NCBI RefSeq assembly: GCF_018476525.1
Contig: NZ_JAHCST010000013.1
Span: 168,486-222,648, forward strand
Length of the DNA: 54,163 bases
Direction: 5' to 3'
Source of the DNA: Acrocarpospora catenulata
Lineage (GTDB): Bacteria > Actinomycetota > Actinomycetes > Streptosporangiales > Streptosporangiaceae
Shown here one piece after another: positions 1 through 54,163 of this stretch. Positions within the stretch are counted from its first letter, which is position 1. Each line of letters opens with the position of its first letter. A program made the translations under genes and the position numbers. The notes below the pieces were generated by a model. It had not been told where the DNA came from, ran no database searches, and saw only the letters and a program-made list of their open reading frames with translations.

Positions 1-28
1 CCGCCGTACGCACCTCCGCGTACGGCGG
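1..28. terminator. Hairpin terminator of an upstream gene
   Basis: Perfect inverted repeat with 11-bp arms (1-11 and 18-28) and a 6-base loop. It is followed by a short T-containing stretch. It probably ends a transcription unit lying before the window. Confidence 0.6.
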
Positions 29-90
29 CCGTCGCCTTTACAACGTAGATCACGTATGCCAGCTTTTCCGGACATGTAACAGAGTGTCAA

Positions 91-117
91 TTGATCTTCC
101 AAAACACGCTATATAAC
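91..117 (+). promoter_or_regulatory. Candidate promoter of the M6 metalloprotease gene
   Basis: TTGATC at 91-96 and TATAAC at 112-117 with a 15-base spacer, in an unusually AT-rich stretch. The ATG at 128 lies about 10 bases after the -10 element and no Shine-Dalgarno sequence precedes it. The transcript would have only a few leader bases. The spacer is shorter than ideal, so the -35 element is the weaker call. Confidence 0.45.
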
Positions 118-127
118 GTCACATACT

Positions 128-2260
128 ATGAAACGCCCCCTCAGGTTGCTCGTGGCAGCCGTGGCAGCAATCCTGCCTCTTTCGTTACTACCGGTTACCC
201 CCGTCTCCGCCGAGCCCGCTCCCGACCCGGAGTACCCCTGGCGGTACGACCACTGGCCACAGACCCAGCCGTGGCAGCAGGACGAGGGCGCCGGGGCCGC
301 GCAGCTCCGCACGCTCGGTGCCCGGCCTGGCCAGCCCGGCCAGTCGGGCCTGCCGGGCCCGATCGACCCGCAGAACTGGAAGAACCCGGACCACATGACG
401 TGGTCCGACTACAAGAAGCCGCCGGGCACCAGCTGGAACGACCCCGCCGTCAAGGGTTCGGCGCGCACCTTCAAGGGCGCGCTGGTGCTGCTGGACTACC
501 CGAACCAGCCGTTCGTGGTGACCCAGCCGAAGGGTTCCACGGTCTTCAAGAACCCCACCGCCGAGGCCCACGACATCCCCCGTGACCAGGTCGCCAAGTT
601 CTACCAGGACTTCCTGAACACCCCGAACGCCCTCAACCGCGGCCACACCATCCACGAGTACTGGATGGAGGACTCCGGCGGCCGGTACGGCGTGGACCTC
701 ACCGGCTTCGGGCCCTACACCATGCCCGGCAAGGACCACGAGTACGCCATGGAGTACCAGCGCAACTCCTGCCCGGCCGGGGACAACTGCAACAGGAACC
801 TGCGCACCGACGGCAACGCCGCCTGGCTGGCCGCGGTCGGCCCCGAGACGACCGCCCAGTTCGACTTCGTCTTCTACGTGAGCGCCGGCCAGGACGAGTC
901 GTCGACCTGGCAGGAGTTCGGCATGATGAAGTTCCCCACCAAGGAGGACGTGACCGACGAGTGGGGCCCGGAGAGCGACCCGAACCTGCCCAACTGGTCA
1001 CCCACCCGGTACGTGGAGTGGACCTCCTGGCAGGCGGGCTCCACCTTCTGGCCGAACGCCCGGTTCGGGGTGGACTCGGTCCAGGCGGAGAGCTCCGGCA
1101 TGGGCGTGTACGCCCACGAGCTCAGCCACATCATGGGCATCGCCGACAACTACAACAACCCGTACGGGGTGCCGCTGCGCCGCGCGTACACCGGCATCTG
1201 GGAGATGCTCAGCCGGGGCAGCTTCAACGGCCCGGGCGGCCCGCACAGCCGGTGGCTGATCCCGCCCACCTCGGGCGGCTCCATGGGCGCCCAGCACATG
1301 CTCCGTAACAAGATCAAGCTGGGCATGGTGGACGAGGCCAACGTGCTCCGGCTCGACCGCGACCAGCTGGGCGCCTCCGGCCTGGTCATCGCGGAGGTGA
1401 CGGCACGCGCCGTACAGCCCGGCCCGGACGGCCTGATGGGCGTGAACATCGCGATGCCCACCGGCGACAAGACCCCCGCCTGCAGCATCGCCACCAACGT
1501 GCTCTGTGACGGCGGCGGCTACAACAACTACACGATCGAGGTCGTGGACCGCATGGGCGCCGACTCCTTCACGCCCGACTCCGGAGTCCTGCTCGCCAAG
1601 ACCAAGGACCGGGACAGCGCGCCGTTCGAGTGGGTCGTCGACGCCAACCCGCAGGACATCGGCATGACCGACTACGTCCTGCCGGACGGCACCGCCGTGC
1701 CCATCACCATGGGCGACTACCGCCAGCTCTCCGACGCCCTCTTCCACGCCGGCGCCGACTCCGGCAGCGAGTACGAGTTCGTCGACGAGCCCAACCGCCT
1801 GCACTTCTACGTCCTCGACCTGAAGCGCTCGGCCAAGGGTGAGCTCTCCTACAAGGTCGCGGTCCGCTCCCTGGACGGCTCCGGCCCCCAGCTGCGCGGT
1901 GTCAAGCTCATCCCCACCGCCGACGTCACGGCCGGGGACACCCCGGCCACCTGCGAGTTCCAGCTCAGGAACACCGGCAAGGCGGCGGCCACCACCGCCA
2001 CCCACCCCGAGGACGTCTCCGCCTACCTGAACGGCGACGTCTACCGCCTCACCGCCGAAGTGAACGGCCAGGGCTGGACCATCTCCCTGCCCAACCACCT
2101 GGCCACCGCCGACTTCGGCAAGAACACCACCGTCCCGGTCCACGCCCTCCGCGACCAGGGCGGCACCCGAACCGCCAAGATCAAGCTAACCGCCACCTCG
2201 GTAAGCGACCCCACCAAGACCGACACCGCAACCTGCGTCGCCGTCGGCCTCGGCCGCTAA
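128..2260 (+). CDS. Secreted M6-type zinc metalloprotease
   Basis: Protein of 710 residues with an N-terminal Sec signal peptide (about residues 1-29, ending in a VSAEP-like cleavage region). It carries the zinc-protease signature HELSHIMGIAD at residues 330-340, where H330, E331 and H334 fit the HExxH zinc and catalytic residues. The overall pattern fits the M6 family (immune-inhibitor-A-like peptidases), which degrade extracellular proteins. The C-terminal 150 residues look like a beta-rich accessory domain. The signal peptide contains a rare TTA leucine codon at 185-187. It is a monocistronic gene with its own terminator, converging on the maltodextrin operon. The family call is good; the substrate is unknown. 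Confidence 0.85.
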   Translation: MKRPLRLLVAAVAAILPLSLLPVTPVSAEPAPDPEYPWRYDHWPQTQPWQQDEGAGAAQLRTLGARPGQPGQSGLPGPIDPQNWKNPDHMTWSDYKKPPGTSWNDPAVKGSARTFKGALVLLDYPNQPFVVTQPKGSTVFKNPTAEAHDIPRDQVAKFYQDFLNTPNALNRGHTIHEYWMEDSGGRYGVDLTGFGPYTMPGKDHEYAMEYQRNSCPAGDNCNRNLRTDGNAAWLAAVGPETTAQFDFVFYVSAGQDESSTWQEFGMMKFPTKEDVTDEWGPESDPNLPNWSPTRYVEWTSWQAGSTFWPNARFGVDSVQAESSGMGVYAHELSHIMGIADNYNNPYGVPLRRAYTGIWEMLSRGSFNGPGGPHSRWLIPPTSGGSMGAQHMLRNKIKLGMVDEANVLRLDRDQLGASGLVIAEVTARAVQPGPDGLMGVNIAMPTGDKTPACSIATNVLCDGGGYNNYTIEVVDRMGADSFTPDSGVLLAKTKDRDSAPFEWVVDANPQDIGMTDYVLPDGTAVPITMGDYRQLSDALFHAGADSGSEYEFVDEPNRLHFYVLDLKRSAKGELSYKVAVRSLDGSGPQLRGVKLIPTADVTAGDTPATCEFQLRNTGKAAATTATHPEDVSAYLNGDVYRLTAEVNGQGWTISLPNHLATADFGKNTTVPVHALRDQGGTRTAKIKLTATSVSDPTKTDTATCVAVGLGR

Positions 2261-2266
2261 CCCCCC

Positions 2267-2296
2267 GGAGGGGCACGGCATCCACCGTGCCCCTCC
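2267..2296. terminator. Bidirectional hairpin terminator between convergent genes
   Basis: Perfect 12-bp stem (2267-2278 with 2285-2296) and a 6-base loop. It fills the 52-base gap between the stop codons of the protease gene and the GH13 gene, so it can end both transcripts. There is no clear T-run. Confidence 0.75.
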
Positions 2297-2312
2297 ATCC
2301 CGGCCCGCCTGG

Positions 2313-4121
2313 TCACAACCGCCAGACGTGGAAGGCCGGGCCGTCTGACGGCAGGACGTGGGTGCCGTCCTGGGCGGGGAGCAGGTCTGCCGAGCCGTAC
2401 AGCGGGGTGCCGGCTGAGCCGAGGCGTAGGCGGACCGGGTCGTGGGGGGCGCGGGCGGCCAGTACGAGCAGGCGCTCGCCCGCGTGTTCGCGGAGGAAGA
2501 CCAGGGCGTCTTCGGAGGCGTGGAGCCAGCGGAGGCCGCCGTGGCGGAGGACGTGTTCGTTGCGGCGGAGGGATACCAGGTCGCGGTAGGTGGTGAGGGT
2601 GCGGGTGTCCCAGGTGTGCTGGTGGTGCCAGGGCATGGTGCGGCGGGCGTCCTCGCCCCAGGCGCCTTCCAGGCCGAGCTCGTCGCCTGCGAAGATCATC
2701 GGGGTGCCGGGGAGGGTGAACAGCAGGCCGGCCGCGACCTCCACCAGAGCGGGGTCGCCGCCGCAGACCGTACGGATCCTGGCGGTGTCGTGGGAGCTGA
2801 GCAGCGACCACGAGTGGGTGAGGGAGCGCCAGGAGGTGCGCGCCGAGAAGGAGCGCATGGTGGCGAGGAGGGCGTCGCCGCCCAGGCGGGGGATGGGGGC
2901 GGGCACGCCCAGGAAGGGCAGCCGGACCTCGGGGCCGCGTAGCCAACTCCAGACGGGGCGGGTGAATCCGGCGTAGTTCATGGTGCCGTGCCAGCCGTCG
3001 GCGTCCAGGTCGCCCGAGGCGTCGTGGGCGTGCTCGGCGACCAGGAGCGTGTCGGGGTTCTCCGCGACCATCGCCCGCCTGAGCCGCGCGGCCACCTCGC
3101 GAGTGAGGTCGTCCCCGCGCAGCCGGGCGGTCATGTTCGCGACGTCGACGCGCCAGCCGTCCAGGCCGAAGCGGATCCAGCGGCGGACCGCCGAGTCGTC
3201 CGCCTCGATCATCCGGCGGCGGACCAGTTCGCTGGTCCAGTCGAGCTTCGGCAGGGAGGCGACGCCCATCCACGCCTCGTAGCCGAGCCCCTCGTCGCCG
3301 AAGACGAACATCTCTCGCTCGGGCGCCCCCTTGTCGGCCCGCGCGGCCTGGAACCACGGATGGGTGTCCCCGCAGTGGTTGGTGGTGATGTCCCCGAGGA
3401 TCCGCATGCCCCGCGCGTGCGCCTCGTCCACCAGCCGGCGGTAGGCGGCGTCGCCGCCGAGCAGGGGGTCGATCTCGGCGAACGACGCGGCGTCGTACCG
3501 GTGGTTGGACGCCGCGGGGAACACGGGCGTCAGGTAGAGGGTGTTCGCGCCGAGCGCGGCGATGTGCCCGAGCCGCTCGCGCACGCCGTCCAGATCGCCG
3601 CCGAAGATCTGGAGAGGCGTGGCGGGGCCGCTGCCCGCGACCGGATCGTCCCACTCGCGTTCCTCCGCCCACGCGGGCAGCGCCCGCCGCGCGCCGGAAC
3701 GGGCGAACCGGTCGGGGAAGATCTCGTAGACCACGGCGTCGTGCGCCCACTCCGGCGGGGCCGCGTACGTGACCAGCCGGAAGTCGTCGGCGTCCGGCAC
3801 GTCGTTGCCGTGCAGGCCGGCGCCGTTCAGCCAGCGGTAGCCGGGCGAACCCGGCGATCCAGCGAGCAGAAAGCGGTAGCGGGTGACCGGGTTGCGGGCC
3901 ACCACGTCGGCCCGCCACCAGATCTCGTGCTCGGTCTCCCGGTCGACGACGGCCTCGGTGAAATGCGGCTCACCGTCGGGCGTGGAGCGGACGTGCACGC
4001 CGCTGCGGTGCTCCTTCGGCGTGCGGAGGAACACCGTGACGGTCTCCCCCGGCTCGGGCGCCAGCGTGCTGACGTGGTCGGCAGACCCGTCGTGGTGGAA
4101 TCCCCGATCAAGCATTGTCAT
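2313..4121 (-). CDS. Intracellular GH13 maltodextrin hydrolase (neopullulanase/cyclomaltodextrinase-like)
   Basis: Protein of 602 residues without a signal peptide, so probably cytoplasmic. All four GH13 conserved regions are readable: DITTNH (region I), GWRVDVANM with the nucleophile Asp (region II), LLVAEHAHD with the acid/base Glu (region III) and LLSSHDTARI with the transition-state-stabilising Asp (region IV). About 120 N-terminal residues precede the barrel, as in the neopullulanase/cyclomaltodextrinase subgroup. It is the last gene of the malE-malF-malG-GH13 operon, 11 bases after malG with an AAGGA ribosome site in the gap. It would cleave imported maltodextrins to glucose and maltose. 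Exact specificity (alpha-glucosidase, maltogenic amylase) cannot be read. Confidence 0.88.
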   Translation of the reverse strand: MTMLDRGFHHDGSADHVSTLAPEPGETVTVFLRTPKEHRSGVHVRSTPDGEPHFTEAVVDRETEHEIWWRADVVARNPVTRYRFLLAGSPGSPGYRWLNGAGLHGNDVPDADDFRLVTYAAPPEWAHDAVVYEIFPDRFARSGARRALPAWAEEREWDDPVAGSGPATPLQIFGGDLDGVRERLGHIAALGANTLYLTPVFPAASNHRYDAASFAEIDPLLGGDAAYRRLVDEAHARGMRILGDITTNHCGDTHPWFQAARADKGAPEREMFVFGDEGLGYEAWMGVASLPKLDWTSELVRRRMIEADDSAVRRWIRFGLDGWRVDVANMTARLRGDDLTREVAARLRRAMVAENPDTLLVAEHAHDASGDLDADGWHGTMNYAGFTRPVWSWLRGPEVRLPFLGVPAPIPRLGGDALLATMRSFSARTSWRSLTHSWSLLSSHDTARIRTVCGGDPALVEVAAGLLFTLPGTPMIFAGDELGLEGAWGEDARRTMPWHHQHTWDTRTLTTYRDLVSLRRNEHVLRHGGLRWLHASEDALVFLREHAGERLLVLAARAPHDPVRLRLGSAGTPLYGSADLLPAQDGTHVLPSDGPAFHVWRL

Positions 4122-4132
4122 TTTCCTTCACG

Positions 4133-4966
4133 TCATCCCTTCACCGCGCCCGCGGTCAGCCCGTGGACGATGTATCTCTGCAGGAACTGGAAGACGAGCA
4201 CCGTAGGGATCGCGGTCAGCAGGGTCCCGACGGCGAACATGCCGAAGTTGGCGTTGCGCTGGTCGGCGAGCAGGCCGAACAGCCCGACCGCGAGCGTGCG
4301 GGCGTCGTCACCGGTGAGGAAGACGCTCGCGATGAGGAACTCGTTGATGGTGGCGATGAACACCAGCAGCCCGCTGATCGCCAGCACCGGCGCCGCCAGC
4401 GGCAGGACCACCCGCAGGAACGCCTGGGTGTGGGTGCAGCCGTCGATCCGCATGGCGTCGTCGAGCTCCCTGGGGATCGAGTCGAAGAAGCCCTTGATCA
4501 GCCAGGTGTTCACCCCGACCTGCCCGCCGATGTAGAGCAGCACCACGCCCCAGACGCTGTTCAGCCCGAAGGCCGGCCAGTTGTCGCTGATCGCGCTGAA
4601 GATCACGTACAGCGGGACGATGGCCAGGAACTGCGGGAACGCCTGGATGACCAGCAGGCTCACCAGCCCGGCCCGGCGGCCGGGGAAGCGGAACCTGCTG
4701 AACGCGTACGCCGACAGCGCGGAGACGGCGACGGCCAGGGCCGCGGTCAGCCCCGACACGACGATCGAGTTGCGGTACCACGTCCAGAAATGGGTCTCCT
4801 CGACCAGCCGGGACAGGTTCCCGAACCCGGCGCCGCGCGGCACCAGGTTGGTCGAGCTGAGCGTGCCGATCGGGTTGAGCGCGGCCGACACCACGAACAC
4901 GATGGGCAGCACGGCGAACGCCGTGATGAGGACCGCGGCGGCGTGCCGCCAGGCGAGCGCGCGCAT
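4133..4966 (-). CDS. malG: Maltose/maltodextrin ABC transporter permease MalG-like
   Basis: Protein of 277 residues with six predicted membrane helices and the cytoplasmic EAA loop of binding-protein-dependent permeases (ELDDAMRIDGCTHTQAF region). The C-terminus ends in HGLTAGAVKG, the typical MalG tail. The ATG overlaps the TGA of malF by one base, so translation is coupled. It would form the transmembrane channel with MalF. No ATP-binding subunit is encoded nearby; actinomycetes often share one ATPase (MsiK) among several sugar importers, which would fit here. The longer open frame continuing upstream of this start is a shadow of malF. Confidence 0.9.
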   Translation of the reverse strand: MRALAWRHAAAVLITAFAVLPIVFVVSAALNPIGTLSSTNLVPRGAGFGNLSRLVEETHFWTWYRNSIVVSGLTAALAVAVSALSAYAFSRFRFPGRRAGLVSLLVIQAFPQFLAIVPLYVIFSAISDNWPAFGLNSVWGVVLLYIGGQVGVNTWLIKGFFDSIPRELDDAMRIDGCTHTQAFLRVVLPLAAPVLAISGLLVFIATINEFLIASVFLTGDDARTLAVGLFGLLADQRNANFGMFAVGTLLTAIPTVLVFQFLQRYIVHGLTAGAVKG

Positions 4967-6549
4967 CAGGTCACCTCCTTGAAGGCCCGGGTGCGCCGGA
5001 AGCCGATGATCGAGATCACCGCGACGATCAGATAGACGTAGATCGACATCGCGGCGGCCAGGCCGTACTCCGCGCCCTGCTGGCCGAAGGCCAGCCGGAA
5101 GGTGTAGGTGATCAGCAGGTCGGTGGCGCCGACGGTGGGGTTGTCCGACGGGAAGGGCCCGCCCGAGGTCACCAGGAAGACGCCGTTGAAGTTGTTGAAG
5201 TTGAACGCGAACGAGGACACCAGCAGCGGCGCGAGGGCGAGCAGCAGCAACGGCAGGGTGACCTGCCGGAACCGCTGCCAGGGCGAGGCGCCGTCGACCT
5301 CGGCCGCCTCCAGGTACTCGTCCGGGATCGTCTGGAGCGCGCCGGTGGCGACCAGGAACATGTACGGGAAGCCCAGCCAGAGCTGGACCAGCAGCACCGA
5401 CAGTCGCGCGGTGAGCGGCGTGCCCAGCCAGTCGGTGTGCAGGCCGAGCAGCCGGTTGATCAGTCCGAAGTCGGTGTTGAACATGTCCCGCCAGACCAGC
5501 AGCATCGCGAACGCGGGCATCGCGTACGGCAGCACGATCAGGGTCCTGTACGCGCGGACCCCGCGCATCCGCCGGTGGTGCAGCACGAGGGCGGCGGCCA
5601 CCCCCAGCGCGGCGGTGAGTACGACGACGCCGACCGCGTAGACCAGGTTCCAGGCGAAGACACCCGCGAAGTGCGCGTTGATCTTCGGGTTGGTCAGCGC
5701 CGCCGTCAGATTGGCCAGGCCGACCCCGACCTGCCACCCCTGCGGCAGCGCGTGACCGTCGGCGGCGACGAACCTGCCCTGCGTCTCATCGGATCGCCAG
5801 ATCCTGCCCTCACCTGTCACGCAGTCGCAGCCCGCGTCATAGGCCAGCACAGCTTTGCCCTGGTACGCACGGGTCAGCCCCTGGCTCCGGATGGCGCCGC
5901 CGTCCACCGGCACGGTCAGCGCGGTGATCTCCGCGCTCCGCGCGGCGGCCTGGGCCCCGGTCAGCACGGTGTACCCGTCGGCGGCGGCGATCCTGCCGCC
6001 GGGGCCGGGCACCGCGCCGTCGAGCGGGCGCAGCCCGTCCGGAGTCCCGGCGTACGTGGCGCGGGTGGCGGGGTCGGCCAGCAGGAACACCAGGGCCCCG
6101 TCCCGTTCGGCCACGGTGAGCCGGAACTCGGCCGACCCCGCCTCACGCCGGACCGAGGAGGTCTCGATGGCGGTGATCGCCTCCTGCTTGCTGCCCAGGT
6201 GCCCGTCGCCGATGTTGGTGAGCGCCAGCGACATCGTGTAGAGCACCGGGAACACCTGGAAGGCCACCAGCAGGAAGGTGGTGGGCAGCAGGTACTTGGC
6301 GGGCAGCCGGCGCGGGCTGAGGTAGGCGTACAGGGCGATCCCGGTCGCGACCGCGGTGATCGCCACCCCGGTCCAGGCTCCGGAGGAGACGAGCGGGACG
6401 GCGGCCCAAACGGCGATGCCGAGGATCAGGCCCAGGGCGAGGACCCGGCCGGCCACCCCCGAGGCCGAGCCGGGCCAGTTCCGGGTGCGCGGGGGCGGCG
6501 CGCCGGTCCCCGCCCGGCGCCGCCGGGCGGGGGTTTGGAGCATCGTCAT
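4966..6549 (-). CDS. malF: Maltose/maltodextrin ABC transporter permease MalF-like with a large extracytoplasmic loop
   Basis: Protein of 527 residues, much longer than the usual roughly 300-residue actinobacterial sugar permease. Two or three N-terminal helices are followed by a hydrophilic segment of about 150 residues (roughly 120-270), and then by the conserved permease core with the EAA loop (EYLEAAEVDGASPWQRF). The extra segment corresponds in place to the P2 loop of enterobacterial MalF, which contacts the binding protein. The gene overlaps malE by ATGA and malG by one base. The start is set by the malE overlap; a longer frame upstream only shadows malE. Confidence 0.87.
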   Translation of the reverse strand: MTMLQTPARRRRAGTGAPPPRTRNWPGSASGVAGRVLALGLILGIAVWAAVPLVSSGAWTGVAITAVATGIALYAYLSPRRLPAKYLLPTTFLLVAFQVFPVLYTMSLALTNIGDGHLGSKQEAITAIETSSVRREAGSAEFRLTVAERDGALVFLLADPATRATYAGTPDGLRPLDGAVPGPGGRIAAADGYTVLTGAQAAARSAEITALTVPVDGGAIRSQGLTRAYQGKAVLAYDAGCDCVTGEGRIWRSDETQGRFVAADGHALPQGWQVGVGLANLTAALTNPKINAHFAGVFAWNLVYAVGVVVLTAALGVAAALVLHHRRMRGVRAYRTLIVLPYAMPAFAMLLVWRDMFNTDFGLINRLLGLHTDWLGTPLTARLSVLLVQLWLGFPYMFLVATGALQTIPDEYLEAAEVDGASPWQRFRQVTLPLLLLALAPLLVSSFAFNFNNFNGVFLVTSGGPFPSDNPTVGATDLLITYTFRLAFGQQGAEYGLAAAMSIYVYLIVAVISIIGFRRTRAFKEVT

Positions 6550-7835
6550 CCCGTCTGTCCGAGCTGTTCGGCGATGGCCTTGCCGGCGGCCTTCACCGCG
6601 GGGGCGACGGGCTCGCCCTTGACCACGGCGTGGATCAGCGTGTTGAACGGTCCCCAGACGGCGACCATCTGCGGGATCGCGGGCAGCGGCACGCCGTCGG
6701 CCGCCGCGGCCTCGAACTTGGCGACGTCGGGGTCCTTGCCCGCGGCGTACGCAAGGGCGGTCTTCAGCGCGGGCATCCGCGGCTCGGCGTCGAACAGCGC
6801 CTGGGCCACCTCGGGCGTGGCCAGGGTGTTGGTGACGAACTCCTGGGCCAGGGCCTTGTTCTGGCCCTTGCTCGCCACGAAGAACGCCTGCACGCCGACG
6901 AAGCTGCGGGCGGGGTCGCCGCCCTTGAAGGGAGGCACGGGCGTGACGTCGTACTTGACGCCCGCGGTGCGCACGTCGGCCAGCCGCCAGGGCCCGGCCA
7001 CCAGGAACGCGGTCTTGCCGTCGGCGAAGAGCGCGGCGGAGTTGTCCGAGGTGAAGGAGCGCTTGAGCGCGCCCGCGCCCTTCTCGCCGAGCGCGGCCAC
7101 CTTCTCGAAGGCGGCGATCGACTCGGGCGTGCCGACGCCGAGGTCGGCCGGGTCGGGGTCGCCGTTGGGCTTGGTCCCGAACAGGTAGCCGCCGCCGGAG
7201 GTGTAGAGCGGGTACATGTGGTAGGTGTCGCCGGACTGGCCGTCCTGCTGGCTGATCGTGTAGCCCAGGATCTCCTCGACCCGGCCGGCCTCCTTGAGCT
7301 TCTTGCCGGTCTCGACGAGTTCGTCGAAGGTCTGCGGCGCCTTCGGCGCGAGGTCGGTGTTGCGGAACAGCGCCAGGTTCTCCACCGCGTACGGGATGCC
7401 GTACACCTGCCCGTCGTAGGTGACGGCCTTGCGCGCCACGTCCACGTACCCGGAGAGCTGGTCCTCGGTCAGCTGGATGGGGTCGATCAGGCCGTTCTGG
7501 ACCAGGTTGCCGATCCAGTCGTGCGCGCCGACCAGGACGTCGGGGCCCTTGCCCGCCTGGGAGGCGGTGACGAAGGTCTGCTGCTGGTTCTGGGCGACGG
7601 CGACCACCTCGGCCTTGATGCCGTTCTCCTTGGCGAAGGCCTCGGCGAACGGCTTGAGGGTCTCGGACCGCTTCTGGTCGGCCCAGATGGTCAGCGTGGC
7701 GGTCGCCGCGTCCTCGGCGGGCGCCGTGGTGGGCGCCTGCGCGGCCGGGGTGTCGGCCGGGGTGCCGCCACCGCAGGCGGTCAGCGCCAGGCACGCGGCC
7801 AGGCCGAGTGCCGGTGCTCGGAAAATCGTGCGCAC
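6546..7835 (-). CDS. malE: Maltose/maltodextrin-binding lipoprotein MalE-like
   Basis: Protein of 429 residues starting with a lipoprotein signal peptide whose lipobox (LALTAC) puts the lipidated Cys at residue 21. An Ala/Thr/Pro-rich linker follows, then a class-1 solute-binding fold starting TLTIWADQKRSETLK, typical of maltose-binding proteins. It is the first gene of the operon and is transcribed away from the LacI regulator. It would capture maltose or maltodextrins outside the membrane and deliver them to MalFG. Maltose is inferred from the GH13 partner and MalFG likeness; other alpha-glucosides are possible. Confidence 0.88.
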   Translation of the reverse strand: MRTIFRAPALGLAACLALTACGGGTPADTPAAQAPTTAPAEDAATATLTIWADQKRSETLKPFAEAFAKENGIKAEVVAVAQNQQQTFVTASQAGKGPDVLVGAHDWIGNLVQNGLIDPIQLTEDQLSGYVDVARKAVTYDGQVYGIPYAVENLALFRNTDLAPKAPQTFDELVETGKKLKEAGRVEEILGYTISQQDGQSGDTYHMYPLYTSGGGYLFGTKPNGDPDPADLGVGTPESIAAFEKVAALGEKGAGALKRSFTSDNSAALFADGKTAFLVAGPWRLADVRTAGVKYDVTPVPPFKGGDPARSFVGVQAFFVASKGQNKALAQEFVTNTLATPEVAQALFDAEPRMPALKTALAYAAGKDPDVAKFEAAAADGVPLPAIPQMVAVWGPFNTLIHAVVKGEPVAPAVKAAGKAIAEQLGQTG

Positions 7836-7916
7836 AGCATCGCTCCAGGTGATGAGGGAGGAAGGGCGAAGGCCCAGGGGGGTGACCGCGCGGTGTGACG
7901 AGAAATTAACAGTCCA

Positions 7917-7952
7917 TTTCGATACCCGAAAGATGTTGCAGAGAATTGCTGC
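7917..7952. promoter_or_regulatory. Candidate operator region between malE and the LacI gene
   Basis: Two dyads lie side by side in the 171-base divergent gap. The first is TTTCG-N5-CGAAA at 7917-7931. The second is an imperfect 15-base palindrome with GCAG/CTGC ends at 7938-7952. LacI-family repressors usually bind such sites and control their neighbouring transport operon as well as themselves. Which dyad is used is unknown. Confidence 0.4.
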
Positions 7953-8006
7953 CGTGTTTCAGGATTCCTTGCGACGTTCCACCAAGAAGATCAGGAATCC
8001 CCACGG

Positions 8007-9029
8007 ATGGCAGAACGAGCGGCAGCGCGACTCGACGACATCGCCCGGCACGCGGGCGTCAGCAAGGCGACCGTCTCCCGGGTGCTCAACGAGCGGCCGG
8101 GAGTGAGCGCGAAGGCGCGCCGGGCGGTGATCACCGCGCTCGACGTGCTCGGCTACGAGCGGCCGAGCGCGTTACGGCCGCGCAGCTCCGGCCTGGTCGG
8201 CCTGATCGTCGCCGAGTTGCAGAACCCGGTCTTCCCGCTGTTCGCCCAGGTCATCGAGGGCAGTCTGGCAAGGCACGGCTACACCGCCGTGCTCGGCACG
8301 ATGACCCCGGAGGGCGCCGGCGAGGACGAGTACGTCGGCATGCTGCTGGACCGGGGCGTGTCCGGCATCATCTTCGTCTCCGGACTGCACGCCGACACCA
8401 CGATCGACCGCTCCCGCTACGAGGACCTCAAGCGCCAGCGCATGCCCATCGTGTTCGTCAACGGGGACCTGCCCGGCCTGGCCATCCCCACCCTGTCCTG
8501 CGACGACGCCATCGCGGGGCGGATCGCGGTCCGGCACCTGATCGAGCTCGGCCACCGGCGGATCGGCTTCCTGAGCGGCCCGGCCAACTACTCCCCCGTC
8601 CGGCGGCGGCTGGCCGGCTTCCGCCAGGCCATGCGGGAGGCCTTCGGCCCCGGCGCGGGCGAGCTCGTCGAGCTCACCACCTTCGACGTCAACGGCGGGC
8701 AGTCGGCCGCCAACCTGCTGCTCGAGCAGGGGGTGACCGCGCTGGTCTGCGGCAGCGACCTGATGGCCCTCGGGGCGATCCGGGCGGCCCGGCGCCGCGG
8801 CCTGCGGGTTCCCGCGGACGTGTCGGTGATCGGGGCCGACGACTCGCTGCTGATGTCGTTCACCGATCCGCCGCTCACCACGGTCCGCCAGCCGGTCCTG
8901 GCCATCGGGGTGGCCGCCGTGCGCGCGCTCATCGACGAGATCAGGGGGAAGGGCGCCAAACCGGCGGAGCACCTGTTCGAGCCGGAGCTCGTGCTACGGG
9001 CCTCCACCGGGGCGCACACCATGCGGTGA
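8007..9029 (+). CDS. LacI-family transcriptional regulator of the maltodextrin operon
   Basis: Protein of 340 residues. Residues 7-55 form the LacI helix-turn-helix and hinge (LDDIARHAGVSKATVSRVLN). The rest is a periplasmic-binding-protein-like sugar sensor with the familiar VGLIVAELQNPVFP and VIGADDS segments. It is divergent from malE, so it most likely represses the maltodextrin genes until a maltose-type inducer binds. The ATG at 8007 gives the normal distance to the DNA-binding motif, although no strong ribosome site is seen. A rare TTA codon occurs at the end of the DNA-binding region. Confidence 0.9.
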   Translation: MAERAAARLDDIARHAGVSKATVSRVLNERPGVSAKARRAVITALDVLGYERPSALRPRSSGLVGLIVAELQNPVFPLFAQVIEGSLARHGYTAVLGTMTPEGAGEDEYVGMLLDRGVSGIIFVSGLHADTTIDRSRYEDLKRQRMPIVFVNGDLPGLAIPTLSCDDAIAGRIAVRHLIELGHRRIGFLSGPANYSPVRRRLAGFRQAMREAFGPGAGELVELTTFDVNGGQSAANLLLEQGVTALVCGSDLMALGAIRAARRRGLRVPADVSVIGADDSLLMSFTDPPLTTVRQPVLAIGVAAVRALIDEIRGKGAKPAEHLFEPELVLRASTGAHTMR

Positions 9030-9036
9030 AATTCAG

Positions 9037-9077
9037 TGAAAGAGTTTCGTCAAGTCTTTCAACGGCCGGTACCGGCC
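9037..9077. terminator. Inverted repeats between convergent genes
   Basis: Two dyads fill the 55-base gap. One is TGAAAGA-N11-TCTTTCA (9037-9061). The other is the perfect 14-base palindrome GGCCGGTACCGGCC (9064-9077). They probably act as a weak bidirectional terminator. The first could instead be a protein-binding site. Confidence 0.4.
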
Positions 9078-9084
9078 TGCTGGG

Positions 9085-10266
9085 TTACTCGTAGACGCGG
9101 TGGTCGGCCTTGAGCGGGGCGCCCAGCCGGATGGTGATGAACTCGTTGTTGTCCGGCTTGCCGGGCGTGCGGCCGTTGGAGAACGGGAAGTTGTTGTCGT
9201 CCAGGACGCCGAGGGTGCGGTCGTCGAGGATCACGACGTCCTCGATGGTCTGGAAGGGGAAGCGGAAGGTGGCAGGGAAGCCGCCGATGCCGCGCGGGTT
9301 GGCGATGTCGAGCAGGTCGGCGACGAGCTCCTTGCGGGTGGTCCCGTTGCCGATCAGGGTGACCTCGAAGATCTTCTTGAACGCGGCGGCGTCGCCCTGA
9401 CCGCCGTCACGCTCGATCACCAGGAAGCGGCGGTTGTCCACGGCGATGAAGTCGCCGATGGCGTTCGAAGGGCTGTCCATCTGGTACGCCCAGCGCTTGC
9501 CGGTGTAGGCGCGGCGGCGCAGGTCGAACTCGTTGATCCGCAGCGTCCCGGCCGGGTCGCCCGCGACCGTGCCCTCCAGCATCGGGTAGAGCGTCTTCCC
9601 GTTCACCGACCGGGCCATGCCCTCGAAGCCCTTGCTGCTGCCGAGGTTGGGGGTACCGCCGTTCAGGTACGGGTTCTCCGGGGCCCGCACGCCGGGCAGC
9701 GCGATGGGCGCCTCAAGCAGCTTGCCGGTGGCCGAGAAGTGCAGCAGCCACGGGCCGAACTCGTCACCGATCCAGTACGTGCCGTCGCTGGTACGCAGGA
9801 TGGACTCAACGTCGAAGTCGGAACCGGTGAGCGTGCGGTCGGCGCGGGTGAGCGCGAAGGGCACCTTGCGGTCCGGGTCGCTCAGGTAGAAGCCGCCGAG
9901 CACCTTGACCGAGCCGTCCTTGAACGAGGGCTTGATGTGGTGCACCCGGAGCAGGAAGTCGCCGCTGTTGGCCTTGTTCCCGTAGCCGTTGTCGGAGAGC
10001 ACGTGGAAGGTGCCGTCCCCGTTGCCGACGATGCCGCTGAAGCCCTGGACGGGCTGGCCGGCGAAGGGCGGGGTGATCCCGTTGCTGGGCGTGGTGCCCA
10101 GCGCCGCGCCCGAGGGCTCGCTGCCGGGCACGAAGGTCTCGGCGGGCAGCGAGGCGAAGCCGGTCAGGGTGGCCCTGCCGTACCCGGAACCGTTGGTGGC
10201 CTGGGCGGGCACGGCTGCCGCGAGGCTCAGAGCCGCGGCGCCAAGGATGATCAAAGTTTTCCTCAT
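9085..10266 (-). CDS. Secreted phytase-like (esterase-like beta-propeller) protein
   Basis: Protein of 393 residues from the ATG at 10266; a GTG nine bases upstream is possible. A signal peptide ends near AVPAQA. The mature part resembles the phytase-like/esterase-like family, with segments such as GFSGIVGNGDGTFHVLSDNG, WIGDEFGPWLLHF and SSKGFEGMA, in which Asp and Glu probably bind calcium. Members are secreted and are annotated as esterase-like; the natural substrate is generally unknown. The gene converges on the LacI regulator and is followed upstream by the kinase gene, which is read in the same direction. Confidence 0.8.
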   Translation of the reverse strand: MRKTLIILGAAALSLAAAVPAQATNGSGYGRATLTGFASLPAETFVPGSEPSGAALGTTPSNGITPPFAGQPVQGFSGIVGNGDGTFHVLSDNGYGNKANSGDFLLRVHHIKPSFKDGSVKVLGGFYLSDPDRKVPFALTRADRTLTGSDFDVESILRTSDGTYWIGDEFGPWLLHFSATGKLLEAPIALPGVRAPENPYLNGGTPNLGSSKGFEGMARSVNGKTLYPMLEGTVAGDPAGTLRINEFDLRRRAYTGKRWAYQMDSPSNAIGDFIAVDNRRFLVIERDGGQGDAAAFKKIFEVTLIGNGTTRKELVADLLDIANPRGIGGFPATFRFPFQTIEDVVILDDRTLGVLDDNNFPFSNGRTPGKPDNNEFITIRLGAPLKADHRVYE

Positions 10267-10336
10267 GCCCGGCACGTTAGGGACCCAGTGTGACGCGCGT
10301 CCGAATTCGAGATGGATGTTTCCCGTGGGACGGTTG

Positions 10337-11860
10337 TCAACCGGCCTTGTGCAGGGCGCGGACGACGAGCTGGGCGAAGCGGTCGATCGTCGTGTATCCG
10401 GAGCGCGGGCCGGAGTAGTAGAGCTGGGCCGTGACGTTGGCGGTGCGGAGGATCATTTGGGTCTGGTGGTAGGAACCGGCGTCGCGGGTCCAGGTGATGG
10501 CCGCGTCCCCGGCCTTCGCGCCGGGCCTGAGCTGGGTCCCTGGCTGGCGCTGGGGTTCCTCCTCGGCGGTCGTCCTGCTCATGTCGTAGGTGAGGCGGGC
10601 GGTCTCCTCGCTGGGGTACTGGTACTTCTGGATCTGCACGTACGCGCCGCCGGGGCCGTTCCACTGGCAGGCGTCGGCGGTCATGAACATCTGCTCCGCC
10701 TGGCCGCCGACCAGGACCCGCGCCTGCGCGGGGGTGAGCAGCGAGCACGCTTTCGGATTGCTGGTGAGCAGGGCGCGACCCGTCGGGGCGCTCGAACCGG
10801 CACTTGGTGTGGCGGAAGACTCGGGCGGAGAGCTACTCATGCTGACGCCACTGGAGGCCGGTCCCGACCAGCCGTTCCAGACGACCACCCCGGCCGTGGC
10901 CAGCAGCGCCACCGCCAGGACGCCTCCGACGACGACCGGCGCCCGGTTGGCGCTCCGCGGCGCGGCTGCCTGGGTCGGGCCCGTCATCGGTTGGTGGTAC
11001 GCCGGGGGCTGCGCGCCGTACTGCGGGGGCGGCGGCGGGGTCGGGGTCGCCTGGCCGCCCGCGACGGCCTGGAGCTGGGCGAGCGCCCAGTCGGCCGGGC
11101 AGCGCCTGGCGGGGTCCTTCTCCAGCATCGCGCCCAGCACCGGCGCCAGCGGCCCGGCCAGCCGCATCGGGTGCGGCGGCTGCATGAGCACGGCGGCCAT
11201 CACCGCCGCCGAGTTGTCCCGGTGGAACGCCCCGGTGCCCTCCACCGCCGTGTACAGCGTGGCCCCCAGCGACCACAGGTCGGACAGCGGCCCGTCCTTC
11301 TCGCCGCGCAGCCGCTCGGGCGCCATGTACCCGGGCGAGCCGGACAGCACGCCGGTCTGGGTGAGCGCCACGTCGTCGGCCACGCTGGCGATGCCGAAGT
11401 CGGTGAGCAGCACCCGCCCCTGGTCGGTGATCAGCACGTTGCCGGGTTTGACGTCCCGGTGCAGGATGCCCATGCCGTGCGCGGCGGTGAGCGCGTCCAG
11501 CACGGTCGCGCCGATCGCGGCCACGCGCGGCGGCGGCAACGGCCCCCGGGACTGCACGAGCGCCTGCAGCGACTGGCCCCGGACCAGTTCCATGACGATC
11601 CACGGCCGCCCGTCCTCCAGCACCACGTCGTGCACGGTCACGATGGACGGGTGGGAGCGCAGCCTGGCCGCGGCGCGGGCCTCACGCAGGGTGCGCTCGC
11701 GCAGCTCGGTCAGCTTGGCCTGGTCGAGTTCCGGCGGGAGGAGCACCTCCTTGACGGCGACCTCCTGGCGGAGCAGGTCGTCGACGGCGTGCCAGACCGC
11801 GCCCATGCCGCCCTGGCCGATGCGCGAGTGCAGGCGGTAGCGCCCGGCGAGCAGCGTCAC
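10337..11860 (-). CDS. Membrane Ser/Thr protein kinase with an extracytoplasmic DUF3558-like sensor domain
   Basis: Protein of 507 residues. Residues 8-265 are a complete Hanks kinase: glycine loop G15-x-G17-x-x-G20, ATP lysine K37, catalytic HRDVKPGN at 134-141, DFG at 154-156 and an APE-like motif near 180. A Pro-rich juxtamembrane stretch precedes one membrane helix (about 308-329) and a Ser/Pro linker. A C-terminal domain of about 140 residues begins ACSLLTPAQARVLVG, which resembles the DUF3558 fold of actinobacterial lipoproteins. There are no PASTA repeats, so the sensed ligand is unlikely to be peptidoglycan in the PknB manner. The GTG start has GGAGAAA upstream. Confidence 0.9.
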   Translation of the reverse strand: MTLLAGRYRLHSRIGQGGMGAVWHAVDDLLRQEVAVKEVLLPPELDQAKLTELRERTLREARAAARLRSHPSIVTVHDVVLEDGRPWIVMELVRGQSLQALVQSRGPLPPPRVAAIGATVLDALTAAHGMGILHRDVKPGNVLITDQGRVLLTDFGIASVADDVALTQTGVLSGSPGYMAPERLRGEKDGPLSDLWSLGATLYTAVEGTGAFHRDNSAAVMAAVLMQPPHPMRLAGPLAPVLGAMLEKDPARRCPADWALAQLQAVAGGQATPTPPPPPQYGAQPPAYHQPMTGPTQAAAPRSANRAPVVVGGVLAVALLATAGVVVWNGWSGPASSGVSMSSSPPESSATPSAGSSAPTGRALLTSNPKACSLLTPAQARVLVGGQAEQMFMTADACQWNGPGGAYVQIQKYQYPSEETARLTYDMSRTTAEEEPQRQPGTQLRPGAKAGDAAITWTRDAGSYHQTQMILRTANVTAQLYYSGPRSGYTTIDRFAQLVVRALHKAG

Positions 11861-12105
11861 AGCACTTTTCTCCCTGTGTACTCCGGGTGTTTCCAGGCTG
11901 GGGCTCCGGGCAGCGTGGAGCGCACAAACCGTACTTCATCTCAGGGCGTTTTCTCAGCTCGTCCCATAGATCAAATGAATAGATCACGACGGGTTTGCCC
12001 AAAATGATGCGAGTCCGTTATCCCAGCCGCAACAATGGCCCCCGGAAAGCAGGATCGGTCCACACGACGCGACCCGGCGAGCACGTTCGCCCGGAGGTCT
12101 GACCC

Positions 12106-13761
12106 ATGGTTCATGCGTTCTCGTTCCGCCGCCCGAGGGTTTGGCTGGCTCTCACCGGAGCCCTGGTCACCGGCGCGGTCACCGTCACCGTGCTGAGCAC
12201 CCGGGACAGCCCCGAGGTGGTCCCGGCCGCCGCCGTACGGCGGGTCTCCGCCCCGGAGTTGAAGGAGGCCAGCCTCTGGAACCCGGCCGTGGCCGTCACC
12301 CCCCGGCGGTACGCCGACCGCGCGCCACTCGAACTCGGCACCCGGTTCACCGTGGCCAGGGACGGCCAGGTGGCCGGACTGCGGTTCTTCAAGGCCCCGG
12401 GCGAGCGCGGGCGGCACATCGGCAGCCTCTGGGACTCGCGGGGCGAGCGGCTGGCCCGGGTCACCTTCGCCGGGGAGACCCGGTCGGGGTGGCAGGAGGC
12501 GAGCTTCGCCCGTCCTGTCACGGTACGGGCGGGGCGTACGTACACGATCTCCTTCCACAGCGAGAACGGCACCTACGTGGCGAGCCGCGAGGCGGTCGCG
12601 CCCAGCGGGCCGGTGAGCGCCGACCTGTCCCGTACCGGCGTGTACCGGTACGGCAAGAGCCGCTTCCCCAACAGGTGGAACCCCAAGAACTACAGCTACT
12701 TCGTGGACCCGGTCTTCCAGTGGTGGGAGACCGTCCCGGCACCGGGAAGCTCCCCCGACCCGGAAACCCCCGCCGTCACGCCCACGCCCAGCCCGTCGCC
12801 GACGCCGAGCCCCACCCCGACGGTGATCGCCACGGTGACGGCGTCCACAACGCCGAGCCCGATCCCGCCGTCCCCCAGCCCCTCCCCCAGCCCATCGCCT
12901 TCACCGAAGCCCAGCCCGAGCCCCACGCCGACCCCGACGCCCAGCTCGACTCCGACTAAAACGACAACCCCGGCCCCCACCGGTGGTTTCCCGAACGCGA
13001 GCAACACCGGCGTGACCCCCGGCACCCAGCTCACCGTCGTCAACGGCGACCAGACCTTCGCCACCGACAACCAGGTGATCAGCGGCAAGGAGTTCCGGGG
13101 CTTCGTCAAGGTCACCGGCTCCAACATCACCTTCAAGGACTGCGTGTTCCGCGGCGGCGTCACCGACCGCAACATCGCGCTGGTGGACACCAACCGCGGC
13201 CGCAACATCGTGATCATGGACTCGGAGTTCGCCCCCGCCCACCCGAGCCCCGGCATCGACGGCCTCTGGTCGCGCAACACCACGGTGCTCCGCAGCGAGT
13301 TCCGCGGCAGCACCGACGGCGCCAAGGCCGGCACCGGCACGGTCATCCAGGACTCCTACATCCACGACCTGACCTGGTTCGCCTCCGACCCCAACCAGAA
13401 CGGCGGGCCCACCCACAACGACGGCGTGCAGTCCATGGCCGGGGAGTCGAACGTGGTGCTCCGCCACAACACCATCGACATGACCACCACCAAGAGCGCC
13501 AACGCCGCCCTGCAGTCCTCCGCCCCGGACACCCTCGTGGTGGACAACTTCCTCGACGGCGGCGCCTGCACCCTCAACTTCAACCACAACGTGCTGAACG
13601 GACCGCTGACCGGCCTGCGGGTGGTCGGCAACCGGTTCGGCTCGCACTCCTTCTACGACTGCCCGATCCTGCTGAGCACCCAGTCCATCCTCACCGAACT
13701 CTCCGGAAACGTCTGGCACGACAACGGCCGCCCGATCCCGGCCCCGGAACGACACGACTGA
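12106..13761 (+). CDS. Secreted DUF4082 plus right-handed beta-helix protein
   Basis: Protein of 551 residues with an uncleaved or Sec-type hydrophobic N-terminus (about 11-28). Residues about 50-200 resemble DUF4082, a beta-sandwich found next to carbohydrate-active or adhesive domains (ASLWNPAV...[12 protein letters not shown]). A Pro/Ser/Thr linker of about 75 residues follows. The last 260 residues have the repeated short beta-strand pattern of a parallel beta-helix, as in pectate lyases ([20 protein letters not shown]). It is probably exported and may bind or cleave a polysaccharide. No catalytic residues can be assigned. A strong GGAGGT ribosome site precedes the ATG. Confidence 0.75.
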
Positions 13762-13773
13762 AAATCCCGATTT

Positions 13774-13803
13774 GCCGCCGGTCCGTTGTCACGGGCCGGC
13801 GGC
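13774..13803. terminator. Hairpin terminator after the beta-helix gene
   Basis: Stem of 12 bp with one G-U pair (13774-13785 with 13792-13803) and a 6-base loop, 12 bases after the stop codon. Confidence 0.65.
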
Positions 13804-13964
13804 CCTCTATTTCCATGGTCATTTACGGCTCGATCTGCCGTCTTGACGCCGGTGAGCCGATGACCGGTCCCGGATAACAGCGGCAATGCCGTCATTTGAC
13901 GGGATATTCGGCCAGGTCTCGCTGCTACAACAACTCCACCTGCCAAGTCGCTGTGGAGGTGACC

Positions 13965-16130
13965 ATGGACCGGGCCGCGAAAATCGAGGCCATCCGCGCC
14001 CGCCGGGCGGAACGCGCAACCGAGACCGAGGCGCTGGGCGACCACCTGGCCGACGTCGAGGCCGCGCTGCTCACCCTCGACCGGGTACGGGCGGATCTGC
14101 TGTCCCGGGTGGTGGGCGACGAGCGGGGCGAACAGCTGGCGACGCTCGGCCCGGTGCTGCGCGAGCTGTCCGACAAGGTCGCGCTGGAACGTGCCGCGAT
14201 CAACCGGGCGCTGGCCAGGCTCCGCCGGATGACGTTGAACATCGGGGTGGTGGGCCGGGCCAGGCAGGGCAAGAGTCGCCTGCTGCAGAGCCTGACCGGC
14301 CTCACCAAACGGGAGATCCCGGACGGCTCCGGCGGCTTCTGCACCGGCGTGCCCAGCGCCATCAAACACTTCGACGGCCCCACCCACGCCGACGTCTACC
14401 ACCACTCCGAGCGTTCCTTCGTGGACGAGGTGATCGGCCCCTACTACGACCTGTACGGCCTGGGCGCCCGCCCGGTCTCCCCGCGCGCGTTCGGCGCCCA
14501 CCGGTTGCCGGAGCTGCCCCCCGACCGCGCCGACGACCCCAGGGCCGCCAGCGCGTACGGCCACCTGCGCGCCTACCACCAGGCGTTCCCCGCGTACGCC
14601 GAGCTGATCGGGCGGCCCTCCCCCGAGCGTGTGGGTCCCGACCAGATCCGCAGGTACGTGGCCCAGGACGACCTGGACGGCACTCCGCAGCACACCTTCC
14701 GCGCGGTCCGCCGGGTGGAGATCGCCACCACCTTCGCGCAGAGCGACCTGACCGGGGTGGCGGTCATCGACCTGCCAGGGCTCGGCGACACCAACCTCGG
14801 GGACTCCCGGGTGCTGCTGTCCGCCCTGCAGGACGACGTGGACCTGGTGCTGTTCGTACGCCGCCCCAACCCCGAGGGGGACGGGATCCACGACGTCGAC
14901 GTCGAGCTCTACGGGACCGCGCAGAGCGCGCTGCCGGAGATCCCGATGGAGAAACGCTCCTTCGTCATCCTCAACCACCGCAAGAGCCTGGACCAGGACA
15001 ACCTGGCCAGCGCCCAGGCCCTCCAGTCCGAACTCGCCAAGTCCCCGATCCGGGTGGCGGGAACCCACATCGCCGACTGTTCGGCGACCGACGAGGTGAT
15101 CGCCGCCTTCGACCCGATCGTGGACTACCTGGTGGCCAACATCGCCTCCCTGGACGAGACGATCATCAGCGAGCGAGCGCGCCGGACCGCCGAGATCGAC
15201 CAGGAGATCCGGCTGCTGCTGGCGCAGTCGAGCATCCTGACCTCCTTCTCCCGGCCGGGCGACCTGTCGCACCTGACCTTCCAGGAGCTGTTCCGGGAGA
15301 CCTACGAGAACCTGGCGGGCGCCCTGGAGAACCTGGTCCTGGGGTTCCGGAAGGAGCGGGAGGCCCCGGACAACAAGCTGAGCCAGGCCACGGCGGAGGT
15401 GATCCGGCTGGCCAGGGAGCACGACGGCCTGCCCACCCACGACCAGATCGAGCGGCGGCGGGCGGTGCTCGGCTCCTACACCGCCGCCTACAGCGCGCTC
15501 ATGGAGGAGAGCAGGGCGCACCTGTCCCGGCACTTCCTGGAGCTGGACGACGCGCTCGGCGAGACCGTGGGCCACATGTGGGAGCAACTGGCCACCGCGC
15601 TGGGCGAGGCCGGCGAACTCCGCCACCTCAGCGACCGCAAGGGCCGGGACTTCCTGGCCGAGCTGGCCGAGAGCATCGGCCCGGTCCGCCGCGACGGCAC
15701 CAGCGAGATCAGGTACGCGCTGGACATCGTGGTCGGCTTCGGCCTCTCCTACCGGGGTTTCTTCCAGCACCGCATCCGGCCCTGCCTGGACGCCATGTCC
15801 GTGGACCACCCCGAGTTGCTCGGCCTGGACGGCAACCCCACCCCGGGGTCGGTACGGGAGCTGCTCGACATCGCCTACCAGGAGGCCCTGTACCGATGCG
15901 AGACGGCCCTGTCCGGGCTGCTCTCCGAACCCAACAGCGCGGTGTTCGCCATCGTCGAGGAGTTCCGCGACCGGGTGCTGCGCTCGCGCCGCACCCCCGC
16001 CGAGTGGGAGGCCCTCTACTGGCGGTACCGGTCGGAGATCTGGTCGGCCCAGTTCGACGCGCTGGCCGCCGACACCGTGCACCTCCAGCAGTGGAACGAG
16101 GCCATCGAGCGACTGAAGGCGATGCTATGA
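13965..16130 (+). CDS. Dynamin-like large GTPase
   Basis: Protein of 721 residues. A charged helical N-terminus (1-90) precedes a GTPase core: Walker A GRARQGKS at 97-104, the G3-type DLPG at 269-272 and a G4-like NHRK at 337-340 in place of NKxD. The rest is long, mostly helical and coiled-coil-like, as in dynamin-family proteins that remodel or sense membranes. The start is fixed by GGAGGT four bases before the ATG at 13965, and an in-frame upstream start lacks a ribosome site. The stop overlaps the next gene by ATGA. Catalytic GTP use is likely; the biological role is unknown (see findings). Confidence 0.75.
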   Translation: MDRAAKIEAIRARRAERATETEALGDHLADVEAALLTLDRVRADLLSRVVGDERGEQLATLGPVLRELSDKVALERAAINRALARLRRMTLNIGVVGRARQGKSRLLQSLTGLTKREIPDGSGGFCTGVPSAIKHFDGPTHADVYHHSERSFVDEVIGPYYDLYGLGARPVSPRAFGAHRLPELPPDRADDPRAASAYGHLRAYHQAFPAYAELIGRPSPERVGPDQIRRYVAQDDLDGTPQHTFRAVRRVEIATTFAQSDLTGVAVIDLPGLGDTNLGDSRVLLSALQDDVDLVLFVRRPNPEGDGIHDVDVELYGTAQSALPEIPMEKRSFVILNHRKSLDQDNLASAQALQSELAKSPIRVAGTHIADCSATDEVIAAFDPIVDYLVANIASLDETIISERARRTAEIDQEIRLLLAQSSILTSFSRPGDLSHLTFQELFRETYENLAGALENLVLGFRKEREAPDNKLSQATAEVIRLAREHDGLPTHDQIERRRAVLGSYTAAYSALMEESRAHLSRHFLELDDALGETVGHMWEQLATALGEAGELRHLSDRKGRDFLAELAESIGPVRRDGTSEIRYALDIVVGFGLSYRGFFQHRIRPCLDAMSVDHPELLGLDGNPTPGSVRELLDIAYQEALYRCETALSGLLSEPNSAVFAIVEEFRDRVLRSRRTPAEWEALYWRYRSEIWSAQFDALAADTVHLQQWNEAIERLKAML

Positions 16131-17146
16131 GAAGTGAGGATTTCCGCCGTGCCTTTCTCGGGGCCCGCGGCGAGGAGGCCATCTTCGACGTGACCATGCT
16201 GGGCGCGGTCGGGGTGGGCAAGACCACGCTGCTGGCCTCGATGTACGAGCGGTTCCGCTGGGTGATCGGCAATGTGGATCTGTCGGTGATGCCGGACGAC
16301 CACGGCACCTCGGTGGTGCTCCAGGCGTACATCAACGACCTGCAACGGATCACCAACTCGGTGCGCGCCACCGACGGGCTGGCCGGGACCGCGGACATGC
16401 GGGAGTACCTGTTCCAGGTGGGCAGGAAGGCCCGGCCGCCGCTGTTCGGCCTGCGCTTCACCGACTATCCGGGCAAGTACCTGATCAGCCCGGACGCGGA
16501 CGGCGGCGGCAAGTTCGACCGGGCCATGCGCCGGGCGGACGTGATCGTGGTGGCCATCGACACCCCGGCCCTGATGGAACGGGACGGCCGCTACCACGAG
16601 TTCGTGAACGCCCCCGGCGTCGTCATCGACACCATCATCCGGATGACCGAGGTGGCCACGCCCCGGCTGATCCTGCTCGCGCCGCTGCGCTGCGAGCGCT
16701 GGATGGGCTCGGCGTCGGACGCCCGCGAGCTGGCCGACCGGGTCACCCGGGCCTACCGGCCGCTGCTCGGCCAGATCGGCGCCGGGGACGCGCGGATCCG
16801 CACGGCCTGCGTGCTGACCCCGGTGCAGACCGTCGGCTCGGTGGTGTTCACCCGCCTGGAGGAGGACTCGACCGGCCACCCGATCTTCCACTTCAAGCTC
16901 AGGAAGGCCGGGTTGAAGTACGCGCCGCAGGACACCGACCAGTTGCTCCGGTACACGCTGCGGTTCCTCGTCAACAAGTACCGCCGGGTCGGGCGGGGGG
17001 CCTTCCGCACCATCCTGGAGCAGGTGATCGGCACCGACCAGGCGCTGACCAGCGCCATCCAGGAGTTCTCCCGGGACTGCAAGACCTCCGACGGGTTCGC
17101 CGTGCTCCAGGACCATCCGCTGCTGCTGGCCGGGCACCCGTCATGA
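16127..17146 (+). CDS. P-loop TRAFAC-type GTPase (double-GTPase-2-like)
   Basis: Protein of 339 residues with a Walker A GAVGVGKT at 26-33 and a G3-like DYPG at 113-116. A hydrophobic beta strand (ADVIVVAID) and a possible specificity region (LILLAPLRCERW) follow. From memory it resembles the small actinobacterial TRAFAC GTPases called DO-GTPase2, which occur in NTP-dependent conflict-type gene clusters. It overlaps both neighbours by ATGA, so all three proteins are made in coupled fashion. It has no membrane segment. It likely works as the partner switch of the large GTPase. Confidence 0.7.
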   Translation: MRSEDFRRAFLGARGEEAIFDVTMLGAVGVGKTTLLASMYERFRWVIGNVDLSVMPDDHGTSVVLQAYINDLQRITNSVRATDGLAGTADMREYLFQVGRKARPPLFGLRFTDYPGKYLISPDADGGGKFDRAMRRADVIVVAIDTPALMERDGRYHEFVNAPGVVIDTIIRMTEVATPRLILLAPLRCERWMGSASDARELADRVTRAYRPLLGQIGAGDARIRTACVLTPVQTVGSVVFTRLEEDSTGHPIFHFKLRKAGLKYAPQDTDQLLRYTLRFLVNKYRRVGRGAFRTILEQVIGTDQALTSAIQEFSRDCKTSDGFAVLQDHPLLLAGHPS

Positions 17147-18429
17147 GCGTGTCCTGGCAGGTGCGCTCGCGCGGGCGGCGCGCGGACGAGGACTACGAGT
17201 GGGCGCCGCTGGGCGGGCCGCCGCTCGACGTGATCTCCGTCCTGGAGGCGGGGTTCCAGGGCACGCCGTTCCGGAAGATCGTCGATGACGAGAAGCCGGG
17301 CCTGCTGCTCATGGACGGCCCGGGCGAGCGGACCGTGCTGCTGGTCACCGGGTTGGTCCCGGCCGGGAACCCCACCGACTCCCGAAGGCGCCCGATCCGG
17401 GCGATCCTGGTCGGCGTCGGCGGGCCCGGGGACCGTGCCGAGCTGGTCGCCGTCGCCACGCGCGCCCTGCGCGGCACACTCGACGCCACCCTGCCCCTGG
17501 CGTACGGACCGATCAGCACGGGCGGGTTCACCCCCGACCCGGCCGCGTGGCGCGCGTACCTGGACGGGCCGCGCGAGCAGGCGCCCGGTGGCGGCACCGT
17601 CGAAGAGGGCCGGCGGCTGGACCCCGACACCGTGGCGTACCGGGAGCGGGTCGCCGGGGACCTGCTCCGCCTGGACGCGGCGAACGGGTGGCCGCGGCTG
17701 CGGGGGCGGCTCATCGTGCTGCGGACCACGCTGCTCGGCAAGCCCGAGATCCACAAGCTCAACATCTGGCGCTGCCTGTCCGACGTCACCGACACCAGCC
17801 TCCATCCCGCGGACCCTAACCCCGCCGCCGCCCTCGCCGACACGCTGACCAGGACCGTCGGCGACGCCGCGGCAACGGCCGCCCGCCGTCTGGGCCTGAG
17901 CCGCTTCCTGATCGCGGGCGCGGCTCTGGTGGCGATCGTCGCCGTCCCCATCGTCATCAACGCGACCAGCGGACCTGAGGAGACGCCGTCCCCGGGCACA
18001 CCGCCCGCCACCCGGCCGCCGGCGAGCCCGCCCTCGAACTGGGCGAGGCCGGGCACCTGGGCCTACACCCCGCCGGTCGTCGTCCCGCGCAGCCCACGAC
18101 CCGGACAGCCGGTCACCGCGACCTGGCTGGTCATCAACACCGGCACCACCCCGTGGCGGGATGTCGTACTGCGCGCGGAGCCGGCCGGGGGCCAGGACGC
18201 GCCCCCGATCTGCGACACCCTGAAGCCCACGATCTCCGTCCCCGACCTGGCCCCCGGTGAGATGCATCCGGTCTCCTTCCCCTTCACCGCGCTACCGGAC
18301 GCGAAGAAGAAGTGCACGACAATCTGGCAGCTGGTGCGCTCGGACGGCGCGCCGCTGCCCGCCTACAGCGCGGATCCGGGCGGCGTTCCCGGGCCCCGTC
18401 TCGCGATGAGCGTGACCACCGAGGGCTGA
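17143..18429 (+). CDS. Single-pass membrane protein with a cytosolic domain and NBR1-like Ig domain
   Basis: Protein of 428 residues. Residues 1-250 form a soluble alpha/beta domain I do not recognise. One membrane helix lies at about 255-273. A Pro-rich spacer follows, and then an outside domain (about 310-425) with the pattern TWLVINTGTTPW, VPDLAPGE and WQLVRSDG. That pattern matches the four-tryptophan NBR1 Ig-like fold found in many actinobacterial surface proteins. It is coupled by ATGA to the two GTPases, so it is the likely membrane anchor or sensor of that system. The topology (N-terminus in) is inferred from the linker composition. Confidence 0.65.
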   Translation: MSVSWQVRSRGRRADEDYEWAPLGGPPLDVISVLEAGFQGTPFRKIVDDEKPGLLLMDGPGERTVLLVTGLVPAGNPTDSRRRPIRAILVGVGGPGDRAELVAVATRALRGTLDATLPLAYGPISTGGFTPDPAAWRAYLDGPREQAPGGGTVEEGRRLDPDTVAYRERVAGDLLRLDAANGWPRLRGRLIVLRTTLLGKPEIHKLNIWRCLSDVTDTSLHPADPNPAAALADTLTRTVGDAAATAARRLGLSRFLIAGAALVAIVAVPIVINATSGPEETPSPGTPPATRPPASPPSNWARPGTWAYTPPVVVPRSPRPGQPVTATWLVINTGTTPWRDVVLRAEPAGGQDAPPICDTLKPTISVPDLAPGEMHPVSFPFTALPDAKKKCTTIWQLVRSDGAPLPAYSADPGGVPGPRLAMSVTTEG

Positions 18430-18486
18430 GCTGCCCATCCTGTGGCGTACGCGGGCGCCGATGGTGCAGCATGGGCACCCGTGAGC

Positions 18487-20376
18487 ATGACGGACACGGG
18501 GGTGCGGCGCTGGCTGCTGAAGGGCCTGCGCCGGGACGGTCCCGGGGCGCACGAAGAGGCGCCCGAGCGGCAGCATCCCTGGTGGCAGGTGATGTGCCTG
18601 ACCGGCGTGGACTACTTCTCCACGCTGGGCTACCAGCCGGGCATCGCGGCGCTGGCGGCGGGGGCGCTGAGCCCGGTGGCGACAATGCTGCTGGTGGCGC
18701 TGACGCTGTTCGGGGCGCTGCCGACGTACCGGGCGGTGGCCGGGGAGAGCCCGCACGGGCTGGGGTCGCTGTCCATGCTGGAACGGCTGCTGCCGGGGTG
18801 GCCGGGCAAGCTCCTGGTGCTCTTCCTGCTCGGCTTCGTGGCCACCGCGTTCATCGTCACCATCACGCTGTCGGCGGCCGACGCGACCGCGCACATCCTG
18901 CACAACCCGTTCGTGCCCGGCTTCTTCGCGGGGTGGGGGGTGCCGGTCACGCTGGTGCTGATCGCCGCGCTCGGCGCGGTGTTCCTGGCCGGGTTCAGCG
19001 AGGCCATCTCGATCGCGGTGGTGCTGGTGGCGGTCTACCTGGCGGTCAACGTGGTGGTGATCGCCACGGCCGTGCAGCACGTGCTGGCCCACCCCGAGCT
19101 GGTCACCGGCTGGCGGAACGTGCTGTCCACCGACTACTCCAGTCCCGTCGCCATGATCGCCGTCGCGCTGTACGTGATGCCCAAGCTCGCCCTCGGTCTG
19201 TCCGGGTTCGAGACGGGCGTGGCGGTGATGCCGCTGGTCAAGGGGGATCTGGCGGAGCGGGTGAAGGGCGCCAGGCGGCTGCTCACCACCGCCGCGCTGA
19301 TCATGAGCGGGTTCCTGATCACGTCCAGCTTCGCGACCACCGTGCTGATCCCGCCGGAGGCGTTCGCCGAGGGCGGGGCCGCCAACGGGCGGGCCCTGGC
19401 CTACCTGGCCCACGCCTACCTGGGCGACTGGTTCGGCACCGCCTACGACCTGAGCACCATCGCGATCCTCTGGTTCGCCGGAGCCTCCGCCATGGCGGGC
19501 CTGCTCAACATCGTCCCCCGCTACCTCCCCCGGTACGGCATGGCCCCCGACTGGACCCGCGCCGCCCGGCCGATGGTGCTGGTCTTCACCGCCATCTCCG
19601 GCCTGATCACCCTGGTCTTCGACGCCGACGTGGAATCCCAGGGCGGCGCGTACGCCACCGGGGTGCTGGCGCTCATCCTCTCCGCGGCGGTCGCGGTCAC
19701 CCTCTCGGCCTGGTCGGCCGGGCGCACCCGGGCCGCGGTGTTCTTCGGCGCGGTCTCGCTGATCCTCGGCTACGCGGCGGTGGCCAACATCATCGAACGC
19801 CCGGACGGCCTGGTGATCGCGCTGCTCTTCGTGCTGGCCATCGTGATCACCTCGCTGATCTCCCGGGCCACCCGCTCCACCGAGCTCCGGGTCACCAGCA
19901 TCAGCCTGGACGACCTGGCCCGCCGCTTCGTCAACGAGTCCGGCGAGATCCGCCTGATCGCCAACGAGCCGAACGCGCGCGACCGCAAGGAGTACGTGGA
20001 CAAGGCCCGCGAGGCGTGGGAGCTGCACCGCCTGCGGACCAGCGAAGGGTTCCTGTTCCTGGAGGTCACCGTCCCCGACGCCTCCGAGTTCGCCGGGGAG
20101 ATCCGGGTCACCGGCGAGGAACGGCACGGCTTCCGCATCCTGCGCACGAGCAGCCCCGCCATCCCCAACACCATCGCCGCCCTCCTCCTCTACCTGCGGG
20201 ACCAGACCGGCAAGACCCCGCACGTCTACTTCCACTGGGCCGCCGAGGGCAACCCGATCGGCGCGCTACTGCGCTACCTGGTCTTCGGCGGCGGCGACAT
20301 CCCGCCCCTCACCCGCGAGGTCCTCCGCCAGGCCGAGCCGGACGCGGAGCGCCGCCCGATCGTGCACGTGGGCTGA
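18487..20376 (+). CDS. APC-superfamily amino acid permease with a cytosolic C-terminal domain
   Basis: Protein of about 630 residues; an in-frame GTG at 18481 is an equally possible start. It opens with a conserved amphipathic stretch ending in [16 protein letters not shown], the first-helix signature of APC transporters. About twelve hydrophobic segments follow up to residue 455. The last 170 residues are soluble and probably regulatory. The substrate, an amino acid or other small cation, cannot be read. It has no transporter or enzyme partner nearby and a strong terminator follows it. A 7-bp dyad (18432-18438 with 18471-18477) lies just upstream and may shape the leader. Confidence 0.8.
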
Positions 20377-20391
20377 TCGGGCGGGGCCGAG

Positions 20392-20419
20392 CGAGGCGGC
20401 GGGAGGGGGAGCCGCCTCG
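20392..20419. terminator. Hairpin terminator after the APC permease gene
   Basis: Perfect 9-bp stem (20392-20400 with 20411-20419) and a 10-base purine loop, 15 bases after the permease stop. It could also serve the small reverse gene that ends at 20435. Confidence 0.65.
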
Positions 20420-20434
20420 TGCGTGCGCCTGAGG

Positions 20435-20554
20435 TCAGAAGGAGCGGTGGATCGTGTTGGAACGGGTGACCTTGGTGCGCTGGCTGGCGGAGTAGGTGGT
20501 GACCTTGGCGAAGACCTCGTCCTCGCCCAGGCATAGGCTGGCCGCATGGTCCAC
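20435..20554 (-). CDS. Possible small protein of about 39 residues
   Basis: Reverse-strand frame ending EDEVFAKVTTYSASQRT...IHRSF. About 31 of its 32 codons up to position 20531 end in G or C, while the other codon positions are much less GC-rich. This is the coding signature of this genome, and the other frames here do not show it. The start is uncertain: GTG at 20554 or 20560 would overlap the start of the xdhC-like gene on the other strand, and there is no ATG. I do not recognise the product; it has no membrane segment. Confidence 0.4.
   Translation of the reverse strand: MDHAASLCLGEDEVFAKVTTYSASQRTKVTRSNTIHRSF
20534..20539 (+). promoter_or_regulatory. TAGGCT -10 element of the xdhC-like gene
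   Basis: TAGGCT sits six bases before the ATG at 20546, the distance expected when transcription starts at the start codon itself. No Shine-Dalgarno sequence is present, so a leaderless mRNA is likely. Confidence 0.5.
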
Positions 20555-21064
20555 GTCCACGATCCGTCCTGCGCGGTGGCCCACGGCGAACCCGACGCCA
20601 CCGCCGAGCCCGCGCCCGTCCGGACGCTCGTCGCCGTCTTCGCCACCCCGCTGGCGGAGTACCTGCTCCGTTACGGCGCCGACCTCGGCTACCGTCCCGT
20701 CCTGTACGAACCGGATGCCGCCCGGGCCCTGGACGGCGTCCCGGCCACGGCCTCCCCGGCCTTCGACGAACTCACCGACGTCGTGCTCACCGACCACCAC
20801 CGGGACGAGATCGGCCCCGTGCTCCGTGACATCCTGGCCGTCCCCACCCGCTGGATCGGCATCATGGGCAGCCCTCGCCACGCGGGCCCGCACGTGCAGG
20901 CCCTCACCGACCTCGGCGTACCTCCCGCCCAGATCGCCCGCGTGCACCGCCCGATCGGCCTGGACATCGGCTCCCGCACCCCACCCGAGATCGCCATCGC
21001 CACGCTGGCCGGCCTCCTCGCCGACCGCAACGACCGCCCCGGCGGTTTCGCCTTCGCCCGCTAG
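20546..21064 (+). CDS. Stand-alone XdhC Rossmann-domain protein
   Basis: Protein of 172 residues corresponding to the C-terminal Rossmann domain of XdhC/CoxI proteins. The diagnostic segments are WIGIMGSPRHA and RPIGLDIGSRTPPEIAIATL. XdhC proteins help insert sulfurated molybdenum cofactor into xanthine dehydrogenase-type enzymes. The N-terminal XdhC_CoxI domain with its cofactor-binding cysteine is absent and no molybdenum enzyme is encoded nearby, so it may have another redox or nucleotide-binding role. It is followed after ten bases by the NUDIX gene. Confidence 0.75.
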   Translation: MVHVHDPSCAVAHGEPDATAEPAPVRTLVAVFATPLAEYLLRYGADLGYRPVLYEPDAARALDGVPATASPAFDELTDVVLTDHHRDEIGPVLRDILAVPTRWIGIMGSPRHAGPHVQALTDLGVPPAQIARVHRPIGLDIGSRTPPEIAIATLAGLLADRNDRPGGFAFAR

Positions 21065-21067
21065 GCT
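21062..21067 (+). promoter_or_regulatory. TAGGCT -10 element of the NUDIX gene
   Basis: The second TAGGCT in this small region contains the TAG stop codon of the xdhC-like gene and lies seven bases before the GTG start at 21075. Geometry again fits a leaderless transcript. Confidence 0.45.
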
Positions 21068-21074
21068 CTCCCGG

Positions 21075-21554
21075 GTGAGGAACTCCCACTGCTCCTTCTG
21101 CGGCACGGCGTACGCCGACGGCCTCCCCTGGCCCCGCACCTGCGCGTCCTGCGGGAACACCAGCTACCTCAACCCGCTCCCCGTGGCGGTCATCGTCCTG
21201 CCGGTCGACGACGGTGTCCTCGTCCTGCGCCGCGACATCGAACCCCGCCGGGGCGAACTGGCCCTGCCCGGCGGCTTCATCGAGCTGGGCGAGTCCTGGC
21301 AGGAGGCAGCGGTCCGCGAACTCCGCGAGGAGACGGGAATCGAGATATCCTCGGCCGACGTGCGCCTCTTCGACGTACTGAGCGCCCCCGACGGCACCGT
21401 ACTGATCTTCGCACTCGGCCCCCAGACGGCGTCGTCGGCACTACCCGCCATAACCGCCACCGCCGAGGCGACCGAGTGGCTGGTACTGGACAAGGCGGCC
21501 GAACTCGCCTTCCCGCTGCACACCCAGGCGGTGGAGCGGTACTTCGGCGGCTGA
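21075..21554 (+). CDS. NUDIX hydrolase with an N-terminal zinc ribbon
   Basis: Protein of 159 residues from a GTG start; the translation begins directly with a four-cysteine zinc ribbon (CSFCG and CASCG). A NUDIX fold follows with a complete box: a Gly, five residues to Glu, then RELREETGIEI. The zinc ribbon plus NUDIX layout is shared by NADH pyrophosphatase-like and ADP-ribose pyrophosphatase-like enzymes. It would hydrolyse a nucleoside diphosphate linked to another group, probably a housecleaning or NAD-related reaction. The substrate is not predictable from sequence alone. Confidence 0.85.
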   Translation: MRNSHCSFCGTAYADGLPWPRTCASCGNTSYLNPLPVAVIVLPVDDGVLVLRRDIEPRRGELALPGGFIELGESWQEAAVRELREETGIEISSADVRLFDVLSAPDGTVLIFALGPQTASSALPAITATAEATEWLVLDKAAELAFPLHTQAVERYFGG

Positions 21555-21798
21555 CCGAGGGGTTTACGCACCGGCCGGGCGTGCCGGGCCACCGAGCACA
21601 TCGATCAGGGCACCCACCACAACGCGGTCGGCTTCGGGCTCCGCCCGGTCGGCGCCTTCGGCGGGCCAGCCGATCGCGCACCGCTCATGACGCTCGGTTC
21701 GCTCGACACACTCACCGGGAACGCGGGGACCGCCGTCGAGTCTTACGACTTCCCGCGAGGCGATGACCTCCTTTCCGCCCAGATACGGGATCTAGACC
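21555..21798. other. Non-coding stretch or gene remnant after the NUDIX gene
   Basis: The 352 bases between NUDIX and the exonuclease contain no complete gene. In the NUDIX frame, reading past its stop gives about 75 further codons of G/C-ending bias (for example ATEHIDQGTHHNAVGFG). The reverse strand also has an open stretch without a start (21564-21784). Either could be the eroded end of a gene. An ATG at 21687 opens a frame that runs through the terminator and is not credible. Confidence 0.3.
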
Positions 21799-21833
21799 CC
21801 GGCCGGGGCGAGCGTCTTCATCGCCCCGGCCGG
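21799..21833. terminator. Strong hairpin terminator
   Basis: Perfect 13-bp stem (21799-21811 with 21821-21833) and a 9-base loop followed by TTT. It ends the NUDIX transcript and isolates the exonuclease gene. Confidence 0.8.
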
Positions 21834-21906
21834 TTTCCGTTGCAGAAGGGTCACGCTCCGCATATTCGGGGAGTGGGGTGGTCGGTGGCGTGCGATCTTG
21901 CCGTAC

Positions 21907-23112
21907 ATGATCGGTTACGCCGTTCTGGACCTGGAGACGACGGGGCTGCGGACCTCGTGGGGCGATCGGGTGATCGAGGTGGGGGTGGTGCACCTCGATC
22001 CGGGCGGGGAGGTCACCGGGGAGTGGAGCACGCTCGTCAATCCGGAGCGTGATCTGGGGCCGCAGCATGTGCACGGGATCACGGCGGCCGACATCCGGCA
22101 CGCACCGACATTTCTGGAAATAGCGGGAGAACTGACGGGGCTACTCGAGGGGCGGGTGCCGGTGGCGCACAACCTGCGCTTCGACCTCAATTTTCTCCAG
22201 TACGAGTACGACCGCATCGGGATCCCAACCCTGCCGACCAGGCATCTCGGCATCTGCACGATGACCGAGGCGGCCACCTATCTGCCGTACGCGCCCCGGA
22301 ACCTGGCCGGATGTTGCGCGGTGGCGGACATCCCTTTGAACGGGCACCATGACGCGCTGATCGACGCTCGGGCCGCCGCCGGCCTGCTCAAGCATTACCT
22401 CGCCAAGGCGGGATCCGCCTGGCACCCCGCCCTGCGCGACGCCGCCGCCCTCCGCTGGCCGGCGCCGCCGATGAGGGACGCCGCCTGGGTACGGCGGGGC
22501 GTGTCCGCCGAGCGGGACGGCCACTTCCTGGCCCGGCTGCTCGACCGTCTCCCCCGGGCTCCCGAACCCGCCCAGGCCGACGCGTACCTCGCCTTACTCG
22601 ACCAGGTGCTGCTGGACCACCACATCTCGGCCACCGAAGCGGACGCCCTGGTCGAGCTGGCCAACGATCTCGGCCTGGGGCGGGCCGATGTGGAACGGCT
22701 GCACCACGACTACCTGGCCGCGCTCGGTGCGGCCGCCCGGGCCGACGGGGTCGTCACCGAGCGGGAACGGCGCGAGATCAGCCTGGTGGCCGAGCTGCTC
22801 GGCCTGCCACCCGGTACCGCCGCCGAGGCGCTCGCCGCGTCCGCCGGGGCGGTGGCTCGGCGGCCCCGGTTCGAGTTGAACCCCGGTGACCTGGTCGTCT
22901 TCACCGGCGAGATGGACGGGGGACGGGAGAGCTGGGAGGAACGCGCGCGGCATGCCTCGTACGTGCCGCATCCGTACGTCACCAAGAAAGTGCGGCTGGT
23001 GATCGCCGCCGACCCCGACACGCTCTCCGGCAAAGCCAGGAAAGCCCGCACCTATGGAATTCCCATCATTACTCCTACCGCTTTCGCCGGAATGCTCGAC
23101 CGCGCGCGATAG
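21907..23112 (+). CDS. DEDDh exonuclease with TerB-like and BRCT domains
   Basis: Protein of 401 residues. The N-terminal 170 residues are a DnaQ-type 3'-5' exonuclease with DLETTG (Exo I), HNLRFDLNF (Exo II) and HHDALIDA (Exo III), so the four acidic residues and the His are present. Residues about 235-310 include ARADGVVTERERREISLVAE, a TerB-like helical segment. The C-terminus (about 325-398) fits a BRCT domain (GDLVVFTGEM...GIPIITPTAFAGML). The protein probably trims DNA ends in repair. The ATG at 21907 is chosen over an in-frame TTG at 21898. A TTA codon occurs at 22594. Confidence 0.85.
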   Translation: MIGYAVLDLETTGLRTSWGDRVIEVGVVHLDPGGEVTGEWSTLVNPERDLGPQHVHGITAADIRHAPTFLEIAGELTGLLEGRVPVAHNLRFDLNFLQYEYDRIGIPTLPTRHLGICTMTEAATYLPYAPRNLAGCCAVADIPLNGHHDALIDARAAAGLLKHYLAKAGSAWHPALRDAAALRWPAPPMRDAAWVRRGVSAERDGHFLARLLDRLPRAPEPAQADAYLALLDQVLLDHHISATEADALVELANDLGLGRADVERLHHDYLAALGAAARADGVVTERERREISLVAELLGLPPGTAAEALAASAGAVARRPRFELNPGDLVVFTGEMDGGRESWEERARHASYVPHPYVTKKVRLVIAADPDTLSGKARKARTYGIPIITPTAFAGMLDRAR

Positions 23113-23174
23113 TCTCGGCATCCCCAGCCCTCCCAGTCCCAGGAATCCCAGAGTCCCCAGGGCCGGCCGGCCTG

Positions 23175-23456
23175 TCAGTCCAGCGGGTCCACCGTGCCGC
23201 CGATTCGCCAGTACACGTTGTTCTCCCGGGTCAGGAAACCACCATCGATCAGATAGCGGCGCAGGGCCGCGTAGTCGTCGTAGAAGGTCAGCAGGATCTC
23301 GTTGACCTCCTTCTCCGGGTAGCGCACGCCCGGCTCGAAGGCTCCGGCGATGCGATCGAGCACCATCTGCCGTTTCGCCTGTTTGGCAGGCATCGTGATC
23401 AGCCGTCCGCGTACCAGGAACCGGTCGAGGAGCTCCGATGAATCGTCCGTGGTCAT
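23175..23456 (-). CDS. DUF2087 family protein
   Basis: Protein of 93 residues with the DUF2087 pattern: LLDRFLVRGRLITMPAKQAK, then the FEPGVRYPEKEVNEILLTF region, then DYAALRRYLIDGGFLTRE. The basic residues and helix spacing suggest a winged-helix-like nucleic-acid-binding fold; in other bacteria this domain is often fused to a small regulator. Function is unknown. The gene converges on the exonuclease gene with a GGCCGGCCGGCC palindrome (23161-23172) between them. Confidence 0.8.
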   Translation of the reverse strand: MTTDDSSELLDRFLVRGRLITMPAKQAKRQMVLDRIAGAFEPGVRYPEKEVNEILLTFYDDYAALRRYLIDGGFLTRENNVYWRIGGTVDPLD

Positions 23457-23530
23457 TTCGTCAGCCTACTTTTCCGCCTCGGTTGACTTTGCGTTCCCGG
23501 CAAGGACGATGGGGCTCGGAAGGCGGATTC

Positions 23531-24433
23531 ATGCGCATGTTCGGGATGCGGGTCCTGCGGGCAGGCGCCCTGGTAGGGGTGCTGGCCGGGCTGCTCACCG
23601 TCCCGGCCCCGGCGGCGGCCCAGGTCACGGCGGGGGCACCACAGCCGACGCTGGTCGCCATCCGGGCGGCCCACCATCCGGGGATGGATCGGCTGGTGTT
23701 CGAGTTCCGTGGTCCCCTGCCGGCCTGGCGTAGCGCGCAGTGGGTGAAGGGGCTGGTGGCCGATCCGTCCGGATTGCAGGTGCCGGTGGTCGGCAGCGCG
23801 GTGCTCAAGGTCCGGTTCGCCGGGGCCACCGGGCATGACCGCGGGGTGCTCACGTATGGCGCGACCAGGAGGACGTTCGCGTTACCCGGGGTGATCCAGG
23901 TGGTGAACACCGGGGATTTCGAGTCGGTGCTGTCGTTCGGGGTCGGGGTGGCCAAGAAGTCGTCCTTCCGGATGCACACCCTGCGCGATCCGAGCCGGGT
24001 CATCATCGACATCAAGACGCCCTATCGCACGGTCAACGTGCGGACCCATTTCCTGAACAGCGCCAATTTCAACATCGGGCGCACCCCGTACGGGAAGGCG
24101 GTGCAACGACCGGTGATCGCGTCGCGGACCGCGTTCGGTGCCTTGCAGCGCCTGTTCGCCGGGTTGACCCAGGCGGAACGGGACGCCGGACTGTATTTCG
24201 TGACCTCGAAGGCGACGGGATTCAGCAAGGTGACCGTAAAAGGCAAAGTGGCGCGGGTTTACCTGACGGGCGGTTGCGCGAGCGACGGATCCACGTTCAC
24301 CATCGCCGACGAGATCATGCCCACCCTCAAACAGTTCCCGTCCATTCGTTGGGTGAAGATCTACGACCCGACCGGGAAAACCCAGCAGCCGGAGGGACGG
24401 TCTGATTCCATTCCCACCTGCCTGGAGCCGTAG
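23531..24433 (+). CDS. Secreted AMIN-like / GerMN-like domain protein
   Basis: Protein of 300 residues with a signal peptide ending near PAAAQV. The mature N-terminal half resembles the actinobacterial AMIN-like beta domain (MDRLVFEFRGPLPAW...VIQVVNTGDFESVLSFGVGV). The C-terminal 100 residues resemble GerMN (LFAGLTQAERDAGLYF...EIMPTLKQFPSIRWVKIYDP). Such proteins sit at the cell surface and may bind cell wall. A GGAAGG ribosome site precedes the ATG at 23531, so the longer open frame upstream is not used. A TTA codon occurs at 23882. No enzymatic residues are evident. Confidence 0.7.
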   Translation: MRMFGMRVLRAGALVGVLAGLLTVPAPAAAQVTAGAPQPTLVAIRAAHHPGMDRLVFEFRGPLPAWRSAQWVKGLVADPSGLQVPVVGSAVLKVRFAGATGHDRGVLTYGATRRTFALPGVIQVVNTGDFESVLSFGVGVAKKSSFRMHTLRDPSRVIIDIKTPYRTVNVRTHFLNSANFNIGRTPYGKAVQRPVIASRTAFGALQRLFAGLTQAERDAGLYFVTSKATGFSKVTVKGKVARVYLTGGCASDGSTFTIADEIMPTLKQFPSIRWVKIYDPTGKTQQPEGRSDSIPTCLEP

Positions 24434-24547
24434 CCGACCGCACCGGGGCACATTTGATGCCAAATCGCTCCAGACGGGTCGATTTCTTGGGAACTCCATA
24501 TCATGATCAAGGAGGGACCATCATAAATCGGAGATAGAGGGGCATCG

Positions 24548-24997
24548 GTGACACAGGAATCCTTGCCAAGGGGCTGGAGTCGGGATGTTCCGCGCCGGGA
24601 GCTCAGGCCAGGCGAACGCCCGCCTCGGTCGGACACGGTTCGCACGGTCTACGCGGTGGCACTCTGGCTGGCCACGCTGGGCGTACCGTTCGTGGTCGGT
24701 GTCCGTTTCGCCCGCGCGGACCCCACGGGTAACGAGGTGGCGTCCGCGGTGCTCGGGCTCCTCATGGCGCTGGTGCCGCATTTGATCGTCGGTCTCCTGG
24801 TGGCGGAGCGGGTTTCGCTCAGCAGGCGGGACATATTCCGCGGGCACAGCTGGGCTCGACGGGCCGCATTTCTCCCCTACCGGGACTGGCCTCCGTTGCC
24901 GAGTGAGGTCGATCGGCTGGAGCGGATAGTGGTGGAAGGTGACAAACGTCGCGTCTTCCGCTTTAGGGAGGAAGGCGGAGAAAGCCGGGTGGAATGA
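24548..24997 (+). CDS. Small membrane protein with two helices
   Basis: Protein of 149 residues from a GTG start preceded by an AGAGGGG-type ribosome site. Two hydrophobic helices (about 32-53 and 65-86) are flanked by basic, Arg-rich cytosolic segments. I do not recognise the family. It is separated from the histidine phosphatase by about 50 bases and read in the same direction, which gives no functional clue. Confidence 0.55.
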   Translation: MTQESLPRGWSRDVPRRELRPGERPPRSDTVRTVYAVALWLATLGVPFVVGVRFARADPTGNEVASAVLGLLMALVPHLIVGLLVAERVSLSRRDIFRGHSWARRAAFLPYRDWPPLPSEVDRLERIVVEGDKRRVFRFREEGGESRVE

Positions 24998-25048
24998 GGG
25001 CTCGGAGCGTCTTGTTTACCTTAGAGGAGCGGAGTCTGTGGGGGCATT

Positions 25049-25750
25049 GTGGCCTGTGTCCATGGTGAGGGTCCTGGGGCGACTCCTGAAGTGGTGTACG
25101 CCGTCAGGCATGGGCAGAGTACGGCCAACGCCGCGTTTCTCGACCCGAAGGCCGTGGTTCCGGCCGACGACGGGGCGATCAGCCTGACCGAGTTGGGTGG
25201 ACGGCAGGCTGGAGCCGTGGGTCTTTGGCTGGCCGGGTTGCCGGATGCGGAAATGCCGGACATGGTGTGGTGCTCGCCGTATCTGCGGGCCGTACAGACC
25301 TGGGAGGTGGCGTCCAGGGAACTCGGACCACGACCGGCACCGTGCTACCGGATCGACTCCCGGCTCCGGGACCGCTACCGGGGACAACTGAGCCATCTGC
25401 GCCCCGCCGAGGTGCGGGAGCGTTTCCCGGAGGAGTACGCCAAGGAGGCCGCCGACAGCCTCGGATACCGCCCGCCTGACGGGGAATCGTTCCTGGACGT
25501 GGCCGAACGCCTGCGAGACGTGGTGACCGACATCGAAGCCGACCGGCACCGCCGGGTGCTGATCGTGGCCCACGACGCGGTGGTGCTCTTCCTCCGGATG
25601 ATCCTGGAGAAACTGACCCACGCCGAAGTGCTGACCATCGCCGACGGCGGCCTCGCCGGAAACGCCTCCGTCACCAGCTGGCACCGGAGCGAGGGCGCCT
25701 ACCGCCTGGTCACCTACGACGACCGCACCCACCTGAAGGGAACCTCCTGA
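25049..25750 (+). CDS. Histidine phosphatase (phosphoglycerate mutase-like)
   Basis: Protein of 233 residues with the catalytic RHG motif in YAVRHGQSTANA near residue 20 and the second histidine in LIVAHDAVV. A conserved Arg lies in LRDRYRGQL and the phosphate-pocket Glu in DGESFLDV. Members dephosphorylate sugar phosphates, nucleotides or phosphoproteins; the substrate here is unknown. The GTG at 25049 is assumed; a GTG at 25091 would remove an atypical N-terminal 14 residues. The next small gene starts 19 bases later, so the two may be co-transcribed. Confidence 0.8.
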   Translation: MACVHGEGPGATPEVVYAVRHGQSTANAAFLDPKAVVPADDGAISLTELGGRQAGAVGLWLAGLPDAEMPDMVWCSPYLRAVQTWEVASRELGPRPAPCYRIDSRLRDRYRGQLSHLRPAEVRERFPEEYAKEAADSLGYRPPDGESFLDVAERLRDVVTDIEADRHRRVLIVAHDAVVLFLRMILEKLTHAEVLTIADGGLAGNASVTSWHRSEGAYRLVTYDDRTHLKGTS

Positions 25751-25769
25751 CGAAGAGAGGGCAGGAATC

Positions 25770-26045
25770 ATGACCGGCCCAAAGAGACCCGAAAGCTTCA
25801 GAGACCGCCTCTGGGCGGAGATCTCCCCCACCATGGAACGCCCGAAGAGCCCCCTCAACCTCCGGATCGCCCTGGCCGCCTTCGGCCTGATCGTCACCGC
25901 GACCCTGGCCGCCCTCGCCGCCCTGGCCGACTGGGCCCTCGCCGCCGCCATCCTCTCGGTGATAGCCGCCTTCTCCATCGGCAACCTCGCCACCCTCATC
26001 TACATCCGCTCCAAGCGCGGCGGCAGCCACTCCCTCTTCGAGTAG
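25770..26045 (+). CDS. Small two-helix membrane protein (DUF6343-like)
   Basis: Protein of 91 residues. A basic N-terminal arm ending in ERPKSPLNLRIALA leads into two adjacent hydrophobic helices (about 32-50 and 55-75) and a basic tail. The arrangement and the SPLNLRIALA segment resemble small actinobacterial proteins grouped as DUF6343; this assignment is from memory. A GAGGGCAGG-like ribosome site precedes the ATG. It is likely co-transcribed with the phosphatase. Confidence 0.6.
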   Translation: MTGPKRPESFRDRLWAEISPTMERPKSPLNLRIALAAFGLIVTATLAALAALADWALAAAILSVIAAFSIGNLATLIYIRSKRGGSHSLFE

Positions 26046-26101
26046 AAGGCGCGGTCCTTCCGGTGTTGTTGTCACCATGATCACCTCAGTACTCTCGGCC
26101 G

Positions 26102-26611
26102 GTGGTGAGTGATCTCGGATTCACGTGTTCATGCTGTGGGCAGCGGCACGACGGTCTGCCCTTGGGCTTTTCGACGGAGGCTCCCGTCTACTGGATGCCC
26201 GAGATGGCCGATGACCCGGACTGCGGGCTGAGCTCCGACCAGTGCGTGATCCAGCGGCAGGCGTTCTTCGTGCGCGGGTTGATCGAGATCCCCGTGACCG
26301 ACCTCGGCGAGGTGTTCAGCTGGGGCGTCTGGGTCTCGCTCAGCCCCGAGAAGTTCGCTCGCGCCACAGAACTCTGGGAGATCCCCGGCAGGGAGAGCGA
26401 ACCCCCCTACTTCGGCTGGCTGTCCACAGACCTGCCCATCTACTCGTCAACGATCAACCTCAAGACCAACCTGCACACCCGCCCAGTCGGGCAACGCCCG
26501 CTCATCGAACTGGAGCCCACCGACCACCCACTGGCCGTCGAACAGCGAAATGGGATCACCACGGCCCGGCTCCAGCAGATCACCGAGACCCTCCTCCACC
26601 CAGACCAGTAG
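26102..26611 (+). CDS. DUF2199 family protein
   Basis: Protein of 169 residues. The opening FTCSCCGQRHDGLPLGF with a CxxC pair, the VFSWGVWVSLS segment and the later YSSTINLKTNLHTRP match the DUF2199 family of soluble proteins of unknown function. The two adjacent GTG codons at 26102 and 26105 are both possible starts. It stands alone, followed by a decayed acetyltransferase gene on the other strand. Confidence 0.8.
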   Translation: MVSDLGFTCSCCGQRHDGLPLGFSTEAPVYWMPEMADDPDCGLSSDQCVIQRQAFFVRGLIEIPVTDLGEVFSWGVWVSLSPEKFARATELWEIPGRESEPPYFGWLSTDLPIYSSTINLKTNLHTRPVGQRPLIELEPTDHPLAVEQRNGITTARLQQITETLLHPDQ

Positions 26612-26673
26612 ACCGCACGGGCAACTCCTGCGCCGTTCTCGCCGCCCATGGAGCAGTCGTTCTTGATCGCTGG

Positions 26674-26880
26674 TCAGGCGATGGTGAAGGAGATCCACAC
26701 CTCCGGGGGAACGTCGGGCCGGTTCGGCACGGGCCGGCGTTCCTCCGTCCACGCATCGCCGGCGATCTCGGTGGCGACGCGCCGCCAGAACGCGACGGCC
26801 GCCGTGTTCGAGTCCTGGAAGGCGACCTTCCACGGGCCGGGGTGCCGGGAGATCACCTCCCGCCAGAAGCAACATCCGGC
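26674..26880 (-). pseudogene. 3' remnant of a GNAT acetyltransferase gene
   Basis: About 65 codons on the reverse strand read as the C-terminal part of a GNAT N-acetyltransferase. The segment ISRHPGPWKVAFQDSNTAAV matches the end of the acetyl-CoA-binding region, followed by FWRR and the family's final strand. The frame is open further upstream but the resemblance stops near 26880, and the N-terminal half with the cofactor P-loop is missing. A deletion has removed it. The breakpoint lies just before the promoter of the betaine oxygenase gene, so the remnant may mark where that locus joined this chromosome. Confidence 0.6.
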
Positions 26881-26984
26881 CGGAAAGGTAAATCCAGCGG
26901 CTTTGGACCTCCGCTGAGGCAGCTCTCGCCGCCGCCCGGTGCCCGGTCGGGTTGGGGAACGACTTGGGGAGTTGAGTTGGGTGC

Positions 26985-27013
26985 TTGACAAGGTATAGGG
27001 GTGGCTTCAGGCT
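26985..27013 (+). promoter_or_regulatory. Promoter of the Rieske oxygenase gene
   Basis: Consensus TTGACA at 26985-26990, a 17-base spacer, then CAGGCT at 27008-27013. The remaining 45 bases to the start codon contain GTTGCG (27014) and CGTTAGGC (27037-27044). Similar elements recur at other transcription units of the locus. Confidence 0.6.
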
Positions 27014-27058
27014 GTTGCGTATGGTGCGGGTGGTTTCGTTAGGCGGAACTGGGGTGGT

Positions 27059-28177
27059 GTGGTGGGGAGTTTGATTTCTACGCTTCCTGGGCGCTACTAC
27101 GCGGATGCGGAGATCTTTGAGATCGAGCAGCGGGCCGTGTTTGAGGCGATGTGGTTCTGTGTGGTTCGGGGGTCGGATCTGCCGAAGGTGGGGGCGTTCC
27201 GGACGGTTCAGGTGGGGAGGGAGAGCATTCTCGTCACCCGGGCCAAGGATGGGGTGCGGGCGTTTTACAACGTGTGCCGGCATCGGGGGGCGACGTTGTG
27301 CGCGGCGGAGTCCGGGGAGGTTCGGCGGGCGTTTTCGTGTGCGTATCACGCGTGGAGTTATGACCTGGACGGGAAGCTCATCGCGGCGCCGAACATGTCG
27401 GATATGCCAGATCTGGACAGAGTGGCGTACGGGCTGGTCAAGGTGCATGTGCGGGAATGGCTGGGATACGTGTGGGTGTGCCTGGCCGAGGAACCGCCGT
27501 CGTTCGAGGAGACCGTGCTCGGCGCGGTGACCGAACGACTGGGAGCGCTGGACCTGATCGACAACTACGAACCCACCACACTCGACCTGGGCCGCAGAAT
27601 CACCTACGACGTGAAGGCCAACTGGAAGCTGATCGTCGAGAACTTCATGGAGTGCTACCACTGCGGCACGATCCACCCGGAACTCGTCGAGGTGCTCCCG
27701 GAGTTCGCCGACGGCTACGCCGCACAGTACTACGTAGGCCACGGCGCCCTGTTCGGCGAGAACATCCAGGGTTTCACCGTGGACGGCTCCCCCGGCGTAG
27801 ACCGAATCCCGTCACTCGCCGACGAACAGGACCGCCGCTACTACGCGATCACCATCAAGCCCCAGGTCTTCATCAACCTGGTCCCCGACCACGTGATCAT
27901 CCACCGCATGTTCCCCCTCGCCGTCGACCGCACGATCGTCGAATGCGACTGGCTCTTCCTCCCAGAGGTCGTCGCAAGCGGCAAAGATCTGGATAAATCA
28001 GTAGAACTCTTCCACCGCGTCAACGAACAGGACTTCGAAGCCTGCGAGCGCTGCCAGCCAAGGATGTCCTCCCGCGTCTACGCGGACGGCGGCGTACTAG
28101 TCCCCAGCGAACACCACATCGGCATCTTCCACGACTGGGTCAAGGACCAGATCGCGCGTGCCCCAGCCGCGCGCTGA
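27059..28177 (+). CDS. gbcA: Rieske oxygenase, probable glycine betaine monooxygenase (GbcA-like)
   Basis: Protein of 372 residues. The Rieske [2Fe-2S] site is C73-x-H75 and C94-x-x-H97. The mononuclear iron site is H201, H206 and D325. The residue bridging the two sites is Glu198, in ECYH, where aromatic-ring dioxygenases have Asp. A bridging Glu is typical of the group that oxidises quaternary amines (carnitine, glycine betaine). Expected reaction: demethylation of glycine betaine to dimethylglycine plus formaldehyde with NADH-derived electrons. The dimethylglycine and sarcosine enzymes downstream support this. Its 3' end overlaps that of the iclR gene by 38 bases. No ferredoxin reductase partner is seen. 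Carnitine or proline betaine remain possible substrates. Confidence 0.82.
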   Translation: MVGSLISTLPGRYYADAEIFEIEQRAVFEAMWFCVVRGSDLPKVGAFRTVQVGRESILVTRAKDGVRAFYNVCRHRGATLCAAESGEVRRAFSCAYHAWSYDLDGKLIAAPNMSDMPDLDRVAYGLVKVHVREWLGYVWVCLAEEPPSFEETVLGAVTERLGALDLIDNYEPTTLDLGRRITYDVKANWKLIVENFMECYHCGTIHPELVEVLPEFADGYAAQYYVGHGALFGENIQGFTVDGSPGVDRIPSLADEQDRRYYAITIKPQVFINLVPDHVIIHRMFPLAVDRTIVECDWLFLPEVVASGKDLDKSVELFHRVNEQDFEACERCQPRMSSRVYADGGVLVPSEHHIGIFHDWVKDQIARAPAAR

Positions 28178-28904
28178 TCTCCTCGGCCCCCGCCACCAGT
28201 GTCGGCGCCATCGCGTGCACCCGCTCCTCGGTCAGCCGGTAGGCGGGCCCGGACGCGCTGACCGCCGCCACCACCTCCCCATGAAAGGAGCGCACCGGCG
28301 CGGCAACCGCGTTGAGCCCATCCTCCAGTTCCTCCAGAGTCACCGCATACCCCCGCCCCCGAGCCAGCGCGAGCTCCTTCTCCAGCTTCCGCGCCGAAGT
28401 GATGGTCCGCCCGGTGAAGCGTTCCAGCGTGATCCGCCCGAGCAACTCGGGATCGGCATGAGCGAGCAGCATCTTCCCACTGGAGGTGGCGTGCAACGGC
28501 GTGAGCTGCCCGATCCAGTTGTACGCGGTAACCGCCGACGGCCCCCGCACCTGGTCCAGATTGACCGCGTACACCGCCCGCAACACCGCGATGTTGACGG
28601 TCTCCCCCAGCTCCTCCGCCAGCCGCTGACACACCGGCCGCGCCCGCCGCACGATGTCCAACTGCGTGTCGACCCCGGCCGCCAGCCGTACCAGACCGAA
28701 CCCCAGCCGGTACTTCCCCCGCTCCTCGCTCTGCTCCACCAGCCCACGCGCCTCCAGGGCGCCGAGCAGCCGGAACGCGGTCGACTTGTGCACATCGATC
28801 TCGGCGGCGATCTCGCTGACCCCCGCCTCCCCCTTGCGCGCCAGGATCTCCATCACCGAGATGGCCCGGTCGACCGACTGGACACCCCCACTCTCGTTGC
28901 GCAT
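28140..28904 (-). CDS. IclR-family regulator of the betaine locus
   Basis: Protein of 254 residues. Residues 8-70 are an IclR winged helix-turn-helix (GVSEIAAEIDVHKSTAFRLL). The remainder is the IclR effector domain (ATSSGKMLLAHADPE and the RGYAVTLEELEDGLNAVAAP segment). It lies between the oxygenase and choline dehydrogenase genes and is divergent from the latter across 99 bases. It is therefore the obvious candidate to control the choline/betaine genes, perhaps sensing betaine or a breakdown product. Its coding 3' end lies antisense to the last 38 bases of the oxygenase gene. Confidence 0.88.
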   Translation of the reverse strand: MRNESGGVQSVDRAISVMEILARKGEAGVSEIAAEIDVHKSTAFRLLGALEARGLVEQSEERGKYRLGFGLVRLAAGVDTQLDIVRRARPVCQRLAEELGETVNIAVLRAVYAVNLDQVRGPSAVTAYNWIGQLTPLHATSSGKMLLAHADPELLGRITLERFTGRTITSARKLEKELALARGRGYAVTLEELEDGLNAVAAPVRSFHGEVVAAVSASGPAYRLTEERVHAMAPTLVAGAEEISARLGHARSGP

Positions 28905-28931
28905 GACGCAACTCTACCCGCCACTCGGAAA

Positions 28932-28942
28932 AGATTAAATCT
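28932..28942. promoter_or_regulatory. Palindrome in the iclR/choline dehydrogenase gap
   Basis: AGATTAAATCT is a perfect 11-base palindrome in an AT-rich island midway between the divergent genes. It could be an IclR operator and may overlap a -10 region. GTTGC motifs lie on both sides (one in reverse at the iclR start, one at 28944). Confidence 0.4.
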
Positions 28943-29003
28943 CTGTTGCTAGTAGTGAAACGTGGTGCGCATGGCGCTACGATTCGGCAAAAGCGGAGGG
29001 GTC

Positions 29004-30629
29004 ATGACATATGACTTCATCATCGTCGGCGGTGGCTCGGCCGGCTGCGCGCTGGCCAACCGGCTGTCGGCCGACCCGGGCACCCGCGTGCTGGTCCTGG
29101 AGGCCGGCCGCCCGGACTATCCGTGGGACGTGTTCATCCACATGCCGGCCGCCCTCGCCTTCCCCATCGGCAGCCGCTTCTACGACTGGAAGTACGAGTC
29201 CGAGCCAGAACCGCACATGGGCGGCCGCCGGATCTACCACGCCCGGGGCAAGGTGCTCGGCGGGTCGAGCAGCATCAATGGGATGATCTTCCAGCGCGGC
29301 AACCCGCTCGACTACGAGCGCTGGGCCGCCGACCCCGGCATGCGGACCTGGGACTACGCGCACTGCCTGCCGTACTTCAGGAAGATGGAGAACTGCCTGG
29401 CCGACCCCGGGACCGAGTTCCGGGGTCATGACGGACCGCTGGCCCTGGAGCGCGGCCCCGCCACCAGCCCGCTCTTCCCGGCGTTCTTCGAGGCCGTGCA
29501 GGAGGCCGGCCACCCGCTGACCGACGACGTGAACGGCTTCCGCCAGGAGGGCTTCGCGGCCTTCGACCGCAACATCCGCAACGGCCGCCGCCTCTCGGCG
29601 GCCCGCGCCTACCTCCATCCGGTACGCCACCGGCCCAACCTCACCGTGAAGACCCGGACCCTGGTCACCAGAATCCGCTTCGAGGGGACAAAAGCGGTCG
29701 GCGTCGAGTGCGACGGCAGGCGTTACGACGGCAAGGAGATCATCCTCTGCGGGGGTGCCATCAACTCACCCCAACTGCTGCAACTCTCCGGCGTGGGCAA
29801 CGCGGACGAACTACGAAATATCGGGATAAAGCCGGTCCATCATCTCCCCGGGGTGGGTGAGAACCTTCAGGACCATCTGGAGGTCTACATCCAGCACGGA
29901 TGCAGCCAGCCGGTGTCCATGCAGCCGTACCTGAAGTGGCGGAACCGCCCGTGGGTGGGCGCGCGGTGGCTGTTCGGGCGGAGCGGACCCGGCGCGACCA
30001 ACCACTTCGAGGCGGGCGGCTTCGTCCGGAGCAACGATGAGGTGCCCTACCCGAACCTGATGTTCCACTTCCTCCCGATCGCCATCCGGTACGACGGCTC
30101 GGCCCCGGCGGGCGGGCACGGCTACCAGGTGCACGTGGGGCCGATGTACTCCGACGCCCGCGGCTCAGTGAAAATCACCTCACCGGATGCCCGGAAACAT
30201 CCGGCGCTGCGGTTCAACTACCTGTCCACCGCGCAGGACCGCCGCGAATGGGTGGAAGCCGTACAGGTCTCCCGGCACATTCTCGGACAACCGGCGCTCA
30301 AGCCGTACAGCACCGGGGAGATCTCGCCCGGGCCCGGGGTGGAGACCGACGAGGAGATCCTCGACTGGGTGGCCAGGGACGGTGAGACCGCACTCCACCC
30401 GTCGTGCACCAACCGCATGGGGGTGGATGAGATGTCGGTGCTGGATCCGCTGACCATGCGGGTGCACGGGCTGGACGGCCTCCGGGTGGTGGACGCCAGC
30501 GCCATGCCGTACGTGACCAACGGGAACATCTACGCCCCGGTGATGATGCTGGCCGAGAAAGCGGCCGATCTGATCCTCGGCAACACCCCCCTACCGCCAC
30601 AGAAGACCGCCTTCTATCGCAAACCCTGA
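29004..30629 (+). CDS. betA: Choline dehydrogenase (GMC oxidoreductase)
   Basis: Protein of 541 residues, the usual length for BetA. It begins with the FAD-binding motif [19 protein letters not shown]. Both GMC signatures are present: the [19 protein letters not shown] region and [16 protein letters not shown]. The catalytic His appears in [10 protein letters not shown], and the C-terminal Asn region in [20 protein letters not shown]. It would oxidise choline to betaine aldehyde and possibly on to glycine betaine; no betaine aldehyde dehydrogenase gene lies in the window. The ATG at 29004 is chosen because a strong GGAGGGG precedes it; the frame opens 42 bases earlier. The transporter genes follow 20 bases downstream. 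Confidence 0.88.
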
Positions 30630-30649
30630 CCCGTTAGGCCTAAACGAAG

Positions 30650-31660
30650 ATGACAGATGACCCCCTCCTGCGTGTACGCGGACTCTGGAAGATCTTCGGC
30701 CCGAAGGCCGAGCGCTGGGTCGGCAGCCCGCTGTCCCGCCGCGAGCTGAAGGAGCAGACCGGGTGCGTGGCCGCGGTCCGGGACGTCGGCTTCGCGGTAC
30801 GGCCCGGTGAGGTCTTCGTGGTGATGGGGCTGTCCGGATCCGGCAAGTCCACCCTGGTGCGCTGCCTGACCCGGCTGATCGAGCCCACCGCCGGGGAGAT
30901 CGTCTTCGACGGCGAGGACGTCCGCCGAGCCGACGAGAAACGGCTCAGGGAGCTGCGCCGCCACCGCCTGGCCATGGTCTTCCAGCACTTCGGCCTGCTG
31001 CCGCACCGCCGGGTGCTGGACAACGTGGCCTTCGGCCTGGAGATCCGGGGCAGCGGAAAGCAGGAGCGGTACCGGCGGGCGGCGGAGGTGCTGGAACTGG
31101 TCGGCCTGGCCGGATTCGAGAACTCCTACCCCGACCAGCTCTCCGGCGGCATGCAGCAGCGGGTGGGCCTGGCCAGGGCGCTGGCCGTGGACCCCGACCT
31201 GCTCCTGTTCGACGAACCGTTCTCCGCGCTGGACCCGCTGATCCGGCGCGAGATGCAGAACGAGGTCATCCGGCTGCACCGCGAGGTGGGCAAGACCATG
31301 GTGTTCATCACCCACGACCTGGCCGAGGCGCTGAAGCTGGGCGACCGGGTGCTGATCATGCGGGACGGCGAGCTGGTGCAGACCGGGACGCCGGACGAGG
31401 TGGTGGGCGCCCCCGCCGACGACTACGTGCGGGACTTCGTCAGCGATGTGCCGCGCTCGCACGTGCTGACGCTGCGCTGGGTGATGCGCGACCCGCTGCC
31501 CGGCGAGCCGCTGGACGGGCCCGAACTGGGCCCGGACGAGATCATCCGGAACGCCGTGCGCACGGTGCTGTCGGCCGACCGCCCGGTCCGGGTGGTGGAC
31601 AAGGACGATCTGCTCGGCGTGGTGACCAGCGCGGAGATCCTCGAAATGATCGCCCGATGA
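30650..31660 (+). CDS. Glycine betaine/choline ABC transporter ATP-binding protein
   Basis: Protein of 336 residues. It has Walker [10 protein letters not shown], the Q-loop [10 protein letters not shown], the signature [15 protein letters not shown], Walker B LLLFDEP and the His switch FITHDLAEA. The [11 protein letters not shown] opening and the VRDFVSDV tail are typical of ProV/OpuAA quaternary-amine ATPases. The C-terminal CBS region is shortened to roughly one repeat ([19 protein letters not shown]). It energises the importer together with the next two genes. A TTAGGCCTAA palindrome lies in the 20-base gap before its start, and its stop overlaps the permease start by ATGA. Confidence 0.9.
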
Positions 31661-33621
31661 CCGCGCTCACGGCGGTCGCCGCCCGGCTGCCCGCCCGCCG
31701 CTACTTACTCGGCGCGGTGCTGGCCGCCTGGGTGCTCGGTGCCGTGCTGCTGTCCGGGCGGGACACCCTGGCCCTCGGCGGGGCCGAGCTGACCCCGCTG
31801 CACGGCCGGGTCAACGAGGTCTGGGACACCGTCGACGACAATCGGAACAGCAACCCGTTCTTCCTGTACTTCGTGAACTACATCCGGCTGGTCCTGGACG
31901 AGTCGGTCACCTTCGTGCAGGCGCTGCTCAGCCAGCCCTCCTTCGGACGGCCGGTGCCGGTGCTGGGCTGGCTGGGCGTGGTGGCGGTGGCCGGGGCGGT
32001 CACCTACCTGTTCGGGAACCTGCGGGCCGCCCTGCTGACCGTGGCCGGTTTCGTGTCCTTCGGGCTGCTCGGGCTCTGGCAGGAGAGCATGGACACGCTG
32101 GCGCTGACCCTCACCGCCGTGGCGTACTCGCTGGCGGTCGGCGTCCCGCTGGGGATCTGGGCGGGGCTCAGCGACCGGTTCCTGCGGCTGGTCACCCCGG
32201 TGCTGGACTTCATGCAGACCATGCCGACCTTCGTGTACCTGGCGCCGCTCACCCTGTTCTTCCTGATCGGCCCGGCCAGCGCGACCATCGCGACGATGAT
32301 CTACGCGATTCCCCCGGCGATCCGGATCACCGCGTACGGCATCCGCGAGGTCTCCCCCGTCGCCGTGGAGGCCGGGACCTCACTGGGGGCGACCCCCCGG
32401 CAGATCCTCCGGCGGGTACGGCTGCCGCTGGCCAAGCGCACCATCGTGGTCGGGGTCAACCAGACGATCATGGCGGCGCTGGCCATGGCCACCATCGCGG
32501 CGCTGATCGACGCGCCCGGCCTGGGCAAGACCGTGCTGAAGGCGCTCCAGACGCTGGACATCGGGTCGGCCTTCAACGCCGGTCTGGCCATCGTGATCAT
32601 GGCGGTGGTGCTGGACCGGGCGACCACGGCCGCCGGTCAACGGGTGGCCGGTCACGCGCGGCGGCGCATCGAGATCGCGGCCCTCCTGGGGGCGGCGGGC
32701 GTGGCGGTGTACCTGGCCTACACCTACGTCTGGGCGGCGGTGTTCCCACCCGAGGCCGATCTCGGGCCGTACGTGCGGCAGGCGGCGGACTCGGCCAGCG
32801 TCTGGGTCCAGGACAGCCTCACCGGGTTCACCGACGCGCTCAAGAACGCGGTCACCTACGGCCTGCTCAACCCGCTGGAATCGCTGCTGGCCGGGTCCCC
32901 GTGGTGGCTGGTGGCGCTCGCGGGCGTGGCGGTGGCCGCCCTGCTCGGCGGAACGCGGGCCGCCGCGGTGACCGTGCTCGGCATGGCCGCGCTGGTCGGC
33001 CTGGGACTCTGGCAGGACAGCATGGTGACGCTGGCCGCCACGCTGGTGGCCACGGCGCTGGTGCTGGCGCTTGGGGTGGTCGTCGGGGTCTGGATCGGGC
33101 GCAGCGACCGCGCCGACGCGGTGCTCCGGCCGGTGCTGGACGCGGGCCAGACCATGCCCGCCTTCGTCTACCTGGTCCCGATTCTCGGCCTGTTCGGCCC
33201 TACCAGGTTCACCGCGATCATCGCGGCTGTGGTGTTCGCCGCGCCGGTGGCCGTCAAGCTGGTCGCCGAGGGCATCCGGGGGGTTCCCGCGACCACGGTG
33301 GAGGCCGCCAGGTCGGCCGGTTCCAGCCCCTGGCAGGTGATCACCAAGGTGCAGCTGCCGATGGCGCGCGGCGCGGTGGCGCTGGCCGCCAACCAGGGCC
33401 TGATCTACGTGCTCTCCATGGTCGTGGTGGGCGGGCTGGTCGGGGCCGGGGCGCTCGGCTACGACGTGGTGGCCGGGTTCTCCCAGCATCAACTGCGCGG
33501 CAAGGGCCTGGCGGCCGGGCTGGCCATCGTCGTGCTGGGCATCGTGCTGGACCGCGTGACACGGGCGGCCCAGGCCAGATCGGGGTCAACCAAGGAGGAT
33601 GTATGGCGCGTCGAAAGATAG
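31657..33621 (+). CDS. Glycine betaine/choline ABC transporter permease, tandem double-domain
   Basis: Protein of 654 residues with two full binding-protein-dependent permease domains in one chain, about residues 95-330 and 415-640. Each has its own EAA loop: [18 protein letters not shown] and [18 protein letters not shown]. Typical ProW proteins contain one such domain and act as a homodimer, so this chain would supply the whole channel. Additional helices at the N-terminus and between the halves are hydrophilic at their edges. A rare TTA codon is at 31705. It overlaps the ATPase gene by ATGA and the binding-protein gene by 19 bases. Confidence 0.88.
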
Positions 33622-34574
33622 CTCTGGCCGCTGGGGCCGTACTGGTGCTGGCCGGGTGTGGCGGGGCCAAGGTGGGCGAGACACCCCCAGCCGCGGGCAC
33701 CGCCGGGTCCGGGTCGGCCCCCGCCGCCGCCTGCGGCACGGTCAACCTGGCCATCAACCCCTGGGTCGGGTACGAGGCCAACGCGGCGGTGATCGCGCAC
33801 GTCGCGGAGAGCAAACTCGGCTGCACAGTGGTCAAGAAGGACCTCAAGGAGGAGGTGGCCTGGCAGGGCTTCGCCACCGGTGAAGTGGACGCCGTGGTCG
33901 AGAACTGGGGCCACGACGACCTGAAGAAGAAGTACATCGAGGACCAGAAGGTCGCCGTGGACGCGGGCCTGACCGGCAACAAGGGCGTGATCGGCTGGTA
34001 CGTCGCCCCTTGGATGGCCGCCAAGTACCCCGACATCACCGACTGGCAGAACCTCAACAAGTACGCCGATCTATTCAAAACCTCCGAGTCCGGCGGCAAG
34101 GGCCAGTTACTGGACGGCGACCCGTCGTTCGTAACCAACGACGAGGCCCTGGTGAAGAACCTCAAACTCGACTACAAGGTCGTGTACGCAGGCAGCGAGG
34201 CAGCCCTCATCACCGCCTTCCGACAGTCCGAGAAGGACCAGAAGCCGATCATCGGCTACTTCTACGAGCCCCAGTGGTTCCTGTCCGAACTGAAACTCGT
34301 CAAGGTCAACCTCCCCACCTACACAGCCGGCTGTGACGCGGACCCAGAAAAGATCGCCTGCGACTACCCCTTGTACGAACTGGACAAGATCGTAAGCAAG
34401 AAGTTCGCCGACTCCGGCAGCCCCGCCTACGAACTGGTCAAGAACTTCACCTGGACCAACGACGACCAGAACCTAGTCGCCAAGTACATCTCCGAAGACA
34501 AGATGACCCCCGCCGACGCAGCGGCCAAGTGGGTCAGCGAGAACGAGACCAAGGTCGCGGCCTGGCTGGGCTGA
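33603..34574 (+). CDS. Glycine betaine/choline-binding lipoprotein (ProX/OpuAC type)
   Basis: Protein of 323 residues with a lipobox LVLAGC placing the lipidated Cys near residue 19. The mature protein begins VNLAINPWVGYEANAAVI, the OpuAC/ProX opening. It has tryptophans in WVGYE, VENWGHDD, APWMAAKYP and EPQWFLSEL, suitable for the aromatic cage that holds a trimethylammonium group. It would deliver betaine or choline to the fused permease. A strong AAGGAGG ribosome site lies inside the end of the permease gene. A TTA codon occurs at 34107. A very stable terminator follows. Confidence 0.9.
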   Translation: MARRKIALAAGAVLVLAGCGGAKVGETPPAAGTAGSGSAPAAACGTVNLAINPWVGYEANAAVIAHVAESKLGCTVVKKDLKEEVAWQGFATGEVDAVVENWGHDDLKKKYIEDQKVAVDAGLTGNKGVIGWYVAPWMAAKYPDITDWQNLNKYADLFKTSESGGKGQLLDGDPSFVTNDEALVKNLKLDYKVVYAGSEAALITAFRQSEKDQKPIIGYFYEPQWFLSELKLVKVNLPTYTAGCDADPEKIACDYPLYELDKIVSKKFADSGSPAYELVKNFTWTNDDQNLVAKYISEDKMTPADAAAKWVSENETKVAAWLG

Positions 34575-34581
34575 TCCGGCG

Positions 34582-34616
34582 GCGGCCAGGTCGTCCGATC
34601 CGGACGGCCTGGCCGC
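34582..34616. terminator. Very stable hairpin terminator of the transporter operon
   Basis: Stem of 16 bp with one G-U pair (34582-34597 with 34601-34616) and a 3-base loop, eight bases after the stop codon. There is no T-run. Confidence 0.8.
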
Positions 34617-34634
34617 GCCCGGCGGCTCCGCGGA

Positions 34635-34654
34635 ATCAGATAATCTGATCAGAT
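34635..34654. promoter_or_regulatory. Three-half-site operator and -10 of the toxin-antitoxin pair
   Basis: ATCAGAT (34635-34641), its reverse complement ATCTGAT (34643-34649) and ATCAGAT again (34648-34654) form two overlapping palindromes. TAATCT within them is a good -10 element six bases before the ATG at 34653, so the mRNA is probably leaderless. The last half-site includes the first bases of the start codon. This fits autorepression by the antitoxin or toxin-antitoxin complex. Confidence 0.6.
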
Positions 34655-34913
34655 GAAGGTGATGACTGCCACTGAAGCGTCTCGAAGCTTCGCGACCGTT
34701 CTGGATGAGGCCGAGCGCGGCGAGACGATCGTGGTCACCCGTGGCGGTAAGCAAATCGCCGTGATCGGTCCCGCACCCACGGCCCCAGGCCGTATGGTCA
34801 AGGCGTTCCTGGCGAGAAGCGCGGGGACGCTGGACGCGGACTTCGAGACCGACGTGGCGGCGGCCCGCGAGGTGGTCGACGACGAGATGAGGGGTACGTG
34901 GCCCGACGCCTGA
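34653..34913 (+). CDS. Phd/YefM-family antitoxin
   Basis: Protein of 86 residues. The N-terminal 50 residues have the Phd/YefM DNA-binding fold pattern (MTATEASRSFATVLDEAERG, then TIVVTRGGKQIAVI). The C-terminal acidic tail would wrap the toxin. It overlaps the vapC-like gene by 16 bases, as normal for such pairs. It would neutralise the toxin and repress its own promoter through the overlapping half-sites just upstream. Confidence 0.85.
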   Translation: MKVMTATEASRSFATVLDEAERGETIVVTRGGKQIAVIGPAPTAPGRMVKAFLARSAGTLDADFETDVAAAREVVDDEMRGTWPDA

Positions 34914-35305
34914 TCCTGGACACCGGCGTGCTCATTGCCGCCGAGCGCGGCAAGGCGTCCGTGGACACGGTGATCGGGGACACGGATGATGTGGCGATCG
35001 CGGCGATCACCGTGGCCGAGTTGCTCGTCGGCGTGGAGATGGCCGATGCGGCCCGACGGCCCAACCGGCAGGCCTTCGTCGACGAAGTCCTCGCGTTGAT
35101 CCCCGTCGAGGAGTACACCACGGACGTCGCCAGAGTCCATGCACGCCTCATGGTCCATGTCCGGCGGGAAGGCAAGATACGAGGAGCGTACGATCTCCTG
35201 ATCGCAGCGACAGCTGCGGCTACCGCGAGAACCGTGATCACGATGGACGCGTCGGCCGCATTCGACGATCTTCCCGGCGTGCGTGCGCAGATCGTCTCCC
35301 GCTGA
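34898..35305 (+). CDS. vapC: VapC-type PIN-domain toxin
   Basis: Protein of 135 residues with the four conserved PIN acidic residues at plausible places: D8 in LILDTGVLI, E41 in TVAELLVG, D99 in AYDLLIAATA and D117 in VITMDASAAF. PIN toxins are magnesium-dependent RNases that cut tRNA or rRNA. The GTG start is read inside the end of the antitoxin gene with a GAGGGG ribosome site. All catalytic residues are intact, so it should be active when free. Confidence 0.88.
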   Translation: MARRLILDTGVLIAAERGKASVDTVIGDTDDVAIAAITVAELLVGVEMADAARRPNRQAFVDEVLALIPVEEYTTDVARVHARLMVHVRREGKIRGAYDLLIAATAAATARTVITMDASAAFDDLPGVRAQIVSR

Positions 35306-35328
35306 TTCCGAGGGCAATGGAGGTAGCG

Positions 35329-35796
35329 TTGCGTATCACGCGGAGTTGCGTGCTCGGCCTGACGGTGGTTGTGGCGGCGGCCGCGTGTTCACGTGGCCCA
35401 TCCCTGCAGGAGATCGGCTCTCGGCTTGCCGAGGACGGCAGGGCTGTCATGGCTTGGGACGACTGGGTGGACGAACGCACCACCAACCCGGCCACCATTG
35501 ACGTCCGATGCGGCAGCGGCGGGTCCAAACGTATGTTCACCGCCACCGGCCAATTGCCCACGCTTAACCCGGATCCGGACAAGAAGCTCGATACAGCATC
35601 AACGCAGATCGAAGCCAGATTCGAAGAACGAGGATACCTGCCCGACCTCACCGTGCCAGACCAGTCGGACGTCATCGACTCGCGCACCATCGGCATGGTC
35701 AAGAAGGAGCCCAGGCTACGGTTCTCCGTCACCATGACGCTGCCGTCGGAGACAAGGATCGCTGTAGAGATCAGCGGAGAGACCGAGTGCCAGTAG
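35329..35796 (+). CDS. Small secreted lipoprotein of unknown function
   Basis: Protein of 155 residues from a TTG start at 35329. The start is set by ATGGAGGT just before it: the upstream ATG at 35317 is part of the Shine-Dalgarno sequence. The lipobox VAAAAC puts the lipidated Cys at about residue 20. The mature part contains two further Cys (VRCGSG and the C-terminal TECQ) that could form a disulfide. I do not recognise the family. It converges on the WXG100-associated gene, and similar lipoproteins often accompany such genes in actinomycetes. Confidence 0.65.
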   Translation: MRITRSCVLGLTVVVAAAACSRGPSLQEIGSRLAEDGRAVMAWDDWVDERTTNPATIDVRCGSGGSKRMFTATGQLPTLNPDPDKKLDTASTQIEARFEERGYLPDLTVPDQSDVIDSRTIGMVKKEPRLRFSVTMTLPSETRIAVEISGETECQ

Positions 35797-35832
35797 TCGG
35801 CCGCTGCGGTGGTCGAGCCGAGAGGGCGCTGG

Positions 35833-37528
35833 TCATGGCTGCTCTTCGTATCCTTTCGCGGTCACCGCGGACCTGCCGCTGGTTACTGCGTCGGCCCCTT
35901 GGTCGGCCTTCTTATCAAAGGTCGCGCCATCACCGTGCTTGTCAGTGGAATCAGACCATCTCTCGAACGCCTCGGATTTCGCGCTGTCCTTGACTAGATC
36001 ATCCACCGGAAGTGGCCTGCCGTCCTTCATCAGGGCGGGCGGCCATGGTGGGTCAGCGGGAAACCCTCCTTCCCACAGGCTGGTGGCGACCTCGTAGTGC
36101 TGGGCGAGGACCCATCGGTCGTACTCACTGACAGTCCTGCCCGCCCGGCTGGTCGCCTCGTCTCCCTCCGCCCAGGCGTCCAGTTTCTCGCCGATGATGA
36201 ACATGGCCCCCTCCCAGAGGAATTCACCTACCTTCTCCGCACCAGGCACCCTGTCCAACACGACCGACGCGGCATCGGTGATCATTCCGCGCATGTCCTC
36301 GTCGAAGGCGTCCATGTCGCCGCGGACTTTCAGCGCAGCCGCATACTCCAGACCCGCCATGTTGCCGATCGCACCGGCCGTTTCCTCGAAAAATCCGGGA
36401 TCCTTGGGTGGATTTCCCCGAATCGCTTCGCCGTCGATGCGTGCGGATTCCACCAGGACATCACGACGAAGCCCGGCCATCGCCTGATCGAACATACGTG
36501 TGTTCTGCTCGTCGGCGACGAAGGTCTTCAGGAAGCCGTAGGTGTCCTTCGGGCTCAGATAGAAGGCCGGCGTCAGCCCGGGAACCATCGAGAAGCCGGG
36601 TGGTGCGGCCATGCCGGAGCCGCGATAGGCGCCGTCGCGGATGCGTGCCCCGGTCAGTAGTTCGTGCCGATATGAGGCGGCCAGTTTGGCCATCGTCTCC
36701 TGGAGGGCAGGCGGCATGTTCTGGCCGATGGAGGCGGCTCCGGTGATCGTGCTGAAAGCGAAGCGGGCTGCGTCGGAACTGTGCGCGCCCGGCTGCTCGT
36801 CAAGACCCGCCCCTGCCACCAGCACCTTGCGGAGCGCATCCGGCGTGTGATCTCCCTCTTGCCTGGCATGCTGGAACAGCGCGCTCATTCGCTGCGTACC
36901 GGTCACCCCGTCGGCCGGAGTGCCCGTCTCGGCGAACACCGACCGGATCGCCACCGGATCATCGGCGATCACCTGCAACGCCAGCGCGACCGCATCGTCC
37001 GGCATGCCGTACGCACGGCTTTCCACCATTCCCGCGCCCCGCCAGTCCTGCGGCGAGCATCGCCACGAACGCCGCCGACGCCTCCGCGTCACCGGCCAGG
37101 TTCTCCAGGTCGCGAATGTGCGCATGCACCATCTCGCCCTTGAGTTCCGCGGTGAAGTCGTTGTTGGCGATAATGCCCGCGCCGAACATCTTGGCCAGGC
37201 CTTCGCCGTACGCATAGGCCTCGGCCAGCGACATCCGCACCTCGGGTATCGGCACCAACGCGTCCCCGAACCCGGCCCCGCCCAGCCGGTTGGTGGCCAT
37301 CGCCAGGTCGTGGCGGCGGCGCATCGCCGGTAGCTGGCCCTGCGCCCAGGCGCCGATCTGGTCCAGCTCGGTCAGTGCCGAGGTGTCCACCCCGAGCCGC
37401 GCGAACTCGCCCCGGAACCGCTGCACGAACGTCCGCAACGTCGTCGCGTCCTCGTCCATCGATTTGATCATTGCCAGCAGTCGGTCCGGGTCGACCCCTC
37501 GGAACTCTGAGCTGTAGGGCAGCGGCAT
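35833..37528 (-). pseudogene. Large WXG100-associated protein gene with a frameshift
   Basis: Two overlapping reverse frames together make one protein of about 565 residues. The first runs from 37528 (MPLPYSSEFRGVDPDRLLA) and keeps coherent sequence to about 37040. The second continues it from about 37028 (MVESRAYGMPDDAVALALQV) to 35833. The frame change equals one extra base or two missing bases, near the G-runs complementary to 37031-37040. The protein is helical, lacks a signal peptide and resembles large actinobacterial WXG-partner proteins (DUF6571-like, from memory). Its start overlaps the stop of the WXG100-like gene. True mutation, sequencing error or a second start at 37028 cannot be told apart. 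Confidence 0.6.
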
Positions 37529-37830
37529 CACAACCGTCCGGTCCGCTGCCGCCGGTAGGCATCCGCCGTCGACTCCGACACCTGGGCCGGCTGTCCGGCC
37601 AGTGCTTCCTCAATCGCCGTCACCAGCCGATTCGAAGCTCGCCGCACCTGCATCCGGCGCTGCCCGAGGTCATCCCGCCAGCTACGCGCGTCCGGGCCGA
37701 GCCATACCAGCCCGCTACCCATGTCCTGGTCGGTCTTCGCCAGCGCCCGCTCGACCATGTCCGCGTCGGCGAGGATCTGGCGCCGCAGCTCCATCAGCGC
37801 CGCGTGTATCGGATTCGTCACCTCAGCCAT
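37528..37830 (-). CDS. WXG100-like small secreted protein
   Basis: Protein of 100 residues, the standard WXG100 length, when started at the ATG at 37830. A helical hairpin is predicted, with the turn at GSGLVWLGPDARSWRDDL; the WLG and SW tryptophans replace the exact WxG motif. WXG100 proteins are exported by type VII (ESX) systems, often as partners of the larger protein encoded next to them. The stop overlaps the start of the frameshifted neighbour by one base, so the two were translated together. No secretion-machinery gene is in the window. Confidence 0.65.
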   Translation of the reverse strand: MAEVTNPIHAALMELRRQILADADMVERALAKTDQDMGSGLVWLGPDARSWRDDLGQRRMQVRRASNRLVTAIEEALAGQPAQVSESTADAYRRQRTGRL

Positions 37831-38133
37831 CCGGTGCCCCGCACTCCCGTGCCACCAGCGCAGCAAGCGAATGCGAGGGCCAGCGTCTCAGCCGCCACGC
37901 TATGTGACGCTGTCACACCATGCAGTGGGCGGCAATCCGCCATACCGAACCGCTATACCACTGACCCGGTGAATCACGGCGAACGTATCTGATCTTCTGA
38001 TCGGACGGAGATCAGCCCCGCTCCCCCAATCGATCTTGATCCGATACGGGAATCTTGACACTGTTTGTGCGGCACGGGACGCTTGTTGCGGTTAGCGCGG
38101 ATGGTTGCGCGTGTTGCAACGGCGGAGGTGGGT
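37831..38133. other. Divergent intergenic region between the WXG100-like and dimethylglycine dehydrogenase genes
   Basis: About 300 bases without a gene, locally AT-richer than its surroundings. It contains the dyad TGTGAC-N3-GTCACA (37903-37917), which is Crp-like in half-sites but one base short in spacing. It also contains the promoter at 38055, and GTTGCG plus the palindrome GTTGCAAC (38113-38120) in the leader of the dehydrogenase. Confidence 0.6.
38055..38083 (+). promoter_or_regulatory. Promoter of the dimethylglycine/sarcosine operon
   Basis: Consensus TTGACA at 38055-38060, a 17-base spacer and GACGCT at 38078-38083. It is built like the promoter of the Rieske oxygenase and is also followed directly by a GTTGCG element. 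Confidence 0.5.
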
Positions 38134-40500
38134 ATGCCGGGCGTTGTCATCATTGGCGCGGGGGTGGTGGGGGCCGCGCTTGCCGATGAGTTGTCGGTGC
38201 GGGGTTGGACCGATGTGACCGTGGTCGATCAGGGGGATGTGCCGGCGACCGGGGGGTCCTCGTCGCATGCGCCTGGGCTGGTGTTTCAGACCAATTCCTC
38301 TAAGGCGATGGCTGAGATGGCCAGGTACACCGTGGAGAAGTTGGTCGGGCTGGGGTGTTTCCAGCAGGTGGGTGGGCTGGAGGTGGCGACCGGGCCGGAG
38401 CGGCTGCGGGAGTTGCATCGGCGGTATGGGTGGGCGACCGCGTGGGGGCTTGAGGCGGAGTTGCTCGGGCCGGAGGAGTGTGTGGCGCGGCATCCGCTGC
38501 TGGATCCCGGCAAGGTTCTGGGTGGGTTGTTCCTGGCGAGCGACGGGCTGGCGTTGGCGGTGCCGGCGGTGGCGGCGCAGTTGGAGCGGGCTCGGGCGCG
38601 AGGAGTGCGGGTGCTTCCCCGGCATGAGGTGGTGGAGATTTCCGTCGATGGCGGGCGGGTCACCGGGGTCGTCACGGACAAGGGCGAAATTTCGGCTGAT
38701 GTGGTGGTTTGTTGTGCGGGGATCTGGGGGCCCAAGGTCGCGCGCATGGTGGGTATGGAACTGCCGCTGACGCCGTTGGCGCATCAGTTGGCCTGGACGG
38801 AACCCCTGCCGGAGCTGGAAGGGGAGCGTGAGACGCAGATTCTCCGGCATCAGGATGCCGACCTGTATTTCCGGAGCCGGGAAGGCAGGCTGGGGGTCGG
38901 GTACTACGGGCACCGGCCGATGCCGATCGCGCCGGACGACATCCTCGGGGTGGACGTGGCCGAGGTGATGCCGTCCGTGATGGCCTTCACTCCGGACGAC
39001 TTCGCCGACGCCTGGGACGAGACGCGGACGCTGATGCCCGCCACCCGGGCGGCGAAGATCGAGGAAGGCATCAACGGGCTCTTCTCGTTCACCACCGACA
39101 ACATGCCGCTGCTCGGGGAGTCCCGGGAGGTGCGCGGGTTCTGGGTGGCCGAGGCGGTCTGGGTGACCCACTCCGCTGGCGTGGCGCGGGCGGTGGCCGA
39201 GTGGCTCGTTGACGGTCATTCCTCGGTTGACCTGCACGAATGTGACGTCAACCGGTTCGAGCGGCACCAGTTGGCGCCCGACTACGTGCTGGCCAGGGGC
39301 TGCCAGAACTACGTGGAGGTGTACGACATCATCCACCCGCTCCAGCCGATGGAGGACCCCCGGCCGCTGCGCACCAGCCCGTTCCATGTCCGGCAGCGGG
39401 AGCTCGGCGCGTACTTCCTGGAGGCGTCCGGCTGGGAGCGCCCGCACTGGTACGAGGCCAACGCGACCCTGCCCGCTCCCGAGCACGTCCCCAACGACTG
39501 GGCGGCGCGGTACTGGTCGCCGATCGTCGGCGCGGAGGCCGTGGCCACCCGGCAGAGCGTCGCGATATACGACATGTCCGCATTGAAGCGGTTGGAGGTG
39601 GCCGGGCCGGGAGCGACGGCTTTCCTGCAACGTATGACCACTGGAGACGTGGACAAGTCCATCGGTTCGGTGACGTACTGCCTGCTGCTGGATGTGGATG
39701 GGGGCATCCGCAGCGACATCACGGTGGCCCGGCTCGGCGAGGACCGCTACCAGGTCGGGGCCAACGGGGAACTGGACCTCGACTGGCTGGAGCGGCACCG
39801 GCCGCCCGAGGTTTTCCTGCGCGACATCACCGCGGGGACCTGCTGCCTGGGGGTGTGGGGACCGCGAGCCAGGGAGCTGGTGCAGCCGCTGACCTCGATC
39901 GATCTGACCGCGCTGCGGTACTTCCGGGGGGCGAGCGGGTTCCTGGGCAACGTTCCGGTGACCATGCTCCGGCTCTCGTACGTCGGGGAGCTCGGCTGGG
40001 AGATCTACACCACGGCCGACATGGGGCTCAAGCTGTGGGACACGCTGGCCGGGGCCGGGGTGATCGCGGCGGGCCGGGGGGCGTTCGCGAGCCTGCGGCT
40101 GGAGAAGGGCTACCGGTCGTTCGGGGTGGACATGACCTTCGAGCACGATCCGTACGAGGCGGGGCTGGGCTTCGCGGTCCGGCTCGGGAAGGGGGACTTC
40201 GTCGGGCGGGAGGCGGTGCTGCGCCGGAAGGAGGAGGTCCGGCGGCGGTTGTGCTGCCTGCTGCTGGACGAGGTGGTGATGGGCAAGGAGCCCGTGTACC
40301 ACCAAGGACGCTGTGTCGGATATGTCACCAGCGCCGGATACGGCTACACGATCGGGCGGGGGATCGCGTACGCGTGGTTGCCCGCCGAGTTGGCCGAGCC
40401 GGGGACGGCCGTGGAGATCGGGTACTTCGAGCGGCGGCTGGCGGCGCAGGTGGCGGCGGAGCCGCTCTTCGATCCGGCGATGGAACGGCTGCGGGGGTAG
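38134..40500 (+). CDS. Dimethylglycine dehydrogenase / dimethylglycine oxidase-type flavoprotein
   Basis: Protein of 788 residues. Residues 1-380 are a DAO-type FAD domain beginning VVIIGAGVVGAALADELSVR. The FAO_M linker follows. About 430-780 is a GcvT-like tetrahydrofolate-binding domain (VAIYDMSALKRLEVAGPGA; ELGWEIYTTADMGLKLWDTL). This two-module layout is that of dimethylglycine dehydrogenase, dimethylglycine oxidase and relatives, which oxidise dimethylglycine to sarcosine and pass the methyl carbon to tetrahydrofolate. A GGAGGT ribosome site fixes the ATG at 38134. Dehydrogenase and oxidase types cannot be separated by eye. The sarcosine oxidase genes start three bases later. Confidence 0.85.
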   Translation: MPGVVIIGAGVVGAALADELSVRGWTDVTVVDQGDVPATGGSSSHAPGLVFQTNSSKAMAEMARYTVEKLVGLGCFQQVGGLEVATGPERLRELHRRYGWATAWGLEAELLGPEECVARHPLLDPGKVLGGLFLASDGLALAVPAVAAQLERARARGVRVLPRHEVVEISVDGGRVTGVVTDKGEISADVVVCCAGIWGPKVARMVGMELPLTPLAHQLAWTEPLPELEGERETQILRHQDADLYFRSREGRLGVGYYGHRPMPIAPDDILGVDVAEVMPSVMAFTPDDFADAWDETRTLMPATRAAKIEEGINGLFSFTTDNMPLLGESREVRGFWVAEAVWVTHSAGVARAVAEWLVDGHSSVDLHECDVNRFERHQLAPDYVLARGCQNYVEVYDIIHPLQPMEDPRPLRTSPFHVRQRELGAYFLEASGWERPHWYEANATLPAPEHVPNDWAARYWSPIVGAEAVATRQSVAIYDMSALKRLEVAGPGATAFLQRMTTGDVDKSIGSVTYCLLLDVDGGIRSDITVARLGEDRYQVGANGELDLDWLERHRPPEVFLRDITAGTCCLGVWGPRARELVQPLTSIDLTALRYFRGASGFLGNVPVTMLRLSYVGELGWEIYTTADMGLKLWDTLAGAGVIAAGRGAFASLRLEKGYRSFGVDMTFEHDPYEAGLGFAVRLGKGDFVGREAVLRRKEEVRRRLCCLLLDEVVMGKEPVYHQGRCVGYVTSAGYGYTIGRGIAYAWLPAELAEPGTAVEIGYFERRLAAQVAAEPLFDPAMERLRG

Positions 40501-40503
40501 GGC

Positions 40504-41703
40504 GTGCATCCGGATCGGTTGTGGGAGTCGGCGGAGCCGAAGCGGTCGTACGAGGTGGTGATCGTGGGCGCCGGCGGGCACGGCCTGGCCACGGCGTACT
40601 ATCTCGCGAAAAATCATGGAATTTCGGATGTGGCCGTTCTGGAGCGGGGGTGGCTGGCCGGGGGCAACATGGCCAGGAACACCACGATCATCCGGTCCAA
40701 CTACCTCTGGGATGAGAGCGCGGGGATCTACGAGCACGCGCTGAAACTCTGGGAGGGCCTGGAGGCCGAACTCGACTATCCGCTGCTGTTCAGCCAGCGC
40801 GGGGTGCTCAACCTGGCGCACAGCTTCCAGGATGTCCGGGACGGGGTCCGGCGAGTGGAGGCCAACCGGGTCAACGGCGTGGACGCGGAGTGGCTGGACC
40901 CCGAACAGGTCCGCGAGGTCTGCCCGATCGTGAACATCAGCCCACATGTCCGATATCCGGTACTAGGGGCGACATTTCAGCCTCGGGGGGGAATCGCGAA
41001 GCACGATCATGTGGCCTGGGGGCTGGCCCGGAGGGCGTACCAGCTGGGGGTCGACCTGGTCGAGCACTGCGAGGTCGAGTCCGTCGAGGTGGTGGACGGG
41101 CGGGCGGTGGCCGTACAAACCAGCCGGGGACGGATCACGGCGAACAAGATCGTGCTGTGCGCGGCGGGCAGGACCTCACCGCTGGCCGAGTCGGCCGGGA
41201 TCCGGCTGCCGCTCCAGAGCCACACCCTGCAGGCCCTGGTCTCGGAGCTGCTGGAACCCGTGCACCCCACCGTGGTCATGTCCAACGCGGTACACGTCTA
41301 CGTGAGCCAGGCGCACAAGGGCGAACTGGTGATGGGTGCCGGAATCGACGCCCCCAACTCCTACCGGCAGCGCGGGAACTTCGCCGTCATCGAACGGCAG
41401 ATGGCCGCCGCGCTCGAACTGTTCCCGGTGTTCGCACGGGCGCACGTGCTCCGCACCTGGGGCGGGGTGGTGGACGTCTCCCCCGACGCCTCGCCGATCG
41501 TCGGCCTGTCCCCGGTCGAGTCGCTCTACCTGAACTGCGGCTGGGGCACCGGCGGCTTCAAGGCCACCCCCGGCGTCGGCTGGTGCCTCGCGCACACCAT
41601 CGCCCACGACGAACCCCACCCGCTCAACGCGCCTTTCAGTCTCGACCGGTTCACCACCGGCGCGCTGGTCGACGAGCACGGCGCCGCCGCCGTGGCCCAC
41701 TGA
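40504..41703 (+). CDS. soxB: Sarcosine oxidase beta subunit
   Basis: Protein of 399 residues, normal for SoxB. It carries a dinucleotide motif [19 protein letters not shown], the [13 protein letters not shown] segment and the KHDHVAWG region that includes the histidine linked covalently to FMN in this family. The C-terminal [17 protein letters not shown] is also diagnostic. With SoxA, SoxD and SoxG it forms the heterotetrameric enzyme that converts sarcosine to glycine. The GTG start lies three bases after the dimethylglycine dehydrogenase stop. Confidence 0.92.
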
Positions 41704-41714
41704 CGGAGACCCCC

Positions 41715-41972
41715 ATGCTGCTCATCCCCTGCCCCTGGTGCGGGCCCCGCGACGAGGCCGAGTTCCACTACGGCGGGCAGGCGCACGTCGCCTACCCAGC
41801 CGACCCCGCCGCGCTCTCGGACGAGGAGTGGGGACGGTACCTGTTCTTCCGCGACAACCCGGCCGGGCCCTTCGCCGAACGGTGGAGCCATTCGGCAGGG
41901 TGCCGCCGCTGGTTCAACGTGGTCCGGGACACCTCGACCAACCGCATCGTCCCCCAGGAGGCCAACCGGTGA
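41715..41972 (+). CDS. soxD: Sarcosine oxidase delta subunit
   Basis: Protein of 85 residues. The N-terminal IPCPWCGPRDEAEFHYGGQ with its CxxC pair, and SHSAGCRRWFNVVRDT, provide the zinc ligands typical of SoxD. It is the small zinc-binding subunit that stabilises the heterotetramer. It starts 11 bases after soxB, and its stop overlaps the GTG of soxA (GTGA). The frame was identified from the protein and gene order; the open frame upstream is only a shadow of soxB. Confidence 0.92.
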   Translation: MLLIPCPWCGPRDEAEFHYGGQAHVAYPADPAALSDEEWGRYLFFRDNPAGPFAERWSHSAGCRRWFNVVRDTSTNRIVPQEANR

Positions 41973-44557
41973 ACCGGCACCCGAAGTTGGGGTCCGTCGA
42001 CCGTGGCCGGGTGGTGCGGTTCGTCTTCGACGGGCGGGAGTACACCGGCCATCCCGGGGACACGCTCGCCTCGGCGTTGCTCGCCAACGGCGTACGGCGG
42101 GTGGGCACGAGCGTCACGCACGGCCGTCCCCGGGGGATCTTCGCGGCCGGGGCCGAGGAGCCCAACGCCGTCGTGCAGATCGAGGAGCCGTTCCCCGAGC
42201 CGATGGTCCCGGCGACCATGGTCGAGCTCTACGACGGGCTGGTGGCCAGCGGTCTCGCCGGTCGCGGCCGGCTCGCCGACCGGCCCGATCCTGCCAGGTA
42301 CGACGGGATGTACGCGCACTGCGAGGTGCTGGTGGTCGGCGGCGGACCGGCCGGACTGGCCGCCGCCGAGGAGGCCGCGCGTTCCGGCGTCCGGGTGATC
42401 CTCGCGGACGAGCGCACCCCGGCCGCTCCCCCTGGCGTGCGGCTTCTCCCCCGTACCACCGTCATCGGGTACTACGACGACAACTACCTGATCGCGGTCG
42501 AACGCCGTTCCGAGGCGGGGACGGCCAGGGAACGCCTCTGGCGCATCCGGGCCGGGCACGTCGTCCTAGCGACCGGCGCTCACGAACGCTCGATCGCCTT
42601 CGCCGGGAACGACCTGCCCGGGGTGATGCTGGCGGGAGCGGCCCGGACCTACCTCACCCGGTACGGCGTGCTCCCCGGCCGCCGCGCGGTCGTCTTCACC
42701 ACCAACGACAGCGCCTACCTCGCGGCTGAAGACCTGGCCCGGGCCGGTGTCGAGATCGCGGCAATCGTGGACGTGCGTCCGACGCCCGCCCCAACCGACA
42801 TCGAAGTCATATCCGGAAATTTCGTGACCGAGGCGCGGGGTGACGGGGAGGTCTCCTCAGTCCTGGTGGGGTCGCGGGAACTGGAGGCCGACCTGCTCCT
42901 GGTCTCCGGCGGCTGGAACCCCGTCGTCCACCTGTTCGGCCAGTCCGGCGGCACCCTGCGCTACGACGACGACCTGGCCGCGCTCGTCCCCGGCGAATCA
43001 CCCCAGGCCGTCACGGTGGCCGGGGCCGCCCGCGGGGTCTTCGGCCACGCGGACTGCGTACAGGACGGAATCCGCGCGGCCCGCGCGGCACTCGGGCAGA
43101 CCGCACCCGAACCTCCGCCGACCTCCCGGCAGCACGCCTGCTGGCTGGTCCCCGCGACGGACTACACGCGGCATTTCGTGGACCTCCAGCGCGATGTCAC
43201 CGTGGCCGACATCCACCGCGCCACGGGCGCCGGGCTCCGCTCGGTCGAGCACGTCAAGCGGTACACCACCGCCGGAACCGCCCACGACCAGGGCAAGACC
43301 TCCGGCCTGCTGACCACCGCCGTGATGGCCCGCACGCTGGGCGTCTCCCCCGCCGACCTGGGCAGCACGACGTTCCGCGCCCCGTACACGCCGGTCTCCT
43401 TCGCGGCGCTGGCCGGACGGGACCGGGGAGACCTGCACGACCCGGTCCGAGTGACCGCGCTGCACGACTGGCACGCCGCGCACGGCGCGCTCTTCGAGAA
43501 TGTCGGCCAGTGGAAGCGCCCCTGGTACTACCCCGGTGACGGCGAGGACATGGACACCGCCGTGCTCCGCGAGTGCAGAGCGGCCCGGGAGGGCGTGGCC
43601 GCCATGGACGCCTCCACCCTCGGCAAGATAGACATCCGAGGCCCGGACGCCGCCGAGTTCCTCGACCGCCTCTACACGAACCTGATGAGCACCCTGAAGG
43701 TCGGCTCGATCCGGTACGGCGTGCTGTGCCGTCTGGACGGCATGGTCTTCGACGACGGCACCGCCATCCGCCTGGCCGAGGACCACTACCTGGTCACCAC
43801 CACCACCGGAAACGCGGCGGCCGTGCTCGACTGGATGGAGGAGTGGCTCCAGACCGAGTGGCCGGACCTGCGCGTGCACTGCACCTCGGTCACCGAACAG
43901 TGGGCCACGGTGGCCCTGGTCGGCCCGGGATCCCGCGCGGTGCTCGCCGAACTCGCGCCGGACCTGGCGGTGGACTCGGCGAGTTTCCCGTTCATGACCT
44001 GGCGGGAGGCCGACGTGGCGGGCATCCCGGCCCGGATCTGCCGGATCAGCTTCTCCGGCGAACTCGCCTACGAGATCAACGTCAGCTGGTGGTACGGCCT
44101 GGCCCTCTGGGAGGCGGTGATGTCCCGCGACGTCACCCCGTACGGCACGGAGACCATGCACGTCCTGCGCGCCGAGAAGGGCTACCCCATCATCGGCCAG
44201 GACACCGACGGCACCGTCACCCCCCACGACCTCGGCCTGTCCTGGCTGGTCTCCAAGAAGAAGGCCGACTTCCTCGGCAAGCGCTCCTTCACCCGCCAGG
44301 ACACCGCCCGCTCCGACCGCAAACGCCTGGTCGGCCTGCTCCCCGCCACCCGCCTCCGCGAGGGCTCCGCCCTGCTGGCCGACGGGCGCATGGTCGGCCA
44401 CGTGACCTCCAGCTACCTCAGCGCCGCCCTGGGCCGCCCGTTCGCGCTGGCCCTGGTGGCGGGCGAGCACACCACGCTGACCACCCTCGACGGCACCCCC
44501 GCCGAGGTGACCTCCCCCGTCTTCTACGACCCGGAAGGACGCCGCCGCGATGGCTGA
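41969..44557 (+). CDS. soxA: Sarcosine oxidase alpha subunit, compact form
   Basis: Protein of 862 residues, about 100 shorter than typical SoxA. Order: 2Fe-2S-ferredoxin-like fold without cluster (FVFDGREYTGHPGDTLASAL), NAD-binding Rossmann region (EVLVVGGGPAGLAAAEEAA), then the folate-binding GcvT half (VAAMDASTLGKIDIRGPDA to the C-terminus). The shortening falls between VELYDGLVAS and the Rossmann motif, and again just after ILADERTP, where other SoxA proteins have long linkers. The enzyme transfers the sarcosine methyl to tetrahydrofolate as 5,10-methylene-THF. It overlaps soxD and soxG. Confidence 0.9.
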   Translation: MNRHPKLGSVDRGRVVRFVFDGREYTGHPGDTLASALLANGVRRVGTSVTHGRPRGIFAAGAEEPNAVVQIEEPFPEPMVPATMVELYDGLVASGLAGRGRLADRPDPARYDGMYAHCEVLVVGGGPAGLAAAEEAARSGVRVILADERTPAAPPGVRLLPRTTVIGYYDDNYLIAVERRSEAGTARERLWRIRAGHVVLATGAHERSIAFAGNDLPGVMLAGAARTYLTRYGVLPGRRAVVFTTNDSAYLAAEDLARAGVEIAAIVDVRPTPAPTDIEVISGNFVTEARGDGEVSSVLVGSRELEADLLLVSGGWNPVVHLFGQSGGTLRYDDDLAALVPGESPQAVTVAGAARGVFGHADCVQDGIRAARAALGQTAPEPPPTSRQHACWLVPATDYTRHFVDLQRDVTVADIHRATGAGLRSVEHVKRYTTAGTAHDQGKTSGLLTTAVMARTLGVSPADLGSTTFRAPYTPVSFAALAGRDRGDLHDPVRVTALHDWHAAHGALFENVGQWKRPWYYPGDGEDMDTAVLRECRAAREGVAAMDASTLGKIDIRGPDAAEFLDRLYTNLMSTLKVGSIRYGVLCRLDGMVFDDGTAIRLAEDHYLVTTTTGNAAAVLDWMEEWLQTEWPDLRVHCTSVTEQWATVALVGPGSRAVLAELAPDLAVDSASFPFMTWREADVAGIPARICRISFSGELAYEINVSWWYGLALWEAVMSRDVTPYGTETMHVLRAEKGYPIIGQDTDGTVTPHDLGLSWLVSKKKADFLGKRSFTRQDTARSDRKRLVGLLPATRLREGSALLADGRMVGHVTSSYLSAALGRPFALALVAGEHTTLTTLDGTPAEVTSPVFYDPEGRRRDG

Positions 44558-45059
44558 ACGCCGCAGCCCGCTCTCCGGCCTCGATGTCGAGCTCCCCGGC
44601 GTGACCGTGACGGAGGTTCCGTACCTGACCCAGCTCAACGTCCGCACCGCCACTCCCCTGACCCCGCCCAACACCACCCGCCGGGACGGCGACGTGACCA
44701 CGGTCTGGCTGGGCCCCGACGAGTACCTGCTCATCGGCCCCGGTGAGATCGCCACGCCCGGCGTGGACGTCTCCGCCCACCGCACCACCATCCGCCTGAC
44801 CGGGCCCCGCGCCCGCGACCTGCTGGCCCACGGCTGCGCGCTCGACCTGCATCCGTCGGTCTTTCCCCCGGGCCGCTGCGCCCAGACCCTGTTCGCCCGC
44901 ACCCCGATCATCCTCATCGCCACCGAGGACGGCTACCTGATCCTGGTCCGTTCCTCCTTCGCCCGCCACCTGGCCGACTGGCTGCTGGACGCGGGCTCGG
45001 AGGGCACGGTCCGCTACGGACGGAAGCCGTTTGCGTCACCAAAAGGCCACGACTTCTGA
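44550..45059 (+). CDS. soxG: Sarcosine oxidase gamma subunit
   Basis: Protein of 169 residues, at the short end for SoxG. It has the expected VWLGPDEYLLIGPGE strand, then VDVSAHRTTIRLTGPRARDLLAHGC and the LVRSSFARHLADWLLDAG end. It is a GcvT-like structural subunit that lacks catalytic residues and completes the tetramer. It overlaps soxA by eight bases and is the last gene of the operon. No serine hydroxymethyltransferase or formyl-THF deformylase gene follows, unlike in many sox operons. Confidence 0.88.
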   Translation: MAERRSPLSGLDVELPGVTVTEVPYLTQLNVRTATPLTPPNTTRRDGDVTTVWLGPDEYLLIGPGEIATPGVDVSAHRTTIRLTGPRARDLLAHGCALDLHPSVFPPGRCAQTLFARTPIILIATEDGYLILVRSSFARHLADWLLDAGSEGTVRYGRKPFASPKGHDF

Positions 45060-45249
45060 CGGTCATTGACCCGTCAACACGGCCCGGTTAACGCTCTCGG
45101 TGAACGTGATCCAGAAGGAGGAAGCCGTCATGACCTCAAGGGTTTCCCGATGGTCCGCCCGCGTTCATTCGCACGTCACTGTGCGAAGGGACGACTTGTC
45201 TAACTTCTTCAACCAAGTTCTACTACAACGTTCCATCTGGGGATCCACT
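45060..45249. other. Leader of the second ABC transporter operon
   Basis: The stretch contains TTGAC-N2-GTCAA (45066-45077) and a strong AAGGAGG ribosome site before an ATG at 45130. That start would add 40 odd residues ahead of the lipoprotein signal. Codons 45195-45249 are AT-rich and unlike the downstream gene, so this is more likely an untranslated or regulatory leader, or a short leader peptide. No terminator was seen after soxG. Confidence 0.45.
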
Positions 45250-46410
45250 GTGACGTCATCGCGCGTACGACTCGCCGGCCTGTCGGCCGTTCTTCTTATC
45301 GGGGCCGCGGCGTGTGGCTCCGCCCCGGGGACCTCCGACTCGGGAGCCTCGGCCGCGCCCGGCGGCGTGGACGCCAAGACCGCCACCTCGGCCGCCGACT
45401 TCGGCGGCTTCGACAAGCTGGTCGAGGCCGCGAAGAAGGAGGGCAAGCTGCACGTCATCGCCCTCCCGCACGACTGGGCCAACTACGGCGAGATCATCTC
45501 GGCCTTCAAGGCCAAGTACCCCGAGATCACCATCGAGGAGGAGACCCCGGACGCCTCCTCGGCCGACGAGATCAACGCGGTGAAGACCCGCAAGGGCCAG
45601 GACCGCGCCCCCGACGTGCTCGACATCGGCCAGCCGTTCGCCAACAGCGGCAACGCCGAAGGGCTGTTCGCGCCGTACAAGGTGCAGACCTGGGACAAGA
45701 TCCCTGACGGGCAGAAGGAGCCGTCCGGCACCTGGGTCAACGACTACGGCGGCTACGTCTCCATCGGCTGCGACGCCAAGAAGATCAGCCCCTGCCCGCA
45801 GACCTTCGCCGACCTGCTCAAGCCCGAGTACAAGGGCAAGGTCGCGATGAACGGCAACCCGACCAAGGCCGGTTCGGCGTTCGCCGGCGTGTTCGCCGCG
45901 GCGCTGGCCAACGGCGGCTCCCTCGACGACATCCAGCCGGGCATCGACTTCTTCAAGAAGCTGAAGGACGCCGGGAACTTCAACCCGGTGGAGACCACCC
46001 CGGCCACCATCGAGAAGGGCGAGACCCAGATCAGCATCGACTGGGACTACAACAACGCCGCCTACGCCCCGATCATGACCCCCAAGGGCCTCGACTGGCA
46101 GACGGTCATCCCGACCGACGGCAAGTACTTCCAGCTGTACGCGCAGGCGATCAACAAGGACGCCCCGCACCCGGCGGCCGCCCGCCTCTGGCAGGAGTTC
46201 CTGTACAGCCCCGAGGGCCAGAACCTCTTCCTGAAGGGCTTCGCCCGCCCGGTGCTGCTGCCCGCGATGATCGCCGACGGGACGGTCGACCAGGCCGCCT
46301 CCGCCGCGCTGCCGGCCGTCGAAGGCACGCCCACCTTCCCGACCGAGGCGCAGACCAAGAAGGCCCAGGAGACGCTGGCGGCCGGCTGGGGCGCCGCGGT
46401 CGCCGGATGA
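45250..46410 (+). CDS. ABC transporter substrate-binding lipoprotein (polyamine/iron/phosphonate type)
   Basis: Protein of 386 residues from the GTG at 45250, which places the lipobox Cys of LIGAAAC near residue 22 as expected. The mature part (GGFDKLVEAAKKEGKLHVIALP, shown in part) fits the binding proteins of spermidine/putrescine, iron(III) and 2-aminoethylphosphonate importers. The ligand is not readable; the conserved tyrosines of iron carriers are not evident. The gene heads a four-gene operon and overlaps the first permease by ATGA. An alternative ATG at 45130 has a better ribosome site. Confidence 0.82.
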   Translation: MTSSRVRLAGLSAVLLIGAAACGSAPGTSDSGASAAPGGVDAKTATSAADFGGFDKLVEAAKKEGKLHVIALPHDWANYGEIISAFKAKYPEITIEEETPDASSADEINAVKTRKGQDRAPDVLDIGQPFANSGNAEGLFAPYKVQTWDKIPDGQKEPSGTWVNDYGGYVSIGCDAKKISPCPQTFADLLKPEYKGKVAMNGNPTKAGSAFAGVFAAALANGGSLDDIQPGIDFFKKLKDAGNFNPVETTPATIEKGETQISIDWDYNNAAYAPIMTPKGLDWQTVIPTDGKYFQLYAQAINKDAPHPAAARLWQEFLYSPEGQNLFLKGFARPVLLPAMIADGTVDQAASAALPAVEGTPTFPTEAQTKKAQETLAAGWGAAVAG

Positions 46411-47258
46411 CCAGCGCCAGATTCACCCGGGTGAAGGGGTGGGCGCCCGCGTCCCCCCTTCTCCTGGTCGTCGCGGTCGCCTTCGGCATCCCGGCGGTGA
46501 TGCTCGCCCTCGGCGCGTTCACCGTGCCGGGCGCGCCCGGCGAACCGGGCACGTACGGCCTGGACAACGTGGCCGCCAGCCTGCGGGAGCCGTACCTGAC
46601 CAAGCTGCTGACCAGCATCGAGCTGTCGGCGGTGGTCGCGGTGGCCGGGGCGCTGACCGGCACCCTGCTCGCGCACGCCGTGCTCACCTCCAGGAGCGCG
46701 GCGCTGCGCGAGTCGGTGCTGAGCGCGTCGGGGGTGCTGGCCAACTTCGGCGGGGTGCCGCTGGCGTTCATCTGGATCGCCACCCTCGGCAACTCGGGTC
46801 TGGTCACCACCAGCTTCGGGCTCGGCCCGGGGCTGCTCTACAACTTCTGGGGCCTGGCCCTGGTCTACCTCTACTTCTCGATCCCGCTGATGGTGCTGGT
46901 GATCGCCCCGGCGCTGGAGGGGCTGCGCCCGCAGTGGCGGGAGGCGGCGCAGGGCAGCGGCGCGAGCGTCTGGCAGTTCTGGCGGCACGTCGGCCTGCCG
47001 GTGCTGACCCCCGCCCTGCTCGGCGGCGTGGTCCTGCTGTTCGGCGGCTCGTTCGCCGCCTACGCCACGGCGGCCGCCATGGTCGGCGCGTCGGTGCCGC
47101 TGGTGACCATGCAGATCGCGGACGCGCTCACCGGCAACGTGCTGGTCGGCTTCGAGAACGTGGCGCTGGCGCTCAGCCTGGACATGATCGTGGTGGCCAT
47201 GCTGGTGATGGCCGTCTACCTGCCGTTGCAGCGGAGGAGTTCACGATGGTTGCGGTGA
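46407..47258 (+). CDS. ABC transporter permease (first of two)
   Basis: Protein of 283 residues with about six membrane helices and the EAA loop (LEGLRPQWREAAQGSGASVWQ region). It belongs to the PotB/AfuB-like permease group that pairs with a PotC-like partner. The start overlaps the binding-protein stop by ATGA and the end overlaps the next gene by 13 bases, so all subunits are coupled. The likely function is one half of the membrane channel. Confidence 0.85.
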   Translation: MTSARFTRVKGWAPASPLLLVVAVAFGIPAVMLALGAFTVPGAPGEPGTYGLDNVAASLREPYLTKLLTSIELSAVVAVAGALTGTLLAHAVLTSRSAALRESVLSASGVLANFGGVPLAFIWIATLGNSGLVTTSFGLGPGLLYNFWGLALVYLYFSIPLMVLVIAPALEGLRPQWREAAQGSGASVWQFWRHVGLPVLTPALLGGVVLLFGGSFAAYATAAAMVGASVPLVTMQIADALTGNVLVGFENVALALSLDMIVVAMLVMAVYLPLQRRSSRWLR

Positions 47259-48088
47259 CCCCGCAGAGTTCGGCGCGGGCGGTCGCCGTCGGGGGCTCCG
47301 GCTGGGGGCGGCGGGCCGTGCTCGTGGTGGCCGCCGCGTACTTCCTGGTCCCGCTGGTGATCGCCATCTCGTTCACGGTCTACAACGAGGTGCAGGGGTT
47401 CTCGCTCGGCGCGTACGGGCGGATCGTGACCTCGCCCGGCTTCGCCACCAGCTTCCTCACCTCGCTGGCGCTGGCCGCGGTCACCATCGTGCTGGTGCTC
47501 GTGCTGCTGCTGCCCGCGATGATCGCGGTACGGCTCGGGGCGCCCGGGCTGCGGCCGGTGCTGGAGACGATCACGACGCTGCCGCTGATCGTGCCGCCCA
47601 TCACCTACGTGGTGGGCATCAGCTCCGCGCTGCGGGAGGGCGCGGACGCGCTGGCGGCCACGCCGTTCTGGGCGACCATCATCGCCATCCAGGACGACAG
47701 GTTCCCCGTCGTGCTGGTGCTGGCGTACGTGATCCTCGCGCTGCCGTTCGCGTACCGGTCGCTGGACGCGGGGTTGCGCGCGATCGACGTGGTCACCCTG
47801 GTGGAGGCGGCGCGGAACCTGGGCGCGTCCTGGCCGCACCTGCTGCTCCGGGTGATCATGCCCAATCTGCGGTCCGCCCTGGCGGGGGCCGCGTTCCTGA
47901 CCCTCGCGCTGGTGCTCGGCGAGTACACCATCGCCGCCCTGCTCGGTTACCAGACGTTCCCGGTCTGGATCGTCACGATCTCCGGCAACGACGGGCAGCT
48001 CTCGGTGGCGCTGTCGATCCTCAGCCTGGTCCTCATCTGGCTGCTGCTGATCACGCTCTCCCGGGCCTCCGGAAGGAAGAAACCATGA
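47246..48088 (+). CDS. ABC transporter permease (second of two)
   Basis: Protein of 280 residues with about six helices and a well-formed EAA loop (LVEAARNLGASWPHLLLRVI). It resembles PotC-type permeases (LVLGEYTIAALLGYQTFPVW). The ATG at 47246 has a GGAGGAG ribosome site inside the preceding gene; the longer open frame upstream is a shadow of the first permease. It completes the channel. Confidence 0.87.
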   Translation: MVAVTPQSSARAVAVGGSGWGRRAVLVVAAAYFLVPLVIAISFTVYNEVQGFSLGAYGRIVTSPGFATSFLTSLALAAVTIVLVLVLLLPAMIAVRLGAPGLRPVLETITTLPLIVPPITYVVGISSALREGADALAATPFWATIIAIQDDRFPVVLVLAYVILALPFAYRSLDAGLRAIDVVTLVEAARNLGASWPHLLLRVIMPNLRSALAGAAFLTLALVLGEYTIAALLGYQTFPVWIVTISGNDGQLSVALSILSLVLIWLLLITLSRASGRKKP

Positions 48089-49140
48089 CCGTGGAGTTTC
48101 GCGCGCTGCGCCGTACGTACGGGGCGACGACCGCGCTGGACGGCCTGGACCTGACGGTGGCGCAGGGCGAGCTGATCGCCCTGCTCGGGCCGTCGGGGTG
48201 CGGCAAGACGACCGCGCTGCGCTGCGTGGCCGGGTTCGAGACGCCGGACTCCGGCGCGGTGCTCATCGACGGCAAGGACGTCACCCGGGTGCCGGCCAAC
48301 CGCAGGGACGCCGGGATGGTGTTCCAGTCGTACTCGCTGTTCCCCAACCTGAACGCCCGCGACAACGTGGCGTTCGGCCTGCGGGTGCGCCGTCGCCCCA
48401 CCGCCGAGCGGCACGCCAGGGCGGCCGAGCTGCTGGCCCTGGTCGGCCTGCCCGACCACGGCGACCGGTTCCCGCACCAGCTGTCCGGCGGCCAGCAGCA
48501 GCGGGTCGCGCTGGCCCGCGCGCTCGCGCTCCAGCCCCGGGTGCTGCTGCTGGACGAGCCGCTCTCGGCGCTGGACGCCAAGGTGCGGGTGACGCTCCGG
48601 GAGGAGATCCGGCGGCTCCAGCTGGAGCTGGGCATCACCACCGTGTTCGTCACCCACGACCAGGAGGAGGCGCTCTCGGTCGCCGACCGGGTGGCGGTGC
48701 TGAGGGCAGGTCGGCTGGAGCAGGTGGGCGCGCCCGCCGAGATCTACGACCGCCCGGCGACGCCGTTCGTGGCCGAGTTCGTGGGCACCATGAACCACGT
48801 GCCCGGCCGGGTCACCGGGGACCGGGTGGAGGTGTTCGGCCGTTCCCTGCCGGTGGACGGGACCGCGCCGGGCGAGCTGGTGGACGTGCTGATCCGCCCG
48901 GAGGCGGTGCTGGTCACCCCGGCCGAGGACGGCGGCGCGCTCATCCTGGCCTCCTCCTTCCGCGGCTCCACCGCCCGGCTGCGCGTGCAGCTCGCCGACC
49001 AGAGCGAGGTCCTCGCCGACGTGCCCGGCCATGACGCGGTACGGCTGGCGCCCGGCCTGCGGGTGGAGGTCGGCGTGGTGGAACGCCCGGTGCTGGTGAC
49101 CGCGCGGACCAGCGGCGACCAGGAGCCCGCCGTCGCGTAG
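48085..49140 (+). CDS. ABC transporter ATP-binding protein (PotA/FbpC-like)
   Basis: Protein of 351 residues. Walker A GPSGCGKTT, the Q-loop VFQSYSLFPN, signature LSGGQQQRVALARAL, Walker B LLLDEPLSALDAKVR and the His switch FVTHDQEEAL are all intact. A C-terminal TOBE-like region (about 270-345) is present, as in polyamine and iron importers. It overlaps the second permease by ATGA and closes the operon. It converges on the MarR gene with only five bases between stop codons. Confidence 0.9.
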   Translation: MTVEFRALRRTYGATTALDGLDLTVAQGELIALLGPSGCGKTTALRCVAGFETPDSGAVLIDGKDVTRVPANRRDAGMVFQSYSLFPNLNARDNVAFGLRVRRRPTAERHARAAELLALVGLPDHGDRFPHQLSGGQQQRVALARALALQPRVLLLDEPLSALDAKVRVTLREEIRRLQLELGITTVFVTHDQEEALSVADRVAVLRAGRLEQVGAPAEIYDRPATPFVAEFVGTMNHVPGRVTGDRVEVFGRSLPVDGTAPGELVDVLIRPEAVLVTPAEDGGALILASSFRGSTARLRVQLADQSEVLADVPGHDAVRLAPGLRVEVGVVERPVLVTARTSGDQEPAVA

Positions 49141-49145
49141 CGGGC

Positions 49146-49634
49146 TCAGTCGTCCTCGGCGAGTTCGTCGGTGGCGGCGCGGCCCGCGTGCGTGGCTCGG
49201 CGGAGGAAGGCGGCGATGAGGTCGAGTTCGGCCTCGGGGTAGTCGTCGCAGAGGTGGTCCACGGCGGCGTTCAGTCCCGCGTACAGGTGGAGGAGTTCGG
49301 GGTCGCGCTCGCGGAGGGCGCGGACGGCGACGGCGCGGCGGTCGGTGGTCTCGGGGGTGCGTTCGCGGATCACCCAGCCGTCGCGTTGCAGTCGGTCGAT
49401 GATGCCGGTGACGGTGGCGGGGTGCAGGCCGGCCCTGCGGGCCAGGGCGCTCGGGCTGAGCGGGCCGTGCCGGGAGATCAGGTCGAGGCAGTCCAGGTCC
49501 ACGTCCTTGAGGCCCGCGTGCAGGGCGACGTGATGGTTGAGCAGCGACAGCTGGTTGCCGAGTTCCTGTAACGACTCCCGGATCTCCCCGGTCAGCCGCT
49601 CACGCTGCCGGGTTTCAGATGATACGGAGTCCAT
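49146..49634 (-). CDS. MarR-family transcriptional regulator
   Basis: Protein of 162 residues. Residues about 40-105 form a MarR winged helix (LSPSALARRAGLHPATVTGI, then DGWVIRERTPETTDRRAVAV). Flanking helices would make the dimer. The gene carries its own 20-base palindromic operator just upstream, so it is probably autoregulated. It lies tail to tail with the ABC operon; control of that operon is possible but the position alone does not show it. A GAGGA ribosome site precedes the ATG. Confidence 0.88.
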   Translation of the reverse strand: MDSVSSETRQRERLTGEIRESLQELGNQLSLLNHHVALHAGLKDVDLDCLDLISRHGPLSPSALARRAGLHPATVTGIIDRLQRDGWVIRERTPETTDRRAVAVRALRERDPELLHLYAGLNAAVDHLCDDYPEAELDLIAAFLRRATHAGRAATDELAEDD

Positions 49635-49646
49635 ACTTTACGATCC

Positions 49647-49666
49647 TCGTGTTGTATGACACACGA
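49647..49666. promoter_or_regulatory. Palindromic operator upstream of the MarR gene
   Basis: TCGTGT-N8-ACACGA at 49647-49666, perfect 6-bp arms, ending 12 bases before the MarR start codon on the reverse strand. Size and position fit autorepression by a MarR dimer. Confidence 0.6.
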
Positions 49667-50036
49667 AGGAAAGGGTAGCGCCCGGCGCCGCCGCAGGCCA
49701 TGCCGATCTCGATCTTTACTCCCCGCTTTTCACCAGCCTTAAGCACATCTTTCGGGTTTTGGCCAGGACCACTTACGGGGAGAATTAAGTGTTTTGTGGA
49801 TTTTGACGGCGGAGCCGGGTGAACGACAGGCTATTTATCGTTACCCGCCGCGCCCCTCCCGGCACCTGGTCGGTCAGTCCGCTGACCGGCCTGTTCGTGT
49901 CATGACGTCTTCATCTCGGAATGGGAGAGACAACGGCGCCTGCCGCGGGCATCACGCGTTATTCGATGACTCAGTGTGTCAAGTCTGCCTCGGACCGAGC
50001 GCAGCCCTGCCGCACTTCTGCCGGAAAGGTACCCTT
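49667..50036. other. Long leader/intergenic region before the small membrane protein
   Basis: About 370 bases without a credible gene, AT-rich at 49720-49850. A hairpin CGGTCAG-N4-CTGACCG occurs at 49871-49888. The frame open from 49794 lacks codon bias until the real start at 50037. I could not match it to a riboswitch family by eye. Confidence 0.5.
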
Positions 50037-50627
50037 GTGAACATTCACCACCCCCAGAATCCCGGACCGGGCGGGGGACCGCAGTATCCGCAGCAGGGCC
50101 AGCAGTATCCCGGGACGCAGCCGCCGGCGGGCTACCCGGCGCCGCCGGCCGGGCCGGTCAAGACGCCGGTGGCGCTGCTGATCGCGATGGCCGCCACCGC
50201 GCTGGTCACCCTGAGCACGCTGCTGTCGGCCGTCATCACCCTCGTCCAGGGCGAGGAGTTGGTCCGCGAGTACGCCCGGGAACTGGCCGGGATCACCGAG
50301 GGCTCGGAACTGGCCGGGCTGCTGGACGCCGCGCTGGCGGAGGCCAACTCCATCCTCCAGTCGCACGCCTACATCTGGATCTTCTTCGGCGTGGTCTTCG
50401 CCGCGCTGCTGGCGCTGGGCCTGCGCACCGGCGCGACCTGGGCGCGTATCGTCTTCACGGTGCTGGCCCCGATCGCGGCGCTGCTTGGCCTGCGCGACAT
50501 GGCCGACGGGATCGCCGACATCCTGGTGCTCTTCGGCCTGCTGATCGCGGTGGACAGCCTCATCGCCCTGGTCGCCTTCTGGCTCCCCGGCGTCGGCCGG
50601 TACGCCAAGGCGCGCAAGGCGGCCTGA
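50037..50627 (+). CDS. Small membrane protein with Pro/Gln/Gly-rich N-terminus
   Basis: Protein of 196 residues from a GTG at 50037 with an AAAGG ribosome site. The first 40 residues are rich in Pro, Gly, Gln and Tyr, as in many actinobacterial membrane proteins with disordered cytosolic arms. Four helices follow (about 41-66, 115-132, 139-156 and 165-188), with a charged loop between the first two. I do not recognise the function. A terminator-like hairpin follows and the cellulase gene has its own promoter region. Confidence 0.6.
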   Translation: MNIHHPQNPGPGGGPQYPQQGQQYPGTQPPAGYPAPPAGPVKTPVALLIAMAATALVTLSTLLSAVITLVQGEELVREYARELAGITEGSELAGLLDAALAEANSILQSHAYIWIFFGVVFAALLALGLRTGATWARIVFTVLAPIAALLGLRDMADGIADILVLFGLLIAVDSLIALVAFWLPGVGRYAKARKAA

Positions 50628-50656
50628 CCCTCCGGCCGGCCCGTGAAAGGTTCACA

Positions 50657-50679
50657 GCGGGCGTCCCCCGGGCGCCCGC
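50657..50679. terminator. Hairpin after the small membrane protein gene
   Basis: GCGGGCG (50657-50663) pairs with CGCCCGC (50673-50679), 7-bp stem and 9-base loop, 29 bases after the stop. Confidence 0.45.
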
Positions 50680-50766
50680 GTACCCGCCTGACCAGCCGCT
50701 CCGCCACCCCCGGCGGGCGGCCCTAGATCACCTCTTCCAGCGGGTCGCGACTTCCCCTAACCTGCG

Positions 50767-50780
50767 CGGGAGCGCTCCCA
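50767..50780. promoter_or_regulatory. CebR-type cellulose-utilisation operator
   Basis: The sequence CGGGAGCGCTCCCA matches the known CebR box TGGGAGCGCTCCCA at 13 of 14 positions and contains a perfect 12-base palindrome. It lies 33 bases before the cellulase start. CebR is a LacI-family repressor released by cellobiose or cellotriose, so the cellulase is probably induced by cello-oligosaccharides. The repressor gene is outside the window. Confidence 0.8.
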
Positions 50781-50813
50781 CAGACCCTCCCACGCGATCC
50801 TGGAAGGACCGTC

Positions 50814-53800
50814 GTGACCCGACCTCCCGTGGTGATCCGACCCTTTGGACGGCGGCCGCGCGCGTTCGTCGCGAGCTGCGCCGCCGCGTTACTGACCTTC
50901 GCCGGCCTCACGGCCACCTTGCCCACCTCCGCCCAGGCCGAGGTGGTCGAGCACATCGCCAACGGCGACTTCGACAGCTCCACCAGCCCCTGGTGGTCCA
51001 CCGGGAACGTGCTGATCTCGGCCACCGGCGGCGAGCTCTGCGCCGAGGTGCCCGCAGGCACCGCCAACCCCTGGGACGCCGCCCTCGGGCACAACGAGAT
51101 CCCGCTGGCCGACGGCGTGCCGTACACGCTGACCTTCAAGGCGCACGCCAGCACGGCGGCGACCGTCCGGGCCAACGTGCAGCTGAACGAGGCGCCTTAC
51201 ACCACCGCGACCTCCCGCGAGGTGGCGCTGACGCCCACGCCGCAGACCTTCACCTACGAGTTCGACGGCAACCTGGACTCCGCCAACGGCACCCTCACCT
51301 TCCAGGTGGGCGGCGGCGGGGCGTTCACCTTCTGCCTGGACGAGGTCTCACTGACCAGCGACTCCGAGGGCGGTCCCGGAGGTCCCGGCCAAGCCGAGCA
51401 GCTGGAGAACGGCGACTTCTCCGGCGGGCTGAACGGCTGGTTCACCTACGGCACCAACGCCACCAGCACCGCCGACGGGCGGCTGTGCACCACGGTCCCG
51501 GCCGGTCTGGCCAACCCGTGGGACGCCGGGATCGGCCAGAACGACGTGACGCTGATCGCCGGCGAGAGCTACACGTTCTCCTTCGAGGCGTCGGCTTCGC
51601 CGGGTTCCTCGGTCAACGCCAACGTGCAGCTCGGCGACGCGCCGTTCACCTCCTTCTTCGGCCGTACGGTGCCGCTCACCCCCACCACGGAACGCCTGGA
51701 GTACACCTTCACCGCGAGCGCGGACACCGAGCGGGCCCAGGTGGTCTTCCACGTGGGCGCCAACACGGCCGAGTACCGGCTCTGCCTGGACAACGTCTCG
51801 CTGCTCGGCGGCGAGGAGGAGCCCCCGTACGCGCCGGACACCGGCCCCCGGGTGCGCGTCAACCAGGTCGGCTACCTGCCGTACGGCCCGAAGAACGCCA
51901 CCATCGTGACCGACTCGACCACGGCCCTGCCCTGGCAGCTGAAGAACAGCGGCGGCACCGTGGTGGCCGACGGCACCACCGCCCCGCGCGGCGTGGACGT
52001 GTCCTCCGGCCAGAACGTCCACACCGTCGACTTCGGCTCCTTCACCGGCTCGGGCACCGGATTCACCCTGGTGGCCGACGGCGAGACCAGCTACCCGTTC
52101 GACATCGAGACCGGTATCTATAACCAGCTCCGCTCCGACGCGCTCCAGTTCTTCGCCATCCAGCGCAGCGGCATCGCCATCGACGGCGCCCTGTTCGGCG
52201 CCGCGTACGCCCGCCCGGCCGGCCACCTCGGCGTCGCCCCCAACCAGGGCGACACCGACGTGCCCTGCCAGCCGGGGGTCTGCGACTACCGGCTGGACGT
52301 GCGCGGCGGCTGGTACGACGCGGGCGACCACGGCAAGTACGTGGTCAACGGCGGCATCGCCACCTACCAGCTGCTCAGCACCTTCGAGCGCACCAAGAAC
52401 GCGATCACCGGCTTCGGCGGCGCCGAGCTCGGGGACAGCAAGCTCCGGGTGCCCGAGCGGGGCAACGGCGTGCCGGACGTCCTGGACGAGGCCCGCTGGG
52501 AGCTCGACTTCCTGATGCGGATGCAGGTGCCGGTGGGCAAGCCGCTGGCCGGAATGGCCCACCACAAGATCCACGACCAGAACTGGACCGGCCTGCCGCT
52601 CCAGCCGGAGGACGACCCACAGCTCCGCGAGCTGCACCCGGTCTCCACCGCGGCCACCCTCAACCTGGCCGCCACGGCCGCCCAGTGCGCCCGCCTGTTC
52701 GCCCCGTACGACGCCGCCTTCGCGGCCAAGTGCCTCACCTCGGCCAAGCGGGCCTACACCGCCGCCAAGGCCAACCCGAACCGGCTGGCCAGCCCCAACG
52801 ACGGCAACGGCGGCGGCGCCTACAGCGACGACGACGTGAGCGACGAGTTCTACTGGGCGGCGGCCGAGCTCTACCTGACCACGGGCGAGGCCGGGTACCT
52901 GACCGAGCTGCGCGCCTCGCCGCACCACACGGGCAACGTGTTCACCGCGACCGGCTTCGCCTGGCCGGCCACGGCGGCGCTCGGGCGGCTGGACCTGGCC
53001 ACCGTGCCCAGCGGCCTGCCGGCCGCCGAACGGCAGACCATCCGCCAGTCGGTGGTGGCCGCCGCCGACACCTACCTCACCACGCTGGCGGGTCAGGCGT
53101 ACGGGCTGCCGATGCCCGGGGGCCCGGGGAGCTACTTCTGGGGGTCCAACAGCAACGTCATCAACAACGTGATCGTGCTGGCCACCGCGTACGACCTGAC
53201 CGGGGACCGCAAGTACCAGGCCGGGGCGTTGCAGGGCATGGACTACATCTTCGGGCGGAACGCGCTCAACCACTCGTACGTCACCGGGTGGGGCGAGAAG
53301 AACTCGCAGAACCAGCACACGCGGATCTTCGCCCACCAGTTGGACGAGTCGCTGCCCAACCCCCCGGCGGGCTCGCTGGCGGGCGGCGCCAACGCCAACC
53401 TGGAGGACCCGTACGCGGCCGCGCTGCTGGCCGGGTGCAAGCCGCAGTTCTGCTACGTGGACCACATCGACTCGTACGCGACCAACGAGGTGGCCATCAA
53501 CTGGAACTCGGCGCTGGCCTGGATCGCCTCGGCGCTGGCCGACCAAGGTGACGGGCGGGCTCCCGCTTCGGGGGCCTGCCAGGTCGACTACGTCAAGCAC
53601 GGCGACTGGGCCGGTGGGTTCAACTCGCAGATCACCATCACCAACACGGGGAGCACGCCGATCGACGGCTGGACCCTGCGGTGGGCCTGGACGGGTGACC
53701 AGAAGGTCAGCCAGCAGAACTGGGTGGCCGACATCAGTCAGTCCGGGGCTTCGGTGACCGCGAAGAACCTGAGCTACAACAGCAAGATCATGCCAGGCCA

Positions 53801-53891
53801 GACGACGACCTTCGGCTTCATCGGCGAAACCGCCGGGGGCGCCAACCCGAACCCCGGCCTGTTCACCCTGAACGGCAAGGCCTGCGCATAA
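50814..53891 (+). CDS. Secreted modular GH9 cellulase (CBM4/9 x2, Ig-like, GH9, CBM2)
   Basis: Protein of 1,025 residues from a GTG start with a GGAAGGA ribosome site and a signal peptide to about residue 42. Two CBM4/9-like modules (about 45-180 and 190-335) are followed by a short Ig-like module starting [14 protein letters not shown]. The GH9 (alpha/alpha)6 domain covers about 430-910. The general base is D505 with D502 in WYDAGDHG, and the acid is E892 in [11 protein letters not shown]-terminal CBM2 (about 925-1025) binds crystalline cellulose and has the usual terminal Cys pair. It would cleave beta-1,4-glucan outside the cell. Whether it is endo- or exo-acting cannot be read. Confidence 0.92.
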
Positions 53892-53917
53892 CCCCTGAAC
53901 CGGGCTCCTGAAACCGG

Positions 53918-54021
53918 GCCCCTCAACCAGGCACCTCAACCGTGCCCCTCAACCAGGCCCCTCAACCAGGCCCCTCAACCAGGCCCCTCAACCAGGGCCC
54001 TCAACCAGGCCCCTCAACCAG
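53918..54021. repeat. 13-bp tandem repeat array, eight copies
   Basis: Unit GCCCCTCAACCAG repeated eight times head to tail with few changes, starting 27 bases after the cellulase stop codon. Degenerate copies occur just before and after. The period is not a multiple of three and no gene covers it. Confidence 0.85.
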
Positions 54022-54061
54022 GGCCTCATACCGGAGCCCGGAACTGGGGGCCTCTGAGACC

Positions 54062-54082
54062 GGGCCCCGGAAAGTGGGGCCC
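54062..54082. terminator. Hairpin between the two repeat arrays
   Basis: GGGCCCC (54062-54068) pairs with GGGGCCC (54076-54082) around a 7-base loop. It may end the cellulase transcript. Confidence 0.4.
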
Positions 54083-54087
54083 TGGGG

Positions 54088-54163
54088 CCTGCGGGCCTGC
54101 GGGCCTGCGGGCCTGGGGGCCTGGGGGCCTGCGGGCTTGCGGGCTTGCGGGCCTGGGGGCCTG
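54088..54163. repeat. 8-bp tandem repeat array running off the window
   Basis: Unit CCTGCGGG, with variants CCTGGGGG and CTTGCGGG, in about nine and a half copies up to the last base. Its full length is not visible. Confidence 0.8.

Follow-up and report, generated by a model that had tools for sequence, protein, structure and literature searches.

A dynamin-like GTPase, a second GTPase and a one-helix membrane protein form a conserved gene trio in cyanobacteria and some actinobacteria

Three overlapping genes of Acrocarpospora catenulata, which encode a dynamin-like GTPase (A), a divergent second GTPase (B) and a one-helix membrane protein (C), belong to a module found, with its gene order conserved, in many cyanobacteria and in some actinobacteria, and this recurrence points to an undescribed bacterial machine; we found no description of the trio in the literature searched. 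We propose that C is a membrane receptor that, together with B as a switch, positions the dynamin A, the whole constituting a mobile three-part membrane module, and we put the probability of this reading at about 0.5.

The window, i.e. the whole stretch of DNA that was analysed, covers 54,163 nt of contig NZ_JAHCST010000013.1. Re-reading it confirmed the ATGA overlaps at both gene junctions and the positions and lengths of the three products (721, 339 and 428 aa) reported in the sequence-only reading, as well as the motifs it had picked out, i.e. GRARQGKS, DLPG (part of DLPGLGD) and NHRK in A and GAVGVGKT in B. The features are as follows:

13955..13959, + strand: Shine-Dalgarno-like GGAGG, 5 bases 5' of the gene A ATG (sequence)
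13965..16130, + strand: gene A, predicted bacterial dynamin-like GTPase of 721 aa (Pfam, AF2 model, PDB fold matches)
14253..14276, + strand: gene A P-loop GRARQGKS, residues 97-104 (alignment)
14769..14789, + strand: gene A DLPGLGD, residues 269-275 (alignment)
14973..14984, + strand: gene A NHRK, at the fourth-motif position (alignment)
16127..16130, + strand: ATGA overlap of the A stop and the B start (sequence)
16127..17146, + strand: gene B, putative P-loop GTPase of 339 aa, divergent DO-GTPase2 relative (Pfam and profile comparison)
16202..16225, + strand: gene B P-loop GAVGVGKT, residues 26-33 (alignment)
16463..16474, + strand: gene B DYPG, residues 113-116, without the DO-GTPase glutamate (alignment)
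16688..16696, + strand: gene B RCE, residues 188-190; the family motif is KCE (alignment)
17143..17146, + strand: ATGA overlap of the B stop and the C start (sequence)
17143..18429, + strand: gene C, one-helix membrane protein of 428 aa (structure model)
17143..17790, + strand: gene C conserved cytosolic domain, residues 1-216, without a recognised Pfam family (Pfam, model, alignment)
17902..17958, + strand: gene C predicted transmembrane helix, residues 254-272 (model helix; homologue hydropathy)
18097..18351, + strand: gene C Ig domain of the NBR1/FW type (residues 319-403), predicted to lie outside (Pfam, fold matches)

The earlier proposal that these genes form one system would have fallen had they proved to be rarely together, and they are not. 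A scan with A alone yielded 183 relatives, of which 80 were kept (66 of them cyanobacterial) and 103 were not. Seventy-two loci with at least 2 kb downstream of A were informative; the order A-B-C was found in 54 of these, and C was present wherever B was found with at least 2 kb downstream (54/54). Neither B nor C lay near A in 17/72 loci, and A can thus act alone or with other partners. On a Stanieria plasmid, for example, genes for a DO-GTPase1-like protein and for a 992-aa protein come after the A relative in place of B and C. When 292 cyanobacterial genomes were searched with C only, 22 strong carriers remained after three weak matches (G649, G790 and G828) had been dropped from 25; B adjoins a C in all 22, and A lies within the fetched stretch in 21 (one of the 22, G595, is the search centre, where the trio was already known). 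Two extra C matches, L130 and L135, have no B in their stretches, L135 being near a contig end, and in six whole genomes C matches at only one or two places each. A deep sister family of loci from the window's own family carries A-B-C' in 4/4 cases (L017-L020), with C' and B' homologous to C and B by profile comparison (E 4e-8 and 2e-30, respectively); L021, with weak similarity and the order B-C-A, was not counted as A-B-C. The trio is present in some actinobacteria, but the carriers found are mainly cyanobacterial.

In the 50 loci where our gene calls give A, B and C in order, the distances of the three proteins correlate with r 0.86-0.89, against a maximum of 0.20 after shuffling, indicating joint inheritance. 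Median identity is 50% for A, 40% for B and 28% for C, the fastest evolving of the three. For the tree we took 86 loci, dropped eight that were near-copies or too far and added the window, giving 79 rows; proteins longer than 900 aa were trimmed to their last 735 residues. The alignments, each including the window, hold 53 sequences for A (52 of 74 A genes), 49 for B (48 of 58) and 52 for C (51 of 56).

Structure prediction (AF2 model, pLDDT 90) gives A a bacterial dynamin fold, with a G domain, a helical bundle and a stalk, and no membrane helix is evident. The best PDB fold matches of the model are SynDLP (E 3e-13), IniA (4e-12) and BDLP (6e-12), with LeoA also among the 50 matches listed; like A, SynDLP, IniA, BDLP/NosDLP and LeoA combine a G domain with a long helical part. 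The TM-scores to SynDLP, IniA and BDLP are only 0.24-0.32, i.e. the whole chains superpose poorly, and identity to known bacterial dynamins is 8-16% in the structural alignments listed. None of these dynamins appears among the sequence matches of A, the best of which is the immunity-related GTPase irgb10 (E 9e-4, P-loop region), and A passes the Pfam Dynamin_N cut-off marginally (27.6 bits against 27). Across the 53 aligned sequences, the P-loop residues G97, G102, K103 and S104 are invariant, as are D, P, G, L, G and D of DLPGLGD, residue 270 being mostly M; in the fourth motif, NHRK, N337 is the sole invariant residue. The P-loop sequence conserved across the A family is GRARQGKSRLLQSL. The canonical N/TKxD motif is absent from the alignments of both A and B. 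Nearly all cyanobacterial dynamin-like proteins surveyed in PMC5827413 carry an (L/I)NAL(L/I) extension of the P-loop; the extended form GxxxxGK(S/T)x(L/I)NAL(L/I) was not found in A, which reads GKSRLLQSLTG. A is predicted to belong to the dynamin superfamily, with putative GTP hydrolysis, self-assembly and membrane binding, and it differs from SynDLP, IniA, BDLP/NosDLP and LeoA in having dedicated partners, B and C.

By sequence, B is a separate P-loop GTPase and a divergent relative of DO-GTPase2. This is its best Pfam family, with 20.7 bits for the window protein (below the cut-off of 27) and 32.8 bits for the B of a congener (above it); 46 of the 49 aligned sequences match it with E of 0.1 or less, and comparison of the two profiles gives a probability of 91%. 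B lacks two DO-GTPase2 motifs. Where the Walker-B glutamate (DxxGE) would be expected, B reads DYPG and then a residue that varies, whereas ten DO-GTPase2 relatives (of the same order, picked from the top of the match list) have DP[SA]GE in seven cases and D[AT]AGE in three. No TKxD-type motif was found in the B family either: KCE occupies the likely position, its C and E invariant in all 49 sequences (RCE in the window), while the same ten relatives all carry T[KR]xD. The link drawn earlier to two-GTPase conflict systems thus holds to the extent that B is related to the DO-GTPases, but the relationship is a distant one.

Membrane linkage and variable domains are themes that the trio has in common with the DO-GTPase2/GAP1 systems as Kaur et al. 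2020 (PMC7159879) describe them. In those systems, GAP1 lies beside the GTPase and, in 60% of cases according to the same source, the GTPase carries N-terminal zinc ribbons. The B of the window has no zinc ribbon, its P-loop being preceded by 25 residues without Cys, and we found no GAP1-N2 in the trio: C was rejected as a GAP1 protein by profile comparison (probability 0.1%), a rejection that covers GAP1-N2, the GAP1-N1 family having matched 0/149 genomes and none of the control genomes. GAP1 is also not among the Pfam families of the window's C, nor among the first 25 of 92 families listed for the 52 C proteins. The trio, furthermore, contains a dynamin, a word absent from the main text of Kaur et al. 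2020 (PMC7159879). A likeness in gene order is offered by the HSR1-clade dynamin-like proteins described by Jilly et al. 2018 (PMC5827413), where a dynamin-like gene precedes one for a GTP-binding protein with a presumed regulatory role, as A precedes B. The HSR1-clade section of that survey names no membrane protein as a third gene, and the trio has C; the trio may overlap with the clade's gene list. The window's B scores 17.2 bits against HSR1 (cut-off 21.9), three tested relatives are also below the cut-off, and 40 of the 49 B sequences match HSR1 with E of 0.1 or less. A different tandem, L265 and L266, has a strong HSR1 match.

C has a conserved N-terminal domain, then a membrane helix, and ends in a tail that varies between carriers. 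In the structure model of the window protein, residues 1-210 have a mean pLDDT of at least 85 in every block of ten, and a membrane helix lies near 254-272; the description of C as a one-helix membrane protein with an unrecognised cytosolic domain is borne out, no Pfam family being found at residues 1-216. All 50 PDB matches listed for the model resemble, by title, matches to the Ig domain, with none evident for the N-terminal domain, which is left unclassified on that account. A longin- or roadblock-like order of strands, which the DSSP string brought to mind, is not claimed. Searching PDB with the sequence profile of C gave ten matches with E no higher than 10, and the best of them covers the region of the membrane helix. 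A membrane helix is present in 54/60 C proteins (the other six have none at the threshold used), and the charge before the helix exceeds that after it in 32 of the 54, a pattern that weakly supports an N-inside topology. In 39 of these 54 proteins the tail is no longer than 60 residues; tails elsewhere are peptidoglycan-binding or WD40, and often almost nothing. The tail of the window's C is of the NBR1 Ig type both by profile (30.6 bits against N_BRCA1_IG, cut-off 28) and by fold, with the FW structures of human NBR1 and ILRUN (4ole and 6vhi) among the best matches. The four Trp once attributed to it come down to three in the outer domain (residues 328, 338 and 395), the fourth position, as we take the FW domain to be built, not being Trp. 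Pfam finds N_BRCA1_IG in just two of the 52 C proteins, those of the window and L023, and we therefore regard the domain as accessory and not as a core component; unlike the FW domains of NBR1 and ILRUN, the copy in C is predicted to lie outside the cell. The tails of L024 and L027 resemble the Ig domain by eye, and the tail of the Nonomuraea copy (L026) is short. The membrane anchor and the two GTPases, on the other hand, stand as the core of the module.

Matches to A occur in 8 of 200 genomes sampled from the order; one of these is chance-like (G173, E 4e-4 over 103 residues with one stop) and was rejected as a chance P-loop match. Two of three sampled Acrocarpospora genomes match, and two more Acrocarpospora are among the A relatives. 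The trio is not an actinobacterial speciality: in 396 Actinomycetota genomes the sole strong match is the source genome itself, the six others being short and around the P-loop (E 1e-4 to 8e-4), whereas 22/292 cyanobacterial genomes carry C strongly. One copy of the trio lies on a plasmid typed as conjugative, further plasmid copies were found, and the neighbours differ between congeners. The best reading is that the trio spreads horizontally. A phage origin was discarded: no relatives of A (query P0001) were found in IMG/VR, where 600 pattern stretches gave 0 confirmed, and none of a cyanobacterial A in phage records.

An anti-phage or conflict system, in which infection is sensed by C or B, B acts as the switch, and A then attacks the membrane or seals it so that lysis is limited or the cell is killed, is a possible but doubtful alternative. 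The patchy distribution (8/200 and 22/292 genomes), the plasmid copies and the variable C tails would suit it, as would the relatedness of B to the DO-GTPases, for which a part in conflict systems has been proposed (PMC7159879), and the delay of lysis by the dynamin DynA after phage infection (PMC9950537). Nevertheless, the only PADLOC match of A is a weak one to LeoBC (E 0.005), B and C have none, Pfam recognises no toxic effector in the trio, and no relatives occur in phage records or viral contigs. Nor did we see the enrichment near defence islands that had been suggested: 145 of 277 flanking genes matched 64 PADLOC models against 137 for 145 of 249 random genes from 20 stretches of six cyanobacterial genomes, a comparison (145 proteins per set, first 25 models listed) that is coarse because models rather than genes are counted. 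Cas12f-like transposon proteins, Csx1 and isolated defence genes were present in the flanking set, and the control set contained Dnd, Cas and Pbe genes. The 25 of 179 Pfam families listed for the 145 flanking genes include Uma2 and families of transposases, conjugation, TPR and transport; no listed family occurs in more than three genes.

Many A carriers belong to genera that, by their names, we take to be filamentous, and the trio is common in Acrocarpospora, as could be expected of a module with a housekeeping role in cell division or in the dynamics of thylakoids or vesicles, where C would be the anchor at the septum or membrane. DynA and DynB work at the sporulation septa of Streptomyces, and a link of SynDLP to thylakoid dynamics has been reported (PMC5827413, PMC9950537). 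We nonetheless consider a housekeeping role unlikely, given that carriers are a minority in the order, phylum and Cyanobacteriota samples, that neighbours differ between congeners and that plasmid copies exist. It is still more improbable that B serves only A, as a factor for its assembly or regulation, and that C shares their transcript as an unrelated passenger: B does adjoin A across short gaps and its conservation exceeds that of C, but C accompanies B at 54/54 loci with at least 2 kb, adjoins it in 22/22 strong genomes and is kept as C' in the sister loci. That the window's arrangement is a chance operon has next to no probability: nothing found speaks for it, the order is kept at 54/72 loci and across several phyla, and B adjoins a C in 22/22 strong carriers.

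Returning to the receptor-and-switch reading, C would sit in the cytoplasmic membrane with its N-terminal domain inside as a docking site, and B, as a nucleotide switch, would read C or load it. The two would jointly recruit and license A, which would assemble on the membrane and fuse, seal or constrict it, while the outer tail of C (FW-Ig here) may tune where and when this happens without being essential. The likely trigger would be damage or stress to the membrane or envelope; of the two roles that one can infer, we favour membrane stress over phage defence. As a working analogy, with no claim of homology, Drp1 of eukaryotic organelles is a soluble dynamin brought to its membrane by anchored receptors (Mff, MIEF1/2), as we propose for A and C; we know of no counterpart of B as a second GTPase in the Drp1-Mff/MIEF pair. 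More tentatively, and at less than even odds, the trio may represent prokaryotic receptor-and-switch control, in which a dynamin is loaded onto the membrane by a dedicated anchored receptor (C, whose cytosolic domain would be a new family) together with a dedicated regulatory GTPase (B), the three genes being packaged as a mobile cassette with exchangeable outer sensors.

Little is understood of how bacterial dynamins reach the correct membrane when they are needed, and a compact, conserved cassette of dynamin, GTPase and membrane protein would offer a genetically simple system in which to test it; such tests are practical, since named cyanobacterial strains are among the carriers and some copies lie on plasmids. 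C would add a new cytosolic domain family. Finally, the trio would tie dynamins to the DO-GTPase class, whose members were earlier proposed to act in conflict and membrane stress, but with no motor for remodelling membranes.

We analysed three consecutive genes of the window, referred to here as A, B and C and collectively as the trio:

13965-16130, + strand: A, dynamin-like GTPase, 721 aa
16127-16130, + strand: ATGA overlap of A and B, read from the sequence
16127-17146, + strand: B, second P-loop GTPase, 339 aa
17143-17146, + strand: ATGA overlap of B and C, read from the sequence
17143-18429, + strand: C, one-helix membrane protein, 428 aa

These coordinates bear out the sequence-only reading, which had placed the three genes here with ATGA overlaps at both joints; GGAGG precedes the start of A. 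Pfam Dynamin_N matches A barely over the cut-off, the top family for B, DO-GTPase2, scores under its cut-off, and N_BRCA1_IG (residues 319-403) is the sole Pfam family in C. An NCBIfam search of the three proteins yielded no score near the cut-offs. An exonuclease-like protein is encoded 3.5 kb downstream of the trio (21898-23112), with a DEDD-like start and perhaps TerB-like/BRCT-like parts, as judged by eye.

A has matches in 8 of 200 genomes of the same order, own genome counted; one of the eight (G173) was rejected as a short, chance-like match. The locus of the congener keeps A-B-C, Ig domain included, and the gene order at another locus (L021) is B-C-A. Four sister loci (L017-L020) each encode a full-length A with 23-25% identity, then a B and a third gene. 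In profile comparisons against the main family, their B proteins prove homologous to B (E 2e-30), and their third proteins (C') share the N-terminal domain of main-family C (E 4e-8). A fourth small gene comes after the third at L018 (12963-13349), L019 (12954-13460) and L020 (13923-14450), and likewise on a Streptomyces plasmid (L267 10209-10628); a Pfam scan of these four proteins returned no match.

An A-only profile recovered 183 relatives from GTDB contigs, the best 80 of which were analysed. By record title 66 of these 80 are cyanobacterial (32-39% identity); the remaining 14 include Acrocarpospora (3) and Nonomuraea (2) at 51-75% identity, as well as MAGs named Chloroflexaceae (2), Ktedonobacteraceae, Desulfohalobiaceae (2), Thiotrichaceae, Bacillota, Hyphomicrobiales and Acidimicrobiia. 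B and C were detected downstream of A with HMMs, and a locus counted as informative if 2 kb or more of sequence followed A (72 of the best 80). That the three genes belong together, as the sequence-only reading had proposed, agrees with this neighbourhood search: A-B-C occurs in order in 54 of the 72 informative loci, with A alone in 17 and one odd arrangement, and C is present in 54/54 of the informative loci that have B. The eight shorter loci comprise one A-B-C, one A-B and six with A only. A and B are separated, end to start, by a median of 19 bases (56 gaps; approximate, as measured to the longest ORF start).

The search starting from C again found the genes together. With C as the query, 292 cyanobacterial genomes gave 25 matches; three weak ones were excluded and 22 were counted, including G595, the search centre, where the trio was already known. 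B adjoins a C in all 22, and A is in view in 21, the stretch from the other genome (G648) ending short of A. Two more C matches have no B in view: L130, whose genome has another C beside B, and L135, which lies near a contig end. Across six whole trio-bearing genomes, C matches at only 1-2 places per genome. Two Calothrix loci carry A-B-C-C-C-B arrays (L061 12271-17369 and L071 12283-17255); the third C of L061 has a terminal peptidoglycan-binding domain, and that of L071 looks similar. A second A-family gene, full or partial, lies near the trio at five loci (L031, L054, L068, L094 and L102), and such genes might give rise to hetero-dynamin pairs.

The AF2 model of A has a mean pLDDT of 90, and its top fold matches in the PDB are SynDLP (E 3e-13), IniA and BDLP. 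The corresponding TM-scores are low (0.24-0.32), from which we infer differing domain angles. A sequence-profile search of the PDB did not find these three proteins, its best match being the immunity-related GTPase irgb10 (E 9e-4). In the family alignment the P-loop and DxPG residues are invariant, and N337 is the sole invariant residue of the fourth motif. By hydropathy, just 3 of 89 A proteins contain a candidate membrane segment, so A is in all likelihood soluble. On the Stanieria plasmid pSTA7437.02 (L268 4872-11261), the genes after an A-family dynamin encode a DO-GTPase1-like protein (24.8 bits against a cut-off of 27) and an unknown protein of 992 aa rather than B and C; this may be a swap of partners and would again tie family A to DO-GTPases.

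DO-GTPase2 matches 46 of 49 B sequences at E <=0.1 (best 1e-13), and the profile alignment of the two has a probability of 91%. However, while ten DO-GTPase2 relatives taken from the window's order have DP[SA]GE or D[AT]AGE plus T[KR]xD, B proteins have DYPG, lacking the glutamate, and, at the likely place of T[KR]xD, a KCE motif whose C and E are invariant (RCE in the window B). By these tested sequence features, therefore, B is a separate branch rather than a DO-GTPase2 member. The hydropathy screen, over the line in 23 of 64 B proteins, is uninformative for B. On a different contig of the own genome, close to its start (G000:C133:153-4703), a GAP1-N2 match is flanked by two DO-GTPase2 matches; the genome thus holds both kinds of GTPase module.

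The N-terminal domain of C is conserved, with W20 and R83 invariant and T195, W209 and R210 nearly so, and up to residue 210 the predicted pLDDT is >=85 in each ten-residue block. No Pfam family matched this domain in the individually scanned C proteins, and across 52 members none occurred in more than two (first 25 of 92 families, ordered by member number). GAP1-N2 was ruled out by profile comparison; the domain looks like a new family. A membrane helix is present in 54 of 60 C proteins, and the tail after it is variable: <=15 residues in 19, 16-60 in 20, 61-110 in 6 and longer in 9. Recognised tails among the 52 are the NBR1-type Ig domain (FW-Ig) in the window and L023, WD40 in two and peptidoglycan-binding in two; L024 and L027 have an Ig-like tail by eye that Pfam missed, and the Nonomuraea C of L026 has a short one. 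The NBR1-Ig assignment of the sequence-only reading is sound as to fold, the outer domain of the window C matching the FW domains of NBR1 and ILRUN, but the domain is an accessory, being rare among tails that vary and are often short.

Across 50 loci the pairwise distances for A, B and C correlate (r 0.86-0.89; shuffled <=0.20), as joint inheritance would predict; correlation alone does not imply physical contact. In the A tree (79 rows, quick method, long-branch warnings), the window, Acrocarpospora and Nonomuraea share one starred clade, and A-only lines are dispersed (7 changes, of which starred branches force at least 4). Ten records of the plasmid collection contain A, among them an 11.9-Mb replicon from Nonomuraea gerenzanensis. 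Two plasmids, from Aulosira laxa and Nostoc carneum (L086), were confirmed to carry B and C beside A; the former is typed as conjugative, and there a single small gene separates the trio from a preceding TrsK-like gene. On the Streptomyces plasmid A and B were detected by HMM, and the third protein, missed by the C HMM, begins like C' of L018-L020. Relatives of the genes flanking the window trio lie on contigs other than that of the trio in the congener (G063), and are split over two contigs in G145, which lacks A. Given the scattered A-only lines, the plasmid copies and the differing flanks in congeners, the module looks accessory and mobile.

The literature searched, which took in few subscription journals and no bioRxiv preprints, yielded no description of the trio. 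The word dynamin is absent from the main text of the DO-GTPase literature searched, including PMC7159879, and from that of PMC8195603 and PMC4316618; in the available part of PMC7016017 dynamins appear just as EHD and sarcalumenin kin. Cyanobacterial dynamins are treated in PMC9950537, PMC10104851 and PMC5827413, the last sorting them by context into KGK, HSR1, chaperone, and tandem A and B. Of earlier accounts, its HSR1 clade, in which a GTP-binding protein comes after the dynamin, is the nearest to the trio, and it may overlap with family A. A different cyanobacterial tandem, in which a DLP_helical dynamin lies beside a strong MMR_HSR1 GTPase (L265 4043-8273; L266 3191-6612), appears from its sequence to be a much better candidate for that clade than A-B.

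Comparison shows the composition, order, joint inheritance and predicted folds of the trio. As for how it might work, C would sit in the membrane as a platform, its N-domain facing the cytosol, B would be a switch, and A a mechano-enzyme acting on the membrane where C is located, because A has no evident membrane anchor, C is anchored, often with almost nothing outside, and varies fastest, and B is the smaller GTPase encoded between them. The nearest working analogue is Drp1 with its receptors. A phage-defence system is possible, but the sole PADLOC match was a weak one of A to LeoBC, and the defence-island enrichment looked for near the trio was not seen in its flanks by a coarse PADLOC test. 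We favour a role in membrane or envelope stress, since those outer domains that were recognised belong to binding types and the literature connects bacterial dynamins with the protection of membranes (PMC9950537 and PMC5827413). The trio is a real, conserved and apparently mobile module, combining a known kind of motor, a dynamin, with two dedicated partners.
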